The notes beneath the pieces were generated by a model, which saw only the letters and a list, made by a program, of their open reading frames with translations, did no database searches and was not told where the DNA came from. The position numbers were made by a program, and so were the translations under genes. Source: Bdellovibrionales bacterium (GTDB taxonomy: Bacteria > Bdellovibrionota > UBA1018). From it: a stretch of DNA of 64,000 bases. Positions 1-64,000 of the stretch are shown piece by piece. How positions within the stretch are numbered: the stretch's first letter is position 1; every line of letters starts with the position of its first letter. The DNA lies in contig JAEUWC010000003.1 of NCBI GenBank assembly GCA_016786465.1, positions 124,001 through 188,000 on the forward strand. The letters are read 5' to 3'.

Positions 1-16
1 CAGCTAGGGAATAACC

Positions 17-1060
17 ATGAGCCTTCGAAGTTTCGGTAGCGACAATCATTCAGGCGTTCACCCAAAAGTTCTTTCCGCGATTGCTGAAGCCAACCAAGAC
101 CACGCGCATTCGTATGGATTGGATCCTTGGACGAAAAAGGCGCAAGACCTTTTCAAAGCTGAATTTGGAAGCGAAGCCGTCGGCCATGTGGTCTTTAGCG
201 GAACGGGATCGAATGTCTTAGGCATGGCATCGGCATTGAAGCCTTTTCAAGCGGTGGTCTGTTCCGCGACGGCTCATATTCAGACTTCAGAAACCGGAGC
301 GCCCGAGCGTTTCCTGGGTTCGAAGCTTCTTTTGGTTCCGCCGGATTTAAAAGACGGAAAAATTCGTGTCACGGATCTGGAAAAAGTTTTCAAGGAAACG
401 GGAAACATTCACCACGTTCAACCCAAGTTGGTTTCGATCAGCCAAGGTTCGGAAGTGGGGACGGTGTATCGGCCAGAAGAAGTTCGTGAGATTTCTAAAT
501 TTTGTAAAAAGCATTCTGCGGTCTTTCACATGGATGGGGCACGTCTGATGAATGCGGCAGCTTCCTTGGGGCTAAGCCTTCGCGAAATGACCACCGATCT
601 GGGTGTGGACATTCTTTCTTTTGGGGGAACCAAGAACGGAGCCCTTTGCGCAGAATCAGTGATCTTTTTGAATCCTGCGCTTTCGGATGGCTTTGAATTT
701 TTGCGTAAGCAAGGAATGCAACTGGCCAGTAAGCAGCGGTACCTGTCCGCGCAGTGGATTGCGCTTTTAGAAAAAGGGTTTTGGAGAGAACTGGCCGCAC
801 ATTCGAATCAAATGGCGAAGAAGGTCTTGGCAGGAATTCTAAAACGGGTTCCGGATGGCAAACCTGCGCACCCAACCGATATGAATGCCGTTTTCTTAGA
901 GGCCCCGCTGGATGTCTTGGAAAGGGCGCGCGCAAAAGTTCCGTTTCACCTTTGGACGGAATCACCTGCCGGCCCGGGGCGCGCCGTGGGGCGGATCATG
1001 GCTTCATGGGACACGACGGAAAAGGACGTGGAAGCCCTTTTTAAAAGCTTTGATGCATAA
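17..1060 (+). CDS. ltaE: Low-specificity L-threonine aldolase
   Basis: PLP-dependent fold-type I lyase expected to cleave L-threonine or allo-threonine to glycine and acetaldehyde in the cytoplasm. The 347-residue product has the usual family length. The N-terminal DNHSGVHP stretch, the HMDGARLMNA segment (171-180) carrying the cofactor-binding Asp, and SFGGTKNG with the presumed Schiff-base Lys206 are all present. ATG 17 follows an AGGGA element at about 8 nt. The gene ends 4 nt before a convergent gene. Related beta-eliminating lyases share the fold, so the exact substrate stereochemistry is inferred. Confidence 0.88.
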   Translation: MSLRSFGSDNHSGVHPKVLSAIAEANQDHAHSYGLDPWTKKAQDLFKAEFGSEAVGHVVFSGTGSNVLGMASALKPFQAVVCSATAHIQTSETGAPERFLGSKLLLVPPDLKDGKIRVTDLEKVFKETGNIHHVQPKLVSISQGSEVGTVYRPEEVREISKFCKKHSAVFHMDGARLMNAAASLGLSLREMTTDLGVDILSFGGTKNGALCAESVIFLNPALSDGFEFLRKQGMQLASKQRYLSAQWIALLEKGFWRELAAHSNQMAKKVLAGILKRVPDGKPAHPTDMNAVFLEAPLDVLERARAKVPFHLWTESPAGPGRAVGRIMASWDTTEKDVEALFKSFDA

Positions 1061-1064
1061 CGGA

Positions 1065-1802
1065 TCACTGAAACCCAAATCCGATTTTGGTTCCCAGCGT
1101 GTGCATTCCCGCAAGGTTGTACGAACCTTCTAGCACCAGCTGCAGCCCGATGGTCGGGTGACCTAATTTCAATCCGATAAAGGCTTCACCCGTGTAATTG
1201 AAGTCAGTCGATCGAAACGGAATCCCGCCGGTCATCGACGGGTCGGGTTCCAAAAGTCCATGCGCATTGATGAATGAAATTCCAATATAGGGGTCCGCGT
1301 ATTCCAGCTTTCTTCCAATCACAAGCTGGGGCGACCAGGTGTGCACCTGTGCGTACATAACCGACGCATAGCTGTAGCAGATTCTAAAGGCCCAGTTGAC
1401 GCCTTCTTCGGGATTGTAAAGGGTCCACTGAATATGGCCGCCGACGATGTAAAGTCCCTGATACAAAATCGCGCTGACGCCGATATTTGTTTTTTCCCCA
1501 ATTCCTTTTGCAGCATGAAGTTTCAGCGTCGGCAAAACACCGATTTCTGGCGCTGATGATCCGGCGTCTTCCAGTGCGGGCCCAAGGCCTGTGGAATACT
1601 TCGCAAGATTGGCCGTAATTCCAAGTTCTAAACCGGGTTTGGTTCCAAGCGCGGTTGCTCCGTCAAAGGGCCGATGTTGCAAACCCCCGCCGACGGTCAT
1701 CATCAGTTCTTTGCTGACGGGACCCGTAAGGTTGCTGAATGTCGGGAGCTGTCCGTAAGCCGAAGAAAATCCGACTATGGAAAGAACCAGCCCAAGAATC
1801 AC
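1065..1802 (-). CDS. Predicted outer-membrane beta-barrel protein, unknown function
   Basis: A 245-residue exported protein. A GTG start gives a hydrophobic N-terminus ending in an SAYG-like cleavage region at about residue 17. The rest alternates short polar and aromatic strands with glycine turns (for example GIGEKTNIGVSAILYQGL) and ends in the aromatic residue of a GFGFQ terminus, as in small outer-membrane barrels. It lies 5 nt downstream of secG on the same strand, so it is probably co-transcribed with it. I do not recognise the family. The n-region lacks a clear positive charge, so the exact start is uncertain. Confidence 0.6.
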   Translation of the reverse strand: MILGLVLSIVGFSSAYGQLPTFSNLTGPVSKELMMTVGGGLQHRPFDGATALGTKPGLELGITANLAKYSTGLGPALEDAGSSAPEIGVLPTLKLHAAKGIGEKTNIGVSAILYQGLYIVGGHIQWTLYNPEEGVNWAFRICYSYASVMYAQVHTWSPQLVIGRKLEYADPYIGISFINAHGLLEPDPSMTGGIPFRSTDFNYTGEAFIGLKLGHPTIGLQLVLEGSYNLAGMHTLGTKIGFGFQ

Positions 1803-1807
1803 TTGGG

Positions 1808-2194
1808 TTACTGGGCGGGCTTTTGTGCCGCAGCGTCAGCTGGCTTGGCGTCGGTTTTCGCTGCATCAGCTGGCTTGCCAGCGTCCGTTGGTTGAGCAGC
1901 CGTGTCCGCAGGTGCAGCCGGCGCCGCAGCTTGTGGAACGGCCACGCCGTCCATCACGCTTTTGCGGCTTTGAGTTCCGGTCAACACCGTTAAGGTCAAA
2001 GAAGTGGTCATGAAGATCGCTGCTGCAATCGAAGTGAAGCGGGTAAAGAAATTGGCCCCGCCCGAGCTTCCGAAAACCGTCTGCGAAGATCCGCCCAGGC
2101 TAGCGCTGATGTCGGCGCCTTTTCCCGATTGAATCAAGACAACAAGAACAAGGATCACGCAGGTCACGATGTGCAAGACAGTCAGAATGGTCAT
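1808..2194 (-). CDS. secG: Preprotein translocase subunit SecG with Ala/Lys/Pro-rich tail
   Basis: Inner-membrane accessory subunit of the SecYEG translocon. From ATG 2194 the product is 128 residues: a first membrane helix (MTILTVLHIVTCVILVLVVL), the SecG signature loop with IQSGKGADISASLGG and FGSSGGANFFTR, then a second helix. Beyond residue 80 comes a low-complexity tail rich in Ala, Pro, Lys and Asp with a repeated PADAA/KPADAA unit. SecG tails vary, but this one is long. Longer in-frame starts exist but add a non-conserved segment. A promoter-like pair sits immediately upstream (2205-2233). The next gene begins 5 nt downstream. Confidence 0.9.
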   Translation of the reverse strand: MTILTVLHIVTCVILVLVVLIQSGKGADISASLGGSSQTVFGSSGGANFFTRFTSIAAAIFMTTSLTLTVLTGTQSRKSVMDGVAVPQAAAPAAPADTAAQPTDAGKPADAAKTDAKPADAAAQKPAQ

Positions 2195-2204
2195 AGTGAC
2201 TTTG

Positions 2205-2233
2205 GTTCTAGCGAAGGTTCCCCGAGCGCTCAA
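2205..2233 (-). promoter_or_regulatory. Predicted sigma70-type promoter of secG
   Basis: On the minus strand TTGAGC (2228-2233), a 17-nt spacer and TAGAAC (2205-2210) lie 10 nt before the secG ATG. This predicts a 5' leader of only about 3-4 nt. No Shine-Dalgarno precedes the ATG. Match to consensus is 4/6 at each hexamer. Confidence 0.4.
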
Positions 2234-2323
2234 GTCAATTGTAGGGCGGATTTGATTGTGGATGCTGTGCGTTATGTATCTATGGGTTGCAAATCCCAAG
2301 AAGCCGGCGACACTCATTTCGCC

Positions 2324-3715
2324 ATGAATGGCGTACTAGGCTGGGTTTCAGCAGGGACGGGGGGACTTTTGATGGCTTCAAGCCTAGCGGCCGCAGCTAC
2401 GCCTGACTTTCGCCCATTAGAAAAGTACGCATTTGGAAATCGCCTGGGGGTTACCACCGATGCGGTCTTGATTCAGCACCAGGGCAAGATCATCTATGAA
2501 AAGTATGATCGCGGTTACCAGGCCCAAACGCCGCATCTGACTTGGTCGGTGACCAAGACCATCGCGGCAGCGCTGATCGGAATTGCCGAAAAAGAAGGCC
2601 TGCTTCACCGAGACGATCTTTTATCAAAATACATTCCGGGCCTGGGTCCGGAAAAATCTTCGTGGCGACTGAGCCACTTTCTTCAAATGACCAGTGGGAT
2701 CGCTTGGCGAGAAGGGTACGATCTTTCTCCGATTCGTTCCAGCGTCGTGCACATGCTTTACCTTCGCGGAATGAGCGACATGTCGGCTTACACCTTGGGC
2801 CTTCCCACCCAGTTTATGCCCGGTCATCGCTTCATTTATTCCAGCGGCGACACCAACGTCCTGATGGATGTTTTGAAACGCGTCCTTCCGTTGGCAGAAA
2901 AAAATACATTCCCTTGGACCCGCCTGTTTCAGCCGCTTGGAATTCAAAGCGCGGTTTTTGAACAAGACCAAAGCGGAACATTTGTGGGGTCGTCCTACCT
3001 TTATGTTTCGCCCCGCGATCTTTTGAAACTGGGGCAGCTTTATCTTCAAAACGGAAATTGGAACGGCGTACAAGTCATCCCTGCCGAATTCGTTCAGTAT
3101 CAAAAAACGCTTTCGCCTGGATTTCAGAATGCTATCGGTCACGATTCAAAAACGCCCTTTGGTGCGCACCTTTGGCTCAACCAAGATGTTCCTGGCCAAC
3201 AACCCCGACCTTACGCGGATGCACCGGATGATACGATCGCAATGCTAGGGTACGCAGGACAATCCGTTTTCATGATTCCTTCATTGGATCTGGTCATCGT
3301 TCGGGCCGCACAAGACACGTTAAGCCCGATGATGGATAAAAACGAATTCTTGAAGCGAATCATTCAGGCCATTTACCCAGGCTATCAGGCCCCTGCGTCT
3401 GGGGTTCAGAAGTCAAAAGTGAAAAAGCAGGGCGAAAAAGTCCAGCCCAAGAATGAAGGGGATCTTTCAGAACTTCCCCGGATGCTTTTCAGTTTGGCAG
3501 CCAAAGAATACTGTTCCTGCCACTTCATCGAAGGTCAAAGCGCTTCGGTTTGTAAGAAGCGAGCAAAGAAGCTGATTCCGCTTTTTGGTTTGGATGTGGA
3601 TCAGTCGACAAAATCAGTTCGTGTGGGCTGGTATAAAAACGATTTCGACAAAAGTTTCGCCCAGTTCCATTCAGCTGAATTGGGTTGCAGCCTGAAGGGT
3701 CCGTCAATCCCCTGA
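2324..3715 (+). CDS. Exported serine hydrolase, beta-lactamase/6-aminohexanoate-dimer hydrolase type
   Basis: Serine hydrolase of the class C beta-lactamase/esterase superfamily (PF00144-like), probably acting on amide or ester bonds in the periplasm. From ATG 2324 the SxxK motif is S75-V-T-K78 in LTWSVTKT. A YSSGDTN segment about 100 residues later matches the YSS/YxN position seen in 6-aminohexanoate-dimer hydrolases. The N-terminus is hydrophobic with an Ala-rich cleavage region. The last ~75 residues are an extra domain with four Cys (CSC, VC and GC positions), not part of the hydrolase core. ATG 2282 is an alternative start; neither has a good ribosome site. First gene of a same-strand envelope run. 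Confidence 0.75.
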   Translation: MNGVLGWVSAGTGGLLMASSLAAAATPDFRPLEKYAFGNRLGVTTDAVLIQHQGKIIYEKYDRGYQAQTPHLTWSVTKTIAAALIGIAEKEGLLHRDDLLSKYIPGLGPEKSSWRLSHFLQMTSGIAWREGYDLSPIRSSVVHMLYLRGMSDMSAYTLGLPTQFMPGHRFIYSSGDTNVLMDVLKRVLPLAEKNTFPWTRLFQPLGIQSAVFEQDQSGTFVGSSYLYVSPRDLLKLGQLYLQNGNWNGVQVIPAEFVQYQKTLSPGFQNAIGHDSKTPFGAHLWLNQDVPGQQPRPYADAPDDTIAMLGYAGQSVFMIPSLDLVIVRAAQDTLSPMMDKNEFLKRIIQAIYPGYQAPASGVQKSKVKKQGEKVQPKNEGDLSELPRMLFSLAAKEYCSCHFIEGQSASVCKKRAKKLIPLFGLDVDQSTKSVRVGWYKNDFDKSFAQFHSAELGCSLKGPSIP

Positions 3716-3764
3716 CGACAGCTTCTATTGCGCGCGAACCCGGCTTCGCTCATCATTGTACGTG

Positions 3765-5930
3765 ATGAAAATTCGATTCGGAAAACTGTTGGGACAATGG
3801 GCATTCACTTTTGTTTTTATTTTCGCATCATCGGGGCCAAGCGCTCTGGGAGCGCGAAAGCCCGGAAGTGCTCCGGATTCTCCGTACTTTGATTTGGAAC
3901 GAATGGAATCTGATTTCAAATCACCAGAAATTCCGGTGGCGGCTAAAGCTGTGCGTAAGGCCATTGCGGCTGATGCCTGTAAGAAAGTCGATTCTCGCGG
4001 CGATTCTCGTCACGAAATTTGCAAGTTTCAAGGCGAACGTGGCGAATCGAAAATGAACATCCTGTCACTGACGGGCCCGTTCACCCAAGCTGCGTATGAC
4101 CAGGGATATTTGCTGGCCAAGGAAATCGAAACTGGCGCGCTTTCTGAAGCGATCAACAATATTCGAAAACTGGACACCAGCCTTCCGAAGGGTCTGGTGG
4201 GTTTAGCGCACAAGATTTTCGCCTGCTACGAACACAAGATCAAAAAGTCAGTTGATCCTGAATTCCGTAAAGCCGTTTCGGAACTTTATCGCGGATACAA
4301 AGACCGACTGAAAGACAAAGCGCTTTACACCGAAGCCGATTTTGAAACAGCGACTTATAGCATTGATGTCGGTAACGTTTTTTATTCGCTGATGTACCAG
4401 GCAGAAGCAAAACCCGCGGCGGCGGTCGGGCATCTGCTTCGTGACTGCGGGTTGAACGTCACGGCGCAAGCCCTAAGCCAACTTTGGCACAAAGTCTTTA
4501 AGACCCGGAAGGTGGACCCAAAGTTAGCGTGCACGGGCGCCGTCGTGGCACCCAAGATCAGCAGCGATGGATTTTTGTATCACGCGCGAAACCTAGAACA
4601 GTCTTCGATGATTGAAACCTGGAATAACAATCCTGTGACCTACATCGCTTCCGAACCGGGCTACCACAAGTACGTTGCTTTCGGCACGGCTGGGTTGATA
4701 TTTCCAGGCGGGATCAGCGGTTACAACGAAAAGGGAATTGCGGTTTCAACCCACCAGATGGATCCAGCCAAGTACGGGATCAATTACAAAAAAGATTCCG
4801 CGGCTATGGGACCCTACGTCCAGCAAATGATTTTGCGGAAAGCGGGAACGCTTGAAGAAGCGCTGGCGATTGCAAAGTCTGTGGAAACCTATTCGGTTTG
4901 GACCTTTCTGGTTTCGGATTCGAAGACAGGTCAGGCCATTTCAATTGAAATGTCAAAAGAAGGGGCATTCGTCGGAACCAAAAGCACAGATTACGGTTTG
5001 GCTCAGTCAAACCACTTCGTCGCGCCTGAAAACAAAAAGCAGCTTTTTCACGATTCGTACAATTTCTATCTAGAAACAGTCGGACGCTTTCTTTACACCG
5101 ACAAAGTCCTTCACGCGGGTCTAGAAAAGAAAATGGATTTTGATGCACTTCTTAGCCACATGGCTTCGCGGGTGGATTGGTTTTCAGGGCGTCCGGTCAG
5201 TTTCGGTCGATCCGTCGGCCGGATCATGACCATCATGGCGTCCATCGTTTCTCCCAGTCAGAACAAGGCCTGGGTCACGGTGTCTGACCGCATGCCTTCC
5301 AACATGGGGTATTATTTAGGCTTCAAAGCCGATTTTAATGCGATGTCGCTGACCCCATTTGAAGCGGTACGAATCGGGGATTATGAATCACCCAAGGATC
5401 AAAAATTCGCTTTAGCCTTGGAACGTTACCAAACCGCATATCGCGCGAAGCTTGCCGGCGACGCGGTCGCGGCCAGAAAAGGATTGGAAGAAGCGATGAA
5501 GCTTTCGCTGGATGGCGGACGCGACGACGCAAACTTTCGTTTGATGCTGGCGCACTTTGCAGTTCTGGAAAAACGCTACACCGACGCGTACCCCATGTTG
5601 AAGGCTTTGGAATCGCGACTGTCGGAATTTCACCCCTTGCAGCGGGCATTGATTCGACAGCTTCGAATCTATTCTTTGGATCAGTTGCCGCAAGACCACG
5701 TCGACCGTGGTGCGGACATGATTGTTCGTGATCTTTGGTACCGTGAAGCCAAGTCCGTTTACGACTATGCTCTGCGCGAAAAGGATGATTCAAAACTTTT
5801 CCCAACTTTTGCGCACGGACTTAAGGCCGCTTTGGCCAATGTCGAACACTTGAAAAAGGGTCTAGAACGCATCTACGAAAAGCATAAGAAGGCGAAAGTC
5901 CCGTCCATCGACATGAAGACAGGCGAATAA
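3765..5930 (+). CDS. Exported C45-family Ntn hydrolase/acyltransferase (autoproteolytic)
   Basis: A 721-residue protein with a signal peptide (MKIRFGKLLG then a hydrophobic core). The middle matches the C45 / acyl-CoA:6-aminopenicillanate acyltransferase family: Cys256 in LACTGAVV is the predicted N-terminal nucleophile exposed by self-cleavage, followed by HARNLEQSS, GGISGYNEKGIAVSTHQ and the EAL helix region. About 255 residues precede the nucleophile, much of it helical, and roughly 150 helical residues follow residue 550 and look TPR-like. ATG 3765 is preferred to TTG 3756 because it starts a classical signal peptide. It lies 49 nt after the serine hydrolase. Substrate unknown; N-acyl amides or peptidoglycan fragments are possibilities. 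Confidence 0.72.
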   Translation: MKIRFGKLLGQWAFTFVFIFASSGPSALGARKPGSAPDSPYFDLERMESDFKSPEIPVAAKAVRKAIAADACKKVDSRGDSRHEICKFQGERGESKMNILSLTGPFTQAAYDQGYLLAKEIETGALSEAINNIRKLDTSLPKGLVGLAHKIFACYEHKIKKSVDPEFRKAVSELYRGYKDRLKDKALYTEADFETATYSIDVGNVFYSLMYQAEAKPAAAVGHLLRDCGLNVTAQALSQLWHKVFKTRKVDPKLACTGAVVAPKISSDGFLYHARNLEQSSMIETWNNNPVTYIASEPGYHKYVAFGTAGLIFPGGISGYNEKGIAVSTHQMDPAKYGINYKKDSAAMGPYVQQMILRKAGTLEEALAIAKSVETYSVWTFLVSDSKTGQAISIEMSKEGAFVGTKSTDYGLAQSNHFVAPENKKQLFHDSYNFYLETVGRFLYTDKVLHAGLEKKMDFDALLSHMASRVDWFSGRPVSFGRSVGRIMTIMASIVSPSQNKAWVTVSDRMPSNMGYYLGFKADFNAMSLTPFEAVRIGDYESPKDQKFALALERYQTAYRAKLAGDAVAARKGLEEAMKLSLDGGRDDANFRLMLAHFAVLEKRYTDAYPMLKALESRLSEFHPLQRALIRQLRIYSLDQLPQDHVDRGADMIVRDLWYREAKSVYDYALREKDDSKLFPTFAHGLKAALANVEHLKKGLERIYEKHKKAKVPSIDMKTGE

Positions 5931-5950
5931 AGGTGCCTGCTACTTTATAA

Positions 5951-5965
5951 GTCCGAAGATCGGAC
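5951..5965 (+). other. Short perfect hairpin in a leader
   Basis: GTCCGA (5951-5956), loop AGA, TCGGAC (5960-5965): a perfect 6-bp stem between two same-strand genes, 21 nt before the next ATG. No T-tract follows, so it is not a typical intrinsic terminator. It may influence processing or translation of the downstream gene. Confidence 0.3.
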
Positions 5966-5986
5966 GCTCACCTCATCGCTCACATC

Positions 5987-7222
5987 ATGATTCGCCACCT
6001 GGGACTTTTCTTCTTTTGGGCCATTTCAGTGCCAGCGCTAGCGGCGGACGGTTCACGGCCGCCAGCCGAATCCATCACTTACACGCTGAACTGGACCGTC
6101 GAAGCGGACGGCCAGCAAAAGCGGATTTATGAATTCGGCTACGTGGGCCCAAAAACACTTGAGCGCCTAAAAAGGTTTGCCGGCAATCAGACCCAAGATC
6201 GATTGGCCTTTGTGAAAAACCTGATTTCGGGTCTTCATCCCAGCGAAAAGATGGTTTCTTCGCAGGAAACATCAACCGGGAAGTTTCAGTTTGTCTACAC
6301 CCGGGCCGCCCAAGGAAAGGCTGACCCGATTTCACCCTTGGTGATTTTTCTTCCAGTTCATCAAGACCCGGTGGCCAATGCCTGGACGCCGGATGGAAAT
6401 TCAAAAGTCCTTCGGTCTTCACATGCCCTAAAAATAGTTCACGACTTTCATTTGAAGCTTCCTTGGAAAATCAATCGTCAGGATCGCAAGTGGTCTTTTT
6501 CGCCCGGACATCGAACCCACGGTGATTTCAGCTTTGATGCACAGTCGGACGGAACAGTGGACTATCATTCGGAACTAAGCGTTCCTGAATTCAAGTCGGT
6601 GGGAAATGACGAGGCTTTAGAAATGGTGTCCGCCCACCATCAATGGAGCGCTGGACGTCTGAGCGAAGTTCAGATTGTGGCCAGCGAAAAAGCAGGAGCT
6701 TCACAGCGAGCTAGCTTAGCTAGGCCCGGTCGATACTTTGAGTTTGGAATGGGTTATGGATCGCTTGCGGACCGTGACGACTTCATTTCTGGTTTTGGCG
6801 TGATGCTGGCGTATTCGTATGAAATTCCCGTGTCCGACCGCTTTTACATTAAGCCCGTTTCTTTGGAATACCGTCGGATCGGTTTGTCTTCTAGCCGTGA
6901 GCGCCCTCAAAGTTCAGACGAAGCTGGCGCGCGCTTTCATTTGGGATACGTTCGCGACCGTGCGATGCCGTCGCCCGCCACGGGGTTTCTGCGTTCGAAT
7001 CTGGACCTGGCTTTTGCGTATTCTTGGTTGGATGTTCAGGATGGAAACCGAATTCAGCGTTCGGGTTGGTTTCCGGGGTTTGCGATTCGGGGCCGGTGGG
7101 GAATAGCGACGCCGGGTGAACTGATCATGCGAAGCGCAGGAATTTATATCGAGTACACGACCTATTTCGGGGCCAATCCGTTACAAAGTCAGTTTCAAGT
7201 GGGGTTTGATTGGGAAATGTAA
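5987..7222 (+). CDS. Exported protein with barrel-like C-terminal half, unknown family
   Basis: A 411-residue protein. Residues 1-20 are a signal peptide (MIRHLGLFFFWAISVPALAA). Residues 25-230 are a globular region I do not recognise. From about residue 245 amphipathic strands of barrel type appear (RYFEFGMGYGS, FGVMLAYSYEI, FYIKPVSLEYRR, IYIEYTTYFG), ending FQVGFDWEM with aromatics near the C-terminus. An outer-membrane barrel fused to a periplasmic domain is the best reading. The next gene begins inside its last codons (13-nt overlap), indicating translational coupling with the M48 protease lipoprotein, which has a similar barrel-like C-terminus. Confidence 0.6.
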   Translation: MIRHLGLFFFWAISVPALAADGSRPPAESITYTLNWTVEADGQQKRIYEFGYVGPKTLERLKRFAGNQTQDRLAFVKNLISGLHPSEKMVSSQETSTGKFQFVYTRAAQGKADPISPLVIFLPVHQDPVANAWTPDGNSKVLRSSHALKIVHDFHLKLPWKINRQDRKWSFSPGHRTHGDFSFDAQSDGTVDYHSELSVPEFKSVGNDEALEMVSAHHQWSAGRLSEVQIVASEKAGASQRASLARPGRYFEFGMGYGSLADRDDFISGFGVMLAYSYEIPVSDRFYIKPVSLEYRRIGLSSSRERPQSSDEAGARFHLGYVRDRAMPSPATGFLRSNLDLAFAYSWLDVQDGNRIQRSGWFPGFAIRGRWGIATPGELIMRSAGIYIEYTTYFGANPLQSQFQVGFDWEM

Positions 7223-9213
7223 AAGGCGTGTTTCAAAATGCAGCGATACTTTTTGGGGTGGCCCTGGCTTCCGGATGCACATCCTTGATGACCCAGTCGG
7301 TTCGCCAGTTCGGCGCGGACTACACTTTGGAAAAAGATCCGGCCGTCTTTCTTTCGAGTGCGATGGCCATTCAGATTCGCGCGCAAGCGGATCCTTCAAA
7401 CGAACCGCTTTATACGCAGGCCCTTCTTTATCATCTGAAGCGTCTGACGGCGGCCCTACCCAAGTCCGAATGGCATTACAGGGTATCTGCAGTTCAGCTT
7501 CCGATGGAAAACGCTTTTGCCATTGGTGACGGACAAATTTATTTCACGGAAATGCTGATGGATTCATTGGCGTCGAATGAAGAATTGGTGGGGATTTTGG
7601 CCCATGAAATCGGCCACACCGAACTGAAGCACAGTTACGAAAGACTGGATCCCAATGTGGCGTCGGATCTTTCACTGGGCCTTTTGGCTTTCGTTCGCGA
7701 TCAAAAGCAGGAATTTGAAGCGGATCGGTTTGCGATCGAACTTTTAAGCAAAGCGGGCTACCGCGTGGATGGTCTAGCAGAAATGTTGGATCGTCATGAA
7801 AAGCAAGCCAAGCTTGCTCGGACTCGAAGCGGAGGGCTATTTCTTTCACACCCCGCTTCGGAAGATCGTTCCAAGAAGATCCGCGACCAGATCAATGCAT
7901 TGGGTTCAGATTCGTCCAGAAGGACGACCCCGATTCCGACTCAGTACGATCTAGTTCAAGTGCGGCGCCGACTTTTTAAGGAATCCAAAGAATACGGAAA
8001 AATCCCGACCTATGAAGAAGACGTCGAAAGAAATCCCGACTTGCCGGCGTCAGTTCGTGAAGAACTTCTTCAAGCGCAATCAGCCCTGTACAGTGGTTGG
8101 CAAGTTTCAAAAAAGGTATCTGAATTGAACCAGGTCTTGAAATCGACTTTGACCGAAAAGCACCAGGCAATCGTGCACCTTTGGATTGGGCGCCTGAAAG
8201 CTCAAGTCTTTGATATCGACGGTGCGCGCGCTTCATTTGAAGCTGCGGCGAAATTGGCCCCAGGTCTTCAATCGCCGCGCTTTCGCCTTTTGATTCATCT
8301 GGACAGCGAATCGGAAAAAAAGGCGTTATGGAAGAAGTACAAAAATTCTTGTGGATCAAGCCTAGACTGCTTGTCTTGGTCGGTTCTGGCATCGGGGATG
8401 ATCGGGGTTGATCCCGAAGATCGCGTGCTTGCAGCAGCTGATTTCAGAAAGGCCTTGATTCAGAACCCCGCAAGCGAAAACCTAGCGAATCTTTCACCGG
8501 CTTTTGCTGCCGAAATCGACGGAAGTTTTTATCAAGAAGCGGAAGATCGCCCCGATAGTTACGATTTTCCAAAAGGGTATGAAAAGCCCCGTCAGGTGAC
8601 CGACCTATTGGAACTGAACAAGGAATCGATCCGACGTGAATGGGTTCGCGAAATGAATCCGCGCTACACCCAGCTTGGAATCGGCTTTGGAAATTTCGGT
8701 GTACTTCAAAAAGGCCAAAACAGTTTCTTTCCTTCGGCCATGGGAATGAACTTTGATTACTATGTTCACTGGGGGAATCGCTTTTCGGGGTTTCGCTTAA
8801 ATGGCGGAACAGAAACTTTCGCACCGGGTGGGCCCTTGAAAAGCAGCGAAATTCTTTGCTTAAGCTTTCCTTTGGGCTTGAAGTCAAAGTGGGGAAGTCA
8901 CTGGATTCCATGGACGTCGGGCGAATTGGGTTTCGGAGGATTTTCGGTCGAAAGGCCCGGGCAGGATTCAAAATTCATCGCTCGCGGATTCACGGGTCGT
9001 GCGTCCGTTGGGTTAGACTATCTTTTTCCGCGCTTGGGCCTGGGTTTAAGTGCGCAAGCATTTATGGGGCGAATCGCCCTGAATTCCAGCCCCTTCAATT
9101 CAGGCGCGTTGAACTACTGGGGGTTAAGCCTGGGCATTTCAGCTTTGAACTTCTTGCCCGCCCAGACCCCCGAAGCCGTCTTTAGTCCCTTGCGTTCACC
9201 TGTGTTCTACTAA
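7210..9213 (+). CDS. M48-family metalloprotease lipoprotein with C-terminal barrel-like domain
   Basis: A 667-residue protein starting at TTG 7210, inside the end of the previous gene. A lipobox LASGC puts the lipidated Cys at residue 23. The M48 catalytic core carries AHEIGH (zinc ligands His132 and His136, catalytic Glu133) and the third-ligand region QEFEADRFA (about 168). Residues ~270-430 are helical repeats like the TPR part of BepA-type proteases. From about residue 480 the sequence becomes glycine/aromatic strands (YTQLGIGFGNF, FTGRASVGLDYLF, YWGLSLGISALNF) typical of a membrane barrel. BepA-like proteins normally end after the TPRs. A role in outer-membrane protein quality control or processing is inferred. 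Confidence 0.75.
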   Translation: MGNVKGVFQNAAILFGVALASGCTSLMTQSVRQFGADYTLEKDPAVFLSSAMAIQIRAQADPSNEPLYTQALLYHLKRLTAALPKSEWHYRVSAVQLPMENAFAIGDGQIYFTEMLMDSLASNEELVGILAHEIGHTELKHSYERLDPNVASDLSLGLLAFVRDQKQEFEADRFAIELLSKAGYRVDGLAEMLDRHEKQAKLARTRSGGLFLSHPASEDRSKKIRDQINALGSDSSRRTTPIPTQYDLVQVRRRLFKESKEYGKIPTYEEDVERNPDLPASVREELLQAQSALYSGWQVSKKVSELNQVLKSTLTEKHQAIVHLWIGRLKAQVFDIDGARASFEAAAKLAPGLQSPRFRLLIHLDSESEKKALWKKYKNSCGSSLDCLSWSVLASGMIGVDPEDRVLAAADFRKALIQNPASENLANLSPAFAAEIDGSFYQEAEDRPDSYDFPKGYEKPRQVTDLLELNKESIRREWVREMNPRYTQLGIGFGNFGVLQKGQNSFFPSAMGMNFDYYVHWGNRFSGFRLNGGTETFAPGGPLKSSEILCLSFPLGLKSKWGSHWIPWTSGELGFGGFSVERPGQDSKFIARGFTGRASVGLDYLFPRLGLGLSAQAFMGRIALNSSPFNSGALNYWGLSLGISALNFLPAQTPEAVFSPLRSPVFY

Positions 9214-9218
9214 ATAAT
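9190..9218 (+). promoter_or_regulatory. Predicted promoter giving a leaderless transcript (gene at 9225)
   Basis: TTGCGT (9190-9195), 17 nt, AATAAT (9213-9218), then exactly 6 nt to ATG 9225. The -10 matches 5/6 and the -35 3/6. No Shine-Dalgarno is present, so transcription is predicted to begin at or next to the start codon. Confidence 0.45.
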
Positions 9219-9224
9219 CGAATT

Positions 9225-9884
9225 ATGATAAAAACACTTTTCGTCACGTTGGGGATGGGGATTTTTTCGATTCAAGCCGCAAATGCGTCCGTTTTGATTG
9301 ATATCCAAGGAAGCCCATTGGGTTGGTCCAGTAGCGCGGGCGCAAGTGGTGGTGCTACCGCGTCCGGAGCGATCAATGTATCCAAACATGCCCTTCGGGG
9401 AACACTGGCTTTTCAGATTCCGATCGGGCTTTATCTGGGTGGTTCTTATTCCAGTATTTCAAACGGAAGCACGACCGAGGAATTCGTCAACGGCGTTTCC
9501 GGCGGTGATACCAGCACAGCAAGCTTTGCTGAATACGGCCCGACCTTGGGCTTTGCAAAGAACGGATTCAACCTAGGCTTTACCTATTGCCTGGGCACCA
9601 CATTTACATCAACCGACGTGAATAAGAACAATTCCGGAACTGTGACTTCGGATCAGACCCAAAGGTTTCAGAAGGGTTCCGGGTTTCAGATTTCCTTTAG
9701 CTACACTTTCGCGCTTTTTTCGAAAGTTCGCCTAGGACCCGCACTTCTTTACAGAAGTTCGACCTATGAAGAAATTGCGACCAAGAACAATCTTTCGGGT
9801 GCTGCCGAAGTCGTGACTGCTTTGACCACCAAAGCCAAGTTTGACGGAATCACACCGATGATCAACTTGGTCATCGACCTGTAA
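9225..9884 (+). CDS. Predicted outer-membrane beta-barrel protein
   Basis: A 219-residue secreted protein: signal peptide MIKTLFVTLGMGIFSIQAANA, a Ser/Gly/Ala-rich linker, then strands of OmpW/OmpA-like small-barrel character (GTLAFQIPIGLYLGGSYSS, FAEYGPTLGFAKNGFNLGF, GFQISFSYTFALF, RLGPALLYRSSTY), ending in hydrophobic MINLVIDL. The family is not recognised. It closes the same-strand envelope run but carries its own promoter-like element and no ribosome site, so it may be made from a separate leaderless mRNA. The convergent tpiA stop lies 8 nt downstream. Confidence 0.65.
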   Translation: MIKTLFVTLGMGIFSIQAANASVLIDIQGSPLGWSSSAGASGGATASGAINVSKHALRGTLAFQIPIGLYLGGSYSSISNGSTTEEFVNGVSGGDTSTASFAEYGPTLGFAKNGFNLGFTYCLGTTFTSTDVNKNNSGTVTSDQTQRFQKGSGFQISFSYTFALFSKVRLGPALLYRSSTYEEIATKNNLSGAAEVVTALTTKAKFDGITPMINLVIDL

Positions 9885-9904
9885 GCAACCTTTAGAAAAG
9901 TTGC
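9885..9904. terminator. Weak bidirectional hairpin between convergent genes
   Basis: GCAAC (9885-9889) pairs with GTTGC (9900-9904) across a 10-nt loop between two convergent stop codons. The stem is short and the T-tract poor, so terminator function is only suggested by position. Confidence 0.22.
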
Positions 9905-10689
9905 GAAAAGCTATCGGGCTTCAGGCTTGCGCCACCCACCAGTGCGCCGTCGATTTCAGGCTGCGCCATCAGTTCGGCGACGTTTTTTGGGGTGACGCTT
10001 CCGCCATAAAGGATCGGCGTTTTAGCGGCAGCGTCCGGCCCGACCTGATCTTTCAAAAGCTTGCGAATGAATGCGTGCGCATCGTTGGCCTGGCTTGGCG
10101 TTGCGGTCAAGCCAGTGCCAATGGCCCACACGGGTTCGTAAGCAATCAAAAGTCGGCCGTTCCAAAACCCCATCAATGGACCCGTGGATCCACCGAAAGT
10201 AACGGGCGCCAGTTGTTCGCGTAGGCAGCTTTCCGTCTGCCCAGCTTCACGCTGCGCGCGCGTTTCGCCCACGCAAAGCATCACTTCAAAGCCCTGTTGA
10301 AGCAAAGACACAGTCCGCTTGAAGGCTGTTTCGCTGGTTTCACCAAAGAACTGGCGACGTTCCGAATGGCCAATCAGCACAGTCTTCACACCGGCTTCTA
10401 AAAGCATCGGCCCCGAAATTTCTCCGGTATAGGCGCCCGACTTTTCCCAGTGCGCGTTTTGCACGCCAATGGCGATGCCGTTCCAAGGTGCGGGTGCTTT
10501 TGCACAAGCATCTTTTGCCGCCGAAAGCGAAAGCGCAGGAACGTACAAAGAAGAAGTCACGCCTGGGGCGAAACTTTTCCCGCTGGGCAGTTGGATCTTT
10601 GAAAGCGATTCAAAAAAGGCGCGGGTTTCCGCAACCCCTTGATTCATTTTCCAGTTACCAGCGATGCGTAATCCCCGAGGCTTGCTCAT
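9892..10689 (-). CDS. tpiA: Triosephosphate isomerase
   Basis: Interconverts dihydroxyacetone phosphate and glyceraldehyde-3-phosphate. The product is 265 residues from ATG 10689 and has the TIM-barrel landmarks: NWKMN with the substrate-binding Lys, the catalytic His in IGHSERR, the catalytic Glu in AYEPVWAIGTG (loop 6), and the phosphate-binding GGSV plus LVGGASL near the end. It starts 11 nt after the pgk stop and is the last gene of the gap-pgk-tpiA operon. The TTG at 10695 is a less likely start. Confidence 0.96.
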   Translation of the reverse strand: MSKPRGLRIAGNWKMNQGVAETRAFFESLSKIQLPSGKSFAPGVTSSLYVPALSLSAAKDACAKAPAPWNGIAIGVQNAHWEKSGAYTGEISGPMLLEAGVKTVLIGHSERRQFFGETSETAFKRTVSLLQQGFEVMLCVGETRAQREAGQTESCLREQLAPVTFGGSTGPLMGFWNGRLLIAYEPVWAIGTGLTATPSQANDAHAFIRKLLKDQVGPDAAAKTPILYGGSVTPKNVAELMAQPEIDGALVGGASLKPDSFSQLF

Positions 10690-10700
10690 GGCCAATCCGC

Positions 10701-12095
10701 TTACTGAAGCGTCGGAGATTCTGGGCTTTGGCGATTGTAAGTTCGAAGGATATCGATGCCAGGAAGGCCTTCGCCTTCGAGGTATTCCAAAACCGCACCG
10801 CCGCCGGTTGACAGGTGGTCGAACTTTTCAGCAACGCCGGCTTGCTTAATCGCCAATACGGTATCGCCACCGCCAACGACTTTGACCGCATCGATTTCCG
10901 AAATCGCGCGCGCGATTTCAAAAGTTCCTGCTGAATATTCAGGTTTTTCAAACCAGCCCAACGGACCGTTCCAGAAAATCGTCTTGGCTTGCGACAAGAA
11001 GTCTTTGAACTGAGCAATCGACTTAGGTCCGATGTCGAATCCTAGGTTGGTGTCCGATGGCAAAAGAACCGGAATGTTCCGGCGTTTCGCGGTGGCCAAT
11101 ACGGCGCGCGCCGCTTCGATGTCGGCTGGTTTGGGTTGCTTTGCGCCTGCTGGAATCGCGTCGCCCTGAACCGCCCAGAAGGCATGCGCCATGGCGCCAC
11201 CAATGGCTAGACCGTCGACCCGTTTCAAAAGCGAATCGATGGTTTTGATCTTGTCGCTGACTTTCGAACCACCCAAGACGGCATAGAAAGGTTTTCCAGG
11301 GCTGTGAAGCAACTGGTCCAAGAACTTCAATTCTTTTTCGATCAAAAAACCGATTCCGCGGTTCTGAGTAATCGAAGGAATTCCGTACGTCGACGCGTGT
11401 TTGCGGTGGGCTGTGCCGAATGCGTCGGTGATGTAAATGGCTCCTAGACGCGCCAGTTTGCGTGCGAATTCAACATCGTTGGCTTCTTCTTCTTTATGAA
11501 AGCGCAGATTTTCCAAAAGCAGAACCTGTCCTGCTTTTAAACCCTGAACCATCATTTCGATTCCTTCGCCGATGATTTCGTCCGTCAGGATGACTTCTTG
11601 ACCCAAAAGCTTGGCCAAGTGTTCAGCCACAGGAAGAAGCGAAAATTCGGGTTTGCGTTCGCCATCGGGGCGACCCAAGTGGGAAGCCAAAACCAGTTTT
11701 GAACCCTGTTCGATCGCGTAACGAATCGTTGGAAGCGCTTCGCGAATGCGCGTGTCGTCTTCAATCGTTCTGTGTCCTTCAGCGTCGGGTGCGGACAAAG
11801 GCACGTTGAAGTCTAAACGCATGAACACGGTCTTACCGGCTAGGCGAAGATCGCGAATGGTTTTGATCGCCGAAGTCGCAGCTGGGGTGGGTAAAGGGGC
11901 TACCTGTTCCCTAGGTGCCCGGGGTGCCCGCGGTTCACGAGTAATCGGGGAAGACGGTCTGTATTCCGGGTGACTTTCCCGTTCTTCGCGTTCTTCACGT
12001 TCCTGACGTTCGCGAATTTCGCTTTCCTTGCGAAGGATCGGGACAATTTTTTTGATCGAAGGCTTGTCTGAATCAAAGTGGTGTTGGGATTCCAT
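10701..12095 (-). CDS. pgk: Phosphoglycerate kinase with ~75-residue charged N-terminal extension
   Basis: Catalyses ATP formation from 1,3-bisphosphoglycerate. The canonical enzyme begins near residue 76 (IKTIRDLRLAGKTVFMRLDFNVPL region) and is complete: SHLGRP, LLLENLRFH, VLGGSKVSDKI, FWNGPLGWFE and VVGGGDT. The preceding ~75 residues are unusual: a run rich in Arg and Glu (about 27-41) and a Pro/Arg/Ala stretch (PREPRAPRAP-like, 52-62). ATG 12095 has an AAGGAA element at a good distance and lies 4 nt after the gap stop. No other ATG, GTG or TTG occurs before the core, so the extension should be translated. Second gene of the operon. Confidence 0.95.
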   Translation of the reverse strand: MESQHHFDSDKPSIKKIVPILRKESEIRERQEREEREERESHPEYRPSSPITREPRAPRAPREQVAPLPTPAATSAIKTIRDLRLAGKTVFMRLDFNVPLSAPDAEGHRTIEDDTRIREALPTIRYAIEQGSKLVLASHLGRPDGERKPEFSLLPVAEHLAKLLGQEVILTDEIIGEGIEMMVQGLKAGQVLLLENLRFHKEEEANDVEFARKLARLGAIYITDAFGTAHRKHASTYGIPSITQNRGIGFLIEKELKFLDQLLHSPGKPFYAVLGGSKVSDKIKTIDSLLKRVDGLAIGGAMAHAFWAVQGDAIPAGAKQPKPADIEAARAVLATAKRRNIPVLLPSDTNLGFDIGPKSIAQFKDFLSQAKTIFWNGPLGWFEKPEYSAGTFEIARAISEIDAVKVVGGGDTVLAIKQAGVAEKFDHLSTGGGAVLEYLEGEGLPGIDILRTYNRQSPESPTLQ

Positions 12096-12099
12096 TTTC

Positions 12100-13113
12100 T
12101 TAGATTCCTTTCTTGGCCATGTGTTGGGTCAAATCCAGCATCCGGGCAGAAAAGCCGGATTCATTGTCGTACCAAGAAATCACCTTGATCATATTGCCGT
12201 CGATCACATCGGTCAGATCAGCATCAATGGTCGAGCTAGCCAGGTTTCCGTTATAATCAGCCGAAACCAACGGAGCCATCGTGTAACCCAAGATTCCCTT
12301 CATCGCGCCTTCGGAAGCTTTCTTGAAAGCAGCGTTGATTTCTTCTTTGGATGTTTTGTTTTTCAGTTCGCCCGTGAAATCGATCAACGAAACGTTCGGC
12401 GTCGGAACCCGAATCGAAAGGCCGTTCAGCTTGCCCTTTAAATGAGGCAAAACCAGTCCAACTGCTTTTGCAGCACCCGTGGTCGTTGGGATCAAGGAAA
12501 CCGCAGCAGCGCGGGCCCGGCGAAGGTCTTTATGAGGAAGATCCAAAATGTTTTGGTCATTGGTGTAGCTGTGAACCGTCATCATGGTCCCGCGAACGAC
12601 GCCAAAGTTGTCGTCCAAAATTTTCACCAAGGGAGCCAAACAGTTGGTCGTGCACGAAGCGTTTGAAACGACGACGTGCTTTGAAGGATCATACGTGTTT
12701 TCGTTCACGCCCATGCAAAGGGTCGCGTCTGGATTTTTCGACGGCGCCGAAATAATCACTCGCTTTGCGCCACCTGAAAGGTGCATCGCAGCTTTTTCAC
12801 GATCCGTGAAAATCCCGGTGCATTCGTGCACAAACTGCGCACCCACGTCACCCCAAGGAAGTTTCGAAGGATCTTTTTCACTGAAAAGTCGGATCGTTTT
12901 CGATCCAACCTTCAGAACATTTCCTTCAACGCGGACGTCTTCTTCCAGGATCCCGTGAACCGAGTCGTACTTCAAAAGATGTGCAATCGTTTCAGGGTTT
13001 GAAAGATCGTTGATTCCGACGATTTGAATGTTTGGGTTTTGAAAAGCCAACCGCGCGATTTTACGACCAATTCGGCCAAAGCCGTTGATCCCAACTTGGA
13101 GGGTGTTTGACAT
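12100..13113 (-). CDS. gap: Glyceraldehyde-3-phosphate dehydrogenase, type I
   Basis: NAD(P)-dependent oxidation and phosphorylation of glyceraldehyde-3-phosphate. The product is 337 residues with the Rossmann start INGFGRIGRK, the catalytic motif SNASCTTNCLAP, TTTGAAKAVG, and WYDNESGFSARM at the C-terminus. The start is ATG 13113; longer in-frame starts add a non-conserved segment. No Shine-Dalgarno precedes it, but a TATAGA hexamer lies 6 nt upstream, suggesting a leaderless mRNA for the operon. First gene of gap-pgk-tpiA. Confidence 0.96.
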   Translation of the reverse strand: MSNTLQVGINGFGRIGRKIARLAFQNPNIQIVGINDLSNPETIAHLLKYDSVHGILEEDVRVEGNVLKVGSKTIRLFSEKDPSKLPWGDVGAQFVHECTGIFTDREKAAMHLSGGAKRVIISAPSKNPDATLCMGVNENTYDPSKHVVVSNASCTTNCLAPLVKILDDNFGVVRGTMMTVHSYTNDQNILDLPHKDLRRARAAAVSLIPTTTGAAKAVGLVLPHLKGKLNGLSIRVPTPNVSLIDFTGELKNKTSKEEINAAFKKASEGAMKGILGYTMAPLVSADYNGNLASSTIDADLTDVIDGNMIKVISWYDNESGFSARMLDLTQHMAKKGI

Positions 13114-13119
13114 GGCATG

Positions 13120-13149
13120 TCTATACCCGATCGCACCCCAAGCCTGCAA
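13120..13149 (-). promoter_or_regulatory. Predicted promoter of the gap-pgk-tpiA operon
   Basis: On the minus strand TTGCAG (13144-13149), 18 nt, TATAGA (13120-13125), then exactly 6 nt to the gap ATG at 13113. The -10 matches 4/6 and the -35 3/6. Position predicts transcription starting at the start codon. Confidence 0.4.
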
Positions 13150-13170
13150 GCCAGGACCCGTCTAAAATCT

Positions 13171-13602
13171 TCAGTGGGCAGCGTAGGTTTCCACGTCCGT
13201 CACGCGACTTAGGCCAAAACCATGGTAACCGCCGATCCAATTTCCAAAGCGAATTTCTGGGGTCGGGTCCGTAAGCGTTGGGGGCGTGTAGGTTGCCAAA
13301 GTCTTGAAAGCTGCAATCGACGTGGATCGGCATTCTAAATCCACGACTTCCTGGATCTGACTGCTATCCTTAACCATTTGAATTTTCACGCATTCAGCCA
13401 GTTCTTTTCCGTCCTGGCTACGAACGACGGAAAGGTGGGACGAATCCTTCCAGACCAGGCGAAAGTGTTCGTTCCCGTGACGGAAGCCCCACTGGTTCAG
13501 ATCTGTGGGGGTTGGGGCTGCATAGATCGGGGATTGAAGGATGACCGAAATCAGCGTCACAGCCACTGAATAAATCACGGTCAAAACAGTAATAGGCCAC
13601 AT
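13171..13602 (-). CDS. Small exported protein, unknown function
   Basis: A 143-residue protein with a signal peptide or single N-terminal helix (VLTVIYSVAVTLISVILQ) and a cleavage-like IYAAPT at about residue 28. The mature part is soluble with two Cys (CVKI and LECRS), consistent with one disulfide. I do not recognise the family. Expression signals are unusually strong: AGGAGG 6 nt before ATG 13602, and a near-consensus promoter at 13658-13686 with an adjacent dyad. High or inducible expression is inferred. Confidence 0.65.
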   Translation of the reverse strand: MWPITVLTVIYSVAVTLISVILQSPIYAAPTPTDLNQWGFRHGNEHFRLVWKDSSHLSVVRSQDGKELAECVKIQMVKDSSQIQEVVDLECRSTSIAAFKTLATYTPPTLTDPTPEIRFGNWIGGYHGFGLSRVTDVETYAAH

Positions 13603-13657
13603 AGATTTCCTCCTTGATCGACCAAACTTGGGCCAGACCTCATGCCTGACGCACTGT

Positions 13658-13686
13658 ATTATTCAAGAGAGATGCCAGTAGGTCAA
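13658..13686 (-). promoter_or_regulatory. Near-consensus sigma70 promoter for the 13171-13602 gene
   Basis: Minus-strand TTGACC (13681-13686), 17-nt spacer, AATAAT (13658-13663): 5/6 and 5/6 matches with optimal spacing. The predicted start near 13651 leaves a leader of about 50 nt ending in a perfect AGGAGG ribosome site. Confidence 0.6.
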
Positions 13687-13700
13687 CAGTTTTCAACTGT
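13686..13700. promoter_or_regulatory. Perfect dyad abutting the -35 element
   Basis: ACAGTT (13686-13691), TTC, AACTGT (13695-13700). It touches the upstream edge of the minus-strand -35 hexamer, a position typical of an activator or repressor site. No regulator gene sits next to it. Confidence 0.4.
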
Positions 13701-13772
13701 ATGAAATTTAAGGATTTTGTAGGGTTTTTTGAAAAAATTCGAGAAGTCCTATGTGAAAGGATTACTGGGTGC

Positions 13773-13801
13773 GTGCGAAAAATGGCAACTGGCCTTATCC
13801 T
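13773..13801 (+). promoter_or_regulatory. Possible leaderless promoter for the 13808 gene
   Basis: GTGCGA (13773-13778), 17 nt, TATCCT (13796-13801), then 6 nt to ATG 13808. The -10 matches 4/6 and the -35 3/6. Weak alone, but it shows the same geometry as six other genes in the window. Confidence 0.3.
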
Positions 13802-13807
13802 ATTAGG

Positions 13808-14086
13808 ATGAACTTCAAGTCAGCGATGGGGATGGGTTTTGCTTTGCTGGTTTCAACCAGTCTGTATGCGCAAGCAGGTCACAAATGCGCGGATTTCATG
13901 AAAAAAGACTGTGACCACATCAGTGGGTGTCGCTGGGATGCGCGAGACCAAGCCTGCGTGGCCGAACAGACCGACGCCGAATACCTTCGCAGATCGTCCG
14001 TTAAGCGTCCGCCGCAAAGCAAAATCAAAAAGAAGCCTGCGGCCGGCGCAAAGCCCAAGCCTCGGCCCATTCCGGTCAACCTATAG
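13808..14086 (+). CDS. Small secreted Cys-containing protein with basic Pro/Lys tail
   Basis: A 92-residue protein. The signal peptide is MNFKSAMGMGFALLVSTSLYAQA, followed by a compact segment with four Cys (HKCADFMKKDCDHISGCRWD and ACVAEQ) that could form two disulfides. The tail is highly basic and Pro-rich (RPPQSKIKKKPAAGAKPKPR). Pattern and size suggest a small secreted protein whose tail may bind nucleic acid, polysaccharide or wall polymers. No family recognised. Start chosen at ATG 13808 because it begins the signal peptide; a -10-like TATCCT lies 6 nt upstream and there is no convincing Shine-Dalgarno. Confidence 0.55.
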   Translation: MNFKSAMGMGFALLVSTSLYAQAGHKCADFMKKDCDHISGCRWDARDQACVAEQTDAEYLRRSSVKRPPQSKIKKKPAAGAKPKPRPIPVNL

Positions 14087-14140
14087 GGAATTTCCGGGCT
14101 CGACCTGGCGCGCCATATTTGTTACTGGCTCGTTGGGTTT

Positions 14141-15472
14141 ATGAATAAAATTTTTGTTCTTCTGTCGTTGGTTCTTCCTGTATCGGCTCAGGCCGAAAAC
14201 TTCGAAGCGGCATTCCAGACCTGGAATGGCAACTTCTTTCGTGCCGTTAACGGGGGCGGGGGGCGACTGGACGCCCAGCCGACGCAACTTGGCCAAGACG
14301 AAAAATTCACCCTGGTGGATGAAAACGGTGAATTCCTAAACCACGGGGATTCCATTTTCCTTCGGGCAAAATCCGAAAACTATGTCGTCGCCGAAGGCGG
14401 CGGGGGCCGTGAACTGAACGCCAATCGCCAGGCAGGGTCCGTGTGGGAGCGCTTTAAAATTTTCCGCGTTTCGGGAACGGGCAAGATCCGCGACCGAGAC
14501 TGGGTCTATCTGCAGCCGATGAACATCAAGCACTACGTCAGTGCGGAAAATGGCGGTGGATCGACGGTGCACTCGAAGCCCACCTTTGTCGGCGATTTCG
14601 AAAAATTCAAAATTCGACTTTTAGGTCGACCAGTTTTGAATAAGCTTTCAGCCCCGATGCAATCGCCCAAAGCATTTATGATGCCCATTGGTGTGGATCA
14701 CGACCGCAGCCAAGGAAGTTGGGACGCGGATTGTAAGAATTTTTACGACCGACCCTTTCCGGGTTGCTATGACCAGCACGAAGGCACGGACTTCATGCTT
14801 TTGGGACATCGCAAGGCCGTCGATAAGGGTTTTGATGTGATTGCAGCGGCAGCAGGAACCGTCGTTAAAGTCGATGATGGTTTTACGGACCGCTGCTATT
14901 TCGATCCACGCGCACCTGACAATATCACCTGTCCTGGAACAGATCGCGAAGACGCCAACTATGTGGTGGTTCGCCAAGACGACGGTCAGTATGCGTTTTA
15001 CTTTCATTTGAAAAAGTGGAGCGTCGCTGTGGTGAAAGACCAGCGGGTTGAATGCGGCAGCCTGATTGGCCAAGTCGCAAGTTCCGGGCGATCCAGCGCG
15101 CCGCACCTGCATTTTGAACTTCGCGGAGCGATGTCGGCATCCGATGAAGCCGCATTGGCCGGGAACTTTGATTACGTGGAAGTGCGAAATCGCACGGCGA
15201 TGGTTGACCCTTATGAACCCGATCTTTGGATCGCGCAGTCTTCCTTGATTCCGAAGAAATTCTGCAACGTGAATAACCCTGGAAGTTGCTTTGAAGAAAA
15301 AACAAAACTTTTCTGCGACAGCGGGGCCTATTGGACCGCTTGCTCGATTCTTCAAGGTCCGCTTTCTGGAACTTGCGTGAAGTTTCGCCGGCCACCGGCC
15401 ACAGGTTGTGAAAAAACCTGCAACGACGTCTGTCGTCGCGTGACAGAACGCAATCCTGTCGCTTGCAACTAG
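14141..15472 (+). CDS. Secreted beta-trefoil plus M23 peptidase protein, Cys-rich C-terminus
   Basis: A 443-residue exported protein (signal peptide MNKIFVLLSLVLPVSAQA). Residues ~20-165 contain three repeats of fascin-like beta-trefoil type, each with a GGG turn near 38, 87 and 138 (for example AVNGGGGRLDA, VAEGGGGRELNA). Residues ~185-350 are an M23 (LytM) metallopeptidase with zinc ligands His213 and Asp217 (HEGTD) and His322/His324 (PHLHFEL). The last ~75 residues hold nine Cys. M23 enzymes cut peptidoglycan cross-bridges or glycine/elastin-type bonds; trefoils often bind sugars. A wall- or prey-targeted lytic enzyme is inferred. It is followed after 6 nt by polX, probably without functional relation. 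Confidence 0.78.
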   Translation: MNKIFVLLSLVLPVSAQAENFEAAFQTWNGNFFRAVNGGGGRLDAQPTQLGQDEKFTLVDENGEFLNHGDSIFLRAKSENYVVAEGGGGRELNANRQAGSVWERFKIFRVSGTGKIRDRDWVYLQPMNIKHYVSAENGGGSTVHSKPTFVGDFEKFKIRLLGRPVLNKLSAPMQSPKAFMMPIGVDHDRSQGSWDADCKNFYDRPFPGCYDQHEGTDFMLLGHRKAVDKGFDVIAAAAGTVVKVDDGFTDRCYFDPRAPDNITCPGTDREDANYVVVRQDDGQYAFYFHLKKWSVAVVKDQRVECGSLIGQVASSGRSSAPHLHFELRGAMSASDEAALAGNFDYVEVRNRTAMVDPYEPDLWIAQSSLIPKKFCNVNNPGSCFEEKTKLFCDSGAYWTACSILQGPLSGTCVKFRRPPATGCEKTCNDVCRRVTERNPVACN

Positions 15473-15478
15473 TTTCGC

Positions 15479-17098
15479 ATGATCGAAAAGAAAGCTGCAG
15501 AAGCGCTTCGCGAAATTCATCACTTGATGTCTTTGAAAGGGGAAAACCCTTTCAAGATCCGGGCTTTTGAAAAAGCCGCCGACATCATCGAAGGTCGCAC
15601 CGATCTTTTGGAACTGGCCAAGGCTGGGCGACTGACCGAAATTCAAGGGGTGGGCAAGGGGATTGCCGACGTTCTGACCGATCTCTTGATTCACCAAAAA
15701 ACCCAACTGATTGAAGACCTTCGGGCATCGATTCCCCCGGGACTTATCGAACTGACGCAGGTTTCGGGTCTGGGTCCTAAAAAGGCGATGCAACTGATCG
15801 AGGATCTTCAGATTCAAACGCTGAGCGAATTGGAATACGCCTGTCGCGAAAATCGTTTAGTGAAGATCAAGGGCTTTGGGGCAAAACTTCAGGAAAAAAT
15901 CCTAGAAGGAATTCATTTCATTCGGTCAACGTCGGGGCAGGTTCGAATTTCAGAAGCTCTGGAAGTTTCGGAAAAGTTGGTTCCACTTTTGAAAGAATGG
16001 ACTGCCGCATCTCAGGTTATGGAAACGGGGGCTCTTCGTCGGCGTCTTGAAGTCTTGACCGAACTGGATTTTCTGACGGTGACCCAGGCAGGGGGTGCCC
16101 CAGGACCCGATGTGCTTCAGAAACTGGATCGTTGGAAATCAGAAGAAAAGTGGAACGTCACCATTCGTCTTCATGGAACCGATGAAAAAAGTCTAGGGTG
16201 GAACTGGGCCAAGTTGACGGCAAGCGACGATCATTGGGCGGCGCTTGGGCGTCCCGAAAAGTTTCAGGCGAAAAGCGAAGAAGAATTTTACGACAAACTG
16301 GGTTTGCCTTGGATTGCGCCCGAAGCGCGAGAAACAGGTGAAGAAGTGCGCTTGGCTAAATCCGGGGGGCTTTTGGGTTTGGTCGAAGCATCTGCGATTC
16401 AGGGTGTTTTTCACAACCACACGACCCGAAGCGATGGTGTGGATGGAATAGAAGATCTGGTTCGTGAAGCCCGTCGTCTGGGCTACCGTTACATCGGAAT
16501 TTCGGATCACAGTCAGTCGGCAGTCTACGCGCAAGGCCTAAAGGAATCGGATCTTGAAGAACAGGAAAAAGAAGTGCGCGCGGTTCAGGAAAAGTTTCCT
16601 GATGTGAAGATTTTCTGGGGAATTGAAAGCGATATCTTGGCCGACGGAAGGCTGGATTATCCCAAGCACTGGTTGGATCGATTTGATTTTGTCATCGCAT
16701 CCATTCATTCGCGTTTTCAAATGGACCGCGCCGCCATGACCGATCGAATCGTCAATGCCATTCGAAACCCCGCGACTTCCATGCTGGGTCATGCGACCGG
16801 GCGCCTGCTTTTAGGGCGAAAGGGTTATGACGTCGATATGGAAAAAATCATTCAAGAAGCTGCGGATCATCGTGTGGCCATTGAAATCAACGCCAATCCG
16901 CACCGCTTGGATATCGACTGGCGTTGGGGAAATGCATTAAGGCAGGCGGGCACTTCGGTTTGCATTAATCCTGATGCACACGCAAAGGCTGAACTTTCCT
17001 ATACGCGATACGGAATAGCAGTCGCGCGAAAGGCACTTCTGACAGAAAAAAGTATTTGGAACACCCGTTCGGCCAGCGAAGTCGCGGCGTTGCTTTAG
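15479..17098 (+). CDS. polX: PolX-like protein: eroded polymerase site, intact PHP domain
   Basis: A 539-residue family-X architecture: helix-hairpin-helix N-terminus (EIQGVGKGIADVL, VSGLGPKKAMQL), a palm region, and a C-terminal PHP phosphoesterase. PHP motifs are intact (FHNHTTRSDG at 311-320, ISDHSQS, GIESDILADG, INPDAHA), so 3'-5' exonuclease or phosphatase activity is likely. In the palm, the usual GS/DxD pattern reads G184-A and E195-L-D197, and the third Asp of the VDLR strand is Thr228 (VTIR). DNA synthesis may therefore be lost. The protein is slightly shorter than typical bacterial PolX (~570). Role in base excision repair inferred from family. Confidence 0.88.
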   Translation: MIEKKAAEALREIHHLMSLKGENPFKIRAFEKAADIIEGRTDLLELAKAGRLTEIQGVGKGIADVLTDLLIHQKTQLIEDLRASIPPGLIELTQVSGLGPKKAMQLIEDLQIQTLSELEYACRENRLVKIKGFGAKLQEKILEGIHFIRSTSGQVRISEALEVSEKLVPLLKEWTAASQVMETGALRRRLEVLTELDFLTVTQAGGAPGPDVLQKLDRWKSEEKWNVTIRLHGTDEKSLGWNWAKLTASDDHWAALGRPEKFQAKSEEEFYDKLGLPWIAPEARETGEEVRLAKSGGLLGLVEASAIQGVFHNHTTRSDGVDGIEDLVREARRLGYRYIGISDHSQSAVYAQGLKESDLEEQEKEVRAVQEKFPDVKIFWGIESDILADGRLDYPKHWLDRFDFVIASIHSRFQMDRAAMTDRIVNAIRNPATSMLGHATGRLLLGRKGYDVDMEKIIQEAADHRVAIEINANPHRLDIDWRWGNALRQAGTSVCINPDAHAKAELSYTRYGIAVARKALLTEKSIWNTRSASEVAALL

Positions 17099-17099
17099 G

Positions 17100-20000
17100 T
17101 TACGGATTGCAGTTTAACCGAACGACTGTGCCTGCGGCATTCTGAAGAAGGAATACATCCATGCAGCCGTCGTGATTTTGATCCATGAAGTGGATTGAAT
17201 CCGAAACCGCGACACTGCCCAAGACCGTTGCTGTGGCAAACGCGCCACCGCCGGTTCCTAGCTGAACTTGCAAGGTATCCGTTGTGGTTCCACGAACGGA
17301 ATAGATCAGATCCAAATGCCCGTCTTGATTGAAATCCAAAGTCGTCAGTCCCGAAGCGTCTTGAGGGGTGGAAAGGTTGGTCACGGTAAAAGCCCCGGTT
17401 CCGTCATTCAATGCAATGCCGAGTCGGTCGTCGCTTTTTGAAGTCAATGCAATGTCCAGATCGCCATCCCGATCCAAATCACCCACGGTCATGAATAACG
17501 AATTGGTGTACTGGGAAATCGATTGGCTAGCCATCGCGGCAAATGATCCAGCGCCGTTTCCTAGATAAACTCGCAATACGCCGCTTCGGCTTAAAAGAAC
17601 AAAGTCTTCGATACCGTCACGGTTAAAGTCGCCTTTGGCAATCGTATCGGGTGCTGAAATCACCGTCAGGGTAGAAGCGGTAAAGCCACCGATTCCGTCA
17701 TTGGTCAAAAGCGATACGGTGTCTGTCGCGGCTGCCGATAGGGTATCGCGATTCAACACGACTAGGTCCACGTCGCCGTCCCGGTCAAAGTCTATCGGAA
17801 GGATTTCTCTAGGCCCAGATCCGACGGTAACCAAGGATGGGACGGTGAAGCCGCCGGCGCCGTCTCCGAAGAAAACAGCCACTTGCGAACCTGGACCGCG
17901 GTCACCCATGGATCCAACTACATCTAGGTTTCCGTCGTTGTCGAAATCCGCAGTGGCAAAAGCCAAGAATTCTCCGGCAATCACAAATTCAACGTCAGCC
18001 AGATAACCGCCGGCGCCGTCTGATTCCGTCAGTCGAAGCGCGTTTAGGCTAGAATGGCTGGTGACGATGTCAGGGTACCCATCCCGGTTGAAGTCCGCGA
18101 CGACACTGGCGATCGGAGCATTTAGCCCGGATGTCAAAGTGGTCGAAGTACCCAGGGTGCCCGGGCGCGCGGTTCCAGATGATTTCCAGAAAATGGCCGA
18201 CGTCGTATCAAACGAAATGATGTCGTCAAAGCCATCGCGGTCCCAATCCACAGCAACTGCGGTGGTCGTAAAGGTACCTGTGGCAAATCGTGATTCTTCC
18301 GTAAAGGGTGCCGCGCCCGTATTGATGAATCGGCTTAATCGTCCGGCAGCCGTTAACTGAGGAAGTCCCAAGTCGTAATCGCCGTCGCGATCGATATCCA
18401 AGATCGCAAATTGGGCCGGGGCCGGAAGCCCTGAAACCAGGGTGGTTGCCGAAAAACTTCCGGATCCGTTATTCAGGCTACGGACGATGTTGCCGCCGCT
18501 GTAGCTGATCAGATCCAGGTCGCCATCCTTGTCCCAGTCAATTGACTGAACTAGCGCGTGATTTCCAGCAACAGCTGTCGTTTGAGAAATAATTGATCCG
18601 GAACTGTCGCCCCTTTGAAACATCAGCCCGCTGCCGTTGGCCAAAATGGCGTCCAAACTTCCGTCGCGATCAAAGTCACCGGTGACGACGTCGTAGGTCG
18701 GCGCACCTGTGGGGAAGAAATTTGAAGCTGAAATACCACCGCTTCCATTTCCGATCAGGATCATTGAAGTATCCAGTAGCCCCTGGCGAACGACGATCAG
18801 ATCGGGCCGTCCGTCCTTATTGAAGTCGCCTGACGCGATTGCCACTGGGTCATCGGCCGCGTTCACGGCGTCATTTGCGGGTCCATACAGATGACCGACA
18901 TAAGAAAGCGTTCCGCTTCCATTGTTTGCAAACCATGCGACCGCGCTTGTGTCGATCGTCGCGTTTCCAAACGCGACGACTAGGTCCAGATCTCCGTCGC
19001 GGTCCCAGTCAACCAAAGTTAGACCGCGGGGAACCGTGTTACCCGAAAGCGCCAATGGGACTGGGGCTGCCAAGGTTCCAGCCGAATTCAGGATCACAGA
19101 AACTTCGTTGGATCCGGTAACGGAATAGACCAGGTCTTGTGCGCCATTTCGATCCAGGTCTCCGACGGCGACGTAAGCCGCGTTTGAAGTCACAGTTTGG
19201 GTCGATGTGCTGGTCAGCTTGCCGGTGAATGTCAGCGAAATGGATCCCGTCGTTAGTGCGGCCCCATTTACCGTCAAGTTGCCTGTTTGCTGAAGGATGG
19301 TTGCGAAATAATAAGACACCGACGAACTTCCCATGGCGATCTGTGGTGCTCCGACTGCGCCGCTTAAGCAATCGGAAGCCGTGTAAGGAGTGATGTTGGA
19401 AAGTCCACCAAATGTCAGAGGAATCGCAGCGCCCGCGGTCACGGCGTTTCCATAGGTGTCTTGCTGGGTGATGGTGATCATTCCCGTGCAGGCGCCGATC
19501 GTTCCAGAAAGATTGTAAGGAACAATTCCGGTTCCCGTCACGCCCCATTGGGCGGGAACGTCGGGGGTCGCGGTTGCGGAAATGTCTTCGGTAATTCCGT
19601 TAGACGTAGACACCCGAACCGTTTGTCCGCTGGTCGTCGAAGTTCCCAACGTATGAGTCACGCTGGCTTGAGCGACACCGTCGGTAACGGCCGAAGGTAC
19701 GTCAGTCGTGCCGTTTCCCGCTTGAATGGTGAATGTCAAAGTCGCGCCCGGAATCAAATTCAAGTACGCGTCGCGAAGTTCGACGGTGTAGGGAAGGGCA
19801 AGCGTCGTCGTCACGCCGCCTGTTTGTCCAGAACCGGCAAGAACGATGATGTCTGCGGGTGCTCCCGGATTCACGGTGATTGCGTTTGCAACCGAAGTAA
19901 AACCGGCAGCGCTGACGGTGATTGTTTCTGCGCCAGCAAGGGTCGGCTGAAAATAAATTTTGCTGGAACTGCGTCCTGACAAAAGCGTCTGTGAAGTAGT

Positions 20001-20330
20001 AGCTAGATCCGAACAATCGTCGACTGCGTGAAAAGTTCCTGTTCCAGTCGTTGCCCAAGTCAAAGCCAGATCGACTGCTTCGTTGGTCAGGGCCAGCGAT
20101 GAATCCCATCTTTCGACAACGACTTCGGCACAGTCACCAGCGGCCAAGGTCGTGCCCGCAGTGACTGAAGCAGTCAGTGATGTCGCAGGATTTGCGGTCA
20201 CGGTGCTAGTGGCCGCAGTCCCGCGGGTGGTGGGCTTTAGGCGCGAACCCAGGCAGCCCGAAATGGCCAAAGCCATTGCGGTGGCGGCAAAAAGCACATG
20301 AATTCGAGTGACTTCCCTAACCTTTTCCAA
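17100..20330 (-). CDS. Giant surface lipoprotein with 14 FG-GAP/VCBS repeats
   Basis: A 1076-residue predicted lipoprotein. TTG 20330 has an AGGGG element 9 nt upstream; lipobox AISGC puts the lipidated Cys at residue 26. Residues ~30-380 are Thr/Ser-rich Ig/invasin-like segments (DAYLNLIPGATLTF, DTYGNAVTAG). From ~385 to the end I count 14 calcium-binding-type DxDxDGxxD motifs (for example DWDRDGDLDLV, GDFNRDGIEDFV), the last being DQNHDGCMD. Fourteen equals two seven-bladed propellers. Such proteins are adhesins or cell-surface calcium-binding scaffolds. It sits alone, convergent with polX (stops 1 nt apart). The extreme low-complexity composition is normal for these proteins. Confidence 0.8.
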   Translation of the reverse strand: MEKVREVTRIHVLFAATAMALAISGCLGSRLKPTTRGTAATSTVTANPATSLTASVTAGTTLAAGDCAEVVVERWDSSLALTNEAVDLALTWATTGTGTFHAVDDCSDLATTSQTLLSGRSSSKIYFQPTLAGAETITVSAAGFTSVANAITVNPGAPADIIVLAGSGQTGGVTTTLALPYTVELRDAYLNLIPGATLTFTIQAGNGTTDVPSAVTDGVAQASVTHTLGTSTTSGQTVRVSTSNGITEDISATATPDVPAQWGVTGTGIVPYNLSGTIGACTGMITITQQDTYGNAVTAGAAIPLTFGGLSNITPYTASDCLSGAVGAPQIAMGSSSVSYYFATILQQTGNLTVNGAALTTGSISLTFTGKLTSTSTQTVTSNAAYVAVGDLDRNGAQDLVYSVTGSNEVSVILNSAGTLAAPVPLALSGNTVPRGLTLVDWDRDGDLDLVVAFGNATIDTSAVAWFANNGSGTLSYVGHLYGPANDAVNAADDPVAIASGDFNKDGRPDLIVVRQGLLDTSMILIGNGSGGISASNFFPTGAPTYDVVTGDFDRDGSLDAILANGSGLMFQRGDSSGSIISQTTAVAGNHALVQSIDWDKDGDLDLISYSGGNIVRSLNNGSGSFSATTLVSGLPAPAQFAILDIDRDGDYDLGLPQLTAAGRLSRFINTGAAPFTEESRFATGTFTTTAVAVDWDRDGFDDIISFDTTSAIFWKSSGTARPGTLGTSTTLTSGLNAPIASVVADFNRDGYPDIVTSHSSLNALRLTESDGAGGYLADVEFVIAGEFLAFATADFDNDGNLDVVGSMGDRGPGSQVAVFFGDGAGGFTVPSLVTVGSGPREILPIDFDRDGDVDLVVLNRDTLSAAATDTVSLLTNDGIGGFTASTLTVISAPDTIAKGDFNRDGIEDFVLLSRSGVLRVYLGNGAGSFAAMASQSISQYTNSLFMTVGDLDRDGDLDIALTSKSDDRLGIALNDGTGAFTVTNLSTPQDASGLTTLDFNQDGHLDLIYSVRGTTTDTLQVQLGTGGGAFATATVLGSVAVSDSIHFMDQNHDGCMDVFLLQNAAGTVVRLNCNP

Positions 20331-20516
20331 CCGAGATTCCCCTACATTAGTATATCGGAAAAGTCAGGTATTAGGTTTAGGCCTTTATTTGGGTTTAACT
20401 AATTGAAATAAATAGCTTTTTAAGGGATCAATTTCGGCAAAATCTGTCACCTAATTGCGGTTGAAAGCAAGGTGCGGCGTGTTAATCAGGGGGCATTCAA
20501 CGACACAGGAGATTTT

Positions 20517-20990
20517 ATGAAGATTTTGACGACTTTTTTTGCACTTTTGGTTTCGACTTCTGCTTTTGCAGCCCAGACGAAGAATCCCGTTCTCGAGTAC
20601 ACGCGCACGCAGGGTTCGGTATCGCCTAAGTATCGTGTCAGCACACAGTGCACGATTCAAAATGGAGAAGTGAAGAAGTCCGAGCGTGGCGGTGTCGTCG
20701 GCGCCACGGATGTGACCCGCCGTGTCTATTGGACCAAGCAAGTCAACAGCCAAGCGGATCTTTTGGATCTGATCGATGCCGCGTCTTCCGGACAAATCGT
20801 TCAAGCGCGATGCATGCCGGCTCCTGGAAGCCCGGTTGAAAACTTCGATGCAGTTTACCAGAAGAAAAAAGGAAAGCGTTTTTCAACCAAGACCGTTTTG
20901 CTTCGTCGCGGAAGCTGCGGAAAACACAATACTTCAAGCGAAGCGCAGACTTTGATCGAATTCATCGAATTCAACTGCATTCAGCAGTAA
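20517..20990 (+). CDS. Small exported protein, unknown function
   Basis: A 157-residue secreted protein (signal peptide MKILTTFFALLVSTSAFAA). The mature part is basic and carries four Cys (STQC, QARCM, RGSCGKH, FNCIQQ), suggesting two disulfides. Pattern and length do not match a family I know. ATG 20517 has ACAGGAG 7 nt upstream, which decides the start over the longer frame. It is transcribed divergently from the FG-GAP lipoprotein over a 186-nt AT-rich region. The stop overlaps a 12-bp palindrome (GTAATCGATTAC, 20987-20998) shared with the convergent gene. Confidence 0.65.
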   Translation: MKILTTFFALLVSTSAFAAQTKNPVLEYTRTQGSVSPKYRVSTQCTIQNGEVKKSERGGVVGATDVTRRVYWTKQVNSQADLLDLIDAASSGQIVQARCMPAPGSPVENFDAVYQKKKGKRFSTKTVLLRRGSCGKHNTSSEAQTLIEFIEFNCIQQ

Positions 20991-20994
20991 TCGA

Positions 20995-21402
20995 TTACAT
21001 CGAAGTTTTGATGATTTCCCAGATCACGTGAACCAGTTTTTCGTAGCTGGCGCCCAATAGGGCAAAAGGTAGAACGAATAGCGTGATCGTCCAGTAAAAC
21101 AGAAACCCCAGGAAGCTGGTCGCCAGCTTCTTGGGGAATGACTGTTGGCGGGTCGAAAGCCAGATTCGGATGACCCAAAAACTGATCGAAAAGCCCAGTT
21201 CCCAAAACGCCACGTCTTTCAAATGAGGATGTTTCAAAACTTCTTGAACAGCGTCCGTCAGTTCGGGGCGAGATGCCCAGGTCAGCGCCTTTTGCGCTGC
21301 GGGGTGGTTTAGGGGGGCTTGAAGTTTCTCGACTTGGTCGACTAACTGGCTTCGGTATTTTTCCAGTTCTTTCAGGGAATCTTCAGCTGTTTCAGTATTC
21401 AC
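20995..21402 (-). CDS. Small membrane protein with N-terminal coiled coil
   Basis: A 135-residue protein from GTG 21402. Residues 1-35 are charged and heptad-like (DSLKELEKYRSQLVDQVEKLQ). Residues ~70-115 contain two hydrophobic spans (FWELGFSISFWVIRIWL and SFLGFLFYWTITLFVLPFALLG) separated by a basic loop. It looks like an inner-membrane hairpin protein with a cytoplasmic coiled coil. Not recognised. TTGTTC-17 nt-TATATC lies 10 nt before the GTG on the same strand and there is no ribosome site, so a very short leader is possible. Divergent from bolA. Confidence 0.55.
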   Translation of the reverse strand: MNTETAEDSLKELEKYRSQLVDQVEKLQAPLNHPAAQKALTWASRPELTDAVQEVLKHPHLKDVAFWELGFSISFWVIRIWLSTRQQSFPKKLATSFLGFLFYWTITLFVLPFALLGASYEKLVHVIWEIIKTSM

Positions 21403-21443
21403 AGACTTTTATGATATAGCTTTCTCATTCAAGAGGAACAAAA

Positions 21444-21704
21444 ATGACTCCCGAGCAACTGAAAGCTCGTATTGAAAAGCTAGGTCCCGGAACGCAAGTC
21501 GAAGTGATCGATTTGACCGGCACCGAAGATCACTACCAGACGATCATCGTTTCGCCTGCGTTTGAAGGCAAGATGATGATGGAACAGCACCGAATGGTGA
21601 TGGGACTTCTTCAGGCGGAAATCGATTCCGGAGAAGTTCACGCTCTGACGATGAAAACATTTTCACCGGTCCAGTACGATCGGTACACGAAGAAGGGGAC
21701 TTAA
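21444..21704 (+). CDS. BolA/IbaG-family protein
   Basis: An 86-residue BolA-like protein. The family forms [2Fe-2S]-bridged heterodimers with CGFS monothiol glutaredoxins and takes part in iron-sulfur assembly and iron regulation. The N-terminal helix (TPEQLKARIEKLGPGTQVEVIDLTG), the central HYQTIIVSPAFEG and the conserved His-containing HRMVMGLL helix support the call. ATG 21444 follows AAGAGGA at a good distance. The next gene, a CGFS glutaredoxin, starts 1 nt after its stop, the classic BolA-Grx4 pairing. Confidence 0.9.
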   Translation: MTPEQLKARIEKLGPGTQVEVIDLTGTEDHYQTIIVSPAFEGKMMMEQHRMVMGLLQAEIDSGEVHALTMKTFSPVQYDRYTKKGT

Positions 21705-21705
21705 A

Positions 21706-22026
21706 ATGGCGCATCCACTGATTTCGAAGGTTGAAGAAAAAGTAAAAGGCAACCCAGTCATGATTTTCATGAAGGGCACCCCAGAATTTCCGCAGTGCGG
21801 ATTTTCGGCACGCGCGGTTCAGGTTTTAAAGGCAGCAGGTGCTGAAAAGATGGGCGCAGTTGACGTTCTTTCGGATGATCCGCTTTGGGATGCTTTGGAA
21901 GAATACACCAAGTGGCCAACCGTTCCTCAGATCTTCATCAACGGTCAGTTCGTCGGCGGTTGCGATATCGTGACTGAACTTTACGAACGCGGCGAACTTC
22001 AAGATCTTTTGGCGAAGAAGTCCTGA
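21706..22026 (+). CDS. grxD: Monothiol glutaredoxin, Grx4/GrxD type
   Basis: A 106-residue CGFS-type monothiol glutaredoxin: FMKGTPEFPQCGFSARAV carries the cluster-ligating Cys, and WPTVPQIFINGQFVGGCDIV is the glutathione-binding half. It forms iron-sulfur complexes with BolA and delivers clusters. It is encoded 1 nt after bolA and 5 nt before an ABC transporter ATPase, so all five genes 21444-24469 are probably one transcript. No oddities. Confidence 0.95.
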   Translation: MAHPLISKVEEKVKGNPVMIFMKGTPEFPQCGFSARAVQVLKAAGAEKMGAVDVLSDDPLWDALEEYTKWPTVPQIFINGQFVGGCDIVTELYERGELQDLLAKKS

Positions 22027-22031
22027 CGCCT

Positions 22032-22796
22032 GTGTCCGAAGCGGTCCTGAAGCTTTCGGGCATTCAACATTCATTTCCCGGCGGCGCAGGCCAAGTCCTT
22101 TCGCCCCTGGATCTGGACATTCCGACAGGTCAGTTTCTGACTTTTCTTGGGCCGTCGGGTTCTGGAAAAAGCACCATTCTTCGGATTGTGGCGGGACTAC
22201 TGAAGGCGACGTCGGGTCAGGTTCAGGAAAAGGGAAATCTTTGTAAAAAGGCTTTTGTCTTCCAAGACGCAGAACTTCTGCCTTGGCGAAATGTTTTGGA
22301 CAATGCGGCCCTGCCTTTGGAAATCCAAGGGGTCGACCTAGATGATCGGCGAAAAGCGGCGCAAACCGTTCTTCAAGACCTAGGCTTGGGTGATTCCCTT
22401 TCACTTTATCCGTCCCAACTTTCAGGTGGGATGAAGATGCGGGTCAGTCTTGCACGGGCCCTGGTGACCCAACCCGATCTTCTTTTGATGGATGAACCGT
22501 TTGCTGCTTTGGATGAAGTGATTCGTTTCAGGCTAGCCGAACACCTTCGCGAAATCTGGCTGAAGTGCAATCGTTCCGGCAAACCTTTGACCGTGCTTTT
22601 TGTCACCCATTCGATGACCGAAGCCGTTTTTCTTTCACAGCGGATTCTGGTGCTTTCTTCAAAGCCGGCGCGCGTGCTTTTGGATCACACGGTGGGAATT
22701 TCGGAAAGTCGCGATCAAGCGACCCGTGCGGATCCCGCCTTTGCGCGCGAAGTACATCAGATTTACAGCGTCTTTCAAAAAGCAGGTGAAGCATGA
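22032..22796 (+). CDS. ABC importer ATP-binding protein (nitrate/taurine/thiamine-precursor type)
   Basis: A 254-residue ATPase from GTG 22032. Walker A GPSGSGKST, the Q-loop in FVFQDAELLPW, signature LSGGM, Walker B LLLMDEPFAALDE and the H-loop THSMTEA are all present. The QDAELLPW Q-loop is typical of the SsuB/TauB/ThiZ-like branch that energises uptake of small organic compounds. It starts 5 nt after grxD and overlaps the permease by 4 nt (ATGA). The substrate is best judged from the binding protein two genes downstream. Confidence 0.88.
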   Translation: MSEAVLKLSGIQHSFPGGAGQVLSPLDLDIPTGQFLTFLGPSGSGKSTILRIVAGLLKATSGQVQEKGNLCKKAFVFQDAELLPWRNVLDNAALPLEIQGVDLDDRRKAAQTVLQDLGLGDSLSLYPSQLSGGMKMRVSLARALVTQPDLLLMDEPFAALDEVIRFRLAEHLREIWLKCNRSGKPLTVLFVTHSMTEAVFLSQRILVLSSKPARVLLDHTVGISESRDQATRADPAFAREVHQIYSVFQKAGEA

Positions 22797-23542
22797 AGAA
22801 CCTGCGTTTCTTGCCGCTGATTCCATTGATTCTTGGCCTGGCGCTTTTGCAATTCTTGGTGAACCGGCAGGCGATCCCGTCTTACCTTTTCCCGGCGCCC
22901 TATCAGGTTTGGGAAGTTCTGATGACGGATGGTCAGATTTGGGCGGCCCTTCGCGATACTTCTTTGAATGCTTGCCTGGGGTTTCTTCTGACCCTGGTCG
23001 CGGGTGCGTGCTTGGGGACGGGCTTGGCGTCATCGCGATGGATCGAAAAAATGTTTTATCCGTATGCTGTTTTCTTTCAAACGGTTCCGATCATCGCGAT
23101 CGCGCCGCTTTTGGTGATCTGGTTTGGCTATGGGCAACCCACTGTGATCGCATCGACATTCATCGTTTCAGTTTTTCCGATGATTGCGGCAACCCTAGAT
23201 GGAATACGATCGACGGATCAGAATCTTTTGGATCTTTTTCGTCTTTATCGGGCGACCCGCTTGCAAAGGCTTCTTAAACTTCAGCTTCCTTTTGCTTTGC
23301 CCAGCATTCTGACCGGCGCGCGAATCGCGTCTGGGTTGGCCGTGATTGGGGCCATTGTCGGAGAATTCGTCGGTGGCGGAGGCCTTGGGGGGATTGTTGA
23401 TGAATCGCTTGCGCAACAGCGCGTTGATCGCGTTTTTGCTGCGGTGACCTTGGCCGCGGGACTAGGCTGGGTTTTCTTCGCAGTTCTGAATGGTCTTAGC
23501 CGCGTTCTTCTGAGAAACTGGCATGCATCGCAAAGGGGCTAA
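22793..23542 (+). CDS. ABC importer permease (SsuC/TauC/ThiX-like)
   Basis: A 249-residue inner-membrane permease with about six hydrophobic spans. The EAA-type cytoplasmic loop lies around FRLYRATRLQRLLKLQLPFALPSILTGARIA, and the terminal GAIVGEFVGGGGLGGIV signature is typical of BPD_transp_1 permeases in the nitrate/sulfonate/thiamine-precursor family. It is coupled to the ATPase by ATGA overlap and followed 6 nt later by the substrate-binding protein. Confidence 0.88.
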   Translation: MKNLRFLPLIPLILGLALLQFLVNRQAIPSYLFPAPYQVWEVLMTDGQIWAALRDTSLNACLGFLLTLVAGACLGTGLASSRWIEKMFYPYAVFFQTVPIIAIAPLLVIWFGYGQPTVIASTFIVSVFPMIAATLDGIRSTDQNLLDLFRLYRATRLQRLLKLQLPFALPSILTGARIASGLAVIGAIVGEFVGGGGLGGIVDESLAQQRVDRVFAAVTLAAGLGWVFFAVLNGLSRVLLRNWHASQRG

Positions 23543-23548
23543 GGCATC

Positions 23549-24469
23549 ATGAAGGTCATTTCTTTTCTTCTTTTCTTTCTGCAATCCACGGCGTTCGCAA
23601 GCGATCTTGAACTAGCCCTGAATTGGAAACCGGAACCAGAATTCGGCGGATTCTATTTGGCAAACCTAAAGGGTCTGGATGCGAAAAAGGGAATCCAGCT
23701 AAAGATCGTCCCAGGCGGGGCGGGGCAGCCGGTCGCGCAGATGCTGGCCAATGGGAAAGTTCCCTTAGGAATTGTTTCTGCCGATGAAGTTTTGATGGCC
23801 CGCGATCGGGGGGCTGACCTTGTTGCGATTTTCGCAGTCTACCAGACTTCACCTGTGGGCCTGATGACCCATGAAGAAAAGGGATTCAAAAGCCTTGAAG
23901 ACTTCTTCAAATCCGATTCCACGCTAGCGATTCAAAAAGGGATGCCCGCTGCCGTCTTTATGGAAAGGAAGTACGGCTACGGAAAGGTCAAAGTCGTTCC
24001 TTACCAAGGCGGGGTCGGTGGATTCATTCGCGATAAGAACTTTGCCCAGCAGTGCTTTGTCACTTCAGAACCGTTACTGGCGAAAAAACAGGGCGCCAAG
24101 CCCAAGACTTTCTTGGTTTCGGAATCGGGTTTTGACCCTTACGTCGAAGTCGTCGCGGCCAAGGGTGAATTCGTTCGTAAGAATCCGAAGTTGATCCAGG
24201 ACTTGGTCGAAATCTTTCAAGCCGGCTGGGCCGCTTATCAAGAAGACTTTGAAGAAACCAACAAGGTCATGAACGGGTTAAATCCGGCCATGACCCTGGA
24301 AGTTTTCAATGAAAGCGCGAAGGTTCAGAAGCCCTTTGTCCAGCCCGTAGGATCGAAAATCGGAACCATGAAACTTGAACGCTGGCAGAAGTTCGCAGAT
24401 CAGCTTTTTGAAATGAAGTTGATCTCGAAGAAGGCAAAGGCTCAGGAAGCCTTTGTTTCTAAGTTTTGA
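23549..24469 (+). CDS. ABC substrate-binding protein, NMT1/THI5-like
   Basis: A 306-residue periplasmic binding protein (signal peptide MKVISFLLFFLQSTAFA). The N-terminal LALNWKPEPEFGGFYLA, PGGAGQPVAQMLANGKVPLGI and AVYQTSPVGLM are signatures of the NMT1/THI5-like group that binds pyrimidine precursors of thiamine, riboflavin-like or related heterocycles. QQCFVTSEP is also typical. No TPP- or FMN-type riboswitch is visible upstream of the operon. The unusual context is co-transcription with bolA and grxD. Substrate assignment (thiamine-precursor or riboflavin-type) is inference. Confidence 0.82.
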   Translation: MKVISFLLFFLQSTAFASDLELALNWKPEPEFGGFYLANLKGLDAKKGIQLKIVPGGAGQPVAQMLANGKVPLGIVSADEVLMARDRGADLVAIFAVYQTSPVGLMTHEEKGFKSLEDFFKSDSTLAIQKGMPAAVFMERKYGYGKVKVVPYQGGVGGFIRDKNFAQQCFVTSEPLLAKKQGAKPKTFLVSESGFDPYVEVVAAKGEFVRKNPKLIQDLVEIFQAGWAAYQEDFEETNKVMNGLNPAMTLEVFNESAKVQKPFVQPVGSKIGTMKLERWQKFADQLFEMKLISKKAKAQEAFVSKF

Positions 24470-24482
24470 TCAGCGTTCTGAT

Positions 24483-24992
24483 CTAGGCAATCCTCAACGC
24501 TGCTGCCGCCGACTGAATCACGGATGCAATCCGAATCGCGGATTGAACGCCGACTGGTTCGATTCCGCCTTTCCGAAGTTCGGCGGCATGGGATTTTAGG
24601 CACATCCCGCAGCCTGCCAGCGCCGAAACCGCCAAGCACATCACTTCGAAATCCAGTCTTTCTATTCCAGGTTTTCCGATGATGTTCATTCGAAGTCGGG
24701 CGGGAAGTCTTGAAACTTCGGCGTCTTCCATCAAGTGCAGGCTTCGATAATAGACGTTGTTCATCGCCATGATGACGGCCGCTCCCTTAGCCGCTTCCTG
24801 GGTGGCTTCGCCGATCTGGTAACGCTGGGCTAGTTCTGTCGCTAGTTCGGTGGACCCCAGCGCATAGGCACAGGCCAAAGCTGCGCCCGCAAGTTGTTCG
24901 GGCTTCAACCCAGGCGCACCTTCGGGGACAGTCAGGGCTTCCAGGTTTAAGCGGGTGTCACGTGCGTAGTCTTTGAGTTGGTCTGTAATCAT
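24483..24992 (-). CDS. ahpD: Alkylhydroperoxidase AhpD
   Basis: A 169-residue helical CMD-fold protein. Proton-relay and redox residues match AhpD: Glu116, then Cys128-Gly-Met-Cys131 with His135 (CGMCLKSH). It reduces oxidised AhpC using lipoyl-type dithiols from 2-oxoacid dehydrogenases, replacing AhpF. ATG 24992 follows AAGGAG. It starts 24 nt downstream of ahpC on the same strand, forming an AhpC-AhpD antioxidant operon divergent from oxyR. Confidence 0.93.
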   Translation of the reverse strand: MITDQLKDYARDTRLNLEALTVPEGAPGLKPEQLAGAALACAYALGSTELATELAQRYQIGEATQEAAKGAAVIMAMNNVYYRSLHLMEDAEVSRLPARLRMNIIGKPGIERLDFEVMCLAVSALAGCGMCLKSHAAELRKGGIEPVGVQSAIRIASVIQSAAAALRIA

Positions 24993-25016
24993 GGCTGGGG
25001 TCTCCTTTTTATGGGT

Positions 25017-25553
25017 TTAGACTTTGATTGTTTCTTTGCCTTTTTCCCAGTTGCAGGGGCAAAGCTCGTCGGTTTGAAGGCCATCCAGAATGCGAAGCAC
25101 TTCGCCGGGGTTACGACCCACGCTCAGGTCGGTGACGTAAACAAATCGGATCGTTCCTTCGGGATCGATGATGAACGTGGCTCGTTGTGCGACGCCTTCA
25201 TTTTCGTCGATGATTCCCAAAGCGCCCGACAGTTCGCGCTTCACATCGGCTAGCATCGGGAAGGGCAGTTGATTCAGGTCCTTGTGATTTTGGCGCCAGG
25301 CCAAGTGAACGAATTCCGTATCCGTGCTGGCGGCTAGAACTTGCGCATCACGGTCTCGAAACTTTGAATTCAGATCCGCAAAGCCCTTGATTTCAGTCGG
25401 GCAGACGAATGTGAAGTCTTTTGGGTAAAAGAACAGAACCTGCCACTTTCCTTTGTAGGTTTCGTTTGAAATTTCTACAAAGGGTTCTTTCGAATCAGCA
25501 CTGACGACGGCTTTGACTTTGAATGGGGGAAGCTTTTTTCCAACAGATAACAT
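25017..25553 (-). CDS. ahpC: Peroxiredoxin AhpC
   Basis: A 178-residue 2-Cys peroxiredoxin. The peroxidatic Cys51 lies in FTFVCPTE; a C-terminal CPC (Cys165/Cys167 in ELCPCNW) provides resolving Cys and matches AhpC proteins that use AhpD rather than AhpF. It detoxifies H2O2, organic hydroperoxides and peroxynitrite. The start ATG 25553 has an AGAGG element. Upstream, 65 nt away, lies an OxyR-like site (25618-25653), and oxyR is divergent, so induction by oxidised OxyR is inferred. Confidence 0.95.
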   Translation of the reverse strand: MLSVGKKLPPFKVKAVVSADSKEPFVEISNETYKGKWQVLFFYPKDFTFVCPTEIKGFADLNSKFRDRDAQVLAASTDTEFVHLAWRQNHKDLNQLPFPMLADVKRELSGALGIIDENEGVAQRATFIIDPEGTIRFVYVTDLSVGRNPGEVLRILDGLQTDELCPCNWEKGKETIKV

Positions 25554-25617
25554 TTTCGACCTCTTTTCTTCAGTTTGTTTCTGGAATCAGATTCGCCCGT
25601 TTTGATCGATAATTGAA

Positions 25618-25653
25618 ATCGATTGATTCTATTAAGTAATAGGTTTAAACTAT
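25618..25653. promoter_or_regulatory. OxyR-like operator between ahpC and oxyR
   Basis: The spaced tetramers read ATCG (25618-25621), N7, CTAT (25629-25632), N6, ATAG (25639-25642), N7, CTAT (25650-25653). The E. coli OxyR consensus is ATAG-N7-CTAT-N7-ATAG-N7-CTAT, so three tetramers are exact, one is 3/4, and one gap is 1 nt short. The site covers a predicted oxyR promoter (TTGATT 25623-25628, 17 nt, TAAACT 25646-25651), consistent with autorepression, and lies upstream of ahpC. Confidence 0.6.
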
Positions 25654-25659
25654 TGGTGC

Positions 25660-26610
25660 TTGGCGACGATTACCCAAATTGAATATGTCTTACATGTCGA
25701 TCGGTTGAAGCATTTCGGTAAGGCCGCAAAAGCTGCGAATATCTCCCAGCCCACCCTCAGTCAGCAGATTCAGAAACTGGAAGACGATCTTGGAATTGTG
25801 ATTTTTGACCGTCTTCAGAAGCCGGTGATCCTGACCGAACGGGGCAAAGTTTTTGTCGAGCAGGCCAGGAGGGTCCTGCGCGAACATCAAAGGCTGGTTC
25901 ATCTAGCCAAACAAAGTACCGATGAATCCGGCGGTGTCCGGGGCCAGTTTCGACTGGCGATCATCCCGACGGTTTCAAGCAGCCTTCTTCCCCTTTTTAT
26001 TCAGAAATTTTCTTCAGATTACCCAAACGTCGAACTGACCATTGAAGAAATGAAAACTGAACTGTCGCTTTCCGCGCTTGCCGAAGACCGCGTGGATGGG
26101 GCGATCCTGGCAACCCCAACCCCGACTTCAGGTCTAAAAGAACACCCGCTTTATTACGAACCCTTTCACGCCTATTTTTCCGAAGGACATCGGCTTTTGA
26201 AAAAGGAATCCGTTCATCGATCGGACCTAGATGGTTCGGAAATGTGGGTTCTTCAGGATGGGAATTGTTTTAAGGACCAGGTTGCAAGCTTTTGCCCGAT
26301 ACCCGGGGCGGTGGGACCTGTTCGCTTCCAAAGCGGAAGTCTTGAAACCTTGGTCAACCTAGTGCGCAAAGGGCAGGGATTCACGATGATTCCCGCCCTG
26401 ATGACGGCGGGCATGGGCCAAGCAGAACAGAAAGGGCATGTGCGTCGATTTCGTGGCGCTGAACCTGTTCGAGAAATCAGCCTGGTCTATCGACGAGACC
26501 ACTGGAAGCTTGAAATCATTTCGGCTTTGGAAAAGACCATCGCAAAATCACTTCCTTCGGTCGTTTCAACCACGCGCGGCAATCGCCAAACGGTTCTAGA
26601 ATACTGCTGA
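25660..26610 (+). CDS. oxyR: LysR-family peroxide sensor OxyR
   Basis: A 316-residue LysR regulator. The N-terminus MATITQIEYVLHVDRLKHFG aligns with OxyR starts and supports TTG 25660. The winged HTH is at about residues 18-65 (SQPTLSQQIQKLEDDLG). The redox pair is Cys203 and Cys212, nine residues apart in GNCFKDQVASFC, matching the C199/C208 spacing of E. coli OxyR, so disulfide switching should be retained. Divergent from ahpC-ahpD with an OxyR-like site in the gap. No Shine-Dalgarno is present; the predicted -10 ends 8 nt before the TTG, so the mRNA may be almost leaderless. Confidence 0.92.
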   Translation: MATITQIEYVLHVDRLKHFGKAAKAANISQPTLSQQIQKLEDDLGIVIFDRLQKPVILTERGKVFVEQARRVLREHQRLVHLAKQSTDESGGVRGQFRLAIIPTVSSSLLPLFIQKFSSDYPNVELTIEEMKTELSLSALAEDRVDGAILATPTPTSGLKEHPLYYEPFHAYFSEGHRLLKKESVHRSDLDGSEMWVLQDGNCFKDQVASFCPIPGAVGPVRFQSGSLETLVNLVRKGQGFTMIPALMTAGMGQAEQKGHVRRFRGAEPVREISLVYRRDHWKLEIISALEKTIAKSLPSVVSTTRGNRQTVLEYC

Positions 26611-26611
26611 A

Positions 26612-27934
26612 TTGGCCGATAAGTCGATCGTGAGGATCCGCCTTGCCATTTTATTGACAGCGCTTCTTTTTGTCGCAGAAATCGGGTCTGCGCGCGGGGT
26701 TTTTGCAGCTGAAGAAGCGTGCACGATTGAAGAAGCAGCGCAGATGTTGAAAGCCGAAACGATTCTTCGCAGGGCGGCTGCTGAAAATCCGGAACAGTTT
26801 ACGGACGGGGCTGGAGTTTCGACCGTGGACGAACGAATTGCGGATCGTCTTCGGTCGCTGACGCGTGAACTGACGCTGGAATACACGGGTGCCCAAGAAG
26901 GTACGACCGAAAGCGTGCTTCGCCTGATTCGATGGGATCGCCTGGCGGGATACACCCAATCCGTCGCAGCCTTTACAGTAACGTCAGCGAGAAAGGGTGG
27001 AATTGCGACAGTCCTTGCGCAGGTTGCAGCCTTGGCCGCTGAATTCACCGTTCCCACGGTCCTGGTGGCTTCGGGGCATCCCGAACTTGCGATTCTTAGC
27101 CCTTTTGTTCCTTACTCGGTATTGGCTCACGGAGTGAAAACGGTAGCCTGCAAAGTCAGTCACCGCGCCAGCGTGACGGCTCTTTATGGATCTTTCGAAG
27201 ATTACCTTGAAACGATTCGAATCGAAGAAGCCGTCAGAAAAGTCATGGGGCTTCATTCGCCATCGGATTGGTTGGCTCCGATTGAAATGGATGACGGGCA
27301 GTTCATGAATATTGTTGCGGGTAAGGAAACCTTTTGGAGAAAACTTTGGTCGTCTTTGGGTTGGAACAATCGATTGACCTACACCAGCCTAGATCAGTTT
27401 TGCAAAGAACGAGGGCTGGAAGGGAAATTTATCGAAGGACTTCGCAATGATCGTCGGGTGCCTAGTCAGCTGAAGCTGGTTCTTTTGCTTCAGTATCTGG
27501 CGGATCAAAAGAACCCGGAAGTTTTCTTCTACATTCGAAAAAATTTCGCGGAATCCTTCCAAGCGGCTGAACTTTCTTCGGAAGGGACCGAACTTCGAAA
27601 CTGGTGCTTAAAGGTCGCCCAGGTGACAGATCCAGAAACTTTGATGGAAATGATCCATGAAGTTCCAAAAACGGCGACCCCTAAACAAGTCGTCGCCCTT
27701 TGGAAAGAAGTGATTCTTCCCATCTTGGCAGAACGCCAAGGTTTGAAGTCGATCGGATACTTTGACTTTCGTCGGCTTTACAAAAATCTAGAAGTCTTGC
27801 GCGCTCGCGCAGTTCGGCAAAACCAGTGGGGACCCGTCTGGCATAAGGCCTTTATCGAATACCTGGATGTTTCGATCAATCCCAAGGAAAGGTTCTGCGA
27901 CCGTTTCCTTCGCGAACCCAACAGTTCGCCCTAG
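26612..27934 (+). CDS. Exported helical protein, unknown function
   Basis: A 440-residue protein beginning 1 nt after the oxyR stop (TTG 26612); GTG 26630 would give a more classical signal peptide (MRIRLAILLTALLFVAEIG). The mature part is mainly helical and charged, with a hydrophobic stretch at about 125-170 (VAAFTVTSARKGGIATVLAQVAAL, VPTVLVASGHPELAILSPF) that may contact membrane. No catalytic motif recognised. It may be co-transcribed with oxyR. Its stop shares the palindrome CTAG (27931-27934) with the convergent gene's stop. Confidence 0.55.
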   Translation: MADKSIVRIRLAILLTALLFVAEIGSARGVFAAEEACTIEEAAQMLKAETILRRAAAENPEQFTDGAGVSTVDERIADRLRSLTRELTLEYTGAQEGTTESVLRLIRWDRLAGYTQSVAAFTVTSARKGGIATVLAQVAALAAEFTVPTVLVASGHPELAILSPFVPYSVLAHGVKTVACKVSHRASVTALYGSFEDYLETIRIEEAVRKVMGLHSPSDWLAPIEMDDGQFMNIVAGKETFWRKLWSSLGWNNRLTYTSLDQFCKERGLEGKFIEGLRNDRRVPSQLKLVLLLQYLADQKNPEVFFYIRKNFAESFQAAELSSEGTELRNWCLKVAQVTDPETLMEMIHEVPKTATPKQVVALWKEVILPILAERQGLKSIGYFDFRRLYKNLEVLRARAVRQNQWGPVWHKAFIEYLDVSINPKERFCDRFLREPNSSP

Positions 27935-28434
27935 GGCTTGGAATACGGATTCACCATTTGGCTTGAATCCAGGGTCGAAAATCCGCTGGGCGATGGGCTT
28001 GGACTTGAAAGTGAATTCATGCGGCTGAATTCAGGTTTTTCGACCGTTGATACTTTTTGGGGCGGAGTAATATCAGCGCCGTTGTCGTAGAATTTTTCTA
28101 AAATGCGTTTGCCGGTCGCGGGATCAAACTGGGTCCAAGCCCCATGCTTCTGCCCCTTTCGAAATTCGCCTTCCACCACGACTTTTCCCTGCTTGTCGTA
28201 CAGACGGTAGCGACCTTCGTTTAAAAACGGCCCCTTGTTTTCGCGTGTTCCTTCGCCGCGCGTCTGAAGGCAGTATTGGTCGCCCATTTCCTTTAGGTTA
28301 ATGCCCGGCCAAGAAACGTCTCCCCCTTCTGAACAGGGGCGAAAGCCCGACGCGCAATGAACGGCCCCCAAGGTCGCGATCAAAGCCATCGCAGCCCAGG
28401 AAAAGTTTGCACAAGAACTAGGACTTCTTTGCAT
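27931..28434 (-). CDS. Exported protein with MORN/YwqK-like repeat
   Basis: A 167-residue protein from ATG 28434. A hydrophobic N-terminal segment (AAMALIATLGAVHCA) serves as signal peptide; the Cys there does not fit a lipobox well. Residues ~75-125 carry MORN/YwqK-like beta units (GRYRLYDKQGKVVVEGEFRKGQKHGAWTQF read in parts), followed by a Ser/Pro-rich tail. Such repeats occur in surface and antitoxin-like proteins and make simple beta-hairpin stacks. The start overlaps the end of ppx by 17 nt, so translation is probably coupled. Function unknown. Confidence 0.55.
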   Translation of the reverse strand: MQRSPSSCANFSWAAMALIATLGAVHCASGFRPCSEGGDVSWPGINLKEMGDQYCLQTRGEGTRENKGPFLNEGRYRLYDKQGKVVVEGEFRKGQKHGAWTQFDPATGKRILEKFYDNGADITPPQKVSTVEKPEFSRMNSLSSPSPSPSGFSTLDSSQMVNPYSKP

Positions 28435-29947
28435 GAAGTTCCCTTTGGAAGACTTTCTCAAAAAGATCTTTCTTTTGTTCAATTCGAAGCAGTTCCAAAT
28501 CCATAGGGCCCTTTTCCGAAGTCAGAAAAAGGACCACGCCTTTTCGGCTGATCTTTACGGCTGAAATCTGAGCCTGCCCGCGGTGTCCACGGTCCAAGGC
28601 GTCAGCTAGGCGCAATAGCGACAGAAGTTTTGGAAATGCTGCGATCTGTTCCTTGGTTTCAAAGGGAAGTTTCTTAAATTCTTTCAGCCCAACACGCGCG
28701 TTGCCGCGGTGGTGACGGCAAAGTTCGGCAATGAATTCAATTTCCCACGGTTCCATCCCAGGAAAATCCGCGTTTTTAACGACGTAATAGCTGTGTTCGT
28801 CGTGGCGGCTGGTGGAAACCGATTCTCCGATATCGTGAAGAATGGCCGCGGCTTGAAGGTAGGGAAGCCAGCGACGGTTCAGTTTGTGAACCGACTTTAG
28901 TTTTTCAAAAAGCTGGGTGACTAACCGTTCAACAGCGACGATGTGAAAAGGCGCAACGCCCATTCGCGAAGCTTTTGAACGAAAAACTTCAAGCCTTTGG
29001 CCAAAAGAAGGACCGGATTCTTTCAAAAGACGAACGGCCTGTTCGTGTAAAATTCCATCGCGCAGCGAAAAGTCGGTCATCATGACTCGCTTTGCGCCCA
29101 ATGCGTCCATCGTTTCTTCCAGCAGGATTGCGCCTGCTAGAATCATGTCCACGCGTTTGCTCTCCATTCCAGGAAGCCCCAAAAGCTGGGTCGTGGTCAT
29201 GTCCGACATCTTTTTCACAATCTTTTTCAGATCGCTTCTTTCAATGGGCCGCAATTTTCCCTTGGGCCGCAAAAGTCTGGCCATGGCCTTGACCGTGCCA
29301 CTGGATCCAACCAGTCGGTCGACTTTGGGCCAGGATTCGGCAGCCATCTTGCCGCCGATCAAGCCCCGAATGTAGCGGCGAAGTTCTTCGATGGGGTGCA
29401 GATCGCCTTTTTTGGATGGGGCTTTGGGTGGGCTGCTTTTCAGAAAAATTTGCTGAAGCCGGGCTGTGCCCAATTGAAAGCTTTCGGCGAACTGAACTTC
29501 TTTTCCCCGGCAGATGCTGATTTCCGTGCTGCCACCGCCGATGTCCAAAAGTGCGAAGCGCCCTTTTAGGGATTTTTCTTTGGATAAAACGCCTAGAGCG
29601 ATCAGCCGGGCTTCTTCCGCGCCCGAAATCACTTGAACTTGAATCCCTGTTTTCTTTTGTATCTGCTGAAGCAGCTTTTCGCTGTCCGACGCTTCGCGAA
29701 GCGCGCTGGTTCCAAACGCGATGGTTTCATTGACGTGAAGGTCCTTGGCCACGATCTTAAAGCCGTGGAAGGCTTCGATCGTACGACGAATCGCTTCGGG
29801 GTCCAGGCGTCCTTCGGTAAAGACACCTTGACCCAGACGGATCATCAATTTTTCGCGATGGAGAGTTTGGATGCGCCGCCCCGCAACGAGCTGATGCACG
29901 TCGAAACGAACCGAATTCGTACCGAGGTCGATGACGGCGAGCCGCAT
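28418..29947 (-). CDS. ppx: Ppx/GppA exopolyphosphatase-pyrophosphatase family protein
   Basis: A 509-residue ASKHA-fold phosphatase. The first phosphate loop is VIDLGTNSVR, followed by FGTSALREA, SGAEEARL and the second loop LLDIGGGSTE. A C-terminal HD-like helical domain has ILHDIG at about 360 and CRHHRG further on. Members hydrolyse polyphosphate and/or pppGpp. No motif separates Ppx from GppA with certainty. It lies 28 nt downstream of a 48-residue basic protein gene and overlaps the next gene by 17 nt. Confidence 0.88.
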   Translation of the reverse strand: MRLAVIDLGTNSVRFDVHQLVAGRRIQTLHREKLMIRLGQGVFTEGRLDPEAIRRTIEAFHGFKIVAKDLHVNETIAFGTSALREASDSEKLLQQIQKKTGIQVQVISGAEEARLIALGVLSKEKSLKGRFALLDIGGGSTEISICRGKEVQFAESFQLGTARLQQIFLKSSPPKAPSKKGDLHPIEELRRYIRGLIGGKMAAESWPKVDRLVGSSGTVKAMARLLRPKGKLRPIERSDLKKIVKKMSDMTTTQLLGLPGMESKRVDMILAGAILLEETMDALGAKRVMMTDFSLRDGILHEQAVRLLKESGPSFGQRLEVFRSKASRMGVAPFHIVAVERLVTQLFEKLKSVHKLNRRWLPYLQAAAILHDIGESVSTSRHDEHSYYVVKNADFPGMEPWEIEFIAELCRHHRGNARVGLKEFKKLPFETKEQIAAFPKLLSLLRLADALDRGHRGQAQISAVKISRKGVVLFLTSEKGPMDLELLRIEQKKDLFEKVFQRELHAKKS

Positions 29948-29975
29948 GATCGATTGGGACCGGGTCGATGCCCGA

Positions 29976-30122
29976 TTAGGTCATCGGATAGGCTTTTTTC
30001 TTCAAAGCACGCTTGCTGCGCTCAACTGCGACTTTGTGCTTCTTAGGAGACTTGTCGTTTTTATAAGCCGTTGCCTGATCCCGACGACGCTTGCGCGTCT
30101 TGACGCTGAGACGTGTTGCCAT
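29976..30122 (-). CDS. Very small, highly basic protein (48 residues)
   Basis: ATG 30122 to TAA at 29976 encodes 48 residues, of which 18 are Lys or Arg against only 3 acidic (N-terminus MATRLSVKTRKRRR, C-terminus RALKKKAYPMT). No membrane segment, no Cys. Composition is like ribosomal or nucleoid small proteins. It is directly upstream of ppx (28-nt gap, same strand), so a polyanion-binding role (RNA, DNA or polyphosphate) is an attractive but unproven idea. No Shine-Dalgarno is visible. It could be a chance frame, though codon use resembles neighbours. Confidence 0.5.
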   Translation of the reverse strand: MATRLSVKTRKRRRDQATAYKNDKSPKKHKVAVERSKRALKKKAYPMT

Positions 30123-30184
30123 AGTGATTTTGGGCTTAGCATGGGATTTTAGATGGGGTCAAAGACTTTTGAATTCAAGCCCGG

Positions 30185-30190
30185 TACAAT
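30185..30190 (+). promoter_or_regulatory. -10-like hexamer 6 nt before the slt start
   Basis: TACAAT (30185-30190, 5/6 match) lies exactly 6 nt before ATG 30197, which has no ribosome site. No good -35 is seen at 16-18 nt. Fits the leaderless geometry found elsewhere in the window. Confidence 0.35.
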
Positions 30191-30196
30191 CTCGGG

Positions 30197-32065
30197 ATGC
30201 ATCGGGCAGGGGCCATTTTTTGGATCGTTCTTTTCGCCTTTAAGGCGCAGGCGCAGGAACCGATCCGTTTAAACACAGTCGTCGAAAAGGGCCTCACAGG
30301 CCTGGTTTTGGACGAAAAGTCGCACGGCCGATTTAAGGAACTTCGAAAGTCCGCCCAGGAATTTGTCGACTTTCGGGCGGGTAAAATGGACCCTGCGCGC
30401 AAGGTCCGTTGGATCGAAAAATGCTCGACACCGGCTGATCGAAGTGTGTTTTGCGAATTTCTGGTTGAACCCAAGGCGATGGCGACAATCGTCGAAGACC
30501 ATCGTCCACGCGACCCTTGGGATCTTTTGGAATCTTCCGAAACGGGATCCAAATCGGGCGCAGTGGATCCGATTCCAGAAATCACGCGTAAGCTTAATTC
30601 GGCCGACTTCAACGGCCTAAAAAACGTTCCGGAAGCACGAATCCTAAAGGCACTGAAGACCTTTCGCGAATGGAAGGACCTTGAAGAAATTTCATCCAAG
30701 GTCCTAGATTCAAGTCGTTGCCCCAGCACGGGGGTCTTAACGGGACTTGGCCTTAAGGCCGAAGAATTTTTTCCTGATCCCAAGTATCGAAGTCTGGCTC
30801 GGGCATTTTATTCGCGGGCTTCCGAATGCGATTCCGAAGAAGAAGCAGCCAACAAGGCCCGATATCGGCTTGCGCTTTTGATGATCTGGGATTCACAGTG
30901 CGAAAATGCCTTGCCGATTTTGACGTCCTTAAGTCAAAGGCCAAGCCAAGATCAGTACACCCGCATCCAGTATTGGCGCGCATTCTGCGCGATCAATACC
31001 AGTAAGATGGACCTGGCCCAGTCGATTCGCGATCAGATGGTTCGGGAACAACCGCTTTCTTTTCACAGCATCTTGCTTTCGGAAAACCGAAAGCTTCGGG
31101 GCACGCAGCTTTTGGACAAGCCCGAACCCGAAATCCTTTTTCGATCGCGCGAAAAGACCGAACTGAATCCTTATGTTCAGGCCATCGAAGTTCTTTTGGA
31201 AATCGCGGATGAACCCAAGAATTCTTCTTCGGCGCGAAAGGCAAAGACTTATTCGAAAGCCCATCGAACCAAAGTCGAAGACCTGGTTCAGGAACTGGCC
31301 AACGCGCTTAGTGAAAAGTCGGTTGCGGCCGAACGGGGCTTTCGTCTTTATGTCGCGCACTTGATGTCGCGTTCCAAGGATCCGATCGCAGTTTTTCGGT
31401 TGCTCAGTCAGATCTTTAAAGAAGACCCGGCGGCGATCGCGCGGTCATCTTTGAAACTTTTTTATCCGATTCGGTATGGCGACACCTTGAAAGCCCAGCG
31501 CGATCGCGTGGACTTTTTCTTGCTGGCATCTTTGATTCGCCAGGAAAGCGGATTTAGTCCCGCCGCCCAATCGCCGGTTGGGGCGCTTGGTCTGATGCAA
31601 TTGATGCCGACGACGGCAAGGCTGTACGAACGGGTTTCAAAGCGCGAACTTTTAGACGGAAAAACCAATATTCGATTAGGGGCGAAGTACCTTCGCGACC
31701 TGCTAGCCAAGTACAAGGGCGATTCCGAACTTGCGCTTGCGGCCTATAATGCAGGCCCGGAAAAAGTCGAAGACTGGGTGCGACGGTATCCTACCCCGAA
31801 TCGACTTTTGTTCTTCGATCTGATCCCGTTTCGCGAAACTCGTGACTATGTCACTTTGATTGCCCGTAACTATTATTGGTACCTGCATCTGTATGGCGAC
31901 ATTCCAGATACTCTTTTAGCTGAAGGAAGTCTGAATGATCCCAAGCTCAAGGCGCTTCATTGGGTGAAGCCCAAGACCAGGCATAGTTTGCTTTTTACTT
32001 TCTTTGCACCCGATGCCCAGCCATCGCCCAGGGCGGCATTGATCCCAAAGGAACAAAAGAAATGA
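30197..32065 (+). CDS. slt: Soluble lytic transglycosylase, Slt70-like
   Basis: A 622-residue exported peptidoglycan lytic transglycosylase. Signal peptide MHRAGAIFWIVLFAFKAQAQ; then a long helical superhelix as in Slt70; then the SLT domain at about 445-590 with the catalytic Glu in LIRQESGFSPAAQSPVGA, GLMQLMPTTA, NIRLGAKYL and ALAAYNAGP. It cleaves glycan strands to 1,6-anhydromuropeptides. Start ATG 30197 begins the signal peptide. The Nudix gene overlaps its stop by 4 nt (ATGA), giving a two-gene operon. Confidence 0.92.
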   Translation: MHRAGAIFWIVLFAFKAQAQEPIRLNTVVEKGLTGLVLDEKSHGRFKELRKSAQEFVDFRAGKMDPARKVRWIEKCSTPADRSVFCEFLVEPKAMATIVEDHRPRDPWDLLESSETGSKSGAVDPIPEITRKLNSADFNGLKNVPEARILKALKTFREWKDLEEISSKVLDSSRCPSTGVLTGLGLKAEEFFPDPKYRSLARAFYSRASECDSEEEAANKARYRLALLMIWDSQCENALPILTSLSQRPSQDQYTRIQYWRAFCAINTSKMDLAQSIRDQMVREQPLSFHSILLSENRKLRGTQLLDKPEPEILFRSREKTELNPYVQAIEVLLEIADEPKNSSSARKAKTYSKAHRTKVEDLVQELANALSEKSVAAERGFRLYVAHLMSRSKDPIAVFRLLSQIFKEDPAAIARSSLKLFYPIRYGDTLKAQRDRVDFFLLASLIRQESGFSPAAQSPVGALGLMQLMPTTARLYERVSKRELLDGKTNIRLGAKYLRDLLAKYKGDSELALAAYNAGPEKVEDWVRRYPTPNRLLFFDLIPFRETRDYVTLIARNYYWYLHLYGDIPDTLLAEGSLNDPKLKALHWVKPKTRHSLLFTFFAPDAQPSPRAALIPKEQKK

Positions 32066-32607
32066 ACGCCTTTGAATCCGCGCAAAGAAAAATGATTCCT
32101 GCCGTGCTGGTTTACCTTTTCCATGCGGGAAAGATCTTGATGCTGCACAGAATTTCCAAAGACCCGTCCCGTAAAGACGACATCCATAAGGACAAATGGA
32201 ATGGGCTAGGTGGAAAGCTTGAAGCCGACGAATCATCCACGGCTGCGGTCATTCGAGAAGTCCAAGAAGAGTCTGGAATTCTTCTTCGCGTCGATCAGCT
32301 TCAAGCGCTAGGAACTTTGCACTTTCCCGGCTTCAAGCCCAAGAAGAATGAAGATTGGATGGTCTTTGTTTATCGTGCTGAAATCGACGCCGACCAGGCT
32401 GCCAATCTGATTACCGAAAGCGTGGAAGGAAGCCTTTCGTGGATTGCCGCTGAAAAAGTGGTCGAACTTCCACTTTGGGATGGGGATCGACATTTCATTC
32501 CCTATGTCCTTCAGGGAAAACCTTTTCAAGGGACGTACTGGTACGTCGATGGCGCACTTCGGCGTCATGAAACTGTTGTTTTGGCAGATGCTTCGACAAA
32601 GCGTTGA
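32062..32607 (+). CDS. Nudix hydrolase (MutT/8-oxo-dGTPase-like)
   Basis: A 181-residue Nudix protein. The box G-x5-E-x7-REVQEESGI is complete at about residues 50-72 (starts GGKLEADE). The N-terminal PAVLVYLFHAGKILMLHR and KWNGLGGKLE are typical of MTH1/MutT-like nucleotide-pool sanitising enzymes, though Nudix substrates are hard to predict. It is translationally coupled to slt through ATGA, an odd partner, since peptidoglycan cleavage and nucleotide hydrolysis have no obvious link. Confidence 0.85.
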   Translation: MNAFESAQRKMIPAVLVYLFHAGKILMLHRISKDPSRKDDIHKDKWNGLGGKLEADESSTAAVIREVQEESGILLRVDQLQALGTLHFPGFKPKKNEDWMVFVYRAEIDADQAANLITESVEGSLSWIAAEKVVELPLWDGDRHFIPYVLQGKPFQGTYWYVDGALRRHETVVLADASTKR

Positions 32608-32700
32608 CGAATCCAGGTACCTTTCCAAAGTCTTTCAGAAGGACCTTGTTTTCCGGGGTTTTGTGCTTAAACTATGTGGAAGATTAAGGGGGAAGGATTT

Positions 32701-33123
32701 ATGGAAGAATCCTCAAAGCTCAGGGCCGCTAAAAAAGGGGCCCAGGCAAAATCAAAGACAGACGAAATGCCGCTGGCAGAATTTATCGGTGAATGTAAGC
32801 GCCGATTAATGCGAGCCAAGCAAGACCGTTTGAACGGTGCAATTGCCTTTGATTCGGCAATCAACACCGAAATCAGCGGTGACGAAGGCGATATCGCAGC
32901 AAGCCTAAGCGACCAGCACACGGCGATCACCCAGCGTGAACGCATTCTGGTCGAGCTTCGCGAAATCGACGACGCGCTTGGACGCATCGAAGCGGGCACC
33001 TACGGGACTTGCGAAGAAACAGAAGAACCGATCGAACGTGATCGCCTTCTGGCGCTTCCTTGGACGCGTTTGAGCCTGGCTGGCGCGGAAATCCGCGAAA
33101 GCCGTCGCCGCAAGTTTGCTTAA
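32701..33123 (+). CDS. DksA/TraR-family protein lacking the zinc finger
   Basis: A 140-residue DksA-like regulator of RNA polymerase. The coiled-coil tip motif D61-x-x-D64-x-A66 (DEGDIAAS), needed for action in the secondary channel, is intact, and EIDDALGRIEAGTYGTCEETEEP matches the family. The C4 zinc positions are C104, T107, S125 and G128, so only one Cys remains, similar in spirit to zinc-independent DksA2 proteins. Such proteins can keep the stringent response working under zinc limitation or oxidation. ATG 32701 has a strong GGGGGAAGGA site. Three tandem hairpins follow the stop. Confidence 0.82.
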   Translation: MEESSKLRAAKKGAQAKSKTDEMPLAEFIGECKRRLMRAKQDRLNGAIAFDSAINTEISGDEGDIAASLSDQHTAITQRERILVELREIDDALGRIEAGTYGTCEETEEPIERDRLLALPWTRLSLAGAEIRESRRRKFA

Positions 33124-33143
33124 GCGCCACGGAAATTTTAATA

Positions 33144-33231
33144 GGGTGAGCAGAAATGCGCTCACCCGGTTCTGAGGGTGAGCAGAAGTGCGCTCACCCG
33201 GTTCTGAGGGTGAGCAGAAATGCGCTCACCC
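33144..33231. repeat. Three tandem 32-bp repeats, each a perfect 8-bp hairpin
   Basis: Units begin at 33144, 33176 and 33208 (period 32). Each holds GGGTGAGC, an 8-nt loop AGAAATGC (AGAAGTGC in unit 2) and GCTCACCC, separated by GGTTCTGA. Units 1 and 3 are identical in the 24-nt palindrome; unit 2 has one substitution. They fill the gap between the convergent dksA-like gene and prfC. No T-tract follows any stem, so simple intrinsic termination is doubtful; a REP-like cluster or transcript-end stabiliser is possible. Confidence 0.85.
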
Positions 33232-33241
33232 ATTCCTACGA

Positions 33242-34906
33242 CTACCTTCTGACCGGCGGTGCCGTTGTCAGGAAGGTCAGCTTTTTATTGTTTTCTTCGG
33301 CCCACCGAAGGGCCCAATCGGACTTGAACAAGAGGACAGGCTGCTGATCTCGATCTTCCAGACAGCGACTGTCCTCTCGTCTTTCGAAGAAGTCCGGATC
33401 TAAACCTTCGCCCACGACCCACCGTGCGTGCACAAAGGGCATTTTTTCAATCTTCACGTCCACGTTGTATTCCGCCATCAAGCGGTGCTGCAGAACTTCA
33501 AACTGAAGTGCGCCGACGGCGCCTAGGATCGGGTCCTTGTCGCCCATGCTTCGCTGGCGATAAATCTGAACGACGCCTTCTTCGGACAACTGATCCAATC
33601 CTTTTTGAAGCTGTTTGCGCTTCATCGGGTCCTTGATCAAAACCATCGCGAAATGTTCGGGCGAAAAGCGAGGCACGCCGTTGAATTCAAAATCGCCTGA
33701 TGCACAAAGCGTATCGCCGATGCGAAGATCGCCCGTCGTATCCAAAAGCCCGACGATGTCGCCTGGCCACGCTTCATCGATGATGACCCGTTCTTGCGCA
33801 AAAAACTGCAAGGGCTTGTTCAATTTGAAGGGGGCCTTAAGCCGCGCATGCTTGACGGTCATCCCGCGCTCGAAATGCCCAGACACCACGCGCATGAAAG
33901 CCACGCGGTCGCGGTGCGAAGGATCCATGTTCGCCTGGATTTTGAAAATGAATCCTGAAAATTTGGAATCCGTCGGTTCGACTTTTTTAGCCACCGACTG
34001 CGCGGTGGTCGTCTGGGCTTCTCGACCCGACGGGGTCGGCGCCAATTCGATGAATCGTTCCAAGAAACGCTGAATCCCGAAATTGTTCATCGCTGAACCA
34101 AAGAAAACCGGGGATAGTTTTCCAGCCAGCACGGCGTCCAAATCAAAAGGGTCGCCCGCGACTTCGATCAGTTCCAGATCGTCTTTCAGCTTCGAAAGAA
34201 GTTCGTTGGCTTCGTCCATGTCCTGGCGCGGGCCGGCCAGAATCGGAAGAAACGACGGATCATCCACGCCGGTGACTTTCTTGGGCTGCAGACGTCCTTT
34301 GACGTTGGCTTCACCTTCGGTTTGAAACGCCAAAAGTTCTTTTGACTGGCGGTCGTAAACACCGCGGAAGCGATCGCCGGCGCCGATCGGCCAGCTCATC
34401 GGGCAGGATCGAATTCCCAAAACTTTTTCCAATTCATCGATCAGATCTAAAGGATCGCGGGAAGGGCGATCCAGCTTGTTCATGAAAGTGAAAATCGGAA
34501 TCCCCCGCATGCGACAGACTTCGAAAAGCTTTCGGGTCTGGGGTTCGACGCCCTTGGCGGCGTCGATCAGCATGACGGCGGCATCGGCCGCAGTCAGGGT
34601 TCGGTAGGTGTCTTCAGAAAAGTCCTTGTGACCTGGTGTGTCAAGAAGGTTGATCTGGTACCCGCCGTATTCGAATTGAAGGACGGAAGTTGAAATCGAA
34701 ATGCCCCTTTGCTTTTCAATTTCCATCCAATCCGACGTCGTATTGCGTGTGTTGGCTTTGGCGCGAACGGCCCCGGCCAAATGAATTGCTCCGCCGTAAA
34801 GCAAAAGCTTTTCGGTCAAAGTGGTCTTGCCGGCGTCTGGGTGCGAGATGATCGCAAACGTTCTTCTGCGCTGGACTTCTTTTGTCAGTTGGGGTGAAGC
34901 TTCCAT
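33242..34906 (-). CDS. prfC: Peptide chain release factor 3
   Basis: GTPase that recycles RF1/RF2 from the ribosome. The 554-residue product from ATG 34906 has P-loop SHPDAGKTTLTEKLL, switch II DTPGHKDF, NKLD, and the RF3-specific region with RGISISTSVLQFEY and TYRTLTAADAAVM. Full length for the family (~530). Longer in-frame starts add an unrelated Arg-rich segment. Divergent from the DUF1460 protein with only 18 nt between starts. Its stop lies 10 nt from the tandem hairpins. Confidence 0.96.
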   Translation of the reverse strand: MEASPQLTKEVQRRRTFAIISHPDAGKTTLTEKLLLYGGAIHLAGAVRAKANTRNTTSDWMEIEKQRGISISTSVLQFEYGGYQINLLDTPGHKDFSEDTYRTLTAADAAVMLIDAAKGVEPQTRKLFEVCRMRGIPIFTFMNKLDRPSRDPLDLIDELEKVLGIRSCPMSWPIGAGDRFRGVYDRQSKELLAFQTEGEANVKGRLQPKKVTGVDDPSFLPILAGPRQDMDEANELLSKLKDDLELIEVAGDPFDLDAVLAGKLSPVFFGSAMNNFGIQRFLERFIELAPTPSGREAQTTTAQSVAKKVEPTDSKFSGFIFKIQANMDPSHRDRVAFMRVVSGHFERGMTVKHARLKAPFKLNKPLQFFAQERVIIDEAWPGDIVGLLDTTGDLRIGDTLCASGDFEFNGVPRFSPEHFAMVLIKDPMKRKQLQKGLDQLSEEGVVQIYRQRSMGDKDPILGAVGALQFEVLQHRLMAEYNVDVKIEKMPFVHARWVVGEGLDPDFFERREDSRCLEDRDQQPVLLFKSDWALRWAEENNKKLTFLTTAPPVRR

Positions 34907-34924
34907 AAAATCGGAGAAAAAGAG

Positions 34925-35878
34925 ATGCCCGAAACTACGAGAAAAATCCACTTTCCGTTGAACGCTCTGTTTTTTCTTACAGCCCTTGGGCTGACCGCCT
35001 GGGCGACGGGCGCCCACGCCCAGTCGCCGGCTCCGACGACTCCTTCCACACCGACCACGGTGGTTACTCCAACCGATCATCTGTACCAGCTGACCAGCCA
35101 GTGGCTAGGGTTACCTTATGGAATCGGGCCTTTAGGGGAAGGTGACGGAGGAAATTACGATCAGGACCCCTTGTACCGCTTTGATCAGTTCGATTGCGTG
35201 ACTTTTGTTGAAACCGCGATCGCGTCCGTCACTACGACGGACTTCGCTGCCTTTGAAAAGAAGATGAACCAAATCCGTTACGAAAACGGGAAGGTCGACT
35301 TCGTTTCTCGAAACCATTTTTCCGAAGTGGATTGGCTGCCCAACAATTTGCAAAACGGCACGCTTTACGAAGTCATCGGTCAGGCTGAAAAGAAGGCTTC
35401 TAAGCCCTTCCCGTACGCAGTGGCGACCATCGACAAAAAGAACTGGTACGCCAAGATGACGCTAGCGACCTTGAAAGTCGCGGGACTAACCGATCGTCAG
35501 AAACGCAAGCGCCTGAAGGATTTGCAAAGCGAAGGCAAGAAGATGCCCGCTGAAGTCAGTCGCTTGCCGTATATTCCGACCGAAGAATTCTTTGGCACCG
35601 ACGGAAGCTTTAAATCCGATGTGATCGACGGGCTTCCGAATGTGATGGTTTTGTCAGTGATTCGACCGGGCTGGGACCTAAAGGCCGCCATCGGCACGGA
35701 AATGAATATTTCCCATCAGGGATTCTTGCTGAAAATGGGATCCAAGTGGGTGGTTCGTCACGCGACCAATGATTCTAGAAATCGCGTGGTCGAAGACAGC
35801 CTTGAAGATTTCTTAAAAAAGTTCATCGGAAGCCCGACGATTCGGGGCATTCACATTGTGGGTGTGACGGGTCTGTAG
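34925..35878 (+). CDS. DUF1460-family exported protein (amidase-like cysteine hydrolase)
   Basis: A 317-residue secreted protein; signal peptide near FPLNALFFLTALGLTAWATGAHA, then a Thr/Pro linker. DUF1460 signatures: RFDQFDCVTFVETAIA carrying the candidate nucleophilic Cys, NHFSEVDWLPNN, and HQGFLLKMGSKWVVRHAT with the partner His. The family has an NlpC/P60-like fold and includes N-acetylmuramoyl-L-alanine amidase-like enzymes, so peptidoglycan or muropeptide processing is inferred. GGAGAAAAAGAG precedes ATG 34925. Divergent from prfC. Confidence 0.82.
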   Translation: MPETTRKIHFPLNALFFLTALGLTAWATGAHAQSPAPTTPSTPTTVVTPTDHLYQLTSQWLGLPYGIGPLGEGDGGNYDQDPLYRFDQFDCVTFVETAIASVTTTDFAAFEKKMNQIRYENGKVDFVSRNHFSEVDWLPNNLQNGTLYEVIGQAEKKASKPFPYAVATIDKKNWYAKMTLATLKVAGLTDRQKRKRLKDLQSEGKKMPAEVSRLPYIPTEEFFGTDGSFKSDVIDGLPNVMVLSVIRPGWDLKAAIGTEMNISHQGFLLKMGSKWVVRHATNDSRNRVVEDSLEDFLKKFIGSPTIRGIHIVGVTGL

Positions 35879-35889
35879 ATCTAGGTTGA

Positions 35890-35918
35890 TTGACCCACTG
35901 CGTCCGGGTTGGTAGCAC
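35890..35918 (+). promoter_or_regulatory. Predicted leaderless promoter of the S9 peptidase
   Basis: TTGACC (35890-35895, 5/6), 17 nt, TAGCAC (35913-35918, 3/6), then exactly 6 nt to ATG 35925. No Shine-Dalgarno. Predicts transcription beginning at the start codon. Confidence 0.5.
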
Positions 35919-35924
35919 CCAGGC

Positions 35925-37922
35925 ATGTCGATTCTAAGAAGGTCTGTGCTGGGTCTAGCTATTGTCCTATTCACCCTTCCTGCATTCGCCGGATCAAGCG
36001 GCTTTTGGTACCAAGGGATCTTCACCAAAAAGGTGCCAACCGTTGAAAAGCGATTTGGAAAAAGAATCCGCGATTCGTTTCGCTGGATGGAAGACCGGCG
36101 CGATCCAGCCGTCGACGCTTGGGTCGCCCAGCAAAAAGAACTGACCGCGCAAACTTTGTCCAAACCCGTTGCCGACTTCACTCAATCGATTCCTGCAGCC
36201 AAGGCCAGAAGAAAGATCCAGGTCCTGGGAAGCGCATCGGTCACACCGCCGCCACCGGCCGGACCATCGCCGCTGGATCACCCCGAATACGAAATTCAGT
36301 ATCAGGACGTCCCGGAAGTCGGAACGGGCTACGGGGCGCTTAGCCGAATCTTGATCCAAGATCTAAAGACCAAAGCCGTGAAGGACATCCTGACGGGCTT
36401 TGAAATGATTCCAATCCGCTGGCTATCCAAAGACGTCCTGGCGCTGGTAGATTACGAAGACGCACGCACGGGCGGAAGCAGCGGTCGCATGCGAATCAAG
36501 GCCCACACTTTAGGTTCCAATCCCGCGGATGATCGAATCTTATACAATCCGCCCACGGGGACCTGGACTGAAGTCTTTAGCTGGAATGGAAAGGATTATG
36601 TCTTTGACATGAACCTGACTGACGCGCGTCCGTCGTATGGCCTAAAAACTTTTCAGATCGATCTTCAAACGGGGACGATTTCAAACCCACAGGATCTGGG
36701 TTGGTCGCGCACGCCTTTGGGCTATTACGAAGGCAGCGGAAACGACGCCTATGCGTACTTCGTCAACTTTCAGGGGCACAATTATGGAAGCATCGAAGAA
36801 CTGAATTTAGTCACCCAAAAGCGGGTCACGCTTTTTTCGCCCACGCCTGTGGGGCCCCAAGAATTTGGAATGAATTTTCTAGATATCCGTCGCCTAGGTG
36901 GCGGCCGATACCTGGTTGCAGGTCAGGAAGATACGGTCGGGTTTTTGGCTGTTCTTGAAAATGGAAAGTTGCAACGAATCCCGGGGATCGCACCTGGAAC
37001 GATTCGCATCCTGGATGTTTCTCCGACCGAAGCCACTTTCCTGGTCCATTCGAATTCAGGTGTCGTTGAAAAAATTTTTGTGGACCTGAATCAAAAGACG
37101 GTTCGGGTTTTTGAAAGAAGCGAACCCGCCGTCAAGTTCGTCACCCGAAAAATCCACTATCAGTCATCGCTTGGGCGCCCTGCCGCAATCTGGATCACTC
37201 ATCGCGAAGACGTCACGCTTTCTGCGAAAACCCCGATGATTTTTTATGGTTACGGCGCCTTTTCAGGAACGCTTCTTCCGGCGGCGGATATGAAGAACAA
37301 TTCGGCGTGGCTTGAAAAGGGGGGCGCGTTCGCCGCCGTTACCGTGCCGGGCGACTATACTTATGGAATCCGTTGGAAGACCGACGCGCGCGTCGCTGGT
37401 CGCGTTCATTCTTTTGATTCCTTGGCTCTAGCCGTGAAGGAAGTGATTCGCCTAGGATATACTTCATCGGCGAAAGTAGGACTGCTTGGGGCAAGCGCTG
37501 GCGGCCTTTTGGTTGCAGGCGCGATGCAAAGACATCCCGAACTTTTTCGCGCAGTCGTGTCCATGGCCGGAGCGCTGGACATGTTGAATTGCACTGAACC
37601 GTCGACCGGCTGGGAACTGGGAAGCCCATGCGAAAAATCAGATTTTCGCGGGCTGTATAAAATCGCGCCCTACCATCAGATGAAAAAAGGAAACTATCCG
37701 GCTTTCATGGCGGTCTTGGGTGATTCTGACGGGGTCGTCCGTCCGTTCGTCAGCTACAAATTCGTTGCTCGACTTCAATCCTTGCAACAAGACGCCAGTC
37801 GCCCCGTCCTGCTTCACGTCAAGAAGTATGGAGGGCATTCAGATACGTCAGGATCGCCGCAAGAAGTGTTGAAGTACATGGCCACGGTTTATGGCTTCTT
37901 TGCCAAGGAACTTGGGCTTTAG
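35925..37922 (+). CDS. Exported prolyl-oligopeptidase-family serine peptidase (S9)
   Basis: A 665-residue periplasmic or secreted S9 peptidase (signal peptide MSILRRSVLGLAIVLFTLPAFA). The N-terminal FGKRIRDSFRWMEDRRDPAVDAWVAQQ is the typical POP start, followed by a propeller region. The C-terminal alpha/beta-hydrolase triad is visible: Ser in LLGASAGGLL, Asp in LGDSDGVVRP and His in YGGHSDT. It cleaves short peptides, usually after proline. An inserted Pro-rich loop (TPPPPAGPSP) lies near residue 107. It is probably monocistronic with its own promoter. Confidence 0.88.
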   Translation: MSILRRSVLGLAIVLFTLPAFAGSSGFWYQGIFTKKVPTVEKRFGKRIRDSFRWMEDRRDPAVDAWVAQQKELTAQTLSKPVADFTQSIPAAKARRKIQVLGSASVTPPPPAGPSPLDHPEYEIQYQDVPEVGTGYGALSRILIQDLKTKAVKDILTGFEMIPIRWLSKDVLALVDYEDARTGGSSGRMRIKAHTLGSNPADDRILYNPPTGTWTEVFSWNGKDYVFDMNLTDARPSYGLKTFQIDLQTGTISNPQDLGWSRTPLGYYEGSGNDAYAYFVNFQGHNYGSIEELNLVTQKRVTLFSPTPVGPQEFGMNFLDIRRLGGGRYLVAGQEDTVGFLAVLENGKLQRIPGIAPGTIRILDVSPTEATFLVHSNSGVVEKIFVDLNQKTVRVFERSEPAVKFVTRKIHYQSSLGRPAAIWITHREDVTLSAKTPMIFYGYGAFSGTLLPAADMKNNSAWLEKGGAFAAVTVPGDYTYGIRWKTDARVAGRVHSFDSLALAVKEVIRLGYTSSAKVGLLGASAGGLLVAGAMQRHPELFRAVVSMAGALDMLNCTEPSTGWELGSPCEKSDFRGLYKIAPYHQMKKGNYPAFMAVLGDSDGVVRPFVSYKFVARLQSLQQDASRPVLLHVKKYGGHSDTSGSPQEVLKYMATVYGFFAKELGL

Positions 37923-37990
37923 TGTCAACCGCCTGACGGGCCGTTTGTCTTTTCTTATTTGGGTTTGCGAATCTGCCGATCAGCTAGGGA

Positions 37991-39319
37991 ATGCTTAGGC
38001 CTTGGGTTTCATTTCTAATTTTGCTTTTTCTGGTTCCGGCCCGCGCCGAAACTTGGGACGCAAATGACTTTCAAGAACTGGTGAATCAGATCGAATCATC
38101 GATTCGTTCCATGAACCGTCTTGAAGGCGAAAATTCGTGCCGAACGCCCGCAACAGACGATGCGAAGAAAAGAAAGGACCCCAAACCCGTGTTGCCTGGA
38201 GGGATCCCGATTTGTGAAAAAAATCGTGCCCCCCTTTTTTCGGAAGATTCGATTCTGGATCTAGAAATCGAAGCTGACTTGAATCAAGTGCCGGGCCCTG
38301 CACAGTTTCAGGACCGTGAAACCAATCTGAAAAGATCGCACCCGGCCAAGATTCGCTTTCAAGATTCAAATGGGGCAAAAAAAGAAATCCAGATTGGTCT
38401 TTTGCGAAGGTCGAAATCCCGCTTTTATTCTTGTGATTTCAAACCCCTAAAGTTGGTTTTTCCGGAAGACCTGAACTTGGAAAATACGATCTTTGATCGC
38501 TTGAAAGCAGACGAAATGAAACTTGTGGTTCATTGCGGCTACACTTCCGGAAAAATCGAAGAAAACCCAAAGAAATTTAACGAAGACATCAAAGAAGAAT
38601 ACGCCGTCTATAAGTTTCTGAAGGCTTTGGGGTATCCGGTACCCGAAGTCAGATTGGTCAAAGTGAATTACAAGAAACCCGGTGGTGAATTCGTGGTTGA
38701 AGGGCTGGGGATCTTGATTGAACCCAAAGGTTCCTTGGGAAAGCGCTGCGCATGCGGACACGCAAAGGGCAAAGGCCTTTGGGACCCCATCATTCCAGCT
38801 GACACTGATCCAACGATCTATGCAGGGCTACTTTTTGCTGAAAGAATCGCAGCGTCAGGCGACTGGATTGCGAAAATTGGACATAACGTGATTCCTTTGA
38901 CCTGCGATGAAAAGGTCGTGGGACTAGCGCCCTACGACTTTAATGATTCAGCGTTGGTATCGGCTAGGGGCGCGACCTATAACCATCTTTTGCAATCGGG
39001 AGCACGTTTTTTCAGAATGATTTCCCGAGGTCCCTTTGATCGGGACGATCGGCCAACGGTTGATTTGAATGACCGAGAAAAATGGGCATGGAACAAAGCG
39101 ATTCGAAGCGAAGCGGCGCGCTTGATTGTCGTCAAGTCCCGGCTTTACGCAGCCTTGGACCAGGCAGATATCCAAAACAAGGAACACATTCGCGAGCATT
39201 TCGACAATTTCTACGCGCACCTGGAAAAATGGTTAGCTCAGGAAATCGGCATCCGGAACGTCGCACGTTCGGTACAAGACAAAGCAAAAGAACTTAAGCA
39301 ACTGGAATCCGGAAACTAG
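37991..39319 (+). CDS. Exported protein, possible CotH-like kinase fold
   Basis: A 442-residue protein with signal peptide MLRPWVSFLILLFLVPARA. From about residue 195 it shows a pattern reminiscent of the atypical CotH-type kinase superfamily: EEYAVYKFLKALGYPVPEVRLVKV (helix after a Lys-containing strand), then SGDWIAKIGHN as a possible catalytic-loop equivalent and LAPYDFNDSALV as a possible metal-binding segment. Several Cys (CRT, ICEK, CDF, HCGY, RCACGH) suggest disulfides. Assignment is from motif resemblance only. ATG 37991 directly abuts an AGGGA sequence, too close for a normal ribosome site. The stop shares CTAG with the convergent gene. Confidence 0.45.
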   Translation: MLRPWVSFLILLFLVPARAETWDANDFQELVNQIESSIRSMNRLEGENSCRTPATDDAKKRKDPKPVLPGGIPICEKNRAPLFSEDSILDLEIEADLNQVPGPAQFQDRETNLKRSHPAKIRFQDSNGAKKEIQIGLLRRSKSRFYSCDFKPLKLVFPEDLNLENTIFDRLKADEMKLVVHCGYTSGKIEENPKKFNEDIKEEYAVYKFLKALGYPVPEVRLVKVNYKKPGGEFVVEGLGILIEPKGSLGKRCACGHAKGKGLWDPIIPADTDPTIYAGLLFAERIAASGDWIAKIGHNVIPLTCDEKVVGLAPYDFNDSALVSARGATYNHLLQSGARFFRMISRGPFDRDDRPTVDLNDREKWAWNKAIRSEAARLIVVKSRLYAALDQADIQNKEHIREHFDNFYAHLEKWLAQEIGIRNVARSVQDKAKELKQLESGN

Positions 39320-40902
39320 CGTTTTCGTGAAAACTTTCTAGCAGCCGGAAACTGAATTTCTTTCAAGTGATAGCTTTTCCAAAACTGACCCACGCGGCCC
39401 TTCAGATCCGATCGGACAAGCGTCTGGGTGCCTTTGTAAAAAAGCGGCATCACGGCGACTTCTTTTTGCAAAAGAAAGTCGTTCAGCTTCAAAAGCAAAT
39501 CTTTACGCTTCTTCAAGTCCTTGGTCTTTCGGGATTCCTGGATGGTTTGGTCAAAGCTTGGGTCGTTCCAAGTGTAGCCCAAGCGGCCACCCGAAGCGTA
39601 GGGTTCGTAAAAACTAAGCGCGTCGGGTGTATCGATCGAAAAGTCCCGAAGCAAAAGGTGGAATTCGCCGGTGTCGCGCAAAAGCAAGTACTGCGAATAA
39701 GATTCGGCAATGATCATTTCAACTTCAATTCCCAAGATTTTTCGCCACTGGGCTTTTAGGTAAATTGCGATATCGACTTGTTCACCCCGGTTTTCGTCAA
39801 AGTTGGGAACCAACATCTTCAGCTTGATCGGTGCAGTGGTCGTCGAAGGAAAAACCGATCGGAACAGGGATCGCGCTTGGATGGCGTCAGCCGGAACTGT
39901 GGCTTTTGGCATATAGCCTAAGGCCCCAGGAAGCTGCCAGCTGGTGGCTGGTGCCCAGGTCGAATTCAGCTGCTTGACCAAATCTGGATTTGAAACGGCA
40001 CGGACTAGGGATTCACGAAGGTTGCGAAGCGTGGTGGGGTAGCGTTTTAGGTTGAAATCAACCTTTCGGATTCGGTCATAGGGATTGTCTAGAACCTTAA
40101 AGGCAGGGTTGCCCTTGAATTCCTTTGCGGCACCGGCTGGAAGGTTGGGGATCAAATCCAGGCTTCCTGCCTTAGCCCGGGCGACTGCTTCTTCACCTGA
40201 ACAAATTTCAAAAATCAGTTTTTCAGGCTGAACGTCAAAAAGCTTGTAGTACGGGTTTTTCTTTAGGACGAATTCCTTGCCTTCAATGTGGGATGCATAA
40301 AGGAAGGGGCCCGTGGACAAAAGATTTCCCGGTAGCGTCCATTGCTGACCTTTTTGGGCGATGCGATCCGCGCGCATGGGGAACATTGCGGGAAGCGTCG
40401 TCTTTTCAACCCAAAACCAATTGGGTTCGCGAAGCTGAACCCGAAGAACCTGTTCTGAAGTCGCTTGCACGCCGACAGCTGTGAAGTCCTGATACTTACC
40501 TTCAAAGAATTCGCGTGCACCGGAAATGTCAAAAAGCAAAGACGCGTTTGGAAGCCGAGCGGTTCGGCTTAAAAGGTTTTCAAAAGCCGCCACAAAATCT
40601 GCCGCGCGAACGGGTTTTCCGTCAGACCAGGTCGCGTTTTTTCGGATCAGAAAATGAATGACCGTTCCTGTTTCGTCATACGACCACGATTCAGCTAAGG
40701 CGGGCAGGACCTTGAAATCGCGCCCTAGGCTAGTTAGGCCTTCTTGAATGTTTAAGATCAAGGGCAGATCCAGTTCGCTTGCGGATCGGGCCCAATCCAG
40801 CGTGATATTTTCTGCGCTGTGATGAATCCGAAGGATGCGTTCTTGGGCTTGGGCTTGAAACCCAGCGAATGCGACAGAAGCGGCAAAAATCCATTTCTTC
40901 AT
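39316..40902 (-). CDS. Peptide/oligopeptide ABC substrate-binding protein (OppA/DppA family)
   Basis: A 528-residue periplasmic SBP_bac_5 protein: signal peptide MKKWIFAASVAFAGFQAQA, PALAESWSYDETGTVIHFLIRKNATWSDGKPVRAADFVAAFE (in parts), STGPFLY, and the terminal VAVMPLFYKGTQTLV region. It binds peptides or related solutes for an ABC importer, but no permease or ATPase genes are nearby, so it is an orphan that borrows another complex or acts in signalling or murein-peptide recycling. ATG 40902 has GAGGTAA. It overlaps the end of the upstream helicase gene by 4 nt. Confidence 0.85.
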   Translation of the reverse strand: MKKWIFAASVAFAGFQAQAQERILRIHHSAENITLDWARSASELDLPLILNIQEGLTSLGRDFKVLPALAESWSYDETGTVIHFLIRKNATWSDGKPVRAADFVAAFENLLSRTARLPNASLLFDISGAREFFEGKYQDFTAVGVQATSEQVLRVQLREPNWFWVEKTTLPAMFPMRADRIAQKGQQWTLPGNLLSTGPFLYASHIEGKEFVLKKNPYYKLFDVQPEKLIFEICSGEEAVARAKAGSLDLIPNLPAGAAKEFKGNPAFKVLDNPYDRIRKVDFNLKRYPTTLRNLRESLVRAVSNPDLVKQLNSTWAPATSWQLPGALGYMPKATVPADAIQARSLFRSVFPSTTTAPIKLKMLVPNFDENRGEQVDIAIYLKAQWRKILGIEVEMIIAESYSQYLLLRDTGEFHLLLRDFSIDTPDALSFYEPYASGGRLGYTWNDPSFDQTIQESRKTKDLKKRKDLLLKLNDFLLQKEVAVMPLFYKGTQTLVRSDLKGRVGQFWKSYHLKEIQFPAARKFSRKR

Positions 40903-43808
40903 GTCGTTACCTCGATAAAGCCCTGTCCCGGCTTGAACCGATTCTGAATGAAGTCCAGAATCTTTTCCCTAGGGCCTGCGTGAATGGCGACAGGCAATAG
41001 CGCTTTTTGCACAATCTGCCGGGAAGAAGGGCTCCAGGCGGAATACCGCGGGTCAAACACAACCACGACGCCAGTGTCGCTGGTTGAACGAATCAAGCGG
41101 CCGACCCTTTGCTTGAGCCACATCAAGCGCAAAGGAAAGTCGTAATCAAAAAGCGCAAAACGCGTGCGTGCTTTTCTGGCTTCGGCCAGGGGGCCGCGGG
41201 TCATGGCTTCGTTGATCTTTTCAATGATCACGCATGAAAGCTGGGCACCCGGAATGTCCAGGCCTTCGCCGTAGCGTTCGCCACCGACCAATACCGCGCG
41301 TTCAGCCGCGCGAAAGTTTTCGGCTGCCCGGCGATCCGTCAACGAATCAAAGACCTGAATTCCCCGCGGTTCTAATTTTTCACGCAGCGTTTCGGCGGCT
41401 TGCTTTAAGCGTTTGTTGGACGTGATCAAAAGCAGGGTTCGGCCTTCCAAAACCTTTGCTGACTGTTCGGTGAAATCGATCAAGGCTTCTAAGTGGCTTG
41501 GGGTTCCCGGTTGAGCAATATCGGATGCAGCAAAAATCCGGGATTGATTCATCAGATCGTAGGGCGACGGAAGTTGGGTCAGGGGCTTGGATAAAGGCAA
41601 CCCAATGCGATCGGTGACAAAAGAATTCTGCGCGCCGTGCGAAAGGGTTGCCGACGTCAAAACGACGGATCGCTTGGCGGCAAAAAACGGCTGCGAAAGT
41701 TCAGCGACTTCGATGGGTGCAATCCAGATTCGCCAGGTTGATTCCCTGGGGTTCCAGAAGATCAGTCGCAAGTACTGGGCGCTTTCGGCCAGGACTGCTT
41801 CTAGGCCCGATTGGTAAGCATCAAATCGCTGCGCGTGAAGCTGAAGCGTGTCGTAAGCGTTGGCGTTCTTTCCGCCTTTTGAAAATTTCTTGCCCTGGGA
41901 AATGGCTAGCTTTGAAGCCGCAGTTAGAACTTCTGAAATTTCCAAAATCGGCGCGCGAAGGTTTGAAAGCGCAACCAAAAGCGGTTCTTGTTGCTTTTGC
42001 CTTTGTTCGGTCTTGTCGACTGGGTTCAGCGAAAAGCTTTGTTCCATTCCAAAGCCGGGATCCAAAGACGCTTCAAACGAATTTCCCCGCGCTGAACGCG
42101 TGTTCAGTCCCATCGCAGTGGGCACTAGATTTCGAAGTTCCGACAGTCGAATCTTGATTCCTTCCAGGCGATCTTCAATCCAGACTTTGGGGTTTTCGGA
42201 TTCCCACTTTTTCTTGATGTTGGAATCTAGATCCAACTGGTCCAAGCAACTTGCGACGGAATTCAGTTCAACAAAAGTGCGCCTAGAACCCCCGCGCTTT
42301 TTCACCAGTCGGTCGATGGTGTCGCGGATATCGTCTTCGGATACGCGAATCGAATACGCTTCGGTGATTCGGTCTTCCAGGTGGTGGGCTTCATCAAAAA
42401 TGATGTTCCGCACTTGCGGAAGATGGGCTGGCCACTGAAAGACCAGCGCGTGATTGGCGATGATCACCTGGGACTGATGCGCAATCCTTGCGCTATCAAA
42501 AAAGTGGCAAGATTCGTAATATGGGCAGCTTGGGCCGATGGTGGTCGTGTGGTGGGACCTGACTTCATCAATCATTCGGTCCAGGCTGGGGTGCTGGCCG
42601 CGAAGGTAGGGCGAAACCCGGTCCAATTCGACTACAGGTCCCAGGCTAGCCAAAGAACCCAGATAGGCCGCTGCCCAGCGTTCGTCATCAGAAGATTCGT
42701 CGCTGATGGAATCCAGCACGTCGATCGTTTTGCGAAGGCAAAGGTAGTTGTCCTGTCCCTTCACGGTGGTTGCCTTGATGTCGGGGCGATTTAAAAGCTT
42801 TCGCACCAGTGGGATGTCTTTTTCCAAAAGCTGGTCTTGAAGGGATTTGCTGTGGGTTGAAACGACCAATGGAGCGCCCGTTTTTTCGGCCGCCAGGACC
42901 CCGGGCACCAAATAGGCCACGGATTTTCCGGTTCCGGTGGGTGCTTCAATAGCGATGCGTTCGCCATCATTCAGCGCCACGGCGATTTCGGTGGCCATTT
43001 TTTCTTGCGAATCGCGGTGCTGAAAACCGGAATCCGTGCTTCCGGCAGCCAGTGCTGCGTGAATGTCGTCTAATTCAACGGACTTCGACCAGTCGATTTC
43101 ACGCGACGAATCCAGGCTGCGCATTTCTTTCAGATCGCCCTGGCTTTCGCGTTTCAAAAGCGCGGGCCAATCATGAACTTCCAAGCTTTCGTCGGCCGTC
43201 AGCTGGAAGCCTTCTGGCTTTTCTTCGTTTTCAAAAAAGAAGGACCAGAAGTGGTTCTTTCCCAGAAGCTTTCGGACGATTTCGGCGGATTTCTTTCGAT
43301 CTGAAAAAAGTCTTTCGCGCGCAATCGTCAGGATCTTTAAACAGTCTTCGGCGTCTTTGTCGGCGCGATGGGCGTTTTCAGAATCGACACCCGCCCATTT
43401 TCGCATGGTTTCCATCGAATGCGATGGCGATTCAGGAATGATCAAGGCAAGTGCGTCGATGGAATTTTCGACGTTGAATTCCGCGCGTTGAGCAAACGGC
43501 GCCACGTGACGATCCAAGAAACCTTTTTCCAAGGCCGAATGGTGCGCAACGATGGGGCTATCGCCCAGAAAATCCAAGAATCCCAAAACGACTTCCGAAA
43601 TTCCCGGAGCATCCGCAACCATCGCGTCGGTGATTCCGGTCAACTTTTGAATGACGTTTGGAATGGCCGCATCGGGTTTGACCAGGCTGTGAAATGACCC
43701 AATCTTTTCGATTCCCTGCATTTTGACGGCGCCGATTTCGATGATTTCGGAAGTCGCGGGGTCGACTCCCGTGGTTTCGAAATCCAGGATGATCCATGTT
43801 TTCTGCAT
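40899..43808 (-). CDS. dinG: DnaQ-like exonuclease fused to DinG/XPD-family helicase
   Basis: A 969-residue fusion. Residues 1-170 are a DEDDh exonuclease (LDFETTG with Asp9/Glu11, AHHSALEKGFLD, and HRADKDAED). Residues ~265-960 are an SF2 XPD/DinG helicase: Walker A APTGTGKS, DEAH in IIFDEAHHLED, motif VI near LKQRVGRLIRS. This architecture occurs in Firmicutes-type DinG, which lacks a cluster, but here iron-sulfur-type Cys are partly kept: NYLC, then SCPYYESC. Only three candidate ligands are seen; the position five residues before SC is Thr. Likely in repair or processing of structured DNA. It overlaps the downstream SBP gene by 4 nt. Confidence 0.88.
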   Translation of the reverse strand: MQKTWIILDFETTGVDPATSEIIEIGAVKMQGIEKIGSFHSLVKPDAAIPNVIQKLTGITDAMVADAPGISEVVLGFLDFLGDSPIVAHHSALEKGFLDRHVAPFAQRAEFNVENSIDALALIIPESPSHSMETMRKWAGVDSENAHRADKDAEDCLKILTIARERLFSDRKKSAEIVRKLLGKNHFWSFFFENEEKPEGFQLTADESLEVHDWPALLKRESQGDLKEMRSLDSSREIDWSKSVELDDIHAALAAGSTDSGFQHRDSQEKMATEIAVALNDGERIAIEAPTGTGKSVAYLVPGVLAAEKTGAPLVVSTHSKSLQDQLLEKDIPLVRKLLNRPDIKATTVKGQDNYLCLRKTIDVLDSISDESSDDERWAAAYLGSLASLGPVVELDRVSPYLRGQHPSLDRMIDEVRSHHTTTIGPSCPYYESCHFFDSARIAHQSQVIIANHALVFQWPAHLPQVRNIIFDEAHHLEDRITEAYSIRVSEDDIRDTIDRLVKKRGGSRRTFVELNSVASCLDQLDLDSNIKKKWESENPKVWIEDRLEGIKIRLSELRNLVPTAMGLNTRSARGNSFEASLDPGFGMEQSFSLNPVDKTEQRQKQQEPLLVALSNLRAPILEISEVLTAASKLAISQGKKFSKGGKNANAYDTLQLHAQRFDAYQSGLEAVLAESAQYLRLIFWNPRESTWRIWIAPIEVAELSQPFFAAKRSVVLTSATLSHGAQNSFVTDRIGLPLSKPLTQLPSPYDLMNQSRIFAASDIAQPGTPSHLEALIDFTEQSAKVLEGRTLLLITSNKRLKQAAETLREKLEPRGIQVFDSLTDRRAAENFRAAERAVLVGGERYGEGLDIPGAQLSCVIIEKINEAMTRGPLAEARKARTRFALFDYDFPLRLMWLKQRVGRLIRSTSDTGVVVVFDPRYSAWSPSSRQIVQKALLPVAIHAGPREKILDFIQNRFKPGQGFIEVTT

Positions 43809-43988
43809 TTATTTTGGCTTACCACGATTTTTCGTAGTCCGGGCACCGTTGGTATCCCCCGGTGGATCTGTGTCACCCCTGACCTGGGTCCAGACCGTTG
43901 GCATAGGGTAGGCGCCCGGAACCAGGGGATTGTTAACGGGGTATTAGCCGACCAAAATACTCCGATAAGTAATGAAAGAGGATGCACC
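43809..43988. other. Intergenic region between divergent genes
   Basis: 180 nt upstream of both dinG and the 43989 gene. A weak promoter-like pair for the + strand is TTGTTA followed 17 nt later by CAAAAT, and CACCG/CGGTG arms lie near 43845-43865. No ORF, RNA gene or strong hairpin seen. Confidence 0.3.
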
Positions 43989-44462
43989 ATGAAGATGGGG
44001 ACCGTAGCGCTGGTTGTAGGCGCAACAGAAAGCGAAGCAATCGAACCCATTTTGATTGAATCGATTTCTGACGAACTTGAAATCGCTACCCTGGAAGCGG
44101 CGGTTTCTGCTGGGGAAAAAGACCCGATGGGGCTGGTCCACGAGCTTCGTGAGCAGCGTTGTCTGGAAGATGAAAGTTTCGGAAATTACGTCGAAGAACT
44201 TCTGTCGCGTCCTTTTATCCCGACTGAAGTTCGCGAGCACGGCGTCGAATGGTTCAAGTCCAAGAACCGCATTGAAAGCTTTCACCGCGCCGAAAGCGAA
44301 GCTCGCGCCGTGATTGCTGATTTCGCATTCAAGCTGTTTAAGACGGATCCGACCCGAAGGGACTTCATCCTTTCCAGTCAGCAGTCCGAAGTCCGTGTCC
44401 GCGTTTTTGTGCTCAGTGTTCGTGAAGCGGATCTTCCTGGAAAATTTCGCGGCGCAGCTTAG
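43989..44462 (+). CDS. Conserved-looking cytoplasmic protein, unknown function
   Basis: A 157-residue acidic, mostly helical protein without signal peptide or membrane segments. A GAAAGAGGATGCACC ribosome-site region precedes ATG 43989. The C-terminal half contains an alternating helix/strand pattern (RAESEARAVIADFAFKLF, VRVRVFVLSV). No catalytic motif recognised. It lies 51 nt upstream of rnd on the same strand, so it could share a transcript with rnd and the UDG-like gene. Confidence 0.6.
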   Translation: MKMGTVALVVGATESEAIEPILIESISDELEIATLEAAVSAGEKDPMGLVHELREQRCLEDESFGNYVEELLSRPFIPTEVREHGVEWFKSKNRIESFHRAESEARAVIADFAFKLFKTDPTRRDFILSSQQSEVRVRVFVLSVREADLPGKFRGAA

Positions 44463-44513
44463 CTGCGGTCGTGTTACAGCCCCCATCACAAGGAAGACGA
44501 CAAGGACGACTCA

Positions 44514-45749
44514 ATGGGCCGCATGAAAGGGATTCTTTCCACACCAAAGGAAATTGAAGCGCTTGCCGCTGAACTTTCCAAGCATTCGATCATTTCCTTC
44601 GATACGGAATTCATTCGCGAGAACACATTTTTTCCAGTCGTCGAATTGATCCAAGTCGCGACCGATCAAGATTCCTGGTTAGTGGATGCGCAACCGTTTC
44701 GGATGGGACGTCCGGGCGCTCCGGCAGGGGAATACGGCGTGAAGGGAATTCAGCCGCTTTTGGACGTTTTTCAAGACAAGAAAATTTTAAAAATCATTCA
44801 CGCAGCCCAGGGCGATCAAGAATGTTTGGCCACTGCTTTTGGCGTGGTCGCAAGTCCTTCGATGGACACTGCGATCGCAGCTTCGCTTTGCGGATACGGA
44901 GATGGGATCGGTTTAGGAAACCTTTTGAAAACGGTTTTGGGCGTGACGATCAAAAAAGGCCATGCACGCACCAATTGGTCGGTTCGCCCGCTTCCGGATC
45001 AGCTTCATGAATACGCGCACGCTGACGTTGAAACTTTGGTTGAAGCCGGACGCAAGCTGATTGCCGAACTGGAAAAAAAGGGCCGCAAAGACTGGGCGAT
45101 GGAACAGTCGGCGAAGTACGAAGAAATGGCTTTGTACGAACCGGATCCAGACGGGTTGACAGATCGCTTGGCCAAAGGTGGAAAGCTGGACCTAAAGGGA
45201 TATTCTGCCTTGGTCGAACTGATGCGCTGGCGGGAAACGCGCGTTCGCCAGTTGAATCTGCCCAGACGTTGGGTGGCTGATGATCAGGTCTTGATCGATC
45301 TTGCCAATGTTCGCCCAAAAGACATGGGGCACCTTTCGGCATTTCGGGGCCTGAACAAAGGCGAACTAAAAAATTCCGGCGAAGCGATTTTGGAAGCCTT
45401 ACGGCGCGCGCAAGAATCTCCAAAAACCGATCGCCCCGCGCGCGGTCCGCGCTTAGAACAACCTTCGGCGCAGGAAGCGCGCGTGCTGGATTTGCTTCAA
45501 GCCTATGTTGCGATCTTGGCCGATCAACACGCGATTGCTCCAAAGCACTTGATGACCGCAAGTCAGTTGCTTCCGCTTTTAAGGTCCAAAGCGCAGTCTC
45601 CCCAGGATTGGGTATCGCAAAAGATCCTGACCGAAGGCGCGGTGCGTCTAGCCGGAAATGAAATCTGGGCGTTCCTGCACGGGAAGCGGGCGCTGTCCGT
45701 GGATCTTTCCCATTCTGAACGACGCGTCAAAACCGTCGAACTCGAGTAA
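44514..45749 (+). CDS. rnd: Ribonuclease D
   Basis: A 411-residue 3'-5' exoribonuclease for tRNA and small-RNA 3' maturation. DEDDy motifs: IISFDTEFIRE (Asp30, Glu32), IHAAQGDQECL, and YAHADVETL with the Tyr and Asp. HRDC-like helical domains follow at about 215-290 and 325-400. Slightly longer than E. coli RNase D (375) because of an internal loop (QPFRMGRPGAPAGEYGV). An AAGGA element precedes ATG 44514; ATG 44523 is an alternative. Confidence 0.92.
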   Translation: MGRMKGILSTPKEIEALAAELSKHSIISFDTEFIRENTFFPVVELIQVATDQDSWLVDAQPFRMGRPGAPAGEYGVKGIQPLLDVFQDKKILKIIHAAQGDQECLATAFGVVASPSMDTAIAASLCGYGDGIGLGNLLKTVLGVTIKKGHARTNWSVRPLPDQLHEYAHADVETLVEAGRKLIAELEKKGRKDWAMEQSAKYEEMALYEPDPDGLTDRLAKGGKLDLKGYSALVELMRWRETRVRQLNLPRRWVADDQVLIDLANVRPKDMGHLSAFRGLNKGELKNSGEAILEALRRAQESPKTDRPARGPRLEQPSAQEARVLDLLQAYVAILADQHAIAPKHLMTASQLLPLLRSKAQSPQDWVSQKILTEGAVRLAGNEIWAFLHGKRALSVDLSHSERRVKTVELE

Positions 45750-45775
45750 TCTAGACAAGTACTTGAATCTCGTCG

Positions 45776-46567
45776 ATGGGCGTGATTGACTCGTTCACGA
45801 TGAAGTCATGGCCAGAACATTTCGAATATATGGAACGTTTTCGGGTGCCCGATCTTGTGGGTGCGGGAACGGCTCGCGTTTTATTCGTCGGCGATGCTCC
45901 TTCGCGCGACGAAGTTTCTTCGGAAGATATTGGCGAGCGTTCTCCGCTTCGTGGGGTTTCTGGGCGCCAGTGGTGGAAAGAACTTTTTCGAATCTTGGGC
46001 GAGAGTCCGGCAGTCAACCCCATTCCCGGCCGTGCCCAGCTTCAAGCGCTTTGCGATCGTTTGAAAATTCAAATCATTCACGCAGTTCAGTTTCCAATCG
46101 ACCCCAAAATCAAGAATCATTTTGGAGATGCGGCTAGCCCTGAATCCTATCTGGGTTTTGCCAAAGGTTCTGGACCGGTCGGTTACAAGGCCGTCTTTAA
46201 AAATTCAAAGATGGAAGGGCCCGTCGGCCAAGCCATTCAAGATCTGGTGAAAAGGCTTTCGCTTTTGGATGCCGAGCAGATTGTTTGCATCGGCCAGGAT
46301 TCCAAGTGGTTCATCGACCAAGCGTTGGTGCTGCTTCCTGAAAATTCACCGCTAAGAAAGAACCCGGTCATTCAGGTTCCTCATCCTTCGTCCTGGCTTC
46401 GCAACGAAATCTATCGCCGTCGGGCGCTGGAAGCGTTGTATCCCCTTTTGGGAACCCCTGTGGGACACGACGGCTGGAAGGAAGAACCCGCCGCTTGGGT
46501 TCGCCAAGGTTCAGGGCCGATGGTCCGGGGTGGACTTCGTGTCATCCGCGGCGGCACTCCGACCTAA
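45776..46567 (+). CDS. Uracil-DNA-glycosylase-superfamily protein
   Basis: A 263-residue protein with UDG-fold landmarks: LFVGDAPSRDEV followed by RSPLRGVSGRQW near the N-terminus (motif 1 plus the G-x-SG loop of families 4/5) and QVPHPSSW near residue 205 (HPS-type motif 2). The usual FTN/LTN segment is not evident, so activity on uracil is uncertain and a divergent or RNA-related role is possible. It starts 26 nt after rnd. Its last 57 nt overlap the convergent VTT-domain gene, an unusually long 3' overlap. Confidence 0.65.
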   Translation: MGVIDSFTMKSWPEHFEYMERFRVPDLVGAGTARVLFVGDAPSRDEVSSEDIGERSPLRGVSGRQWWKELFRILGESPAVNPIPGRAQLQALCDRLKIQIIHAVQFPIDPKIKNHFGDAASPESYLGFAKGSGPVGYKAVFKNSKMEGPVGQAIQDLVKRLSLLDAEQIVCIGQDSKWFIDQALVLLPENSPLRKNPVIQVPHPSSWLRNEIYRRRALEALYPLLGTPVGHDGWKEEPAAWVRQGSGPMVRGGLRVIRGGTPT

Positions 46568-47086
46568 GAAACGGTCCATGACCTTGGGCGCATGCGACGC
46601 GACCAACCCAATGGCGATGTATTTGACCATTCGACCTGCGAAAAAAAGGGTCGTGATGGCTTCCATTTCCAGTCCGGCCAGCGTGAAAAGGGCCAAAGGC
46701 GGAAACATGGGAAATGGGCTCATTCCGATTAAAAAAACGGCCCAGTTTCCGTAATCGCGTAAAAGCATTTCAGCCTTCAGCCAGGGTTCCGAAGCTCGTA
46801 GCGTGGGCTGCAGGTGATCGACCAGCGCAGGTCCCCATTCGCGAACGGCCCAGACGACGGTTGCTGCACCTGCCGTCGACCCCACAGCAAAACAAATCGC
46901 GGCTAGCCACCATTTCTTGGGATGAATGATCAGGCTTCCGATCAAAAGCCCGTCGGTTGGGACGATCGCAATCCAGTGATCCAGTCCGGCCAGAAGTCCC
47001 TGAAACGGGAAGAACCACCATCGATCAGAAATTTTTTGAAGGCCGGCTAAATCCGGCTGCGCCCACTTGAAACGCTTAGGCGGCAT
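46511..47086 (-). CDS. DedA/VTT-domain (SNARE-associated) membrane protein
   Basis: A 191-residue inner-membrane protein with several hydrophobic spans ([73 protein letters not shown]). The VTT-type GSTAGA and the F/P-rich re-entrant loop resemble YqaA/DedA proteins, which are lipid scramblases or flippases such as undecaprenyl-phosphate translocases. Start ATG 47086 (MPPKRFKW) lies inside the end of ychJ (11-nt overlap). The C-terminal 57 nt overlap the convergent UDG-like gene. Confidence 0.75.
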
Positions 47087-47657
47087 GGCACTTCTTGAAT
47101 TTTTTTCCGCTCCCACAAGGGCAAGGGTCGTTACGTCCCGTTTTAGGTTCTGTGCGCTTGATCGGGCCGTGCTGAATGCCCTGTGCATCTAAGAACATCC
47201 AGTTGCCATCGACTTTTTCAAATTGCGCGCGTTCCCAGTGTTCGTGAACTTTTGGGGTTTTTGAACCCGTGGATGGATCGATGGCTTCGTAACGGGCGTG
47301 GAAAATCACAACGCCTTGGTTATCATTGGGCCCGCCGGCTTCTTTTTCATGAACGACTAGGCCCATCCACTTGGAACTTTTGGCCCATTCTTCGATTTCG
47401 TTCTTTTTCACGTCACCGCGGGTTTTGGGGTGGTGGGAAGCCAAGATGAAGTCGACTTCGGACTTCACAAACGCGCTGTACCTGGCGCGCATCAATTCTT
47501 CAGCCGTTTTGGCTTTCTGTTTTCCTGAAATGATCGGTTTGCAGCAATTGGCGTAGGGTGAACCGGTTCCGCAAGGGCATTCGTTCGGGTCAGTCGGCGC
47601 GACGGGTTCACGGGTCGTAGGGTTGGTGTGGGCTTCTTGAGTCTGAGCTTGCGTCAT
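47076..47657 (-). CDS. ychJ: YchJ-family protein with two SEC-C metal-binding motifs
   Basis: A 193-residue YchJ-like protein: an N-terminal SEC-C motif ([13 protein letters not shown]), the central NTF2-like domain ([51 protein letters not shown]) and a C-terminal SEC-C motif ([16 protein letters not shown]). SEC-C binds zinc and often contacts ribosome or SecA-type partners. A TATAAA hexamer lies 5 nt before ATG 47657 on the minus strand, so the mRNA may be leaderless. Overlaps the next gene. Confidence 0.9.
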
Positions 47658-47685
47658 GGCTTTTTATAACGGTAAATCGTTGTTT

Positions 47686-48015
47686 ATGGAAGACGTCGCT
47701 TACCGCAAAAAAGTCCAAGACACATTGAATCGAATTCAACAGGGCGTGGATTCCATTGATCCCGACATCGTCGAATGCGAAATCCAGCATGGCGCTTTGA
47801 GTCTTCGATTCGCGGATGGGACGAAGTGCATTTTAAGTTCGCAGCCGTCGGTCAAGCAGCTTTGGATGGCGGTTGCCGGTAAGGGAATCGCGTTTCATTT
47901 CAACTGGGACGACGCCACACACCAATGGATGGACGACAAAGGACAGGGAATCGAAGTTCTGTCGTACCTAAAAAAGCTGATCGATCAGACCGCCGGAATT
48001 CAGGTTCAGTTTTAA
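47686..48015 (+). CDS. cyaY: Frataxin homologue CyaY
   Basis: A 109-residue CyaY-like iron-binding regulator of iron-sulfur assembly. The acidic first helix (MEDVAYRKKVQDTLNRIQQGVDS, read in parts), VECEIQHGALSLRFADG, QPSVKQLWMAV and IAFHFNWDDATHQWMD match the frataxin fold; length equals E. coli CyaY (106). Start chosen at ATG 47686; the upstream in-frame ATG 47656 would share CATG with the divergent ychJ start. TATAAC lies 15 nt upstream. Its stop shares TTAA (48012-48015) with the convergent VOC gene. Confidence 0.88.
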   Translation: MEDVAYRKKVQDTLNRIQQGVDSIDPDIVECEIQHGALSLRFADGTKCILSSQPSVKQLWMAVAGKGIAFHFNWDDATHQWMDDKGQGIEVLSYLKKLIDQTAGIQVQF

Positions 48016-48431
48016 TTCTGCGCCGCTTTCGCAATCGGCGGATGATAAATCAACTGCACGACGATTCCATCCGGGTCACGAATGTAAAAGGAACGGGCGC
48101 CATCGCGATGGGTTTTGATTTCTTGCGCAATGGGGACTTTGTTTTCTTTGATCCACTGGTACCACTCGTCGACCGATTGCAGATCGGGAAGCGCAAACCC
48201 GATGTGATCCAAGCGCTGGGCAACCCCGGCCGGACCTTTGTCGGCCGCTAAAGGGTGAATGGCTAGATTGTCCATGCCATGACTGGTCAGGTAAATATTG
48301 TCGGGATCGGGTTCCCATTCCACCTGCATCTTGAAGACGCGAACGTAAAATTCTTTCGACCTTTGAGGGTCCGAAACATTCAGTGCGACGTGACGAAGGC
48401 CTAGGGTTTTCATTTGCCAGCTTTTTGCCAT
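48012..48431 (-). CDS. VOC-superfamily (glyoxalase/dioxygenase-like) protein
   Basis: A 139-residue VOC-fold protein: GLRHVALNVSDPQRSKEFYVRVF with the first metal-type His, RLDHIGFALPDLQSVDEW, and FYIRDPDGIVVQLIYHP with the terminal metal ligand region. Such proteins are metal-dependent lyases, dioxygenases or resistance proteins; the substrate cannot be told. ATG 48413 (MKTLGLRHV) is an attractive shorter start. Confidence 0.82.
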   Translation of the reverse strand: MAKSWQMKTLGLRHVALNVSDPQRSKEFYVRVFKMQVEWEPDPDNIYLTSHGMDNLAIHPLAADKGPAGVAQRLDHIGFALPDLQSVDEWYQWIKENKVPIAQEIKTHRDGARSFYIRDPDGIVVQLIYHPPIAKAAQN

Positions 48432-48462
48432 GAACCGCGGATTTGGTGCTAGGGTTTTTCAA

Positions 48463-49527
48463 GTGGAACCCACTTTTGTCTATGTATCCTGCCAACCTGG
48501 CGCAGAAAAAGCGCTGAAAGCCGAATGGGAAATCTTGTCTCAGGGGCGTGCGACTTTTTCGTTTTCGCGCCCGGGTTTTGTCACGTTTCGGATGTGGGAA
48601 GGTTGGAAGCCCGTCGCTTTGGAATCCGTTTGGGCCAGAACCCAGGGGATTTCTTATGGTAAAGCGCAGGGAAATTCTCAGGAAGGATCTTTTCCGGACG
48701 TCATCCAGCGAATCAAGGATTGGCCGACGCCCGTGCAAGTTCAGCTTTGGTATCGCGATCGTTGGATTCCAGGCGATGAACCGCCCAAGTCGGATTCGGA
48801 CCAGTGGCCTGAACCTTTCTTGGATGTGATGAAACTGGGCGATCCCACTGCCAAGCAGATTTTGGACGTGGTCGTTGTTGATCCGGGTCAGGTGATGTGG
48901 GGAATTCGGCTTCCGCGACTTCGCGGCGATTTAGGAACGCCCGGCGAAAAATGGATGGGAACCTTGGCCGAAGGCGCTCCGTCGCGCGCCTATTTGAAGC
49001 TTCAAGAAGGCTTGGCCAGAAATCGATTTCCGATGAAGCCCGGCGAATGGGTGGTTGAATTGGGAAGCAGTCCTGGCGGAGCATGCCTGGCCCTTTTGGA
49101 AAAGGGCGTGAACGTGATCGGTGTCGACACGGCGGCGATGGACCCGATTCTTTCACAAAAATTTAAAGGCCGCTTTTTTCACATTCCGACGACCGCCCAG
49201 AAAACTTTTCCGGATCAGTTTCCGAAAGACTTTCGGCAGATTCGAATTTTAGGTGGTGGCCTAGATTGGCTTTTTGCCGACATGCACATCGACGCACAGG
49301 ACAGTTTGGAACTGGTGGGGCAGTGGGTTTTTGAACACCAGGCGGCGCTGAAGGGCGCGGTTCTGACGTTGAAGCTTAAGTCTTGGGATCAAGCGGCGCT
49401 GGTTCCACGCTGGGTCGAGCGCTTCAAGTCTTTTGGATTTTCAAAAATCCTGGCGCGCCAACTTTCGACGAATCGACAGGAAATTCACCTTTCGGGTCTA
49501 ACCAAGAAGGGCGCGCTTCTTTTGTAG
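48463..49527 (+). CDS. RlmM-like FtsJ-family rRNA 2'-O-methyltransferase
   Basis: A 354-residue SAM-dependent methyltransferase. The C-terminal FtsJ domain has SRAYLKLQEGL (catalytic Lys), VELGSSPGGACLALL (SAM loop), LFADMHID (Asp), LTLKLKS (Lys) and NRQEIHL (Glu), the K-D-K-E tetrad. An N-terminal ~170-residue THUMP-like region resembles RlmM, which modifies C2498 of 23S rRNA. Start GTG 48463 follows CTAGGG at 9 nt; ATG 48430 upstream would share CATG with the divergent VOC gene. Its last 30 nt overlap the convergent tetR. Confidence 0.85.
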   Translation: MEPTFVYVSCQPGAEKALKAEWEILSQGRATFSFSRPGFVTFRMWEGWKPVALESVWARTQGISYGKAQGNSQEGSFPDVIQRIKDWPTPVQVQLWYRDRWIPGDEPPKSDSDQWPEPFLDVMKLGDPTAKQILDVVVVDPGQVMWGIRLPRLRGDLGTPGEKWMGTLAEGAPSRAYLKLQEGLARNRFPMKPGEWVVELGSSPGGACLALLEKGVNVIGVDTAAMDPILSQKFKGRFFHIPTTAQKTFPDQFPKDFRQIRILGGGLDWLFADMHIDAQDSLELVGQWVFEHQAALKGAVLTLKLKSWDQAALVPRWVERFKSFGFSKILARQLSTNRQEIHLSGLTKKGALLL

Positions 49528-50097
49528 GACCGCGCTGGTGTGCTTGAAAAAGCGGTCCATCGCGACTTCCAGTTTCTTGCGATCGGCGCGCGACGAAAGT
49601 TTGGCGTGCGCGAACCGAAAGCAAATTCCCATGCGAAACGTGATCATCATTTCAGAAACCAAAAGCGCTTCGGCTTTTGAAATTCCAAAACTGGTTGAAA
49701 TCGCCTGTGCCTGCGCGTTCATCGCCTGGGCTTCGAATTCCGCGATTTTTTCGCCAATCGGATTCAGCGTTCCCATGAAGCGGTAATAAAGCTGAATCAC
49801 TTCGGGGTGCTTTTGGGCGTATTCGAAAATCAGCCAGGTATTGGCAAAGAAATGTTCTAAAAGTTTTTCGGGATCTTTTTGCGGGGGCGTTCCGCCGATG
49901 GCGACCAGACCTTCACCAAAGCTTTTAACAGCAAACTGGATCAGGTCTTTCTTGGTTTTTCCGACGTACTTGTAAATCCAAGGCCTGGAAACCTTGGCCA
50001 GGCGTGAAATTCGACTATGACTAATCGAGCCTAAGCCATGGGTGGCTAGGGACGAAAGGACGCTTTGGGCCACGCTTTGAAACTTCGCTTCTTTCAT
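49498..50097 (-). CDS. TetR-family transcriptional regulator
   Basis: A 199-residue TetR regulator. HTH at about residues 8-55 (HGLGSISHSRISRLAKVSRPWIYKYVG, read in parts) with the recognition helix SRPWIYKYV. The C-terminal domain is helical and would bind an unknown ligand. It may control the convergent or divergent neighbours (glutaredoxin, acyl-CoA dehydrogenase), but no operator palindrome is obvious in the 24-nt gap to grx. No Shine-Dalgarno; a promoter-like pair lies within 37 nt upstream. Confidence 0.85.
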   Translation of the reverse strand: MKEAKFQSVAQSVLSSLATHGLGSISHSRISRLAKVSRPWIYKYVGKTKKDLIQFAVKSFGEGLVAIGGTPPQKDPEKLLEHFFANTWLIFEYAQKHPEVIQLYYRFMGTLNPIGEKIAEFEAQAMNAQAQAISTSFGISKAEALLVSEMMITFRMGICFRFAHAKLSSRADRKKLEVAMDRFFKHTSAVLQKKRALLG

Positions 50098-50105
50098 CGC
50101 TTTCT

Positions 50106-50134
50106 ATTAGAATCGAAGGCGATGGATGGATCAA
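50106..50134 (-). promoter_or_regulatory. Predicted promoter of tetR, overlapping the glutaredoxin start
   Basis: Minus-strand TTGATC (50129-50134), 17 nt, TCTAAT (50106-50111, 5/6), then 8 nt to ATG 50097. The element lies across the start of the divergent grx gene (50122). Predicts a leader of 1-2 nt. Confidence 0.4.
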
Positions 50135-50382
50135 ACCCAAAAGTCACGGTTTACACGATGGACTACTGTTCGTACTGCGAAGCCGCGAAAGCGCTTTTAA
50201 AGCGCAAGGGAATCGCCTTTCAGGAAATCCGTCTGGATGATGACGATGAGCAAGCCTGGCGCGACCTTGAAAAGCGATCAGGGATGAAGACCATGCCGCA
50301 GATTTTCATGAAGTCAGGAGACGCCGAAAAACTGATCGGCGGCTACCGCGAACTGGTTCAATACCTATCCGATTCGGACTGA
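50122..50382 (+). CDS. grxC: Glutaredoxin, dithiol GrxC-like
   Basis: An 86-residue glutaredoxin: VTVYTMDYCSYCEAAKALL has the CSYC active site (dithiol), and KTMPQIFMKSGDAEKLIGGY is the glutathione-binding half. It reduces protein disulfides and mixed disulfides with glutathione. ATG 50122 is preferred; the longer frame runs into tetR. Its last 18 nt overlap the convergent acyl-CoA dehydrogenase gene. Confidence 0.9.
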   Translation: MDGSNPKVTVYTMDYCSYCEAAKALLKRKGIAFQEIRLDDDDEQAWRDLEKRSGMKTMPQIFMKSGDAEKLIGGYRELVQYLSDSD

Positions 50383-52266
50383 ACCTTTTTCCAAGAATTC
50401 GTACGTTCCCGAAAGGGCGCCTGCCGCAACCTTGCGAATCGAAGCGTCGTCGTTGCTTCGAATGGCTTTGAAGTTTTCAGCAATTCGAGCCTTCGCCTGA
50501 CGGCAAAACAAATCCGAAAGTTCAGCGGCTTCCTTCGTTCCTAGCTTCTTTGCTTTTCCGATCGATGCGGTCATTGCAAAGATTTCAGATCCGATTTTGG
50601 TGATGCGAATCAGCTGAAGCTGGCGCTTTTCAAGCTTGGGACCGTTTAGGGCCATCAGATGAAACAAGGTACGGGCCAGTTTATGCGCCGTTCGCTTGCA
50701 ATAGCGCAGGTGTTTGCCCAGTTTTCCGTTTCCGGCAAAACGCGGCCAGAACGAAAAATCCACAATCGGCGCCAGCCACTGCCAGGGGTACCAAGCCGCA
50801 TAGAAAAGACCGGCTTTCACCGCTGCAGCCAAACGCGTTCCGATTCCCAGGCGGGAATTCAAGACTGCGCCGGCAACTTTCAGGTGACCATCCAGCGCTT
50901 CACGCGCCACAAAAAGGCTTAGAATGTCGCTGGTTCCTTCGACGATCAGGTTGATGCGACCATCACGAACCATGCGTTCCACCGGAAACGGCTTTTCGCC
51001 GCGAGCGCGAAGGCTGGTGGCGCGTTCGTAACCACGGCCGCCGCGCATTTGAAGCGTTTCATCCAAAAGATTCTGCGCGGTTTCGCTGCAGTAAATCTTG
51101 GCAATCGCGGCTTCCAGGCGAATGTCATGCGTTCCACGGTCGACCCAACCGCCGCAGATGAAGGTCATTGCGTCCATCGCAAAAAGCTTCGATGCGGTTT
51201 GGGCTAAGCGATTCGCGCCGGCTTCGTGCTTGCCGACGGGCGCTCCCCATTGGCTTCGTTCAGTACCCCAGGCGCGTTGAATCTTCAGCGCTTGGCGAAC
51301 ACCGCCCACGCAAGCGGCGGGAAGCGAAAGACGTCCCGCGTTCAGCGTGATCAGGGCCAGGCGCAGGCCTTTGCCTTCGCCCCAGATGATGTTTTCTTTG
51401 GGAACTTTGACGTTCGTGAATTTCAAAAGCGCGTTCTGAATTCCGGCAAGTCCCATGAAGCGGCAGCGGTGAAGGACTTCAAATCCCGGCATGTTCTTTT
51501 CAACGATGAACGCCGTGATCTGGGTTTTTTCGCGACCATTCACCATCTTGGGCGGGCTTTTCGCCATGACGACCATGACTTCGGCAATCGCGCCGTTGGT
51601 GCACCAAAGCTTTGTGCCGTTCAGGATGTAATGGTTTCCGTCTTCCGAAAGTTTTGCCGTAGTCGACATCCGCGCAGGGTCGGATCCGACTTCGGGTTCA
51701 GTCAGCGCAAACGCCGAAACAGCGCCGGCTGAAAAACGGGGCAGGAATTTTTTCTTCTGTTCGGGGGTTCCAAAAAGCTTCAAAGGCTGCGGAACGCCGA
51801 TGGATTGGTGGGCGGACAAAAGCGCGACCGTCGATGCGCAGTGCGATCCGACCAGCGCGATTGCGCGAAGGTAATTGGCTTGTGAAAGTTCCAGGCCGCC
51901 GTATTCTTTGGGAAGCTTCATTCCGAAAGCGCCCAAATCAGCCAGACCCTTCATGACTTTGTCCGGAATGATTCCGGTTTCGTCGACTAGGTCTGAATCC
52001 AGATTCTCTAAAAGAAACTTTTCCAGTTTCGCGCAGTATTCGTCGCCAATCTTTTTGTCTTCTTCGGTTTGATCAAAAAAGGGCATGAAATCTTGCGTGC
52101 GAAGTTTGCCCATGAAAAGCGATCCCATGAAACTGGGTTTGGTCCATTGGGCTTCGCGTGAATCTTCGGCGACTTCCAGTGACGCCATTTCGTCTTTGTT
52201 TTTGCCCTTTGCGGAAAGGACTGCTCCGGATGTGCCTGCTACGTCTTTCGAATCGTTTTGTTTCAT
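50365..52266 (-). CDS. Acyl-CoA dehydrogenase, VLCAD/ACAD9-like
   Basis: A 633-residue FAD enzyme for the first step of fatty-acid beta-oxidation. FAD/substrate signatures: ALTEPEVGSDPARMSTTA, GTKLWCTNGAIAEVMVV, and QMRGGRGYERATSL, with the catalytic Glu in LIVEGTSDILSLFVA, the position used by very-long-chain enzymes. A C-terminal helical extension of ~170 residues supports VLCAD/ACAD9 type, which bind membranes. ATG 52266 (MKQNDSKD) is preferred over TTG 52287. No electron-transfer flavoprotein genes are adjacent. Confidence 0.9.
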   Translation of the reverse strand: MKQNDSKDVAGTSGAVLSAKGKNKDEMASLEVAEDSREAQWTKPSFMGSLFMGKLRTQDFMPFFDQTEEDKKIGDEYCAKLEKFLLENLDSDLVDETGIIPDKVMKGLADLGAFGMKLPKEYGGLELSQANYLRAIALVGSHCASTVALLSAHQSIGVPQPLKLFGTPEQKKKFLPRFSAGAVSAFALTEPEVGSDPARMSTTAKLSEDGNHYILNGTKLWCTNGAIAEVMVVMAKSPPKMVNGREKTQITAFIVEKNMPGFEVLHRCRFMGLAGIQNALLKFTNVKVPKENIIWGEGKGLRLALITLNAGRLSLPAACVGGVRQALKIQRAWGTERSQWGAPVGKHEAGANRLAQTASKLFAMDAMTFICGGWVDRGTHDIRLEAAIAKIYCSETAQNLLDETLQMRGGRGYERATSLRARGEKPFPVERMVRDGRINLIVEGTSDILSLFVAREALDGHLKVAGAVLNSRLGIGTRLAAAVKAGLFYAAWYPWQWLAPIVDFSFWPRFAGNGKLGKHLRYCKRTAHKLARTLFHLMALNGPKLEKRQLQLIRITKIGSEIFAMTASIGKAKKLGTKEAAELSDLFCRQAKARIAENFKAIRSNDDASIRKVAAGALSGTYEFLEKGSVRIG

Positions 52267-52316
52267 AGAATAAGGGGATTCTTGCAAAGTTTAGGGGCCC
52301 CTGACAAGTTCAGATC

Positions 52317-53219
52317 ATGAAAAAGATTCGAATCATCGGCGCTGGATCCGTAGGAAGTTTTCTAGCGGCCCGGTTGAAGACTTCGGGTGTCGATGTGGAA
52401 CTGATTTCTCATTCCATGAGTTCCAAATCTGCTGTTACGATTCGTGCCGAATCCGAAGTTTCCGTGCCGATTGGGCCTTATTCGGGCCTATCGGGCGCGG
52501 ATCAGATTTGGGTCACCACCAAAGCGGCTGCGCTGCCCTTAGTTTTGTCCCAGATCGCGAAGGTTTCAGAATTGCGTAACGTTCCTTTGGTTTTCTTTCA
52601 GAACGGAATCGGTGTTTTAGAAGGGACCGAGCGCCTTTTGTCCTCGGATTGGCTTCGTGCAGTTTGTTGGTTTGGGGTCAGAAAAGAAGTCCTGGGGCCT
52701 ACTGATTTTCGGGTTCACGTCGCCGGTGTGGATTCAGTCGAATGGGGAGGGCCTGGGGCGTCTCGATTCGGCCGTGAGTTCTCGGACGCCTTGAAAATCG
52801 CCGGTGTTCCCGGCGTTCATTTAGAAGACGCCGATCAGGTCGAATGGCGCAAGGCCTTGTGGAATATTTCGTCCAACGCCCTTTGCGCGGTCGCACAGGC
52901 GCCCAATGGGCATGCCGAAGCTGACCCGGAATTGCGGCCGTTGGCGGAACTTTTGTACGCAGAAGCGGCGGCAGTAGCAAAAGCCCGAGGTGTGAAACTG
53001 GCGCCGGATGTACATGATCGATGCTTTGCGGGGATGAAGAAAACGGCGACGAATTTGAATTCGATGCTGATGGATTTGCGCGGGGGTAAGAAAACCGAGC
53101 TTCCATGGCTGAATCAAAAGGTCGTGGATTGGGGTGCGCAGGTCGGCGTGCCGACTCCATCCAACGCATGGATCTGTGGATTCATTCGTTATTTTGAAAG
53201 CAAGGGGCCTCGCGCTTAG
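52317..53219 (+). CDS. panE: Ketopantoate reductase-family protein (PanE/ApbA)
   Basis: A 300-residue NADPH-dependent reductase. Rossmann loop IIGAGSVGSFLAARL at the N-terminus, TTKAAALP with the conserved Lys region, and the C-terminal helical domain VEWRKALWNISSNALCA with the catalytic Lys. It converts 2-dehydropantoate to pantoate in CoA synthesis, though the family also includes other 2-oxoacid reductases. No panB or panC nearby. Divergent from the acyl-CoA dehydrogenase with about 50 nt between starts. Confidence 0.8.
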   Translation: MKKIRIIGAGSVGSFLAARLKTSGVDVELISHSMSSKSAVTIRAESEVSVPIGPYSGLSGADQIWVTTKAAALPLVLSQIAKVSELRNVPLVFFQNGIGVLEGTERLLSSDWLRAVCWFGVRKEVLGPTDFRVHVAGVDSVEWGGPGASRFGREFSDALKIAGVPGVHLEDADQVEWRKALWNISSNALCAVAQAPNGHAEADPELRPLAELLYAEAAAVAKARGVKLAPDVHDRCFAGMKKTATNLNSMLMDLRGGKKTELPWLNQKVVDWGAQVGVPTPSNAWICGFIRYFESKGPRA

Positions 53220-53233
53220 GTCGAAAGGGTAAA

Positions 53234-53863
53234 GTGAGATTTCACCTGGGAATCTTAATTGTATTGCAGTGCGTCTTTTCGGTTTCGGCGTTTGCGGCGG
53301 ACATCGCTGCGATCACCCAGCAGTTTCGTGCGTCCTTTCGCGACGACACGATCTATACCGATGGTCGATGTGGACCGAACGTGACTCGCTTCATCGATAT
53401 TCTGAAGAACAAGCGCATCAACATTCGTGGGCTTCAGATTGTCGAGATCAAGGATCGCGGATTGAGTTCCTTAGAAGGCGCACATCCGTATTTGGCTCGC
53501 GGACGCGGAAGTCTGCAGCGTAACGGGCCATGTGCCGAGCGTGGGACCCGTGCACCGGGTGAAGCCGAATGGTTCCACCACGTGATCCTAACGGCAGATG
53601 GGATGGTTTTTGACTTCGACTACACAAACAATCCAACGGTCGTGACCTTGAATGAATACTTCATCACGATGTTCTTGCCGCCCGAAGCTCGGGGCGATGT
53701 CGAACGGATCAGTCGCAGTCTGGGCAACTACGGAGCCGAATTTTTCGACGTTGATCTGGCTCGGCCAAACTTCCAGGGGGCAAAGGTAAGTTCTGGAAAA
53801 CTCAAGGAACTTTTCCCTTCCTGGTTCACTCCAGAACAGCTCTGTCGGAATAACCTTCTTTAG
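53234..53863 (+). CDS. Exported protein with possible papain/transglutaminase-like triad
   Basis: A 209-residue secreted protein (signal peptide MRFHLGILIVLQCVFSVSAFAA). A candidate catalytic set is Cys46 (DGRCGPN), Trp113 and His115/116 (AEWFHHVIL) and Asp127/129 (VFDFDYT), in the Cys-His-Asp order of transglutaminase/protein-glutaminase-like enzymes. This is motif resemblance only. Extra Cys (GPCAERG and the terminal LCRNN) could form a disulfide. GTG 53234 follows AAAGGG at a good distance, 14 nt after panE. Confidence 0.55.
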   Translation: MRFHLGILIVLQCVFSVSAFAADIAAITQQFRASFRDDTIYTDGRCGPNVTRFIDILKNKRINIRGLQIVEIKDRGLSSLEGAHPYLARGRGSLQRNGPCAERGTRAPGEAEWFHHVILTADGMVFDFDYTNNPTVVTLNEYFITMFLPPEARGDVERISRSLGNYGAEFFDVDLARPNFQGAKVSSGKLKELFPSWFTPEQLCRNNLL

Positions 53864-53948
53864 AAAAAATCTGAATTCCCATGTAAATCAGTCTTGAAAT
53901 CAGGTGGGGTTAGGGATAACCCCTGGTTTCCGCATCAAGGCTCTGTAC

Positions 53949-54024
53949 GTCTCCATCGTCTAGAGGCCTAGGACACTCCCCTTTCACGGGAGTAACCGGG
54001 GTTCGAATCCCCGTGGAGACGCCA
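53949..54024 (+). tRNA. tRNA-Glu (anticodon TTC)
   Basis: A 76-nt cloverleaf: acceptor GTCTCCA (53949-53955) with TGGAGAC (54014-54020), anticodon stem CTCCC/GGGAG around loop CTTTCAC with TTC at 53983-53985, T-arm CGGGG-TTCGAAT-CCCCG, discriminator G and encoded CCA (54022-54024). A 14-nt inverted copy of the T-arm/acceptor sequence lies at 54247-54260. Confidence 0.97.
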
Positions 54025-54082
54025 TTCTTAAATTCCAAACTTGAATCAGTTTTCCCAGCCCGAGGAACTTTCCTAGGAAGCG

Positions 54083-54138
54083 CTGTCGCCCGCATCGTGC
54101 GCGCCCTCCATTGGTCCATTGTGGACCGGAGGTGACAG
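54083..54138 (+). ncRNA. Candidate structured RNA / branched terminator
   Basis: Nested complementary segments: CTGTC (54083-54087) with GACAG (54134-54138); CCTCC (54105-54109) with GGAGG (54128-54132); GGTCC (54113-54117) with GGACC (54123-54127), plus a small CGC/GCG hairpin between. They fold as a three-way junction. A T-rich run (CCTTTTTCTTT) begins about 6 nt later. It could be a complex terminator for the tRNA transcript or a small RNA 3' end. No Rfam family recognised. Confidence 0.35.
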
Positions 54139-54215
54139 TCGATCCTTTTTCTTTGGGAAGACCTGAGTGCACCCATTGGGTTTTGGGAATTTAGAAATGG
54201 CGGCTCTGCAGTGGC

Positions 54216-54238
54216 AAAACAGTCCAGTGGACTGTTTT
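54216..54238. terminator. 23-nt perfect palindrome, likely bidirectional terminator
   Basis: AAAACAGTCC (54216-54225), AGT, GGACTGTTTT (54229-54238): a 10-bp stem with a 3-nt loop, A-run on one side and T-run on the other. It lies between tRNA-Glu (+) and the convergent VOC gene (-), the expected place for a bidirectional rho-independent terminator. A REP-like palindrome is an alternative. Confidence 0.55.
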
Positions 54239-54246
54239 GTACCTTA

Positions 54247-54260
54247 CACGGGGATTCGAA
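54247..54260 (-). repeat. Inverted 14-nt copy of the tRNA-Glu T-arm
   Basis: The minus strand here reads TTCGAATCCCCGTG, identical to tRNA-Glu positions 54002-54015. Flanking bases do not form a T stem or acceptor, so it is not a second tRNA. It may be a remnant of an attachment-type or recombination event. Confidence 0.6.
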
Positions 54261-54296
54261 TGGCGGAGCACACCGGGAGCCCAAAGACCTTTAGGA

Positions 54297-54716
54297 TCAC
54301 CCAAACCTGACTTCTTCGTCATCCCAAAGCGCGACTTCGATCGTGTGTCCGGTGGGGTCCACCACATACCAAGACGTTGAATGCGGGTAGCGCATCTGGC
54401 CGCCGTATTTGGGGCGAAGTCTGTTTTCGCGAAGTGTTTTTTCCCAGGCGTCGCGGTCGTGGATGCGAAGTCCAAAGTGGTAGATCTTGTGAAACTTTTC
54501 GGTGTCATCATCATCCGGGGTTCTTCGTTCTGGGCTTTCGTAAACACAGAGCATCGAGTCCCCGCTGCGCAGGACACCCCAGGGGCTACCGTCGTAGATC
54601 CCTTTTTCCACGACTTCAAATCCAAAGATCTTGCCGTACCAGTCCACGGTTTCAGCAAAGTTACTGACAGTCAGATTCAAATGATCCAGCGATACGGTTC
54701 GTAAGTTTTCTTTCAT
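54297..54716 (-). CDS. VOC-superfamily protein (glyoxalase-like)
   Basis: A 139-residue VOC protein: SLDHLNLTVSNFAETVDWYGKIFGFEV, HFGLRIHDRDAWEK, and WYVVDPTGHTIEVALWD with the metal-ligand Glu near the end. Substrate unknown. AGGAGAACGAAA precedes ATG 54716, which decides the start. It is divergent from an XRE-cupin regulator with a 71-nt gap, so that regulator may control it. Confidence 0.83.
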   Translation of the reverse strand: MKENLRTVSLDHLNLTVSNFAETVDWYGKIFGFEVVEKGIYDGSPWGVLRSGDSMLCVYESPERRTPDDDDTEKFHKIYHFGLRIHDRDAWEKTLRENRLRPKYGGQMRYPHSTSWYVVDPTGHTIEVALWDDEEVRFG

Positions 54717-54787
54717 TTTCGTTCTCCTGAAACCCAATCTAAATCCGATGTGTCGATTTATGGTCTGATCTGCTAATCTATTGGCAT

Positions 54788-55351
54788 ATGGATTATGGAT
54801 TGGAATCGATTTCGGAAAACCTGGCTTCAAATCTGTCCGCGCTTCGAATGAAGCGGGGCATGAGCCAGCTGGCCCTAGCGAAGCTAGCCAAGGTGCCCCG
54901 GTCTACAGTGGCCCACCTAGAATCCGGAAGCGGGAATCCTTCGCTTTTGAATCTGACGAAGATTTCAAGCGCTCTTCAAATCGGCCTTGAAGAACTTCTG
55001 GTCAGACCCCGACCCCAGTGTCAGCTGCTGAAGGCCAAAGAAATCCGTTCCGTGAAACGCAGCCAGGGAATGGCGACGGTCTTTAAGCTTCTTCCCGACC
55101 TATTGCCGGGGATGGAGATCGATCGAATCGAAATTGAAAAGGGGGGAAGGCTTGGCGGAATTCCTCACACGGCTGGGACTAAGGAATATTTAACCTGCAT
55201 CGAAGGCGCGATTCGAGTCAGCGTCCTTGGAGAAAATTTTCAGTTGGAAAAAGGGGACGTGCTGGCTTTTCCGGGTGATCAGCCTCATGCTTATTTCAAC
55301 ACAGGTACATCAAGGGCGGTGGGATTCAGCGTAGTCGCTCTGGCCCGATAG
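54788..55351 (+). CDS. XRE-family regulator with C-terminal cupin
   Basis: A 187-residue regulator of the HTH_3-cupin_2 type. HTH at about 10-64 (MKRGMSQLALAKLAKVPRSTVAHLESGSGNPSL, read in parts); cupin at about 105-185 with HTAGTKEYLTCIEGAIRV and GDVLAFPGDQPHAYFNTG, including metal-type His. Such regulators sense small ligands through the cupin. The next gene (DoxX-like) begins 11 nt downstream, and the VOC gene is divergent. Confidence 0.85.
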   Translation: MDYGLESISENLASNLSALRMKRGMSQLALAKLAKVPRSTVAHLESGSGNPSLLNLTKISSALQIGLEELLVRPRPQCQLLKAKEIRSVKRSQGMATVFKLLPDLLPGMEIDRIEIEKGGRLGGIPHTAGTKEYLTCIEGAIRVSVLGENFQLEKGDVLAFPGDQPHAYFNTGTSRAVGFSVVALAR

Positions 55352-55362
55352 GAGATTCAAAA

Positions 55363-55761
55363 ATGGCACAGAAAGTTACAAAGCAGATTTGGGTGGGACG
55401 GATCCTGAGCGGTTTCGCGGTCGCGTTTTTAATTTTTGACGGCATCATGAAGTTCTTCATGGATAAACTTCCACCCGAAGCGCTTGAAGCAGGCAAAGCC
55501 CTTCAGTGGCCGATTGAGAAAATGCCTTTAGTCGGAACGATTCTTCTGATCTGCACGGGCTTGTACGTCATCCCAAGAACCGCGGTTCTGGGAGCGATTC
55601 TTTTGACCGGATACTTGGGCGGAGCGATCGCAAGCCACGTCAGGGTCAGTAATCCTCTTTTTAGCCACACGCTTTTTCCGATCTACATCGCGGGATTCAT
55701 TTGGGTGGGATTGTATCTGCGGGACGCTCGCGCCCGCGACATTCTTTCGAATCCTAAGTGA
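55363..55761 (+). CDS. DoxX-like membrane protein
   Basis: A 132-residue inner-membrane protein with four hydrophobic helices (GRILSGFAVAFLIFDGIMKFF, VGTILLICTGLYVIP, AVLGAILLTGYLGGAIASHV, IYIAGFIWVGLYL). The RILSG start and TGYLGGAIASHVR match DoxX-like family proteins of unknown function. ATG 55363 follows AGGAGA. It overlaps the next gene by GTGA. Confidence 0.82.
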   Translation: MAQKVTKQIWVGRILSGFAVAFLIFDGIMKFFMDKLPPEALEAGKALQWPIEKMPLVGTILLICTGLYVIPRTAVLGAILLTGYLGGAIASHVRVSNPLFSHTLFPIYIAGFIWVGLYLRDARARDILSNPK

Positions 55762-56018
55762 AGGTCAAAGCGGGCGGAGTAGCCCAGTACATCACCGATC
55801 AACCCAAAGAAGTTCAGGGACTGCTTCGTGACAACGGGATGTTTGCGTGGTTTAGTTTCAAATCCCCATTTGTGCGCCTGCATGTTCGCCCAAAAGCATT
55901 GGTGCAGTACAAAAAGGATCTGGCGCGTTTTGCGAAAACCAAAGCGGTGGTCAGCTTTCCGATCGACCAGCGGATCCCCAAGGCCCTGGTCAAAAAACTG
56001 GTTCGCGCTAGCCTATAG
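55758..56018 (+). CDS. Short DUF1801-like protein
   Basis: An 86-residue protein from GTG 55758, coupled to the DoxX gene by GTGA. The start (VAQYITDQPKEVQGLLR) and end (VRPKALVQYKKDLARF, VVSFPIDQRIPKALVKKLV) match the two ends of DUF1801/YdhG-type proteins, but the central helix and the usual ISYGMPAF-type core are missing, leaving about 25-30 residues fewer than normal. The frame is intact, so this is an internal deletion or a diverged short form, not a frameshift. Function unknown. Confidence 0.6.
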   Translation: MKVKAGGVAQYITDQPKEVQGLLRDNGMFAWFSFKSPFVRLHVRPKALVQYKKDLARFAKTKAVVSFPIDQRIPKALVKKLVRASL

Positions 56019-56129
56019 GATATGATCGCTGCTTCCCCCAGAAAATGAAGGAAGCCGGTTTTCATGTGCTTCAGTTTCTAGCTTGCGGTCTTGCACTTGG
56101 GTTGGTCTACTCAAGGAAGGAGAAAACAA

Positions 56130-56549
56130 ATGAGCAAGAACAGTCAAATGATGAAGGGCATGCTTCTAGGTGGTGTAGTCGGGTTTGTTTTCGTTTTTTT
56201 GTTCGAGTTCATGGTCCACGGATTTGTGATGAAGGGTCAGTACGAGGCGACCATGAATGTCTGGCGCGCCCCCGCGGAATCGAACATGGCCGTGATGTTC
56301 ATCAGTCAGTTCTTGTTTGCGATGGCCGTGGCTTTTTTCTACCCGATTGTCGGACCCGATAAAGATTGCAAGAAGGCCGGTCCCTTTGGTTTTGGTTTGG
56401 GCTTGGTCATGGCGATGCCACAGATCGCTTCGTACAGCTACTTGCCGATTCCGATGTCTATCAGCCTGATGTGGGCGGTAGCCGCCTTCGTGAAGGCGTT
56501 TGGGTGTGCATATGTGGTTGCGAAAGTTTTCAACAAGGTTGCGAAGTAA
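56130..56549 (+). CDS. Small inner-membrane protein, unknown function
   Basis: A 139-residue protein with four predicted membrane helices (MLLGGVVGFVFVFLFEFMVHGFV, AVMFISQFLFAMAVAFFYPI, GPFGFGLGLVMAMPQIASYSYL, SLMWAVAAFVKAFGCAYVVAKVF). AAGGAGAAAAC precedes ATG 56130, fixing the start. The arrangement resembles small DUF membrane proteins found beside DoxX-like genes, but I cannot name a family. Confidence 0.65.
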   Translation: MSKNSQMMKGMLLGGVVGFVFVFLFEFMVHGFVMKGQYEATMNVWRAPAESNMAVMFISQFLFAMAVAFFYPIVGPDKDCKKAGPFGFGLGLVMAMPQIASYSYLPIPMSISLMWAVAAFVKAFGCAYVVAKVFNKVAK

Positions 56550-56609
56550 AAGATCGTTTACCCGTCGATCTTGATGGCGACTTTCCCCAAGACTCGAGGC
56601 AAAGTGAAT

Positions 56610-57239
56610 TCATTTCAGAACACCCCTTGTACGCAAGGCGTGTAGCCGGTTGACGATCATGACGGCTCCGTATGTGAAAAACGGCGCGGCGACCAGATCC
56701 ACCGTGTAATGAACGTGCTGGGCAGCCAGCATGAACATCAACGCGGCCGTTGCAAAACCCAGCGCGGCCTTTCCTTTCCAGGTCGGCATAAAAGCCGCAA
56801 AAAGAAAAACGGTTGCCGTGTGCCCTGAAAAAAACAGATCCCGGGTCAGCATCCGGCCAGCGTCGCCCACCATTTCCACAACTGGATCACGAAGCAGGAT
56901 CATTCCTGTAGGCGGATCCAGGGGAAGCGCGTACATCGCCAGCGTTCGAATCCAGATCATCGCGATGTAAGATTGAAAAAGTTTTAGAAGCTGAAGGGGG
57001 TTATTGCGCAGAACAAAAAGAATCAGCGGAATAGCACCGTAGATGATGATGAATACCGGCACCGTGAAATCCCGCGGGGTCAGCATCGCCAAAATGGGGT
57101 CTTGCAATACGGACCCGGGCCGGGTTTCCACCCATGCGACGAATCGGTTGAACAAGTTCAGCGTCAGAACCAGCGTTAGGATCGTCGCCAAAAAATGGAA
57201 CCGAAGCCGGATGAATTCTTTTTTAACGGATGGGATCAT
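56610..57239 (-). CDS. PAP2_C-like membrane phosphatase/lipid synthase
   Basis: A 209-residue membrane protein with about six helices. The motif pair MLTRDLFFSGHTATVFLF and AAQHVHYTVDLVAAPFF is that of the PAP2_C branch (sphingomyelin synthase-like, lipid phosphate phosphatase fold) with His in SGHT and HYTVD. It could remodel or synthesise phospholipids or sphingolipid-type head groups. ATG 57239 follows AGGGA. Probably independent of the next gene (57249). Confidence 0.75.
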   Translation of the reverse strand: MIPSVKKEFIRLRFHFLATILTLVLTLNLFNRFVAWVETRPGSVLQDPILAMLTPRDFTVPVFIIIYGAIPLILFVLRNNPLQLLKLFQSYIAMIWIRTLAMYALPLDPPTGMILLRDPVVEMVGDAGRMLTRDLFFSGHTATVFLFAAFMPTWKGKAALGFATAALMFMLAAQHVHYTVDLVAAPFFTYGAVMIVNRLHALRTRGVLK

Positions 57240-57248
57240 TCCCTGACT

Positions 57249-57689
57249 TTACAGGCAGCGAGCAAAAGACTGCATTACTTTTTCGGGTGAACCCATATCG
57301 CTGGTCACGGTGAACTGAAGCTGAATCCATTCTTTTGAATCCAGTGCGCACGAAAGCTTTTTGATCCGCGTATGACCGCCTTGCATGAAGTACGCGTTTT
57401 CGTTTTCCGCCAAACCTTCAAAGATTGCGCAAACGTCTTGCGTTGCGCCGACATAACAACGTGACTGTGAACCCGCGTAAATCACATCTGAAAGCGAGGA
57501 ATCGGTGCTGAGTTTCACAGTCATCCGGCCTTCAAAATCCGGGTATTCGATTTGTTTAATCACTTGGCCATCGGCCCCAATCAGGCAGGTGTCGCCGGCG
57601 TCACAGACGGTGACGGGGGTGATGTGAAACCCATCGTCTTGAGCATGGGAAACCGGGGTGAAAACCAAAGCCAGTAAAAGTGAAAACAT
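57249..57689 (-). CDS. Small exported Cys-rich protein, unknown function
   Basis: A 146-residue secreted protein (signal peptide MFSLLLALVFTPVSHAQ). Six Cys in the mature part (VTVCDAGDTC, SRCYVGATQDVC, LSCALDS, ARCL) suggest up to three disulfides. Beta-rich pattern. No family recognised. It ends 9 nt before the start of the PAP2_C gene on the same strand, so the two may be co-transcribed. Confidence 0.6.
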   Translation of the reverse strand: MFSLLLALVFTPVSHAQDDGFHITPVTVCDAGDTCLIGADGQVIKQIEYPDFEGRMTVKLSTDSSLSDVIYAGSQSRCYVGATQDVCAIFEGLAENENAYFMQGGHTRIKKLSCALDSKEWIQLQFTVTSDMGSPEKVMQSFARCL

Positions 57690-57789
57690 GGGGGCTTGGC
57701 TAACATAAATTGATTCGATGCGTCAAGTGCTTAAAATCAGGCCGCTTTTGTGACGCACGCACTGGAGAATCTAACGGCAAGCTCTGACG

Positions 57790-57818
57790 TTGACTTTTAT
57801 TTAGCTATTTTGCTAAAT
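57790..57818 (+). promoter_or_regulatory. ArsR promoter with overlapping operator-like palindrome
   Basis: TTGACT (57790-57795), 17 nt, CTAAAT (57813-57818), then 6 nt to ATG 57825. A perfect palindrome ATTTAGC-TATTTT-GCTAAAT (57799-57818) covers the spacer and the -10, the usual place for an autorepressing ArsR operator. Leaderless transcription is predicted. Confidence 0.55.
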
Positions 57819-57824
57819 GTTGCT

Positions 57825-58139
57825 ATGTCAAAAAGCCGTGCAGAAAAAGAACTCGAAGATTTCGATCTCGTTTTTTCTGCACTTTCCCACGAGGCGCGTA
57901 GACACGTCCTAGTTGTGCTTTTGGGAAGGAATGGCCGAATGACAGCTGGGCAAATCGTTCAGCGATTTCACTGCAGTTGGCCGACAATGACTCGGCATCT
58001 TTCGGTTTTGGAAGAAGCTGGGTTGATCCGGGTCGAAAAGTTGGGGCGTGAACGACACTATGTACTGAACCGCACCAGGCTTTTGGAAGTCACTGGCGGC
58101 TGGCTAAGCTGGTTCAAAGAAGGAGACACTGATGAGTAA
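57825..58139 (+). CDS. ArsR/SmtB-family transcriptional regulator
   Basis: A 104-residue winged-helix repressor: SALSHEARRHVLVVLLGRNGRMTAGQIVQRFHCSWPTMTRHLSVLEEAGLIRVEKLGRERHYVL (read in parts) is the classical ArsR HTH and wing. The SWPTMTRHL helix is the recognition helix. No metal-binding CxC is present; this SdpR-like type often senses other signals. It overlaps the next gene by 8 nt and carries a likely operator in its own promoter. Confidence 0.88.
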   Translation: MSKSRAEKELEDFDLVFSALSHEARRHVLVVLLGRNGRMTAGQIVQRFHCSWPTMTRHLSVLEEAGLIRVEKLGRERHYVLNRTRLLEVTGGWLSWFKEGDTDE

Positions 58140-58455
58140 GCCCGAAATGGTGATTGCAATGTATCGTCCGAAGGAAGGCAAGCAGGCCGAGCTTGAAGCG
58201 TTGGTTAAAAAGCATTTTCCAACTTTGAAGCAATACGGACTGTCGACCCATAAAGAATCTTTCATCGGTCGATCTTCAGACGGAACGATTCTAGAAATTT
58301 TTGAATGGGTGAATCAGGCGGCTGCTGAAAAAGCGCATGATCATCCCGCCGTTGCCAAGATTTGGGAAGCCATGGCCATGGTCTGCGACTTTACTACGCT
58401 TTCCCAGATTCCCGAATCCTCGAAAAGGTTTCCTCACTTTTCAAGCGTGTTTTAG
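58132..58455 (+). CDS. Small ABM/dimeric alpha-beta-barrel-like protein
   Basis: A 107-residue protein: VIAMYRPKEGKQAELEALVKKHFPTL and ILEIFEWVNQAAAEKAHDHPAVAKIWEAMAMVCDF give the ferredoxin-like dimeric barrel pattern of ABM-type monooxygenases and related proteins. It is encoded in overlap with the ArsR regulator, suggesting it is the regulated target. Its stop abuts the convergent DCC gene stop (TAGCTA). Confidence 0.7.
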   Translation: MSKPEMVIAMYRPKEGKQAELEALVKKHFPTLKQYGLSTHKESFIGRSSDGTILEIFEWVNQAAAEKAHDHPAVAKIWEAMAMVCDFTTLSQIPESSKRFPHFSSVF

Positions 58456-58869
58456 CTAGGGAATAAACCGACTTCGAACTTCGGGCGAAGGGACTAAGCA
58501 AGTTTCGTTTTTTCCAAATACCCGATAACGGTTCTTTGCCACGGTCCGATAAATCAGGTTTAGCGGGAAAACGGGAAGCAGGCTAGCAATCCATCCCAAA
58601 GCCCCAAAGAATCCGCCCAAGGTCTTTAGAATTTGAATCACGGCTTCCGCGCGATCGGTCAGACGCCCACCGCTGTAAAACAGGATGCTGTCATTAAAGT
58701 CCCGTCTTGCCTGGATGCCTAACGTTTTTGCGAATTCTCCTTGAAGCGCTGAATACCGAAGCTTGTTTTTGCGGTCGATTCGAATCAGGAAATGAACCGT
58801 TCCGTTGCAAAGAACGCAAACATCATCAAAGAAGACGACATTCTGTTGGGCTTCTCTTTTAATCGTCAT
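58456..58869 (-). CDS. DCC-family (DUF393) thiol-disulfide oxidoreductase-like protein
   Basis: A 137-residue DCC-family protein: VVFFDDVCVLCNGTVHFLIRID contains the DxxCxxC signature after which the family is named; ALQGEFAKTLG and GGRLTDRAEAVIQILKTLGG match the rest. Predicted thioredoxin-like fold with one or two hydrophobic segments (IASLLPVFPLNLIY). Substrate unknown. Its stop codon lies inside a recurring AGCTAGGGAAT string. Confidence 0.85.
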   Translation of the reverse strand: MTIKREAQQNVVFFDDVCVLCNGTVHFLIRIDRKNKLRYSALQGEFAKTLGIQARRDFNDSILFYSGGRLTDRAEAVIQILKTLGGFFGALGWIASLLPVFPLNLIYRTVAKNRYRVFGKNETCLVPSPEVRSRFIP

Positions 58870-58957
58870 CTAGGAAAGTGTCCGTTCTATCGAAGTCGCC
58901 AGATCCAGAAACCAGGTTTGGCTGAAATCCAAGCTGATGCCCAGACTCATTCGACCA

Positions 58958-59593
58958 TCAATCCATCGGATCCAGTTCAACGATATTGATCCGGTCGACC
59001 ATTCTGGCGTTCGTGTTTTCCGAATCAAAGAATTCGATTAGCTTGACGCCTTTGGGAACTGAAATCTTGGATCCGACACTGGGGGATAGGTCATTAGGAT
59101 CTGGATCACCTGAATTCCAAACTCGAAAATTCAATTTCTTAAATTCGACTTTCCGATCGGGCAGAACAGCGACCATCTTCCAATCGCCATCATTATTGAT
59201 TAATTCGACGTTCAATTCGCGATAGGAACTTGCACCGAACATCGATTTTTCGCGCATGATCTTGACTTGAAGTTCGCCGCCCTTCAGTGAATCTAACTTG
59301 TGGTCGTCGCGATTTGCGATCAGCGTCGTCGCCGCTTCCTTTAGCGCCTTCTTGATGACGATTCCGTTTTTTAGGTCCGAAACTGCAAAATCCAGTTTCT
59401 GAAACTTGGGATTCATCGGGCTGTAATAATGAAGCCCATGGATCTGTCCGCTTTGCGAATCCATTTCAGCATCCAGCTGATAAATAATTTCCGGGTGGTC
59501 GTCGACCGAAACCCAAAGCAGGGTTTTGGTCGCTGTATCGGCGCTAGCTGAAGCGATCGTTGCCCAAAAAACCAATAGGGATCGAAAAAGCAT
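58958..59593 (-). CDS. Exported protein, unknown function
   Basis: A 211-residue secreted protein (signal peptide MLFRSLLVFWATIASASA). The mature part is beta-rich and charged (TLLWVSVDDHPEIIYQLDAEM, GGELQVKIMREKSMF, KKLNFRVWNSGDPDPND), without Cys or a recognised motif. A strong promoter lies 6 nt upstream of the ATG and no ribosome site exists, so the mRNA is predicted to be leaderless. Confidence 0.62.
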   Translation of the reverse strand: MLFRSLLVFWATIASASADTATKTLLWVSVDDHPEIIYQLDAEMDSQSGQIHGLHYYSPMNPKFQKLDFAVSDLKNGIVIKKALKEAATTLIANRDDHKLDSLKGGELQVKIMREKSMFGASSYRELNVELINNDGDWKMVAVLPDRKVEFKKLNFRVWNSGDPDPNDLSPSVGSKISVPKGVKLIEFFDSENTNARMVDRINIVELDPMD

Positions 59594-59599
59594 GTCTGG

Positions 59600-59628
59600 T
59601 TTATAGATTGATTGATTAATTTGGTCAA
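59600..59628 (-). promoter_or_regulatory. Near-consensus promoter giving a leaderless transcript
   Basis: Minus-strand TTGACC (59623-59628), 17-nt spacer, TATAAA (59600-59605): 5/6 and 5/6 with ideal spacing, and exactly 6 nt between TATAAA and ATG 59593. Transcription should start at the A of the ATG or 1 nt away. Confidence 0.65.
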
Positions 59629-59753
59629 GTATTGTGTTGATCCATAAAGGTGTTTAATTTCAATAGGTTAATTGTCTTATTTTTTTGTCAAATGGCGTGT
59701 ATGTTCTAGGCATCCAAAAATACCAAAGTTCACGAGGCTCAAAAGGGGGTTCA

Positions 59754-60398
59754 ATGAAAGTTGCAGTTCTAGGTTCAGGCACGGTGGGTGAAGTTTTAGC
59801 AGATGGCTTCTTGAAGCATGGCTATGAAGTCATGCGAGGATCCAGGGATGTTGCAAAACTTTCCGAATGGAAGTCCAAAGCGGGTTCAAAAGCCAAAGTG
59901 GGAACTTTCAGTGATGCTGCTCGGTTTGGTGAAGTTTTAGTTCTTGCAGTCAAAGGCAGTGCTGCTGAATCGGCGATTCGCTTGGCTGGAATTGAAAATC
60001 TAGAAGGAAAAACGATTCTGGATGCGACGAATCCGATCGCGGATCTTCCGCCGGTAAACGGCGTCCTGCAGTTCTTTACCGACTTGAATCAGTCGCTGAT
60101 GGAAAAGCTGCAGTTGCTGGCACCTAAGGCAAACTTTGTGAAGGCCTTTTCGTGCGTCGGAAATGCATTCATGGTGAATCCTTCGTTTCCTGGCGGCAAG
60201 CCCACGATGTTCATTTGCGGAAACAACGCGAAAGCAAAAGCCAGAACGGCAGAAATCCTAGGCCAGTTCGGTTGGGAATCCGAAGATTTCGGAATGGTCG
60301 AAGCGGCGCGCGCGATCGAACCGCTTTGTATGCTTTGGTGCATTCCTGGGCTGACCCAAAACCAGTGGACGCACGCGTTTAAGCTTCTGAAAATGTAG
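59754..60398 (+). CDS. NADP-binding reductase, F420-dependent NADP reductase-like
   Basis: A 214-residue Rossmann protein: VAVLGSGTVGEVLADGFLKHGYEVMRGSRD gives the NADP loop, VLVLAVKG and ILDATNPIADLPP match NPD4105-like/F420-NADP-oxidoreductase-type domains, and KAFSCVGNAFMVNPSF resembles the same family. It is also distantly related to 6-phosphogluconate and IMP-type reductases, so the substrate is uncertain. AAGGGGG precedes ATG 59754. A structured region with a 9-bp stem follows the stop. Confidence 0.78.
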   Translation: MKVAVLGSGTVGEVLADGFLKHGYEVMRGSRDVAKLSEWKSKAGSKAKVGTFSDAARFGEVLVLAVKGSAAESAIRLAGIENLEGKTILDATNPIADLPPVNGVLQFFTDLNQSLMEKLQLLAPKANFVKAFSCVGNAFMVNPSFPGGKPTMFICGNNAKAKARTAEILGQFGWESEDFGMVEAARAIEPLCMLWCIPGLTQNQWTHAFKLLKM

Positions 60399-60407
60399 CA
60401 CTTTGGC

Positions 60408-60469
60408 GTGAGCCATTAAGTCTCACGATCCGGCGACCCCACGAGACAAATCAGCTCGGAGGTCGCCGG
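60408..60469 (+). terminator. Two stem-loops between the reductase gene and ccoI
   Basis: GTGAG (60408-60412) with CTCAC (60422-60426), then CCGGCGACC (60430-60438) with GGTCGCCGG (60461-60469), a perfect 9-bp stem whose loop contains CGAG/CTCG (60442-60445/60455-60458). Only a short T-rich run (TTCTGCATTTT) follows. Terminator of the upstream gene or part of the cco leader. A third small hairpin (AGTGC/GCACT, 60506-60519) lies just before the ccoI start. Confidence 0.45.
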
Positions 60470-60525
60470 TTCTGCATTTTATGCGGTGCTGAGGCCGGTA
60501 CACGAAGTGCAATGGCACTGATGTA

Positions 60526-62859
60526 ATGGAATCAGCCTTGAGGATCCCGGTACTTGAAACCGGGCGGAAGTCTTGTCTGCATTGTCAGACTGAATATTCC
60601 GCGCAATCGAATTCACTTTTCTGCTGCAAAGGTTGCGAAACCGTCCACTTCCTTTTGAAGGGGCGGGGGTTGGATCAGAAGCCCAAGGCCATCCAGGAAG
60701 ATCTTTCTTATCTGGATGATTCTGAATTCGTCCAAAGTTACGCCACCCACGAAAGTCGGGAAATGCTTTTCTACCTTGAAGGGGTCCACTGCGCGGCCTG
60801 CGTCTGGCTAACGGAAAAGCTTCCGGATTTCTGCCCTGGCGTTGAATTCCTTCAATTGAATCTGGCATCCGGGGTGGCGCGGGTTCGCCTGTATGAAAGT
60901 GGAAGCTTTGCGCAGGCGGCGCGTGAAATCGCGCGTTTAGGTTATCGCCCATTTCCGGTGAAGCAGGGCCAGTCGGATGAACTTCGCAAAAAAGAAGACC
61001 GAAAACTTCTGATCCAGCTGGGTGTAGCCGGAATGCTTTCGGGAAACATCATGCTTTTGGCAGTCGCACTTTATGCGGGCGCCAGCGGCGCCTTGGCTGA
61101 ACTTTTCAAGTGGTCAAGCTTCATTCTTTTTCTTCCGGTACTTTTCTATAGCGCAGTTCCTTTTTTCAAAAGCGCATGGGCTTCGCTTCGGGTGAAGCAG
61201 GTGTCCATCGATGTACCCATCGTTTTCGGATTGGCGGTAGGAACGGCGGTCAGCATCGTGAACTTGTTCATGGGTTCAGATCAGATCTATTTTGATTCTT
61301 TGTCGACCTTGGTCTTTCTTCTGCTTTCGACACGGTACTTGCTAAAAAAGGTGAATCAACACGCTTTAAACAGCAGCGAATGGGCGCACTTTTTAGCCCC
61401 TGCAAAAGCTAAAAGATTCATCGGCCATTCGTCAAAAACAGAAACTGTTTCCGTCAATCTGCTTCGCCCAAACGACCTGATTCAAGTGCTGCCGGGTGAA
61501 TGTTTTCCGGTGGATGGCGTTGTGGTTCAAGGTGAAGGTGCGGTGAACTGTTCACTTCTGACTGGCGAATCGGCGTTGGTGGCTGCATCACCGGGAACAG
61601 CCGTCAATGCAGGAACCTGGAATCAGCATTCACCTTTGATTGTTCGGGTTGTTGCTTCGGGCCCGAAAACCCGGTTGAATCGGATTCTGGCTTCGGTCGA
61701 ATCCAGTTTGCGAAGCCGGGCCCCAATTGTGGCGTACGTCGATCGCGTGGGCCAAGCGTTCGTCGTCGCCGTTTTGGCCTTGGCGGTTCTTGGCTTTTTT
61801 ATTGGGCTTTTCGTCAGTGGCGTACAGGAAGGGTTTCAGCGCGCACTTGCGATTGCGATTGTGGTTTGTCCTTGTACCTTTGCATTGGCAACCCCATTGG
61901 CCATCAGCCTTTCCATCGGACGGGCGGCGAAGGCAGGAATCCTGGTCAAAGGCGCAGATGTTCTTGAAAGACTGAGCCAAGTGCGCACCGTTTTTTTCGA
62001 CAAGACGGGGACGTTAACCGTTGGCGAACTTCGCGTTTCGCATTGGGATCAATTCAGCGACGGTGCAGCCGAAGCGCTGATGGCACTAGAAATTCGTTCC
62101 GCGCATCCGATTGCGCGGGCCGTCCAACGCTACTTTCAAGGTCGATTCGAATGGCTTCCCGAAGTCGAAGATTTTCGTGAACAACCGGGAAAGGGTGTTT
62201 CCGGAACGATTCGCGGTGATCGGTTTGAAGTGCGAAGTCACCCTTCTTTGGATCAAACGGTATCGACACGCGTGGGCTTATTCAAGAACGGCGTGATCGT
62301 CGGCGCGATGACTTTTTCAGACGTTCTGCGTGAAGATTCAAAATCATCGGTCGATCAGCTCAAGGCCATGGGCCTTCACGTCGGAATTCTTTCGGGCGAT
62401 GCCGGCGGCCCGGTTCAGGATGTTTCTGGTCAGTTGGGAATCCAGCCTGGCAATTCGTTTTCAGCGCTTTCGCCTGAACAAAAGGCCGAAGTCGTGAAGG
62501 GTAGCCCGTTTACGCTGATGGTCGGTGACGGTGCAAATGATGCAGTGGCCTTGGCTCAGGCTCACGCAAGCGTCGCGGTTCAAGGTGGAATGGAAATGAG
62601 CCTTCGAGTCGCAAGCGTCTATAGCAGTCAGTCTGGGGTTCGATCGATTCCGGCTTTGCTGGTTTTGGCTCAAGAAACCCTGCGGGTCATTCGCAGGAAT
62701 CTGGTTTTTGCCGTGGTCTACAACTTGGTTGGGATCGCTGTTGCCTTAAGCGGACGCCTGGATCCTTTGTTTGCAGCAGTTTTGATGCCTTTAAGCGCGT
62801 TGACGGTTTTTCTGTCGACGATGGCGGGCACAGGAAAATTAAGGAGGGCTTTTCGGTGA
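60526..62859 (+). CDS. ccoI: Copper-transporting P1B-type ATPase for cbb3 oxidase assembly (CcoI/FixI)
   Basis: A 777-residue P-type ATPase supplying copper to the cbb3 oxidase. N-terminal Cys-rich metal-binding segment (Cys17/Cys20, CCKGC at 33-37), HMA-like GVHCAACVW (Cys89/Cys92), eight membrane helices, TGES, the ion-site CPC (VVCPCTFALATP), phosphorylation loop DKTGTLT and GDGANDAVAL. Gene order ccoI-ccoS-ccoN confirms the role. ATG 60526 has no ribosome site; TTG 60538, 10 nt after TGTAAT, is an alternative start. It overlaps ccoS by GTGA. Confidence 0.93.
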   Translation: MESALRIPVLETGRKSCLHCQTEYSAQSNSLFCCKGCETVHFLLKGRGLDQKPKAIQEDLSYLDDSEFVQSYATHESREMLFYLEGVHCAACVWLTEKLPDFCPGVEFLQLNLASGVARVRLYESGSFAQAAREIARLGYRPFPVKQGQSDELRKKEDRKLLIQLGVAGMLSGNIMLLAVALYAGASGALAELFKWSSFILFLPVLFYSAVPFFKSAWASLRVKQVSIDVPIVFGLAVGTAVSIVNLFMGSDQIYFDSLSTLVFLLLSTRYLLKKVNQHALNSSEWAHFLAPAKAKRFIGHSSKTETVSVNLLRPNDLIQVLPGECFPVDGVVVQGEGAVNCSLLTGESALVAASPGTAVNAGTWNQHSPLIVRVVASGPKTRLNRILASVESSLRSRAPIVAYVDRVGQAFVVAVLALAVLGFFIGLFVSGVQEGFQRALAIAIVVCPCTFALATPLAISLSIGRAAKAGILVKGADVLERLSQVRTVFFDKTGTLTVGELRVSHWDQFSDGAAEALMALEIRSAHPIARAVQRYFQGRFEWLPEVEDFREQPGKGVSGTIRGDRFEVRSHPSLDQTVSTRVGLFKNGVIVGAMTFSDVLREDSKSSVDQLKAMGLHVGILSGDAGGPVQDVSGQLGIQPGNSFSALSPEQKAEVVKGSPFTLMVGDGANDAVALAQAHASVAVQGGMEMSLRVASVYSSQSGVRSIPALLVLAQETLRVIRRNLVFAVVYNLVGIAVALSGRLDPLFAAVLMPLSALTVFLSTMAGTGKLRRAFR

Positions 62860-63032
62860 GCATCTTGTTTCTTTTGCTGCCAGTCGCCCTGCTTTTAGGT
62901 TTTGGATTCTTGTTCGCTTTTATTTGGGGAGCGTCCGGCGGTCAGTTTGATGACCTCGAAACGCCTGCCCATCGTGTGCTTTTGCCGGATTCAACCGAAG
63001 AATTTAAAACAGGAGAGAAACGTCATGTCTGA
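62856..63032 (+). CDS. ccoS: Cbb3-type oxidase assembly protein CcoS
   Basis: A 58-residue single-span membrane protein from GTG 62856: hydrophobic core ILFLLLPVALLLGFGFLFAF, then WGASGGQFDDLETPAHRVL, which is the CcoS signature (FDDLE). Needed for cofactor insertion into cbb3 oxidase. It overlaps ccoI by 4 nt and ccoN by 8 nt, giving tight coupling. AAGGAGGG precedes the GTG. Confidence 0.93.
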   Translation: MSILFLLLPVALLLGFGFLFAFIWGASGGQFDDLETPAHRVLLPDSTEEFKTGEKRHV

Positions 63033-64000
63033 AACGTCCGTGGCAAGAAAAGAAACCTATTCTTACGATGATGATATCGTAAAAATGTTTTTGATAGCGA
63101 CCTTGGTCTTTGGGGCCGTCGCGCTACTGCTGGGGGTTTTTATCGCCCTTCAGTTGGCGAACTGGAAGCTGAATCTGGGATTACAGTGGACCACTTTCGG
63201 ACGCTTGCGGCCGTTGCACACGAACGCCGCCATTTTCGCTTTTGCCGGTAACGGAATCTTTGCGGGGATTTACTATTCAAGCCAGCGTCTGCTTCGGACG
63301 CGAATGTATTCGGATCTTTTAAGCCGAATTCACTTCTGGGGTTGGCAGGCCATTATCGCGGCAGCGGCAATCACTTTGCCGCTTGGGTTAACGGTCGGAA
63401 AAGAATACGCCGAACTGGAATGGCCAATCGCATGGGTCATCAATATCGTTTGGGTGATCTTTGGATTCAATTTCTTTAAGACCCTTCAGATCCGTCGCGA
63501 ACGGCACATGTACGTCGCCATTTGGTTTTATATCGGAACGATCGTCACAGTGGCGCTTCTACACGTTTTGAATACAATTCAGATTCCGGTTAGCTTCTGG
63601 AAAAGCTATCCAGTGTATTCAGGGGTTCAAGACGCGTTGGTTCAGTGGTGGTACGGTCACAACGCTGTCGCGTTCGTGCTGACAACCCCGTTCTTGGGCT
63701 TGATGTACTACTTCCTGCCCAAAGCCGCTGACAAGCCAGTTTACAGCTATCGGCTATCGATTGTTCACTTCTGGTCATTGGTTTTCATCTACATTTGGGC
63801 GGGTCCTCACCACCTTCTTTACACGGCTTTGCCTGACTGGGCGCAGACCTTGGGCATGGTGTTTAGCGTGATGCTGATTGCTCCAAGCTGGGGCGGGATG
63901 ATCAATGGTCTTCTGACTTTGCGGGGTGCTTGGGATCGGGTTCGTCAGGAACCGGTTCTTAAGTTTTTCGTCGCCGGTCTGACTTTCTACGGAATGGCCA
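63025..64000 (+). CDS. ccoN: Cytochrome c oxidase cbb3-type subunit I (CcoN), 5' part
   Basis: Starts at ATG 63025 (AGGAGAGAAA upstream) and runs off the window after about 325 codons. Catalytic haem-copper subunit of the high-affinity cbb3 oxidase, spanning the inner membrane. Visible landmarks: RLRPLHTNAAIFAFAGN with the low-spin haem His region, QWWYGHNAVAFVLTT with the CuB/Tyr-His helix, and AGPHHLLYTALPDWAQTLG with the double-His CuB ligands. A charged ~25-residue N-terminus precedes the first helix. CcoO and CcoP presumably follow outside the window. Confidence 0.95.
   Translation, partial: MSETSVARKETYSYDDDIVKMFLIATLVFGAVALLLGVFIALQLANWKLNLGLQWTTFGRLRPLHTNAAIFAFAGNGIFAGIYYSSQRLLRTRMYSDLLSRIHFWGWQAIIAAAAITLPLGLTVGKEYAELEWPIAWVINIVWVIFGFNFFKTLQIRRERHMYVAIWFYIGTIVTVALLHVLNTIQIPVSFWKSYPVYSGVQDALVQWWYGHNAVAFVLTTPFLGLMYYFLPKAADKPVYSYRLSIVHFWSLVFIYIWAGPHHLLYTALPDWAQTLGMVFSVMLIAPSWGGMINGLLTLRGAWDRVRQEPVLKFFVAGLTFYGMA

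What the first reader, a model, noticed from the sequence alone, without database searches (positions are those of the whole stretch)
2324..9884. Same-strand run of envelope hydrolases and barrels
Five consecutive genes encode a beta-lactamase-fold hydrolase, a penicillin-acyltransferase-fold (C45) hydrolase, a barrel fusion, an M48 protease-barrel lipoprotein and a small barrel. Two unrelated amide/ester-hydrolase folds beside membrane barrels suggest one envelope system that processes and passes acylated amides, muropeptides or signals. No described system with this gene set is known to me.
Basis: inference. Interest (0 to 1): 0.6.

Follow-up and report, generated by a model that had tools for sequence, protein, structure and literature searches.

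The report
Young envelope operon, acyl-amide hydrolase
Five envelope genes that sit together in this Bdellovibrionota genome are found together in no relative searched, but one of them belongs to a little-known amide-cutting enzyme family whose sister branch, in Bdellovibrio-like bacteria, nearly always lies beside a gene for an enzyme that makes such amides.

Summary
In detail: five tightly packed plus-strand genes (2324-9884) encode a NylB/EstB-type beta-lactamase-fold hydrolase, a C45 Ntn hydrolase, a secreted barrel-like protein, an M48 lipoprotein with barrel-like C-terminus, and a small barrel. The set is not a conserved system. It interrupts gap-pgk-tpiA-secG, on the opposite strand, at a site of variable content. 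None of 57 relatives has the set: gene 3 has no sequence homolog, gene 4 matches almost everywhere only by its M48 domain, the rest lie dispersed. The hydrolase pair recurs once (G024, reversed), but the two beta-lactamase-fold proteins are not sisters. A gene 3-gene 4-like pair recurs in G010 with weak sequence support. The useful result is the C45 protein: AAT/acid-ceramidase/NAAA-like predicted fold plus TPR-like tail. Outside its own clade, members across the phylum lie within 5 kb of a GH3-type acyl-amide synthetase gene in 25 of 28 genomes, usually with a LysE-type exporter and TetR regulator, pointing to N-acyl amino acids as substrates. Best reading: a young composite operon around a secreted N-acyl-amide hydrolase; joint function of all five genes is unproven.

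The parts
2324..3715 (+). Gene 1: secreted beta-lactamase-fold (NylB/EstB-type) serine hydrolase with a C-terminal KEYCSC Cys-rich domain
   Evidence: PF00144 8.8e-26; nearest solved structures 8rlj, Lsa45 8dc1, 6-aminohexanoate-dimer hydrolase 4gb7; SxxK and YSS motifs present, motif III His replaced by Tyr
3756..5930 (+). Gene 2: secreted C45 Ntn hydrolase with helical N-domain, Cys259 catalytic domain and TPR-like C-terminal domain (probable start ATG 3765)
   Evidence: PF03417, NF040521; 16-row alignment with invariant C259/H276/R278; AF2 pLDDT 86; Foldseek best hit isopenicillin N acyltransferase, then acid ceramidase and NAAA
5987..7222 (+). Gene 3: secreted N-domain plus C-terminal barrel-like region; no homolog by sequence in 57 relatives
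   Evidence: weak similarity to the gene upstream of the G010 M48-barrel protein
7210..9213 (+). Gene 4: lipoprotein (LASGC) with M48 metalloprotease, helical middle and barrel-like C-terminal region; overlaps the end of gene 3 by 13 bases
   Evidence: PF01435 5.3e-20; full-length relative only in G010
9225..9884 (+). Gene 5: small exported barrel; homologs in G002, G020, G025 and G003 at unrelated loci
1808..2317 (-). secG, left border of the insertion (likely start Met at 2194)
   Evidence: PF03840
1065..1802 (-). Conserved secG/tpiA-neighbourhood barrel-like protein (DUF6588 family in homologs), resident of this junction in relatives; not part of the five-gene set
9892..10695 (-). tpiA, right border of the insertion

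Best explanation
The run is a lineage-specific, composite envelope operon inserted, on the opposite strand, between tpiA and secG. Its most interpretable part is the C45 protein: a secreted Ntn amidase that self-cleaves at Cys259 and hydrolyses N-acyl amino acids or related acyl amides in the periplasm or outside the cell. The neighbouring NylB/EstB-type hydrolase probably acts on a related amide or ester. The M48 lipoprotein and the barrel-like proteins are envelope proteins of separate origin that have been co-transcribed with it. Shown by computation: gene content, domains, conservation of the catalytic residues, the predicted fold, absence of the set in relatives, the interrupted tpiA-secG junction, and the GH3 linkage of the sister C45 clade. 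Inferred: secretion, operon transcription, autoproteolysis, the N-acyl amino acid substrate, and any cooperation among the genes.
For: Gaps and overlaps typical of an operon. In 18 of 29 relatives examined, secG follows tpiA on the same strand within 1.2 kb; in others the interval holds varying genes such as a glycosyltransferase-like and a glycogen-debranching-like gene. No relative has the set. C45: the AF2 model matches isopenicillin N acyltransferase (TM 0.74 by target length), acid ceramidase (0.59-0.63) and NAAA, with Cys259, His276 and Arg278 invariant in 16 members. Members outside the window's clade lie within 5 kb of a PF03321 GH3 gene in 25 of 28 genomes, and all 28 genomes have GH3 against 100 of the other 341 (p = 1.6e-14), often with overlapping stop/start codons, a LysE-type exporter and a TetR gene. 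A bacterial GH3-like enzyme, OlsH, makes N-acyl ornithine with ATP (PMC12493201).
Against: The window's own C45 belongs to the clade without GH3 linkage (0 of 7), so the substrate inference crosses a deep split. The window genome has two GH3 genes, but elsewhere. GH3 presence in clade I genomes is no higher than background (3 of 7; p = 0.42). No same-genus genome was available, so conservation at short range is untested. No promoter stands out. The base composition of the block does not differ from its surroundings, so recent import is not shown.
Confidence: 0.5

Rival explanations
1. The five genes form one functional envelope system, that happens to be confined to this genus: the two hydrolases process an acylated amide and the M48/barrel proteins pass it through the outer membrane or build the machinery for it.
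For: Same strand, tight spacing, all five apparently exported; recurrence of the C45/beta-lactamase-fold adjacency in G024; recurrence of a gene 3-gene 4-like pair in G010.
Against: The set is never found together elsewhere; the two C45-linked beta-lactamase-fold proteins are not sisters; the G010 pair lies beside a trypsin-like protease and a tail-specific protease, with no C45 or beta-lactamase-fold gene within the 19 kb read.
Confidence: 0.2
2. The run is a chance pile-up of independently acquired envelope genes at a permissive junction (tpiA-secG), with no shared function beyond co-transcription.
For: The junction has variable content across the family; each gene has its own distribution.
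Against: Two adjacencies (C45/beta-lactamase-fold and gene 3/gene 4) recur once each in other genera. By a rough estimate of mine (2 beta-lactamase-fold copies, 2 sides, about 3,900 genes) the first has a chance of about 1 in 1,000 per genome tested.
Confidence: 0.25
3. Gene 2 and gene 1 are antibiotic-modifying enzymes (penicillin acylase and beta-lactamase) forming a resistance operon.
For: Folds are those of isopenicillin N acyltransferase and class C beta-lactamase.
Against: Gene 1 is nearest to NylB/EstB-type hydrolases, not true beta-lactamases, and its motif III lacks the usual Lys or His; the C45 sister clade goes with amide synthetases, not resistance genes.
Confidence: 0.05

Closest known systems
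C45 family (NCBIfam NF040521, Pfam PF03417; fungal isopenicillin N acyltransferase, 2x1c)
   Same: Catalytic Cys with downstream R-N; fold including the helical N-terminal part (TM 0.74 by target length); passes both curated cut-offs
   Different: About 14% identity; has an extra TPR-like C-terminal domain and a conserved acidic C-terminal tail, and a predicted signal peptide
Acid ceramidase / NAAA (5u81, 5u84, 6dxw)
   Same: Ntn Cys amidases of the same fold (TM 0.59-0.63 by target length) acting on acyl amides
   Different: 11-12% identity; no TPR-like tail; animal lysosomal enzymes
OlsH (GH3-like N-acyl ornithine synthase, PMC12493201) and its operon partner OlsI
   Same: GH3 synthetases are the recurrent neighbours of the sister C45 clade
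   Different: OlsH pairs with an alpha/beta-hydrolase O-acyltransferase, not with C45 or LysE; the window locus has no GH3
NylB / 6-aminohexanoate-dimer hydrolase and related class C-like serine hydrolases
   Same: SxxK, YSS and GxxGQ motifs, among the best PDB hits
   Different: Extra C-terminal KEYCSC domain; His of motif III replaced by Tyr in the window protein
LoiP / BepA M48 proteases
   Same: M48 domain, best NCBIfam hits; lipobox as in LoiP
   Different: Far below both curated cut-offs (69.9 against 365; 42.4 against 570 bits); barrel-like C-terminus

Membership tests
C45 autoproteolytic acyltransferase/hydrolase | Sequence score above curated cut-off | tested here: met
   NF040521 87.5 bits (cut-off 85), PF03417 35.7 bits (cut-off 23.2)
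C45 autoproteolytic acyltransferase/hydrolase | Nucleophile Cys and catalytic Arg conserved | tested here: met
   C259, H276, R278 invariant in 16 members; N279 nearly invariant
C45 autoproteolytic acyltransferase/hydrolase | Ntn alpha-beta-beta-alpha fold | tested here: met
   AF2 pLDDT 86; Foldseek 1.4e-10 to 2x1c
C45 autoproteolytic acyltransferase/hydrolase | Autocatalytic cleavage before the Cys | not testable with these tools
   needs purified protein
GH3-LysE-C45-TetR neighbourhood (clade II of this C45 family) | GH3 gene within 5 kb | tested here: not met
   Window locus has none; the two GH3 genes of G000 are on contigs C23 and C2
GH3-LysE-C45-TetR neighbourhood (clade II of this C45 family) | C45 protein inside the GH3-linked clade | tested here: not met
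   Tree puts the window protein in clade I with 100/100 support
NylB/EstB-type class C-like serine hydrolase | SxxK and Y-S/A-x motifs | tested here: met
   SVTK at 75, YSSGD at 172
NylB/EstB-type class C-like serine hydrolase | Motif III H/K-x-G | tested here: not met
   GYAGQ instead of GHxGQ
M48 LoiP | Exceeds curated cut-off | tested here: not met
   69.9 against 365 bits
M48 BepA | Exceeds curated cut-off | tested here: not met
   42.4 against 570 bits

The most novel reading that the evidence does not exclude
Bdellovibrionota carry a previously undescribed pathway that makes, exports and cleaves N-acyl amino acids (GH3 synthetase, LysE-type exporter, C45 amidase with TPR-like tail, TetR regulator), and the window shows a related branch in which the amidase stands outside that cluster and has been paired, twice independently, with a NylB-type hydrolase for periplasmic use.
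Probability: 0.3. Interest if true: 0.7.

Novelty: new variant of a known kind. Interest (0 to 1): 0.45.

Why it matters
The five-gene set itself appears to be a local novelty of one lineage. Tracing its C45 gene, however, exposes a conserved gene neighbourhood in Bdellovibrio-like bacteria that couples an acyl-amide synthetase to an exporter and an acyl-amide hydrolase. I found no paper in the held library that describes it. If real, it predicts an unknown acylated amino acid released and recycled by these bacteria, many of which are predators, and it can be tested by lipidomics and gene deletion.

Tried and rejected
Conserved five-gene system: rejected, no second occurrence. Vertical inheritance of the C45/beta-lactamase-fold pair: rejected by the beta-lactamase-fold tree. 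Recent horizontal import judged by base composition: no signal. Homology of gene 3 to the G010 upstream gene: a first local test found nothing (its global test was invalid because end gaps were free), and a corrected global test gave Z 3.2 with 1 of 300 shuffles and 2 of 142 real proteins as high, so suggestive only. AlphaFold of gene 3 alone: unusable, pLDDT 34. Sequence profile of the C45 family against PDB: only weak acid ceramidase hits at E 0.07-0.35, so the structural comparison carries that point. Promoter and terminator scan: no promoter excess; more terminator-like sites than expected (23 against 15) but none that marks a clear transcript end. Barrel 5 profile against PDB: no hit. Literature: no paper found that links Bdellovibrio with GH3, C45 or ornithine lipids in the relevant sense.

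Full report
Observation. The five genes are present at the stated coordinates, on the + strand, with short gaps and one 13-base overlap. Family searches confirm a PF00144 beta-lactamase-fold hydrolase, a C45 Ntn hydrolase and an M48 lipoprotein; the two remaining proteins have no significant family match.

Place in the genome. The window is G000:C21:124001-188000 of a 3.63 Mb assembly with no same-genus relative in the collection. The five genes lie between tpiA and secG, on the opposite strand. In 18 of 29 relatives examined, secG follows tpiA on the same strand within 1.2 kb (27 to 1179 bases), and in two more it is near but inverted. In several others a glycosyltransferase-like gene, a glycogen-debranching-like gene or a DUF6588 barrel-like protein occupies the interval. 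The five genes are therefore a lineage-specific insertion into an old gene order at a junction of variable content. Base composition does not set the block apart.

Conservation of the set. Gene 3 has no homolog in 57 relatives. Gene 4 matches only by its M48 domain except in G010. Gene 5 has distant homologs in four genomes at unrelated places. Gene 1 homologs are scattered, some beside NfeD and SPFH genes. Orthologs of gene 2 occur in four of the 57. Of 20 named loci with C45 relatives (four of them the same genomes), 18 were laid out gene by gene (two were not called by my ORF script), and only the G024 record has a beta-lactamase-fold gene beside C45. No genome has three or more of the five together.

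Recurring pairs. In G024, C45 and a beta-lactamase-fold gene are adjacent on one strand in reversed order. A tree places that protein in a well-supported clade of five that excludes the window protein, so the adjacency arose twice or one case is chance. In G010 an M48 lipoprotein with a similar C-terminal half is preceded, with overlapping stop and start, by a secreted protein of gene 3's size and layout. Similarity outside M48 is weak (Z 3.2 for gene 3, 2.1 for the C-terminal half of gene 4).

The C45 family. A profile search of 369 phylum genomes found 35 genomes with members that match most of the profile and 11 with partial matches. A tree of 31 proteins separates clade I, with the window protein, from a clade that holds all 15 GH3-neighbouring members. 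By coordinates, GH3 (PF03321) lies within 5 kb of C45 in 25 of the 28 members outside clade I and in 0 of 7 clade I members (Fisher p = 1.8e-5). All 28 of those genomes have GH3, against 100 of the other 341 (p = 1.6e-14); related genomes are not independent, so these p-values overstate the case. Of the 28, 17 were placed in the GH3 clade by the tree; one (G276) is a long branch of uncertain place, and ten were assigned by score and genus. In the 15 GH3 neighbourhoods read, a LysE-type exporter lies beside GH3 or C45 in 13 (Pfam match over cut-off in 5 of the 6 tested) and is fused to C45 by eye in G003, where Pfam gives no match; TetR-like genes lie nearby in 13. In several, GH3, LysE and C45 overlap by four bases.

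Structure and function. The AF2 model of gene 2 (16 sequences, pLDDT 86) matches precursor isopenicillin N acyltransferase best, then acid ceramidase, NAAA and bile salt hydrolases, with a helical TPR-like tail beyond the catalytic part. Since GH3 enzymes form amides from acyl acids and amino acids, and the bacterial GH3-like enzyme OlsH makes N-acyl ornithine (PMC12493201), an Ntn amidase fixed beside GH3 most simply cleaves the same kind of bond. Carrying this to the window protein is inference across a deep split.

Verdict. The run is real and operon-like but not a conserved system. Its parts are known folds in a local combination. The lead worth following is the phylum-wide GH3-LysE-C45-TetR neighbourhood, for which I found no description in the held papers.

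Noticed in passing
L236 (G197:C1:2178000-2195000) 5074-9809; also L229, L230, L232, L233, L235, L237-L242, L224, L227, L064: Conserved TetR / GH3 / LysE-type exporter / C45 neighbourhood across Bdellovibrionota, often with overlapping reading frames; a candidate N-acyl amino acid synthesis, export and cleavage cluster.
   Followed up: yes
window 1065-1802 and homologs in L143, L146, L149, L152, L153, L156, L157: A DUF6588-type barrel-like protein is a recurrent neighbour of secG or tpiA in the family, on either strand.
   Followed up: partly
L076 7620-11128; also L071 and L074: Homologs of gene 1 lie beside NfeD-like and SPFH (Band 7) genes; in L076 and L074 the C-terminal Cys domain is a separate small gene next to the hydrolase.
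   Followed up: partly
L144, L147, L148, L155, L156 between tpiA and secG or close to them: A glycosyltransferase-like gene and a glycogen-debranching-like gene occupy the tpiA-secG interval or its neighbourhood in several relatives.
   Followed up: partly
L134 (G000:C23) and L142 (G000:C2): The window's genome has two GH3 genes away from the C45 gene, one followed by a fatty acid desaturase-like gene.
   Followed up: no
L090, L092-L098, L100: The same C45 family with TPR-like tail occurs in Rhodospirillales/Pelagibius-type alphaproteobacteria; the one read in full (L095) shows no obvious signal peptide.
   Followed up: no
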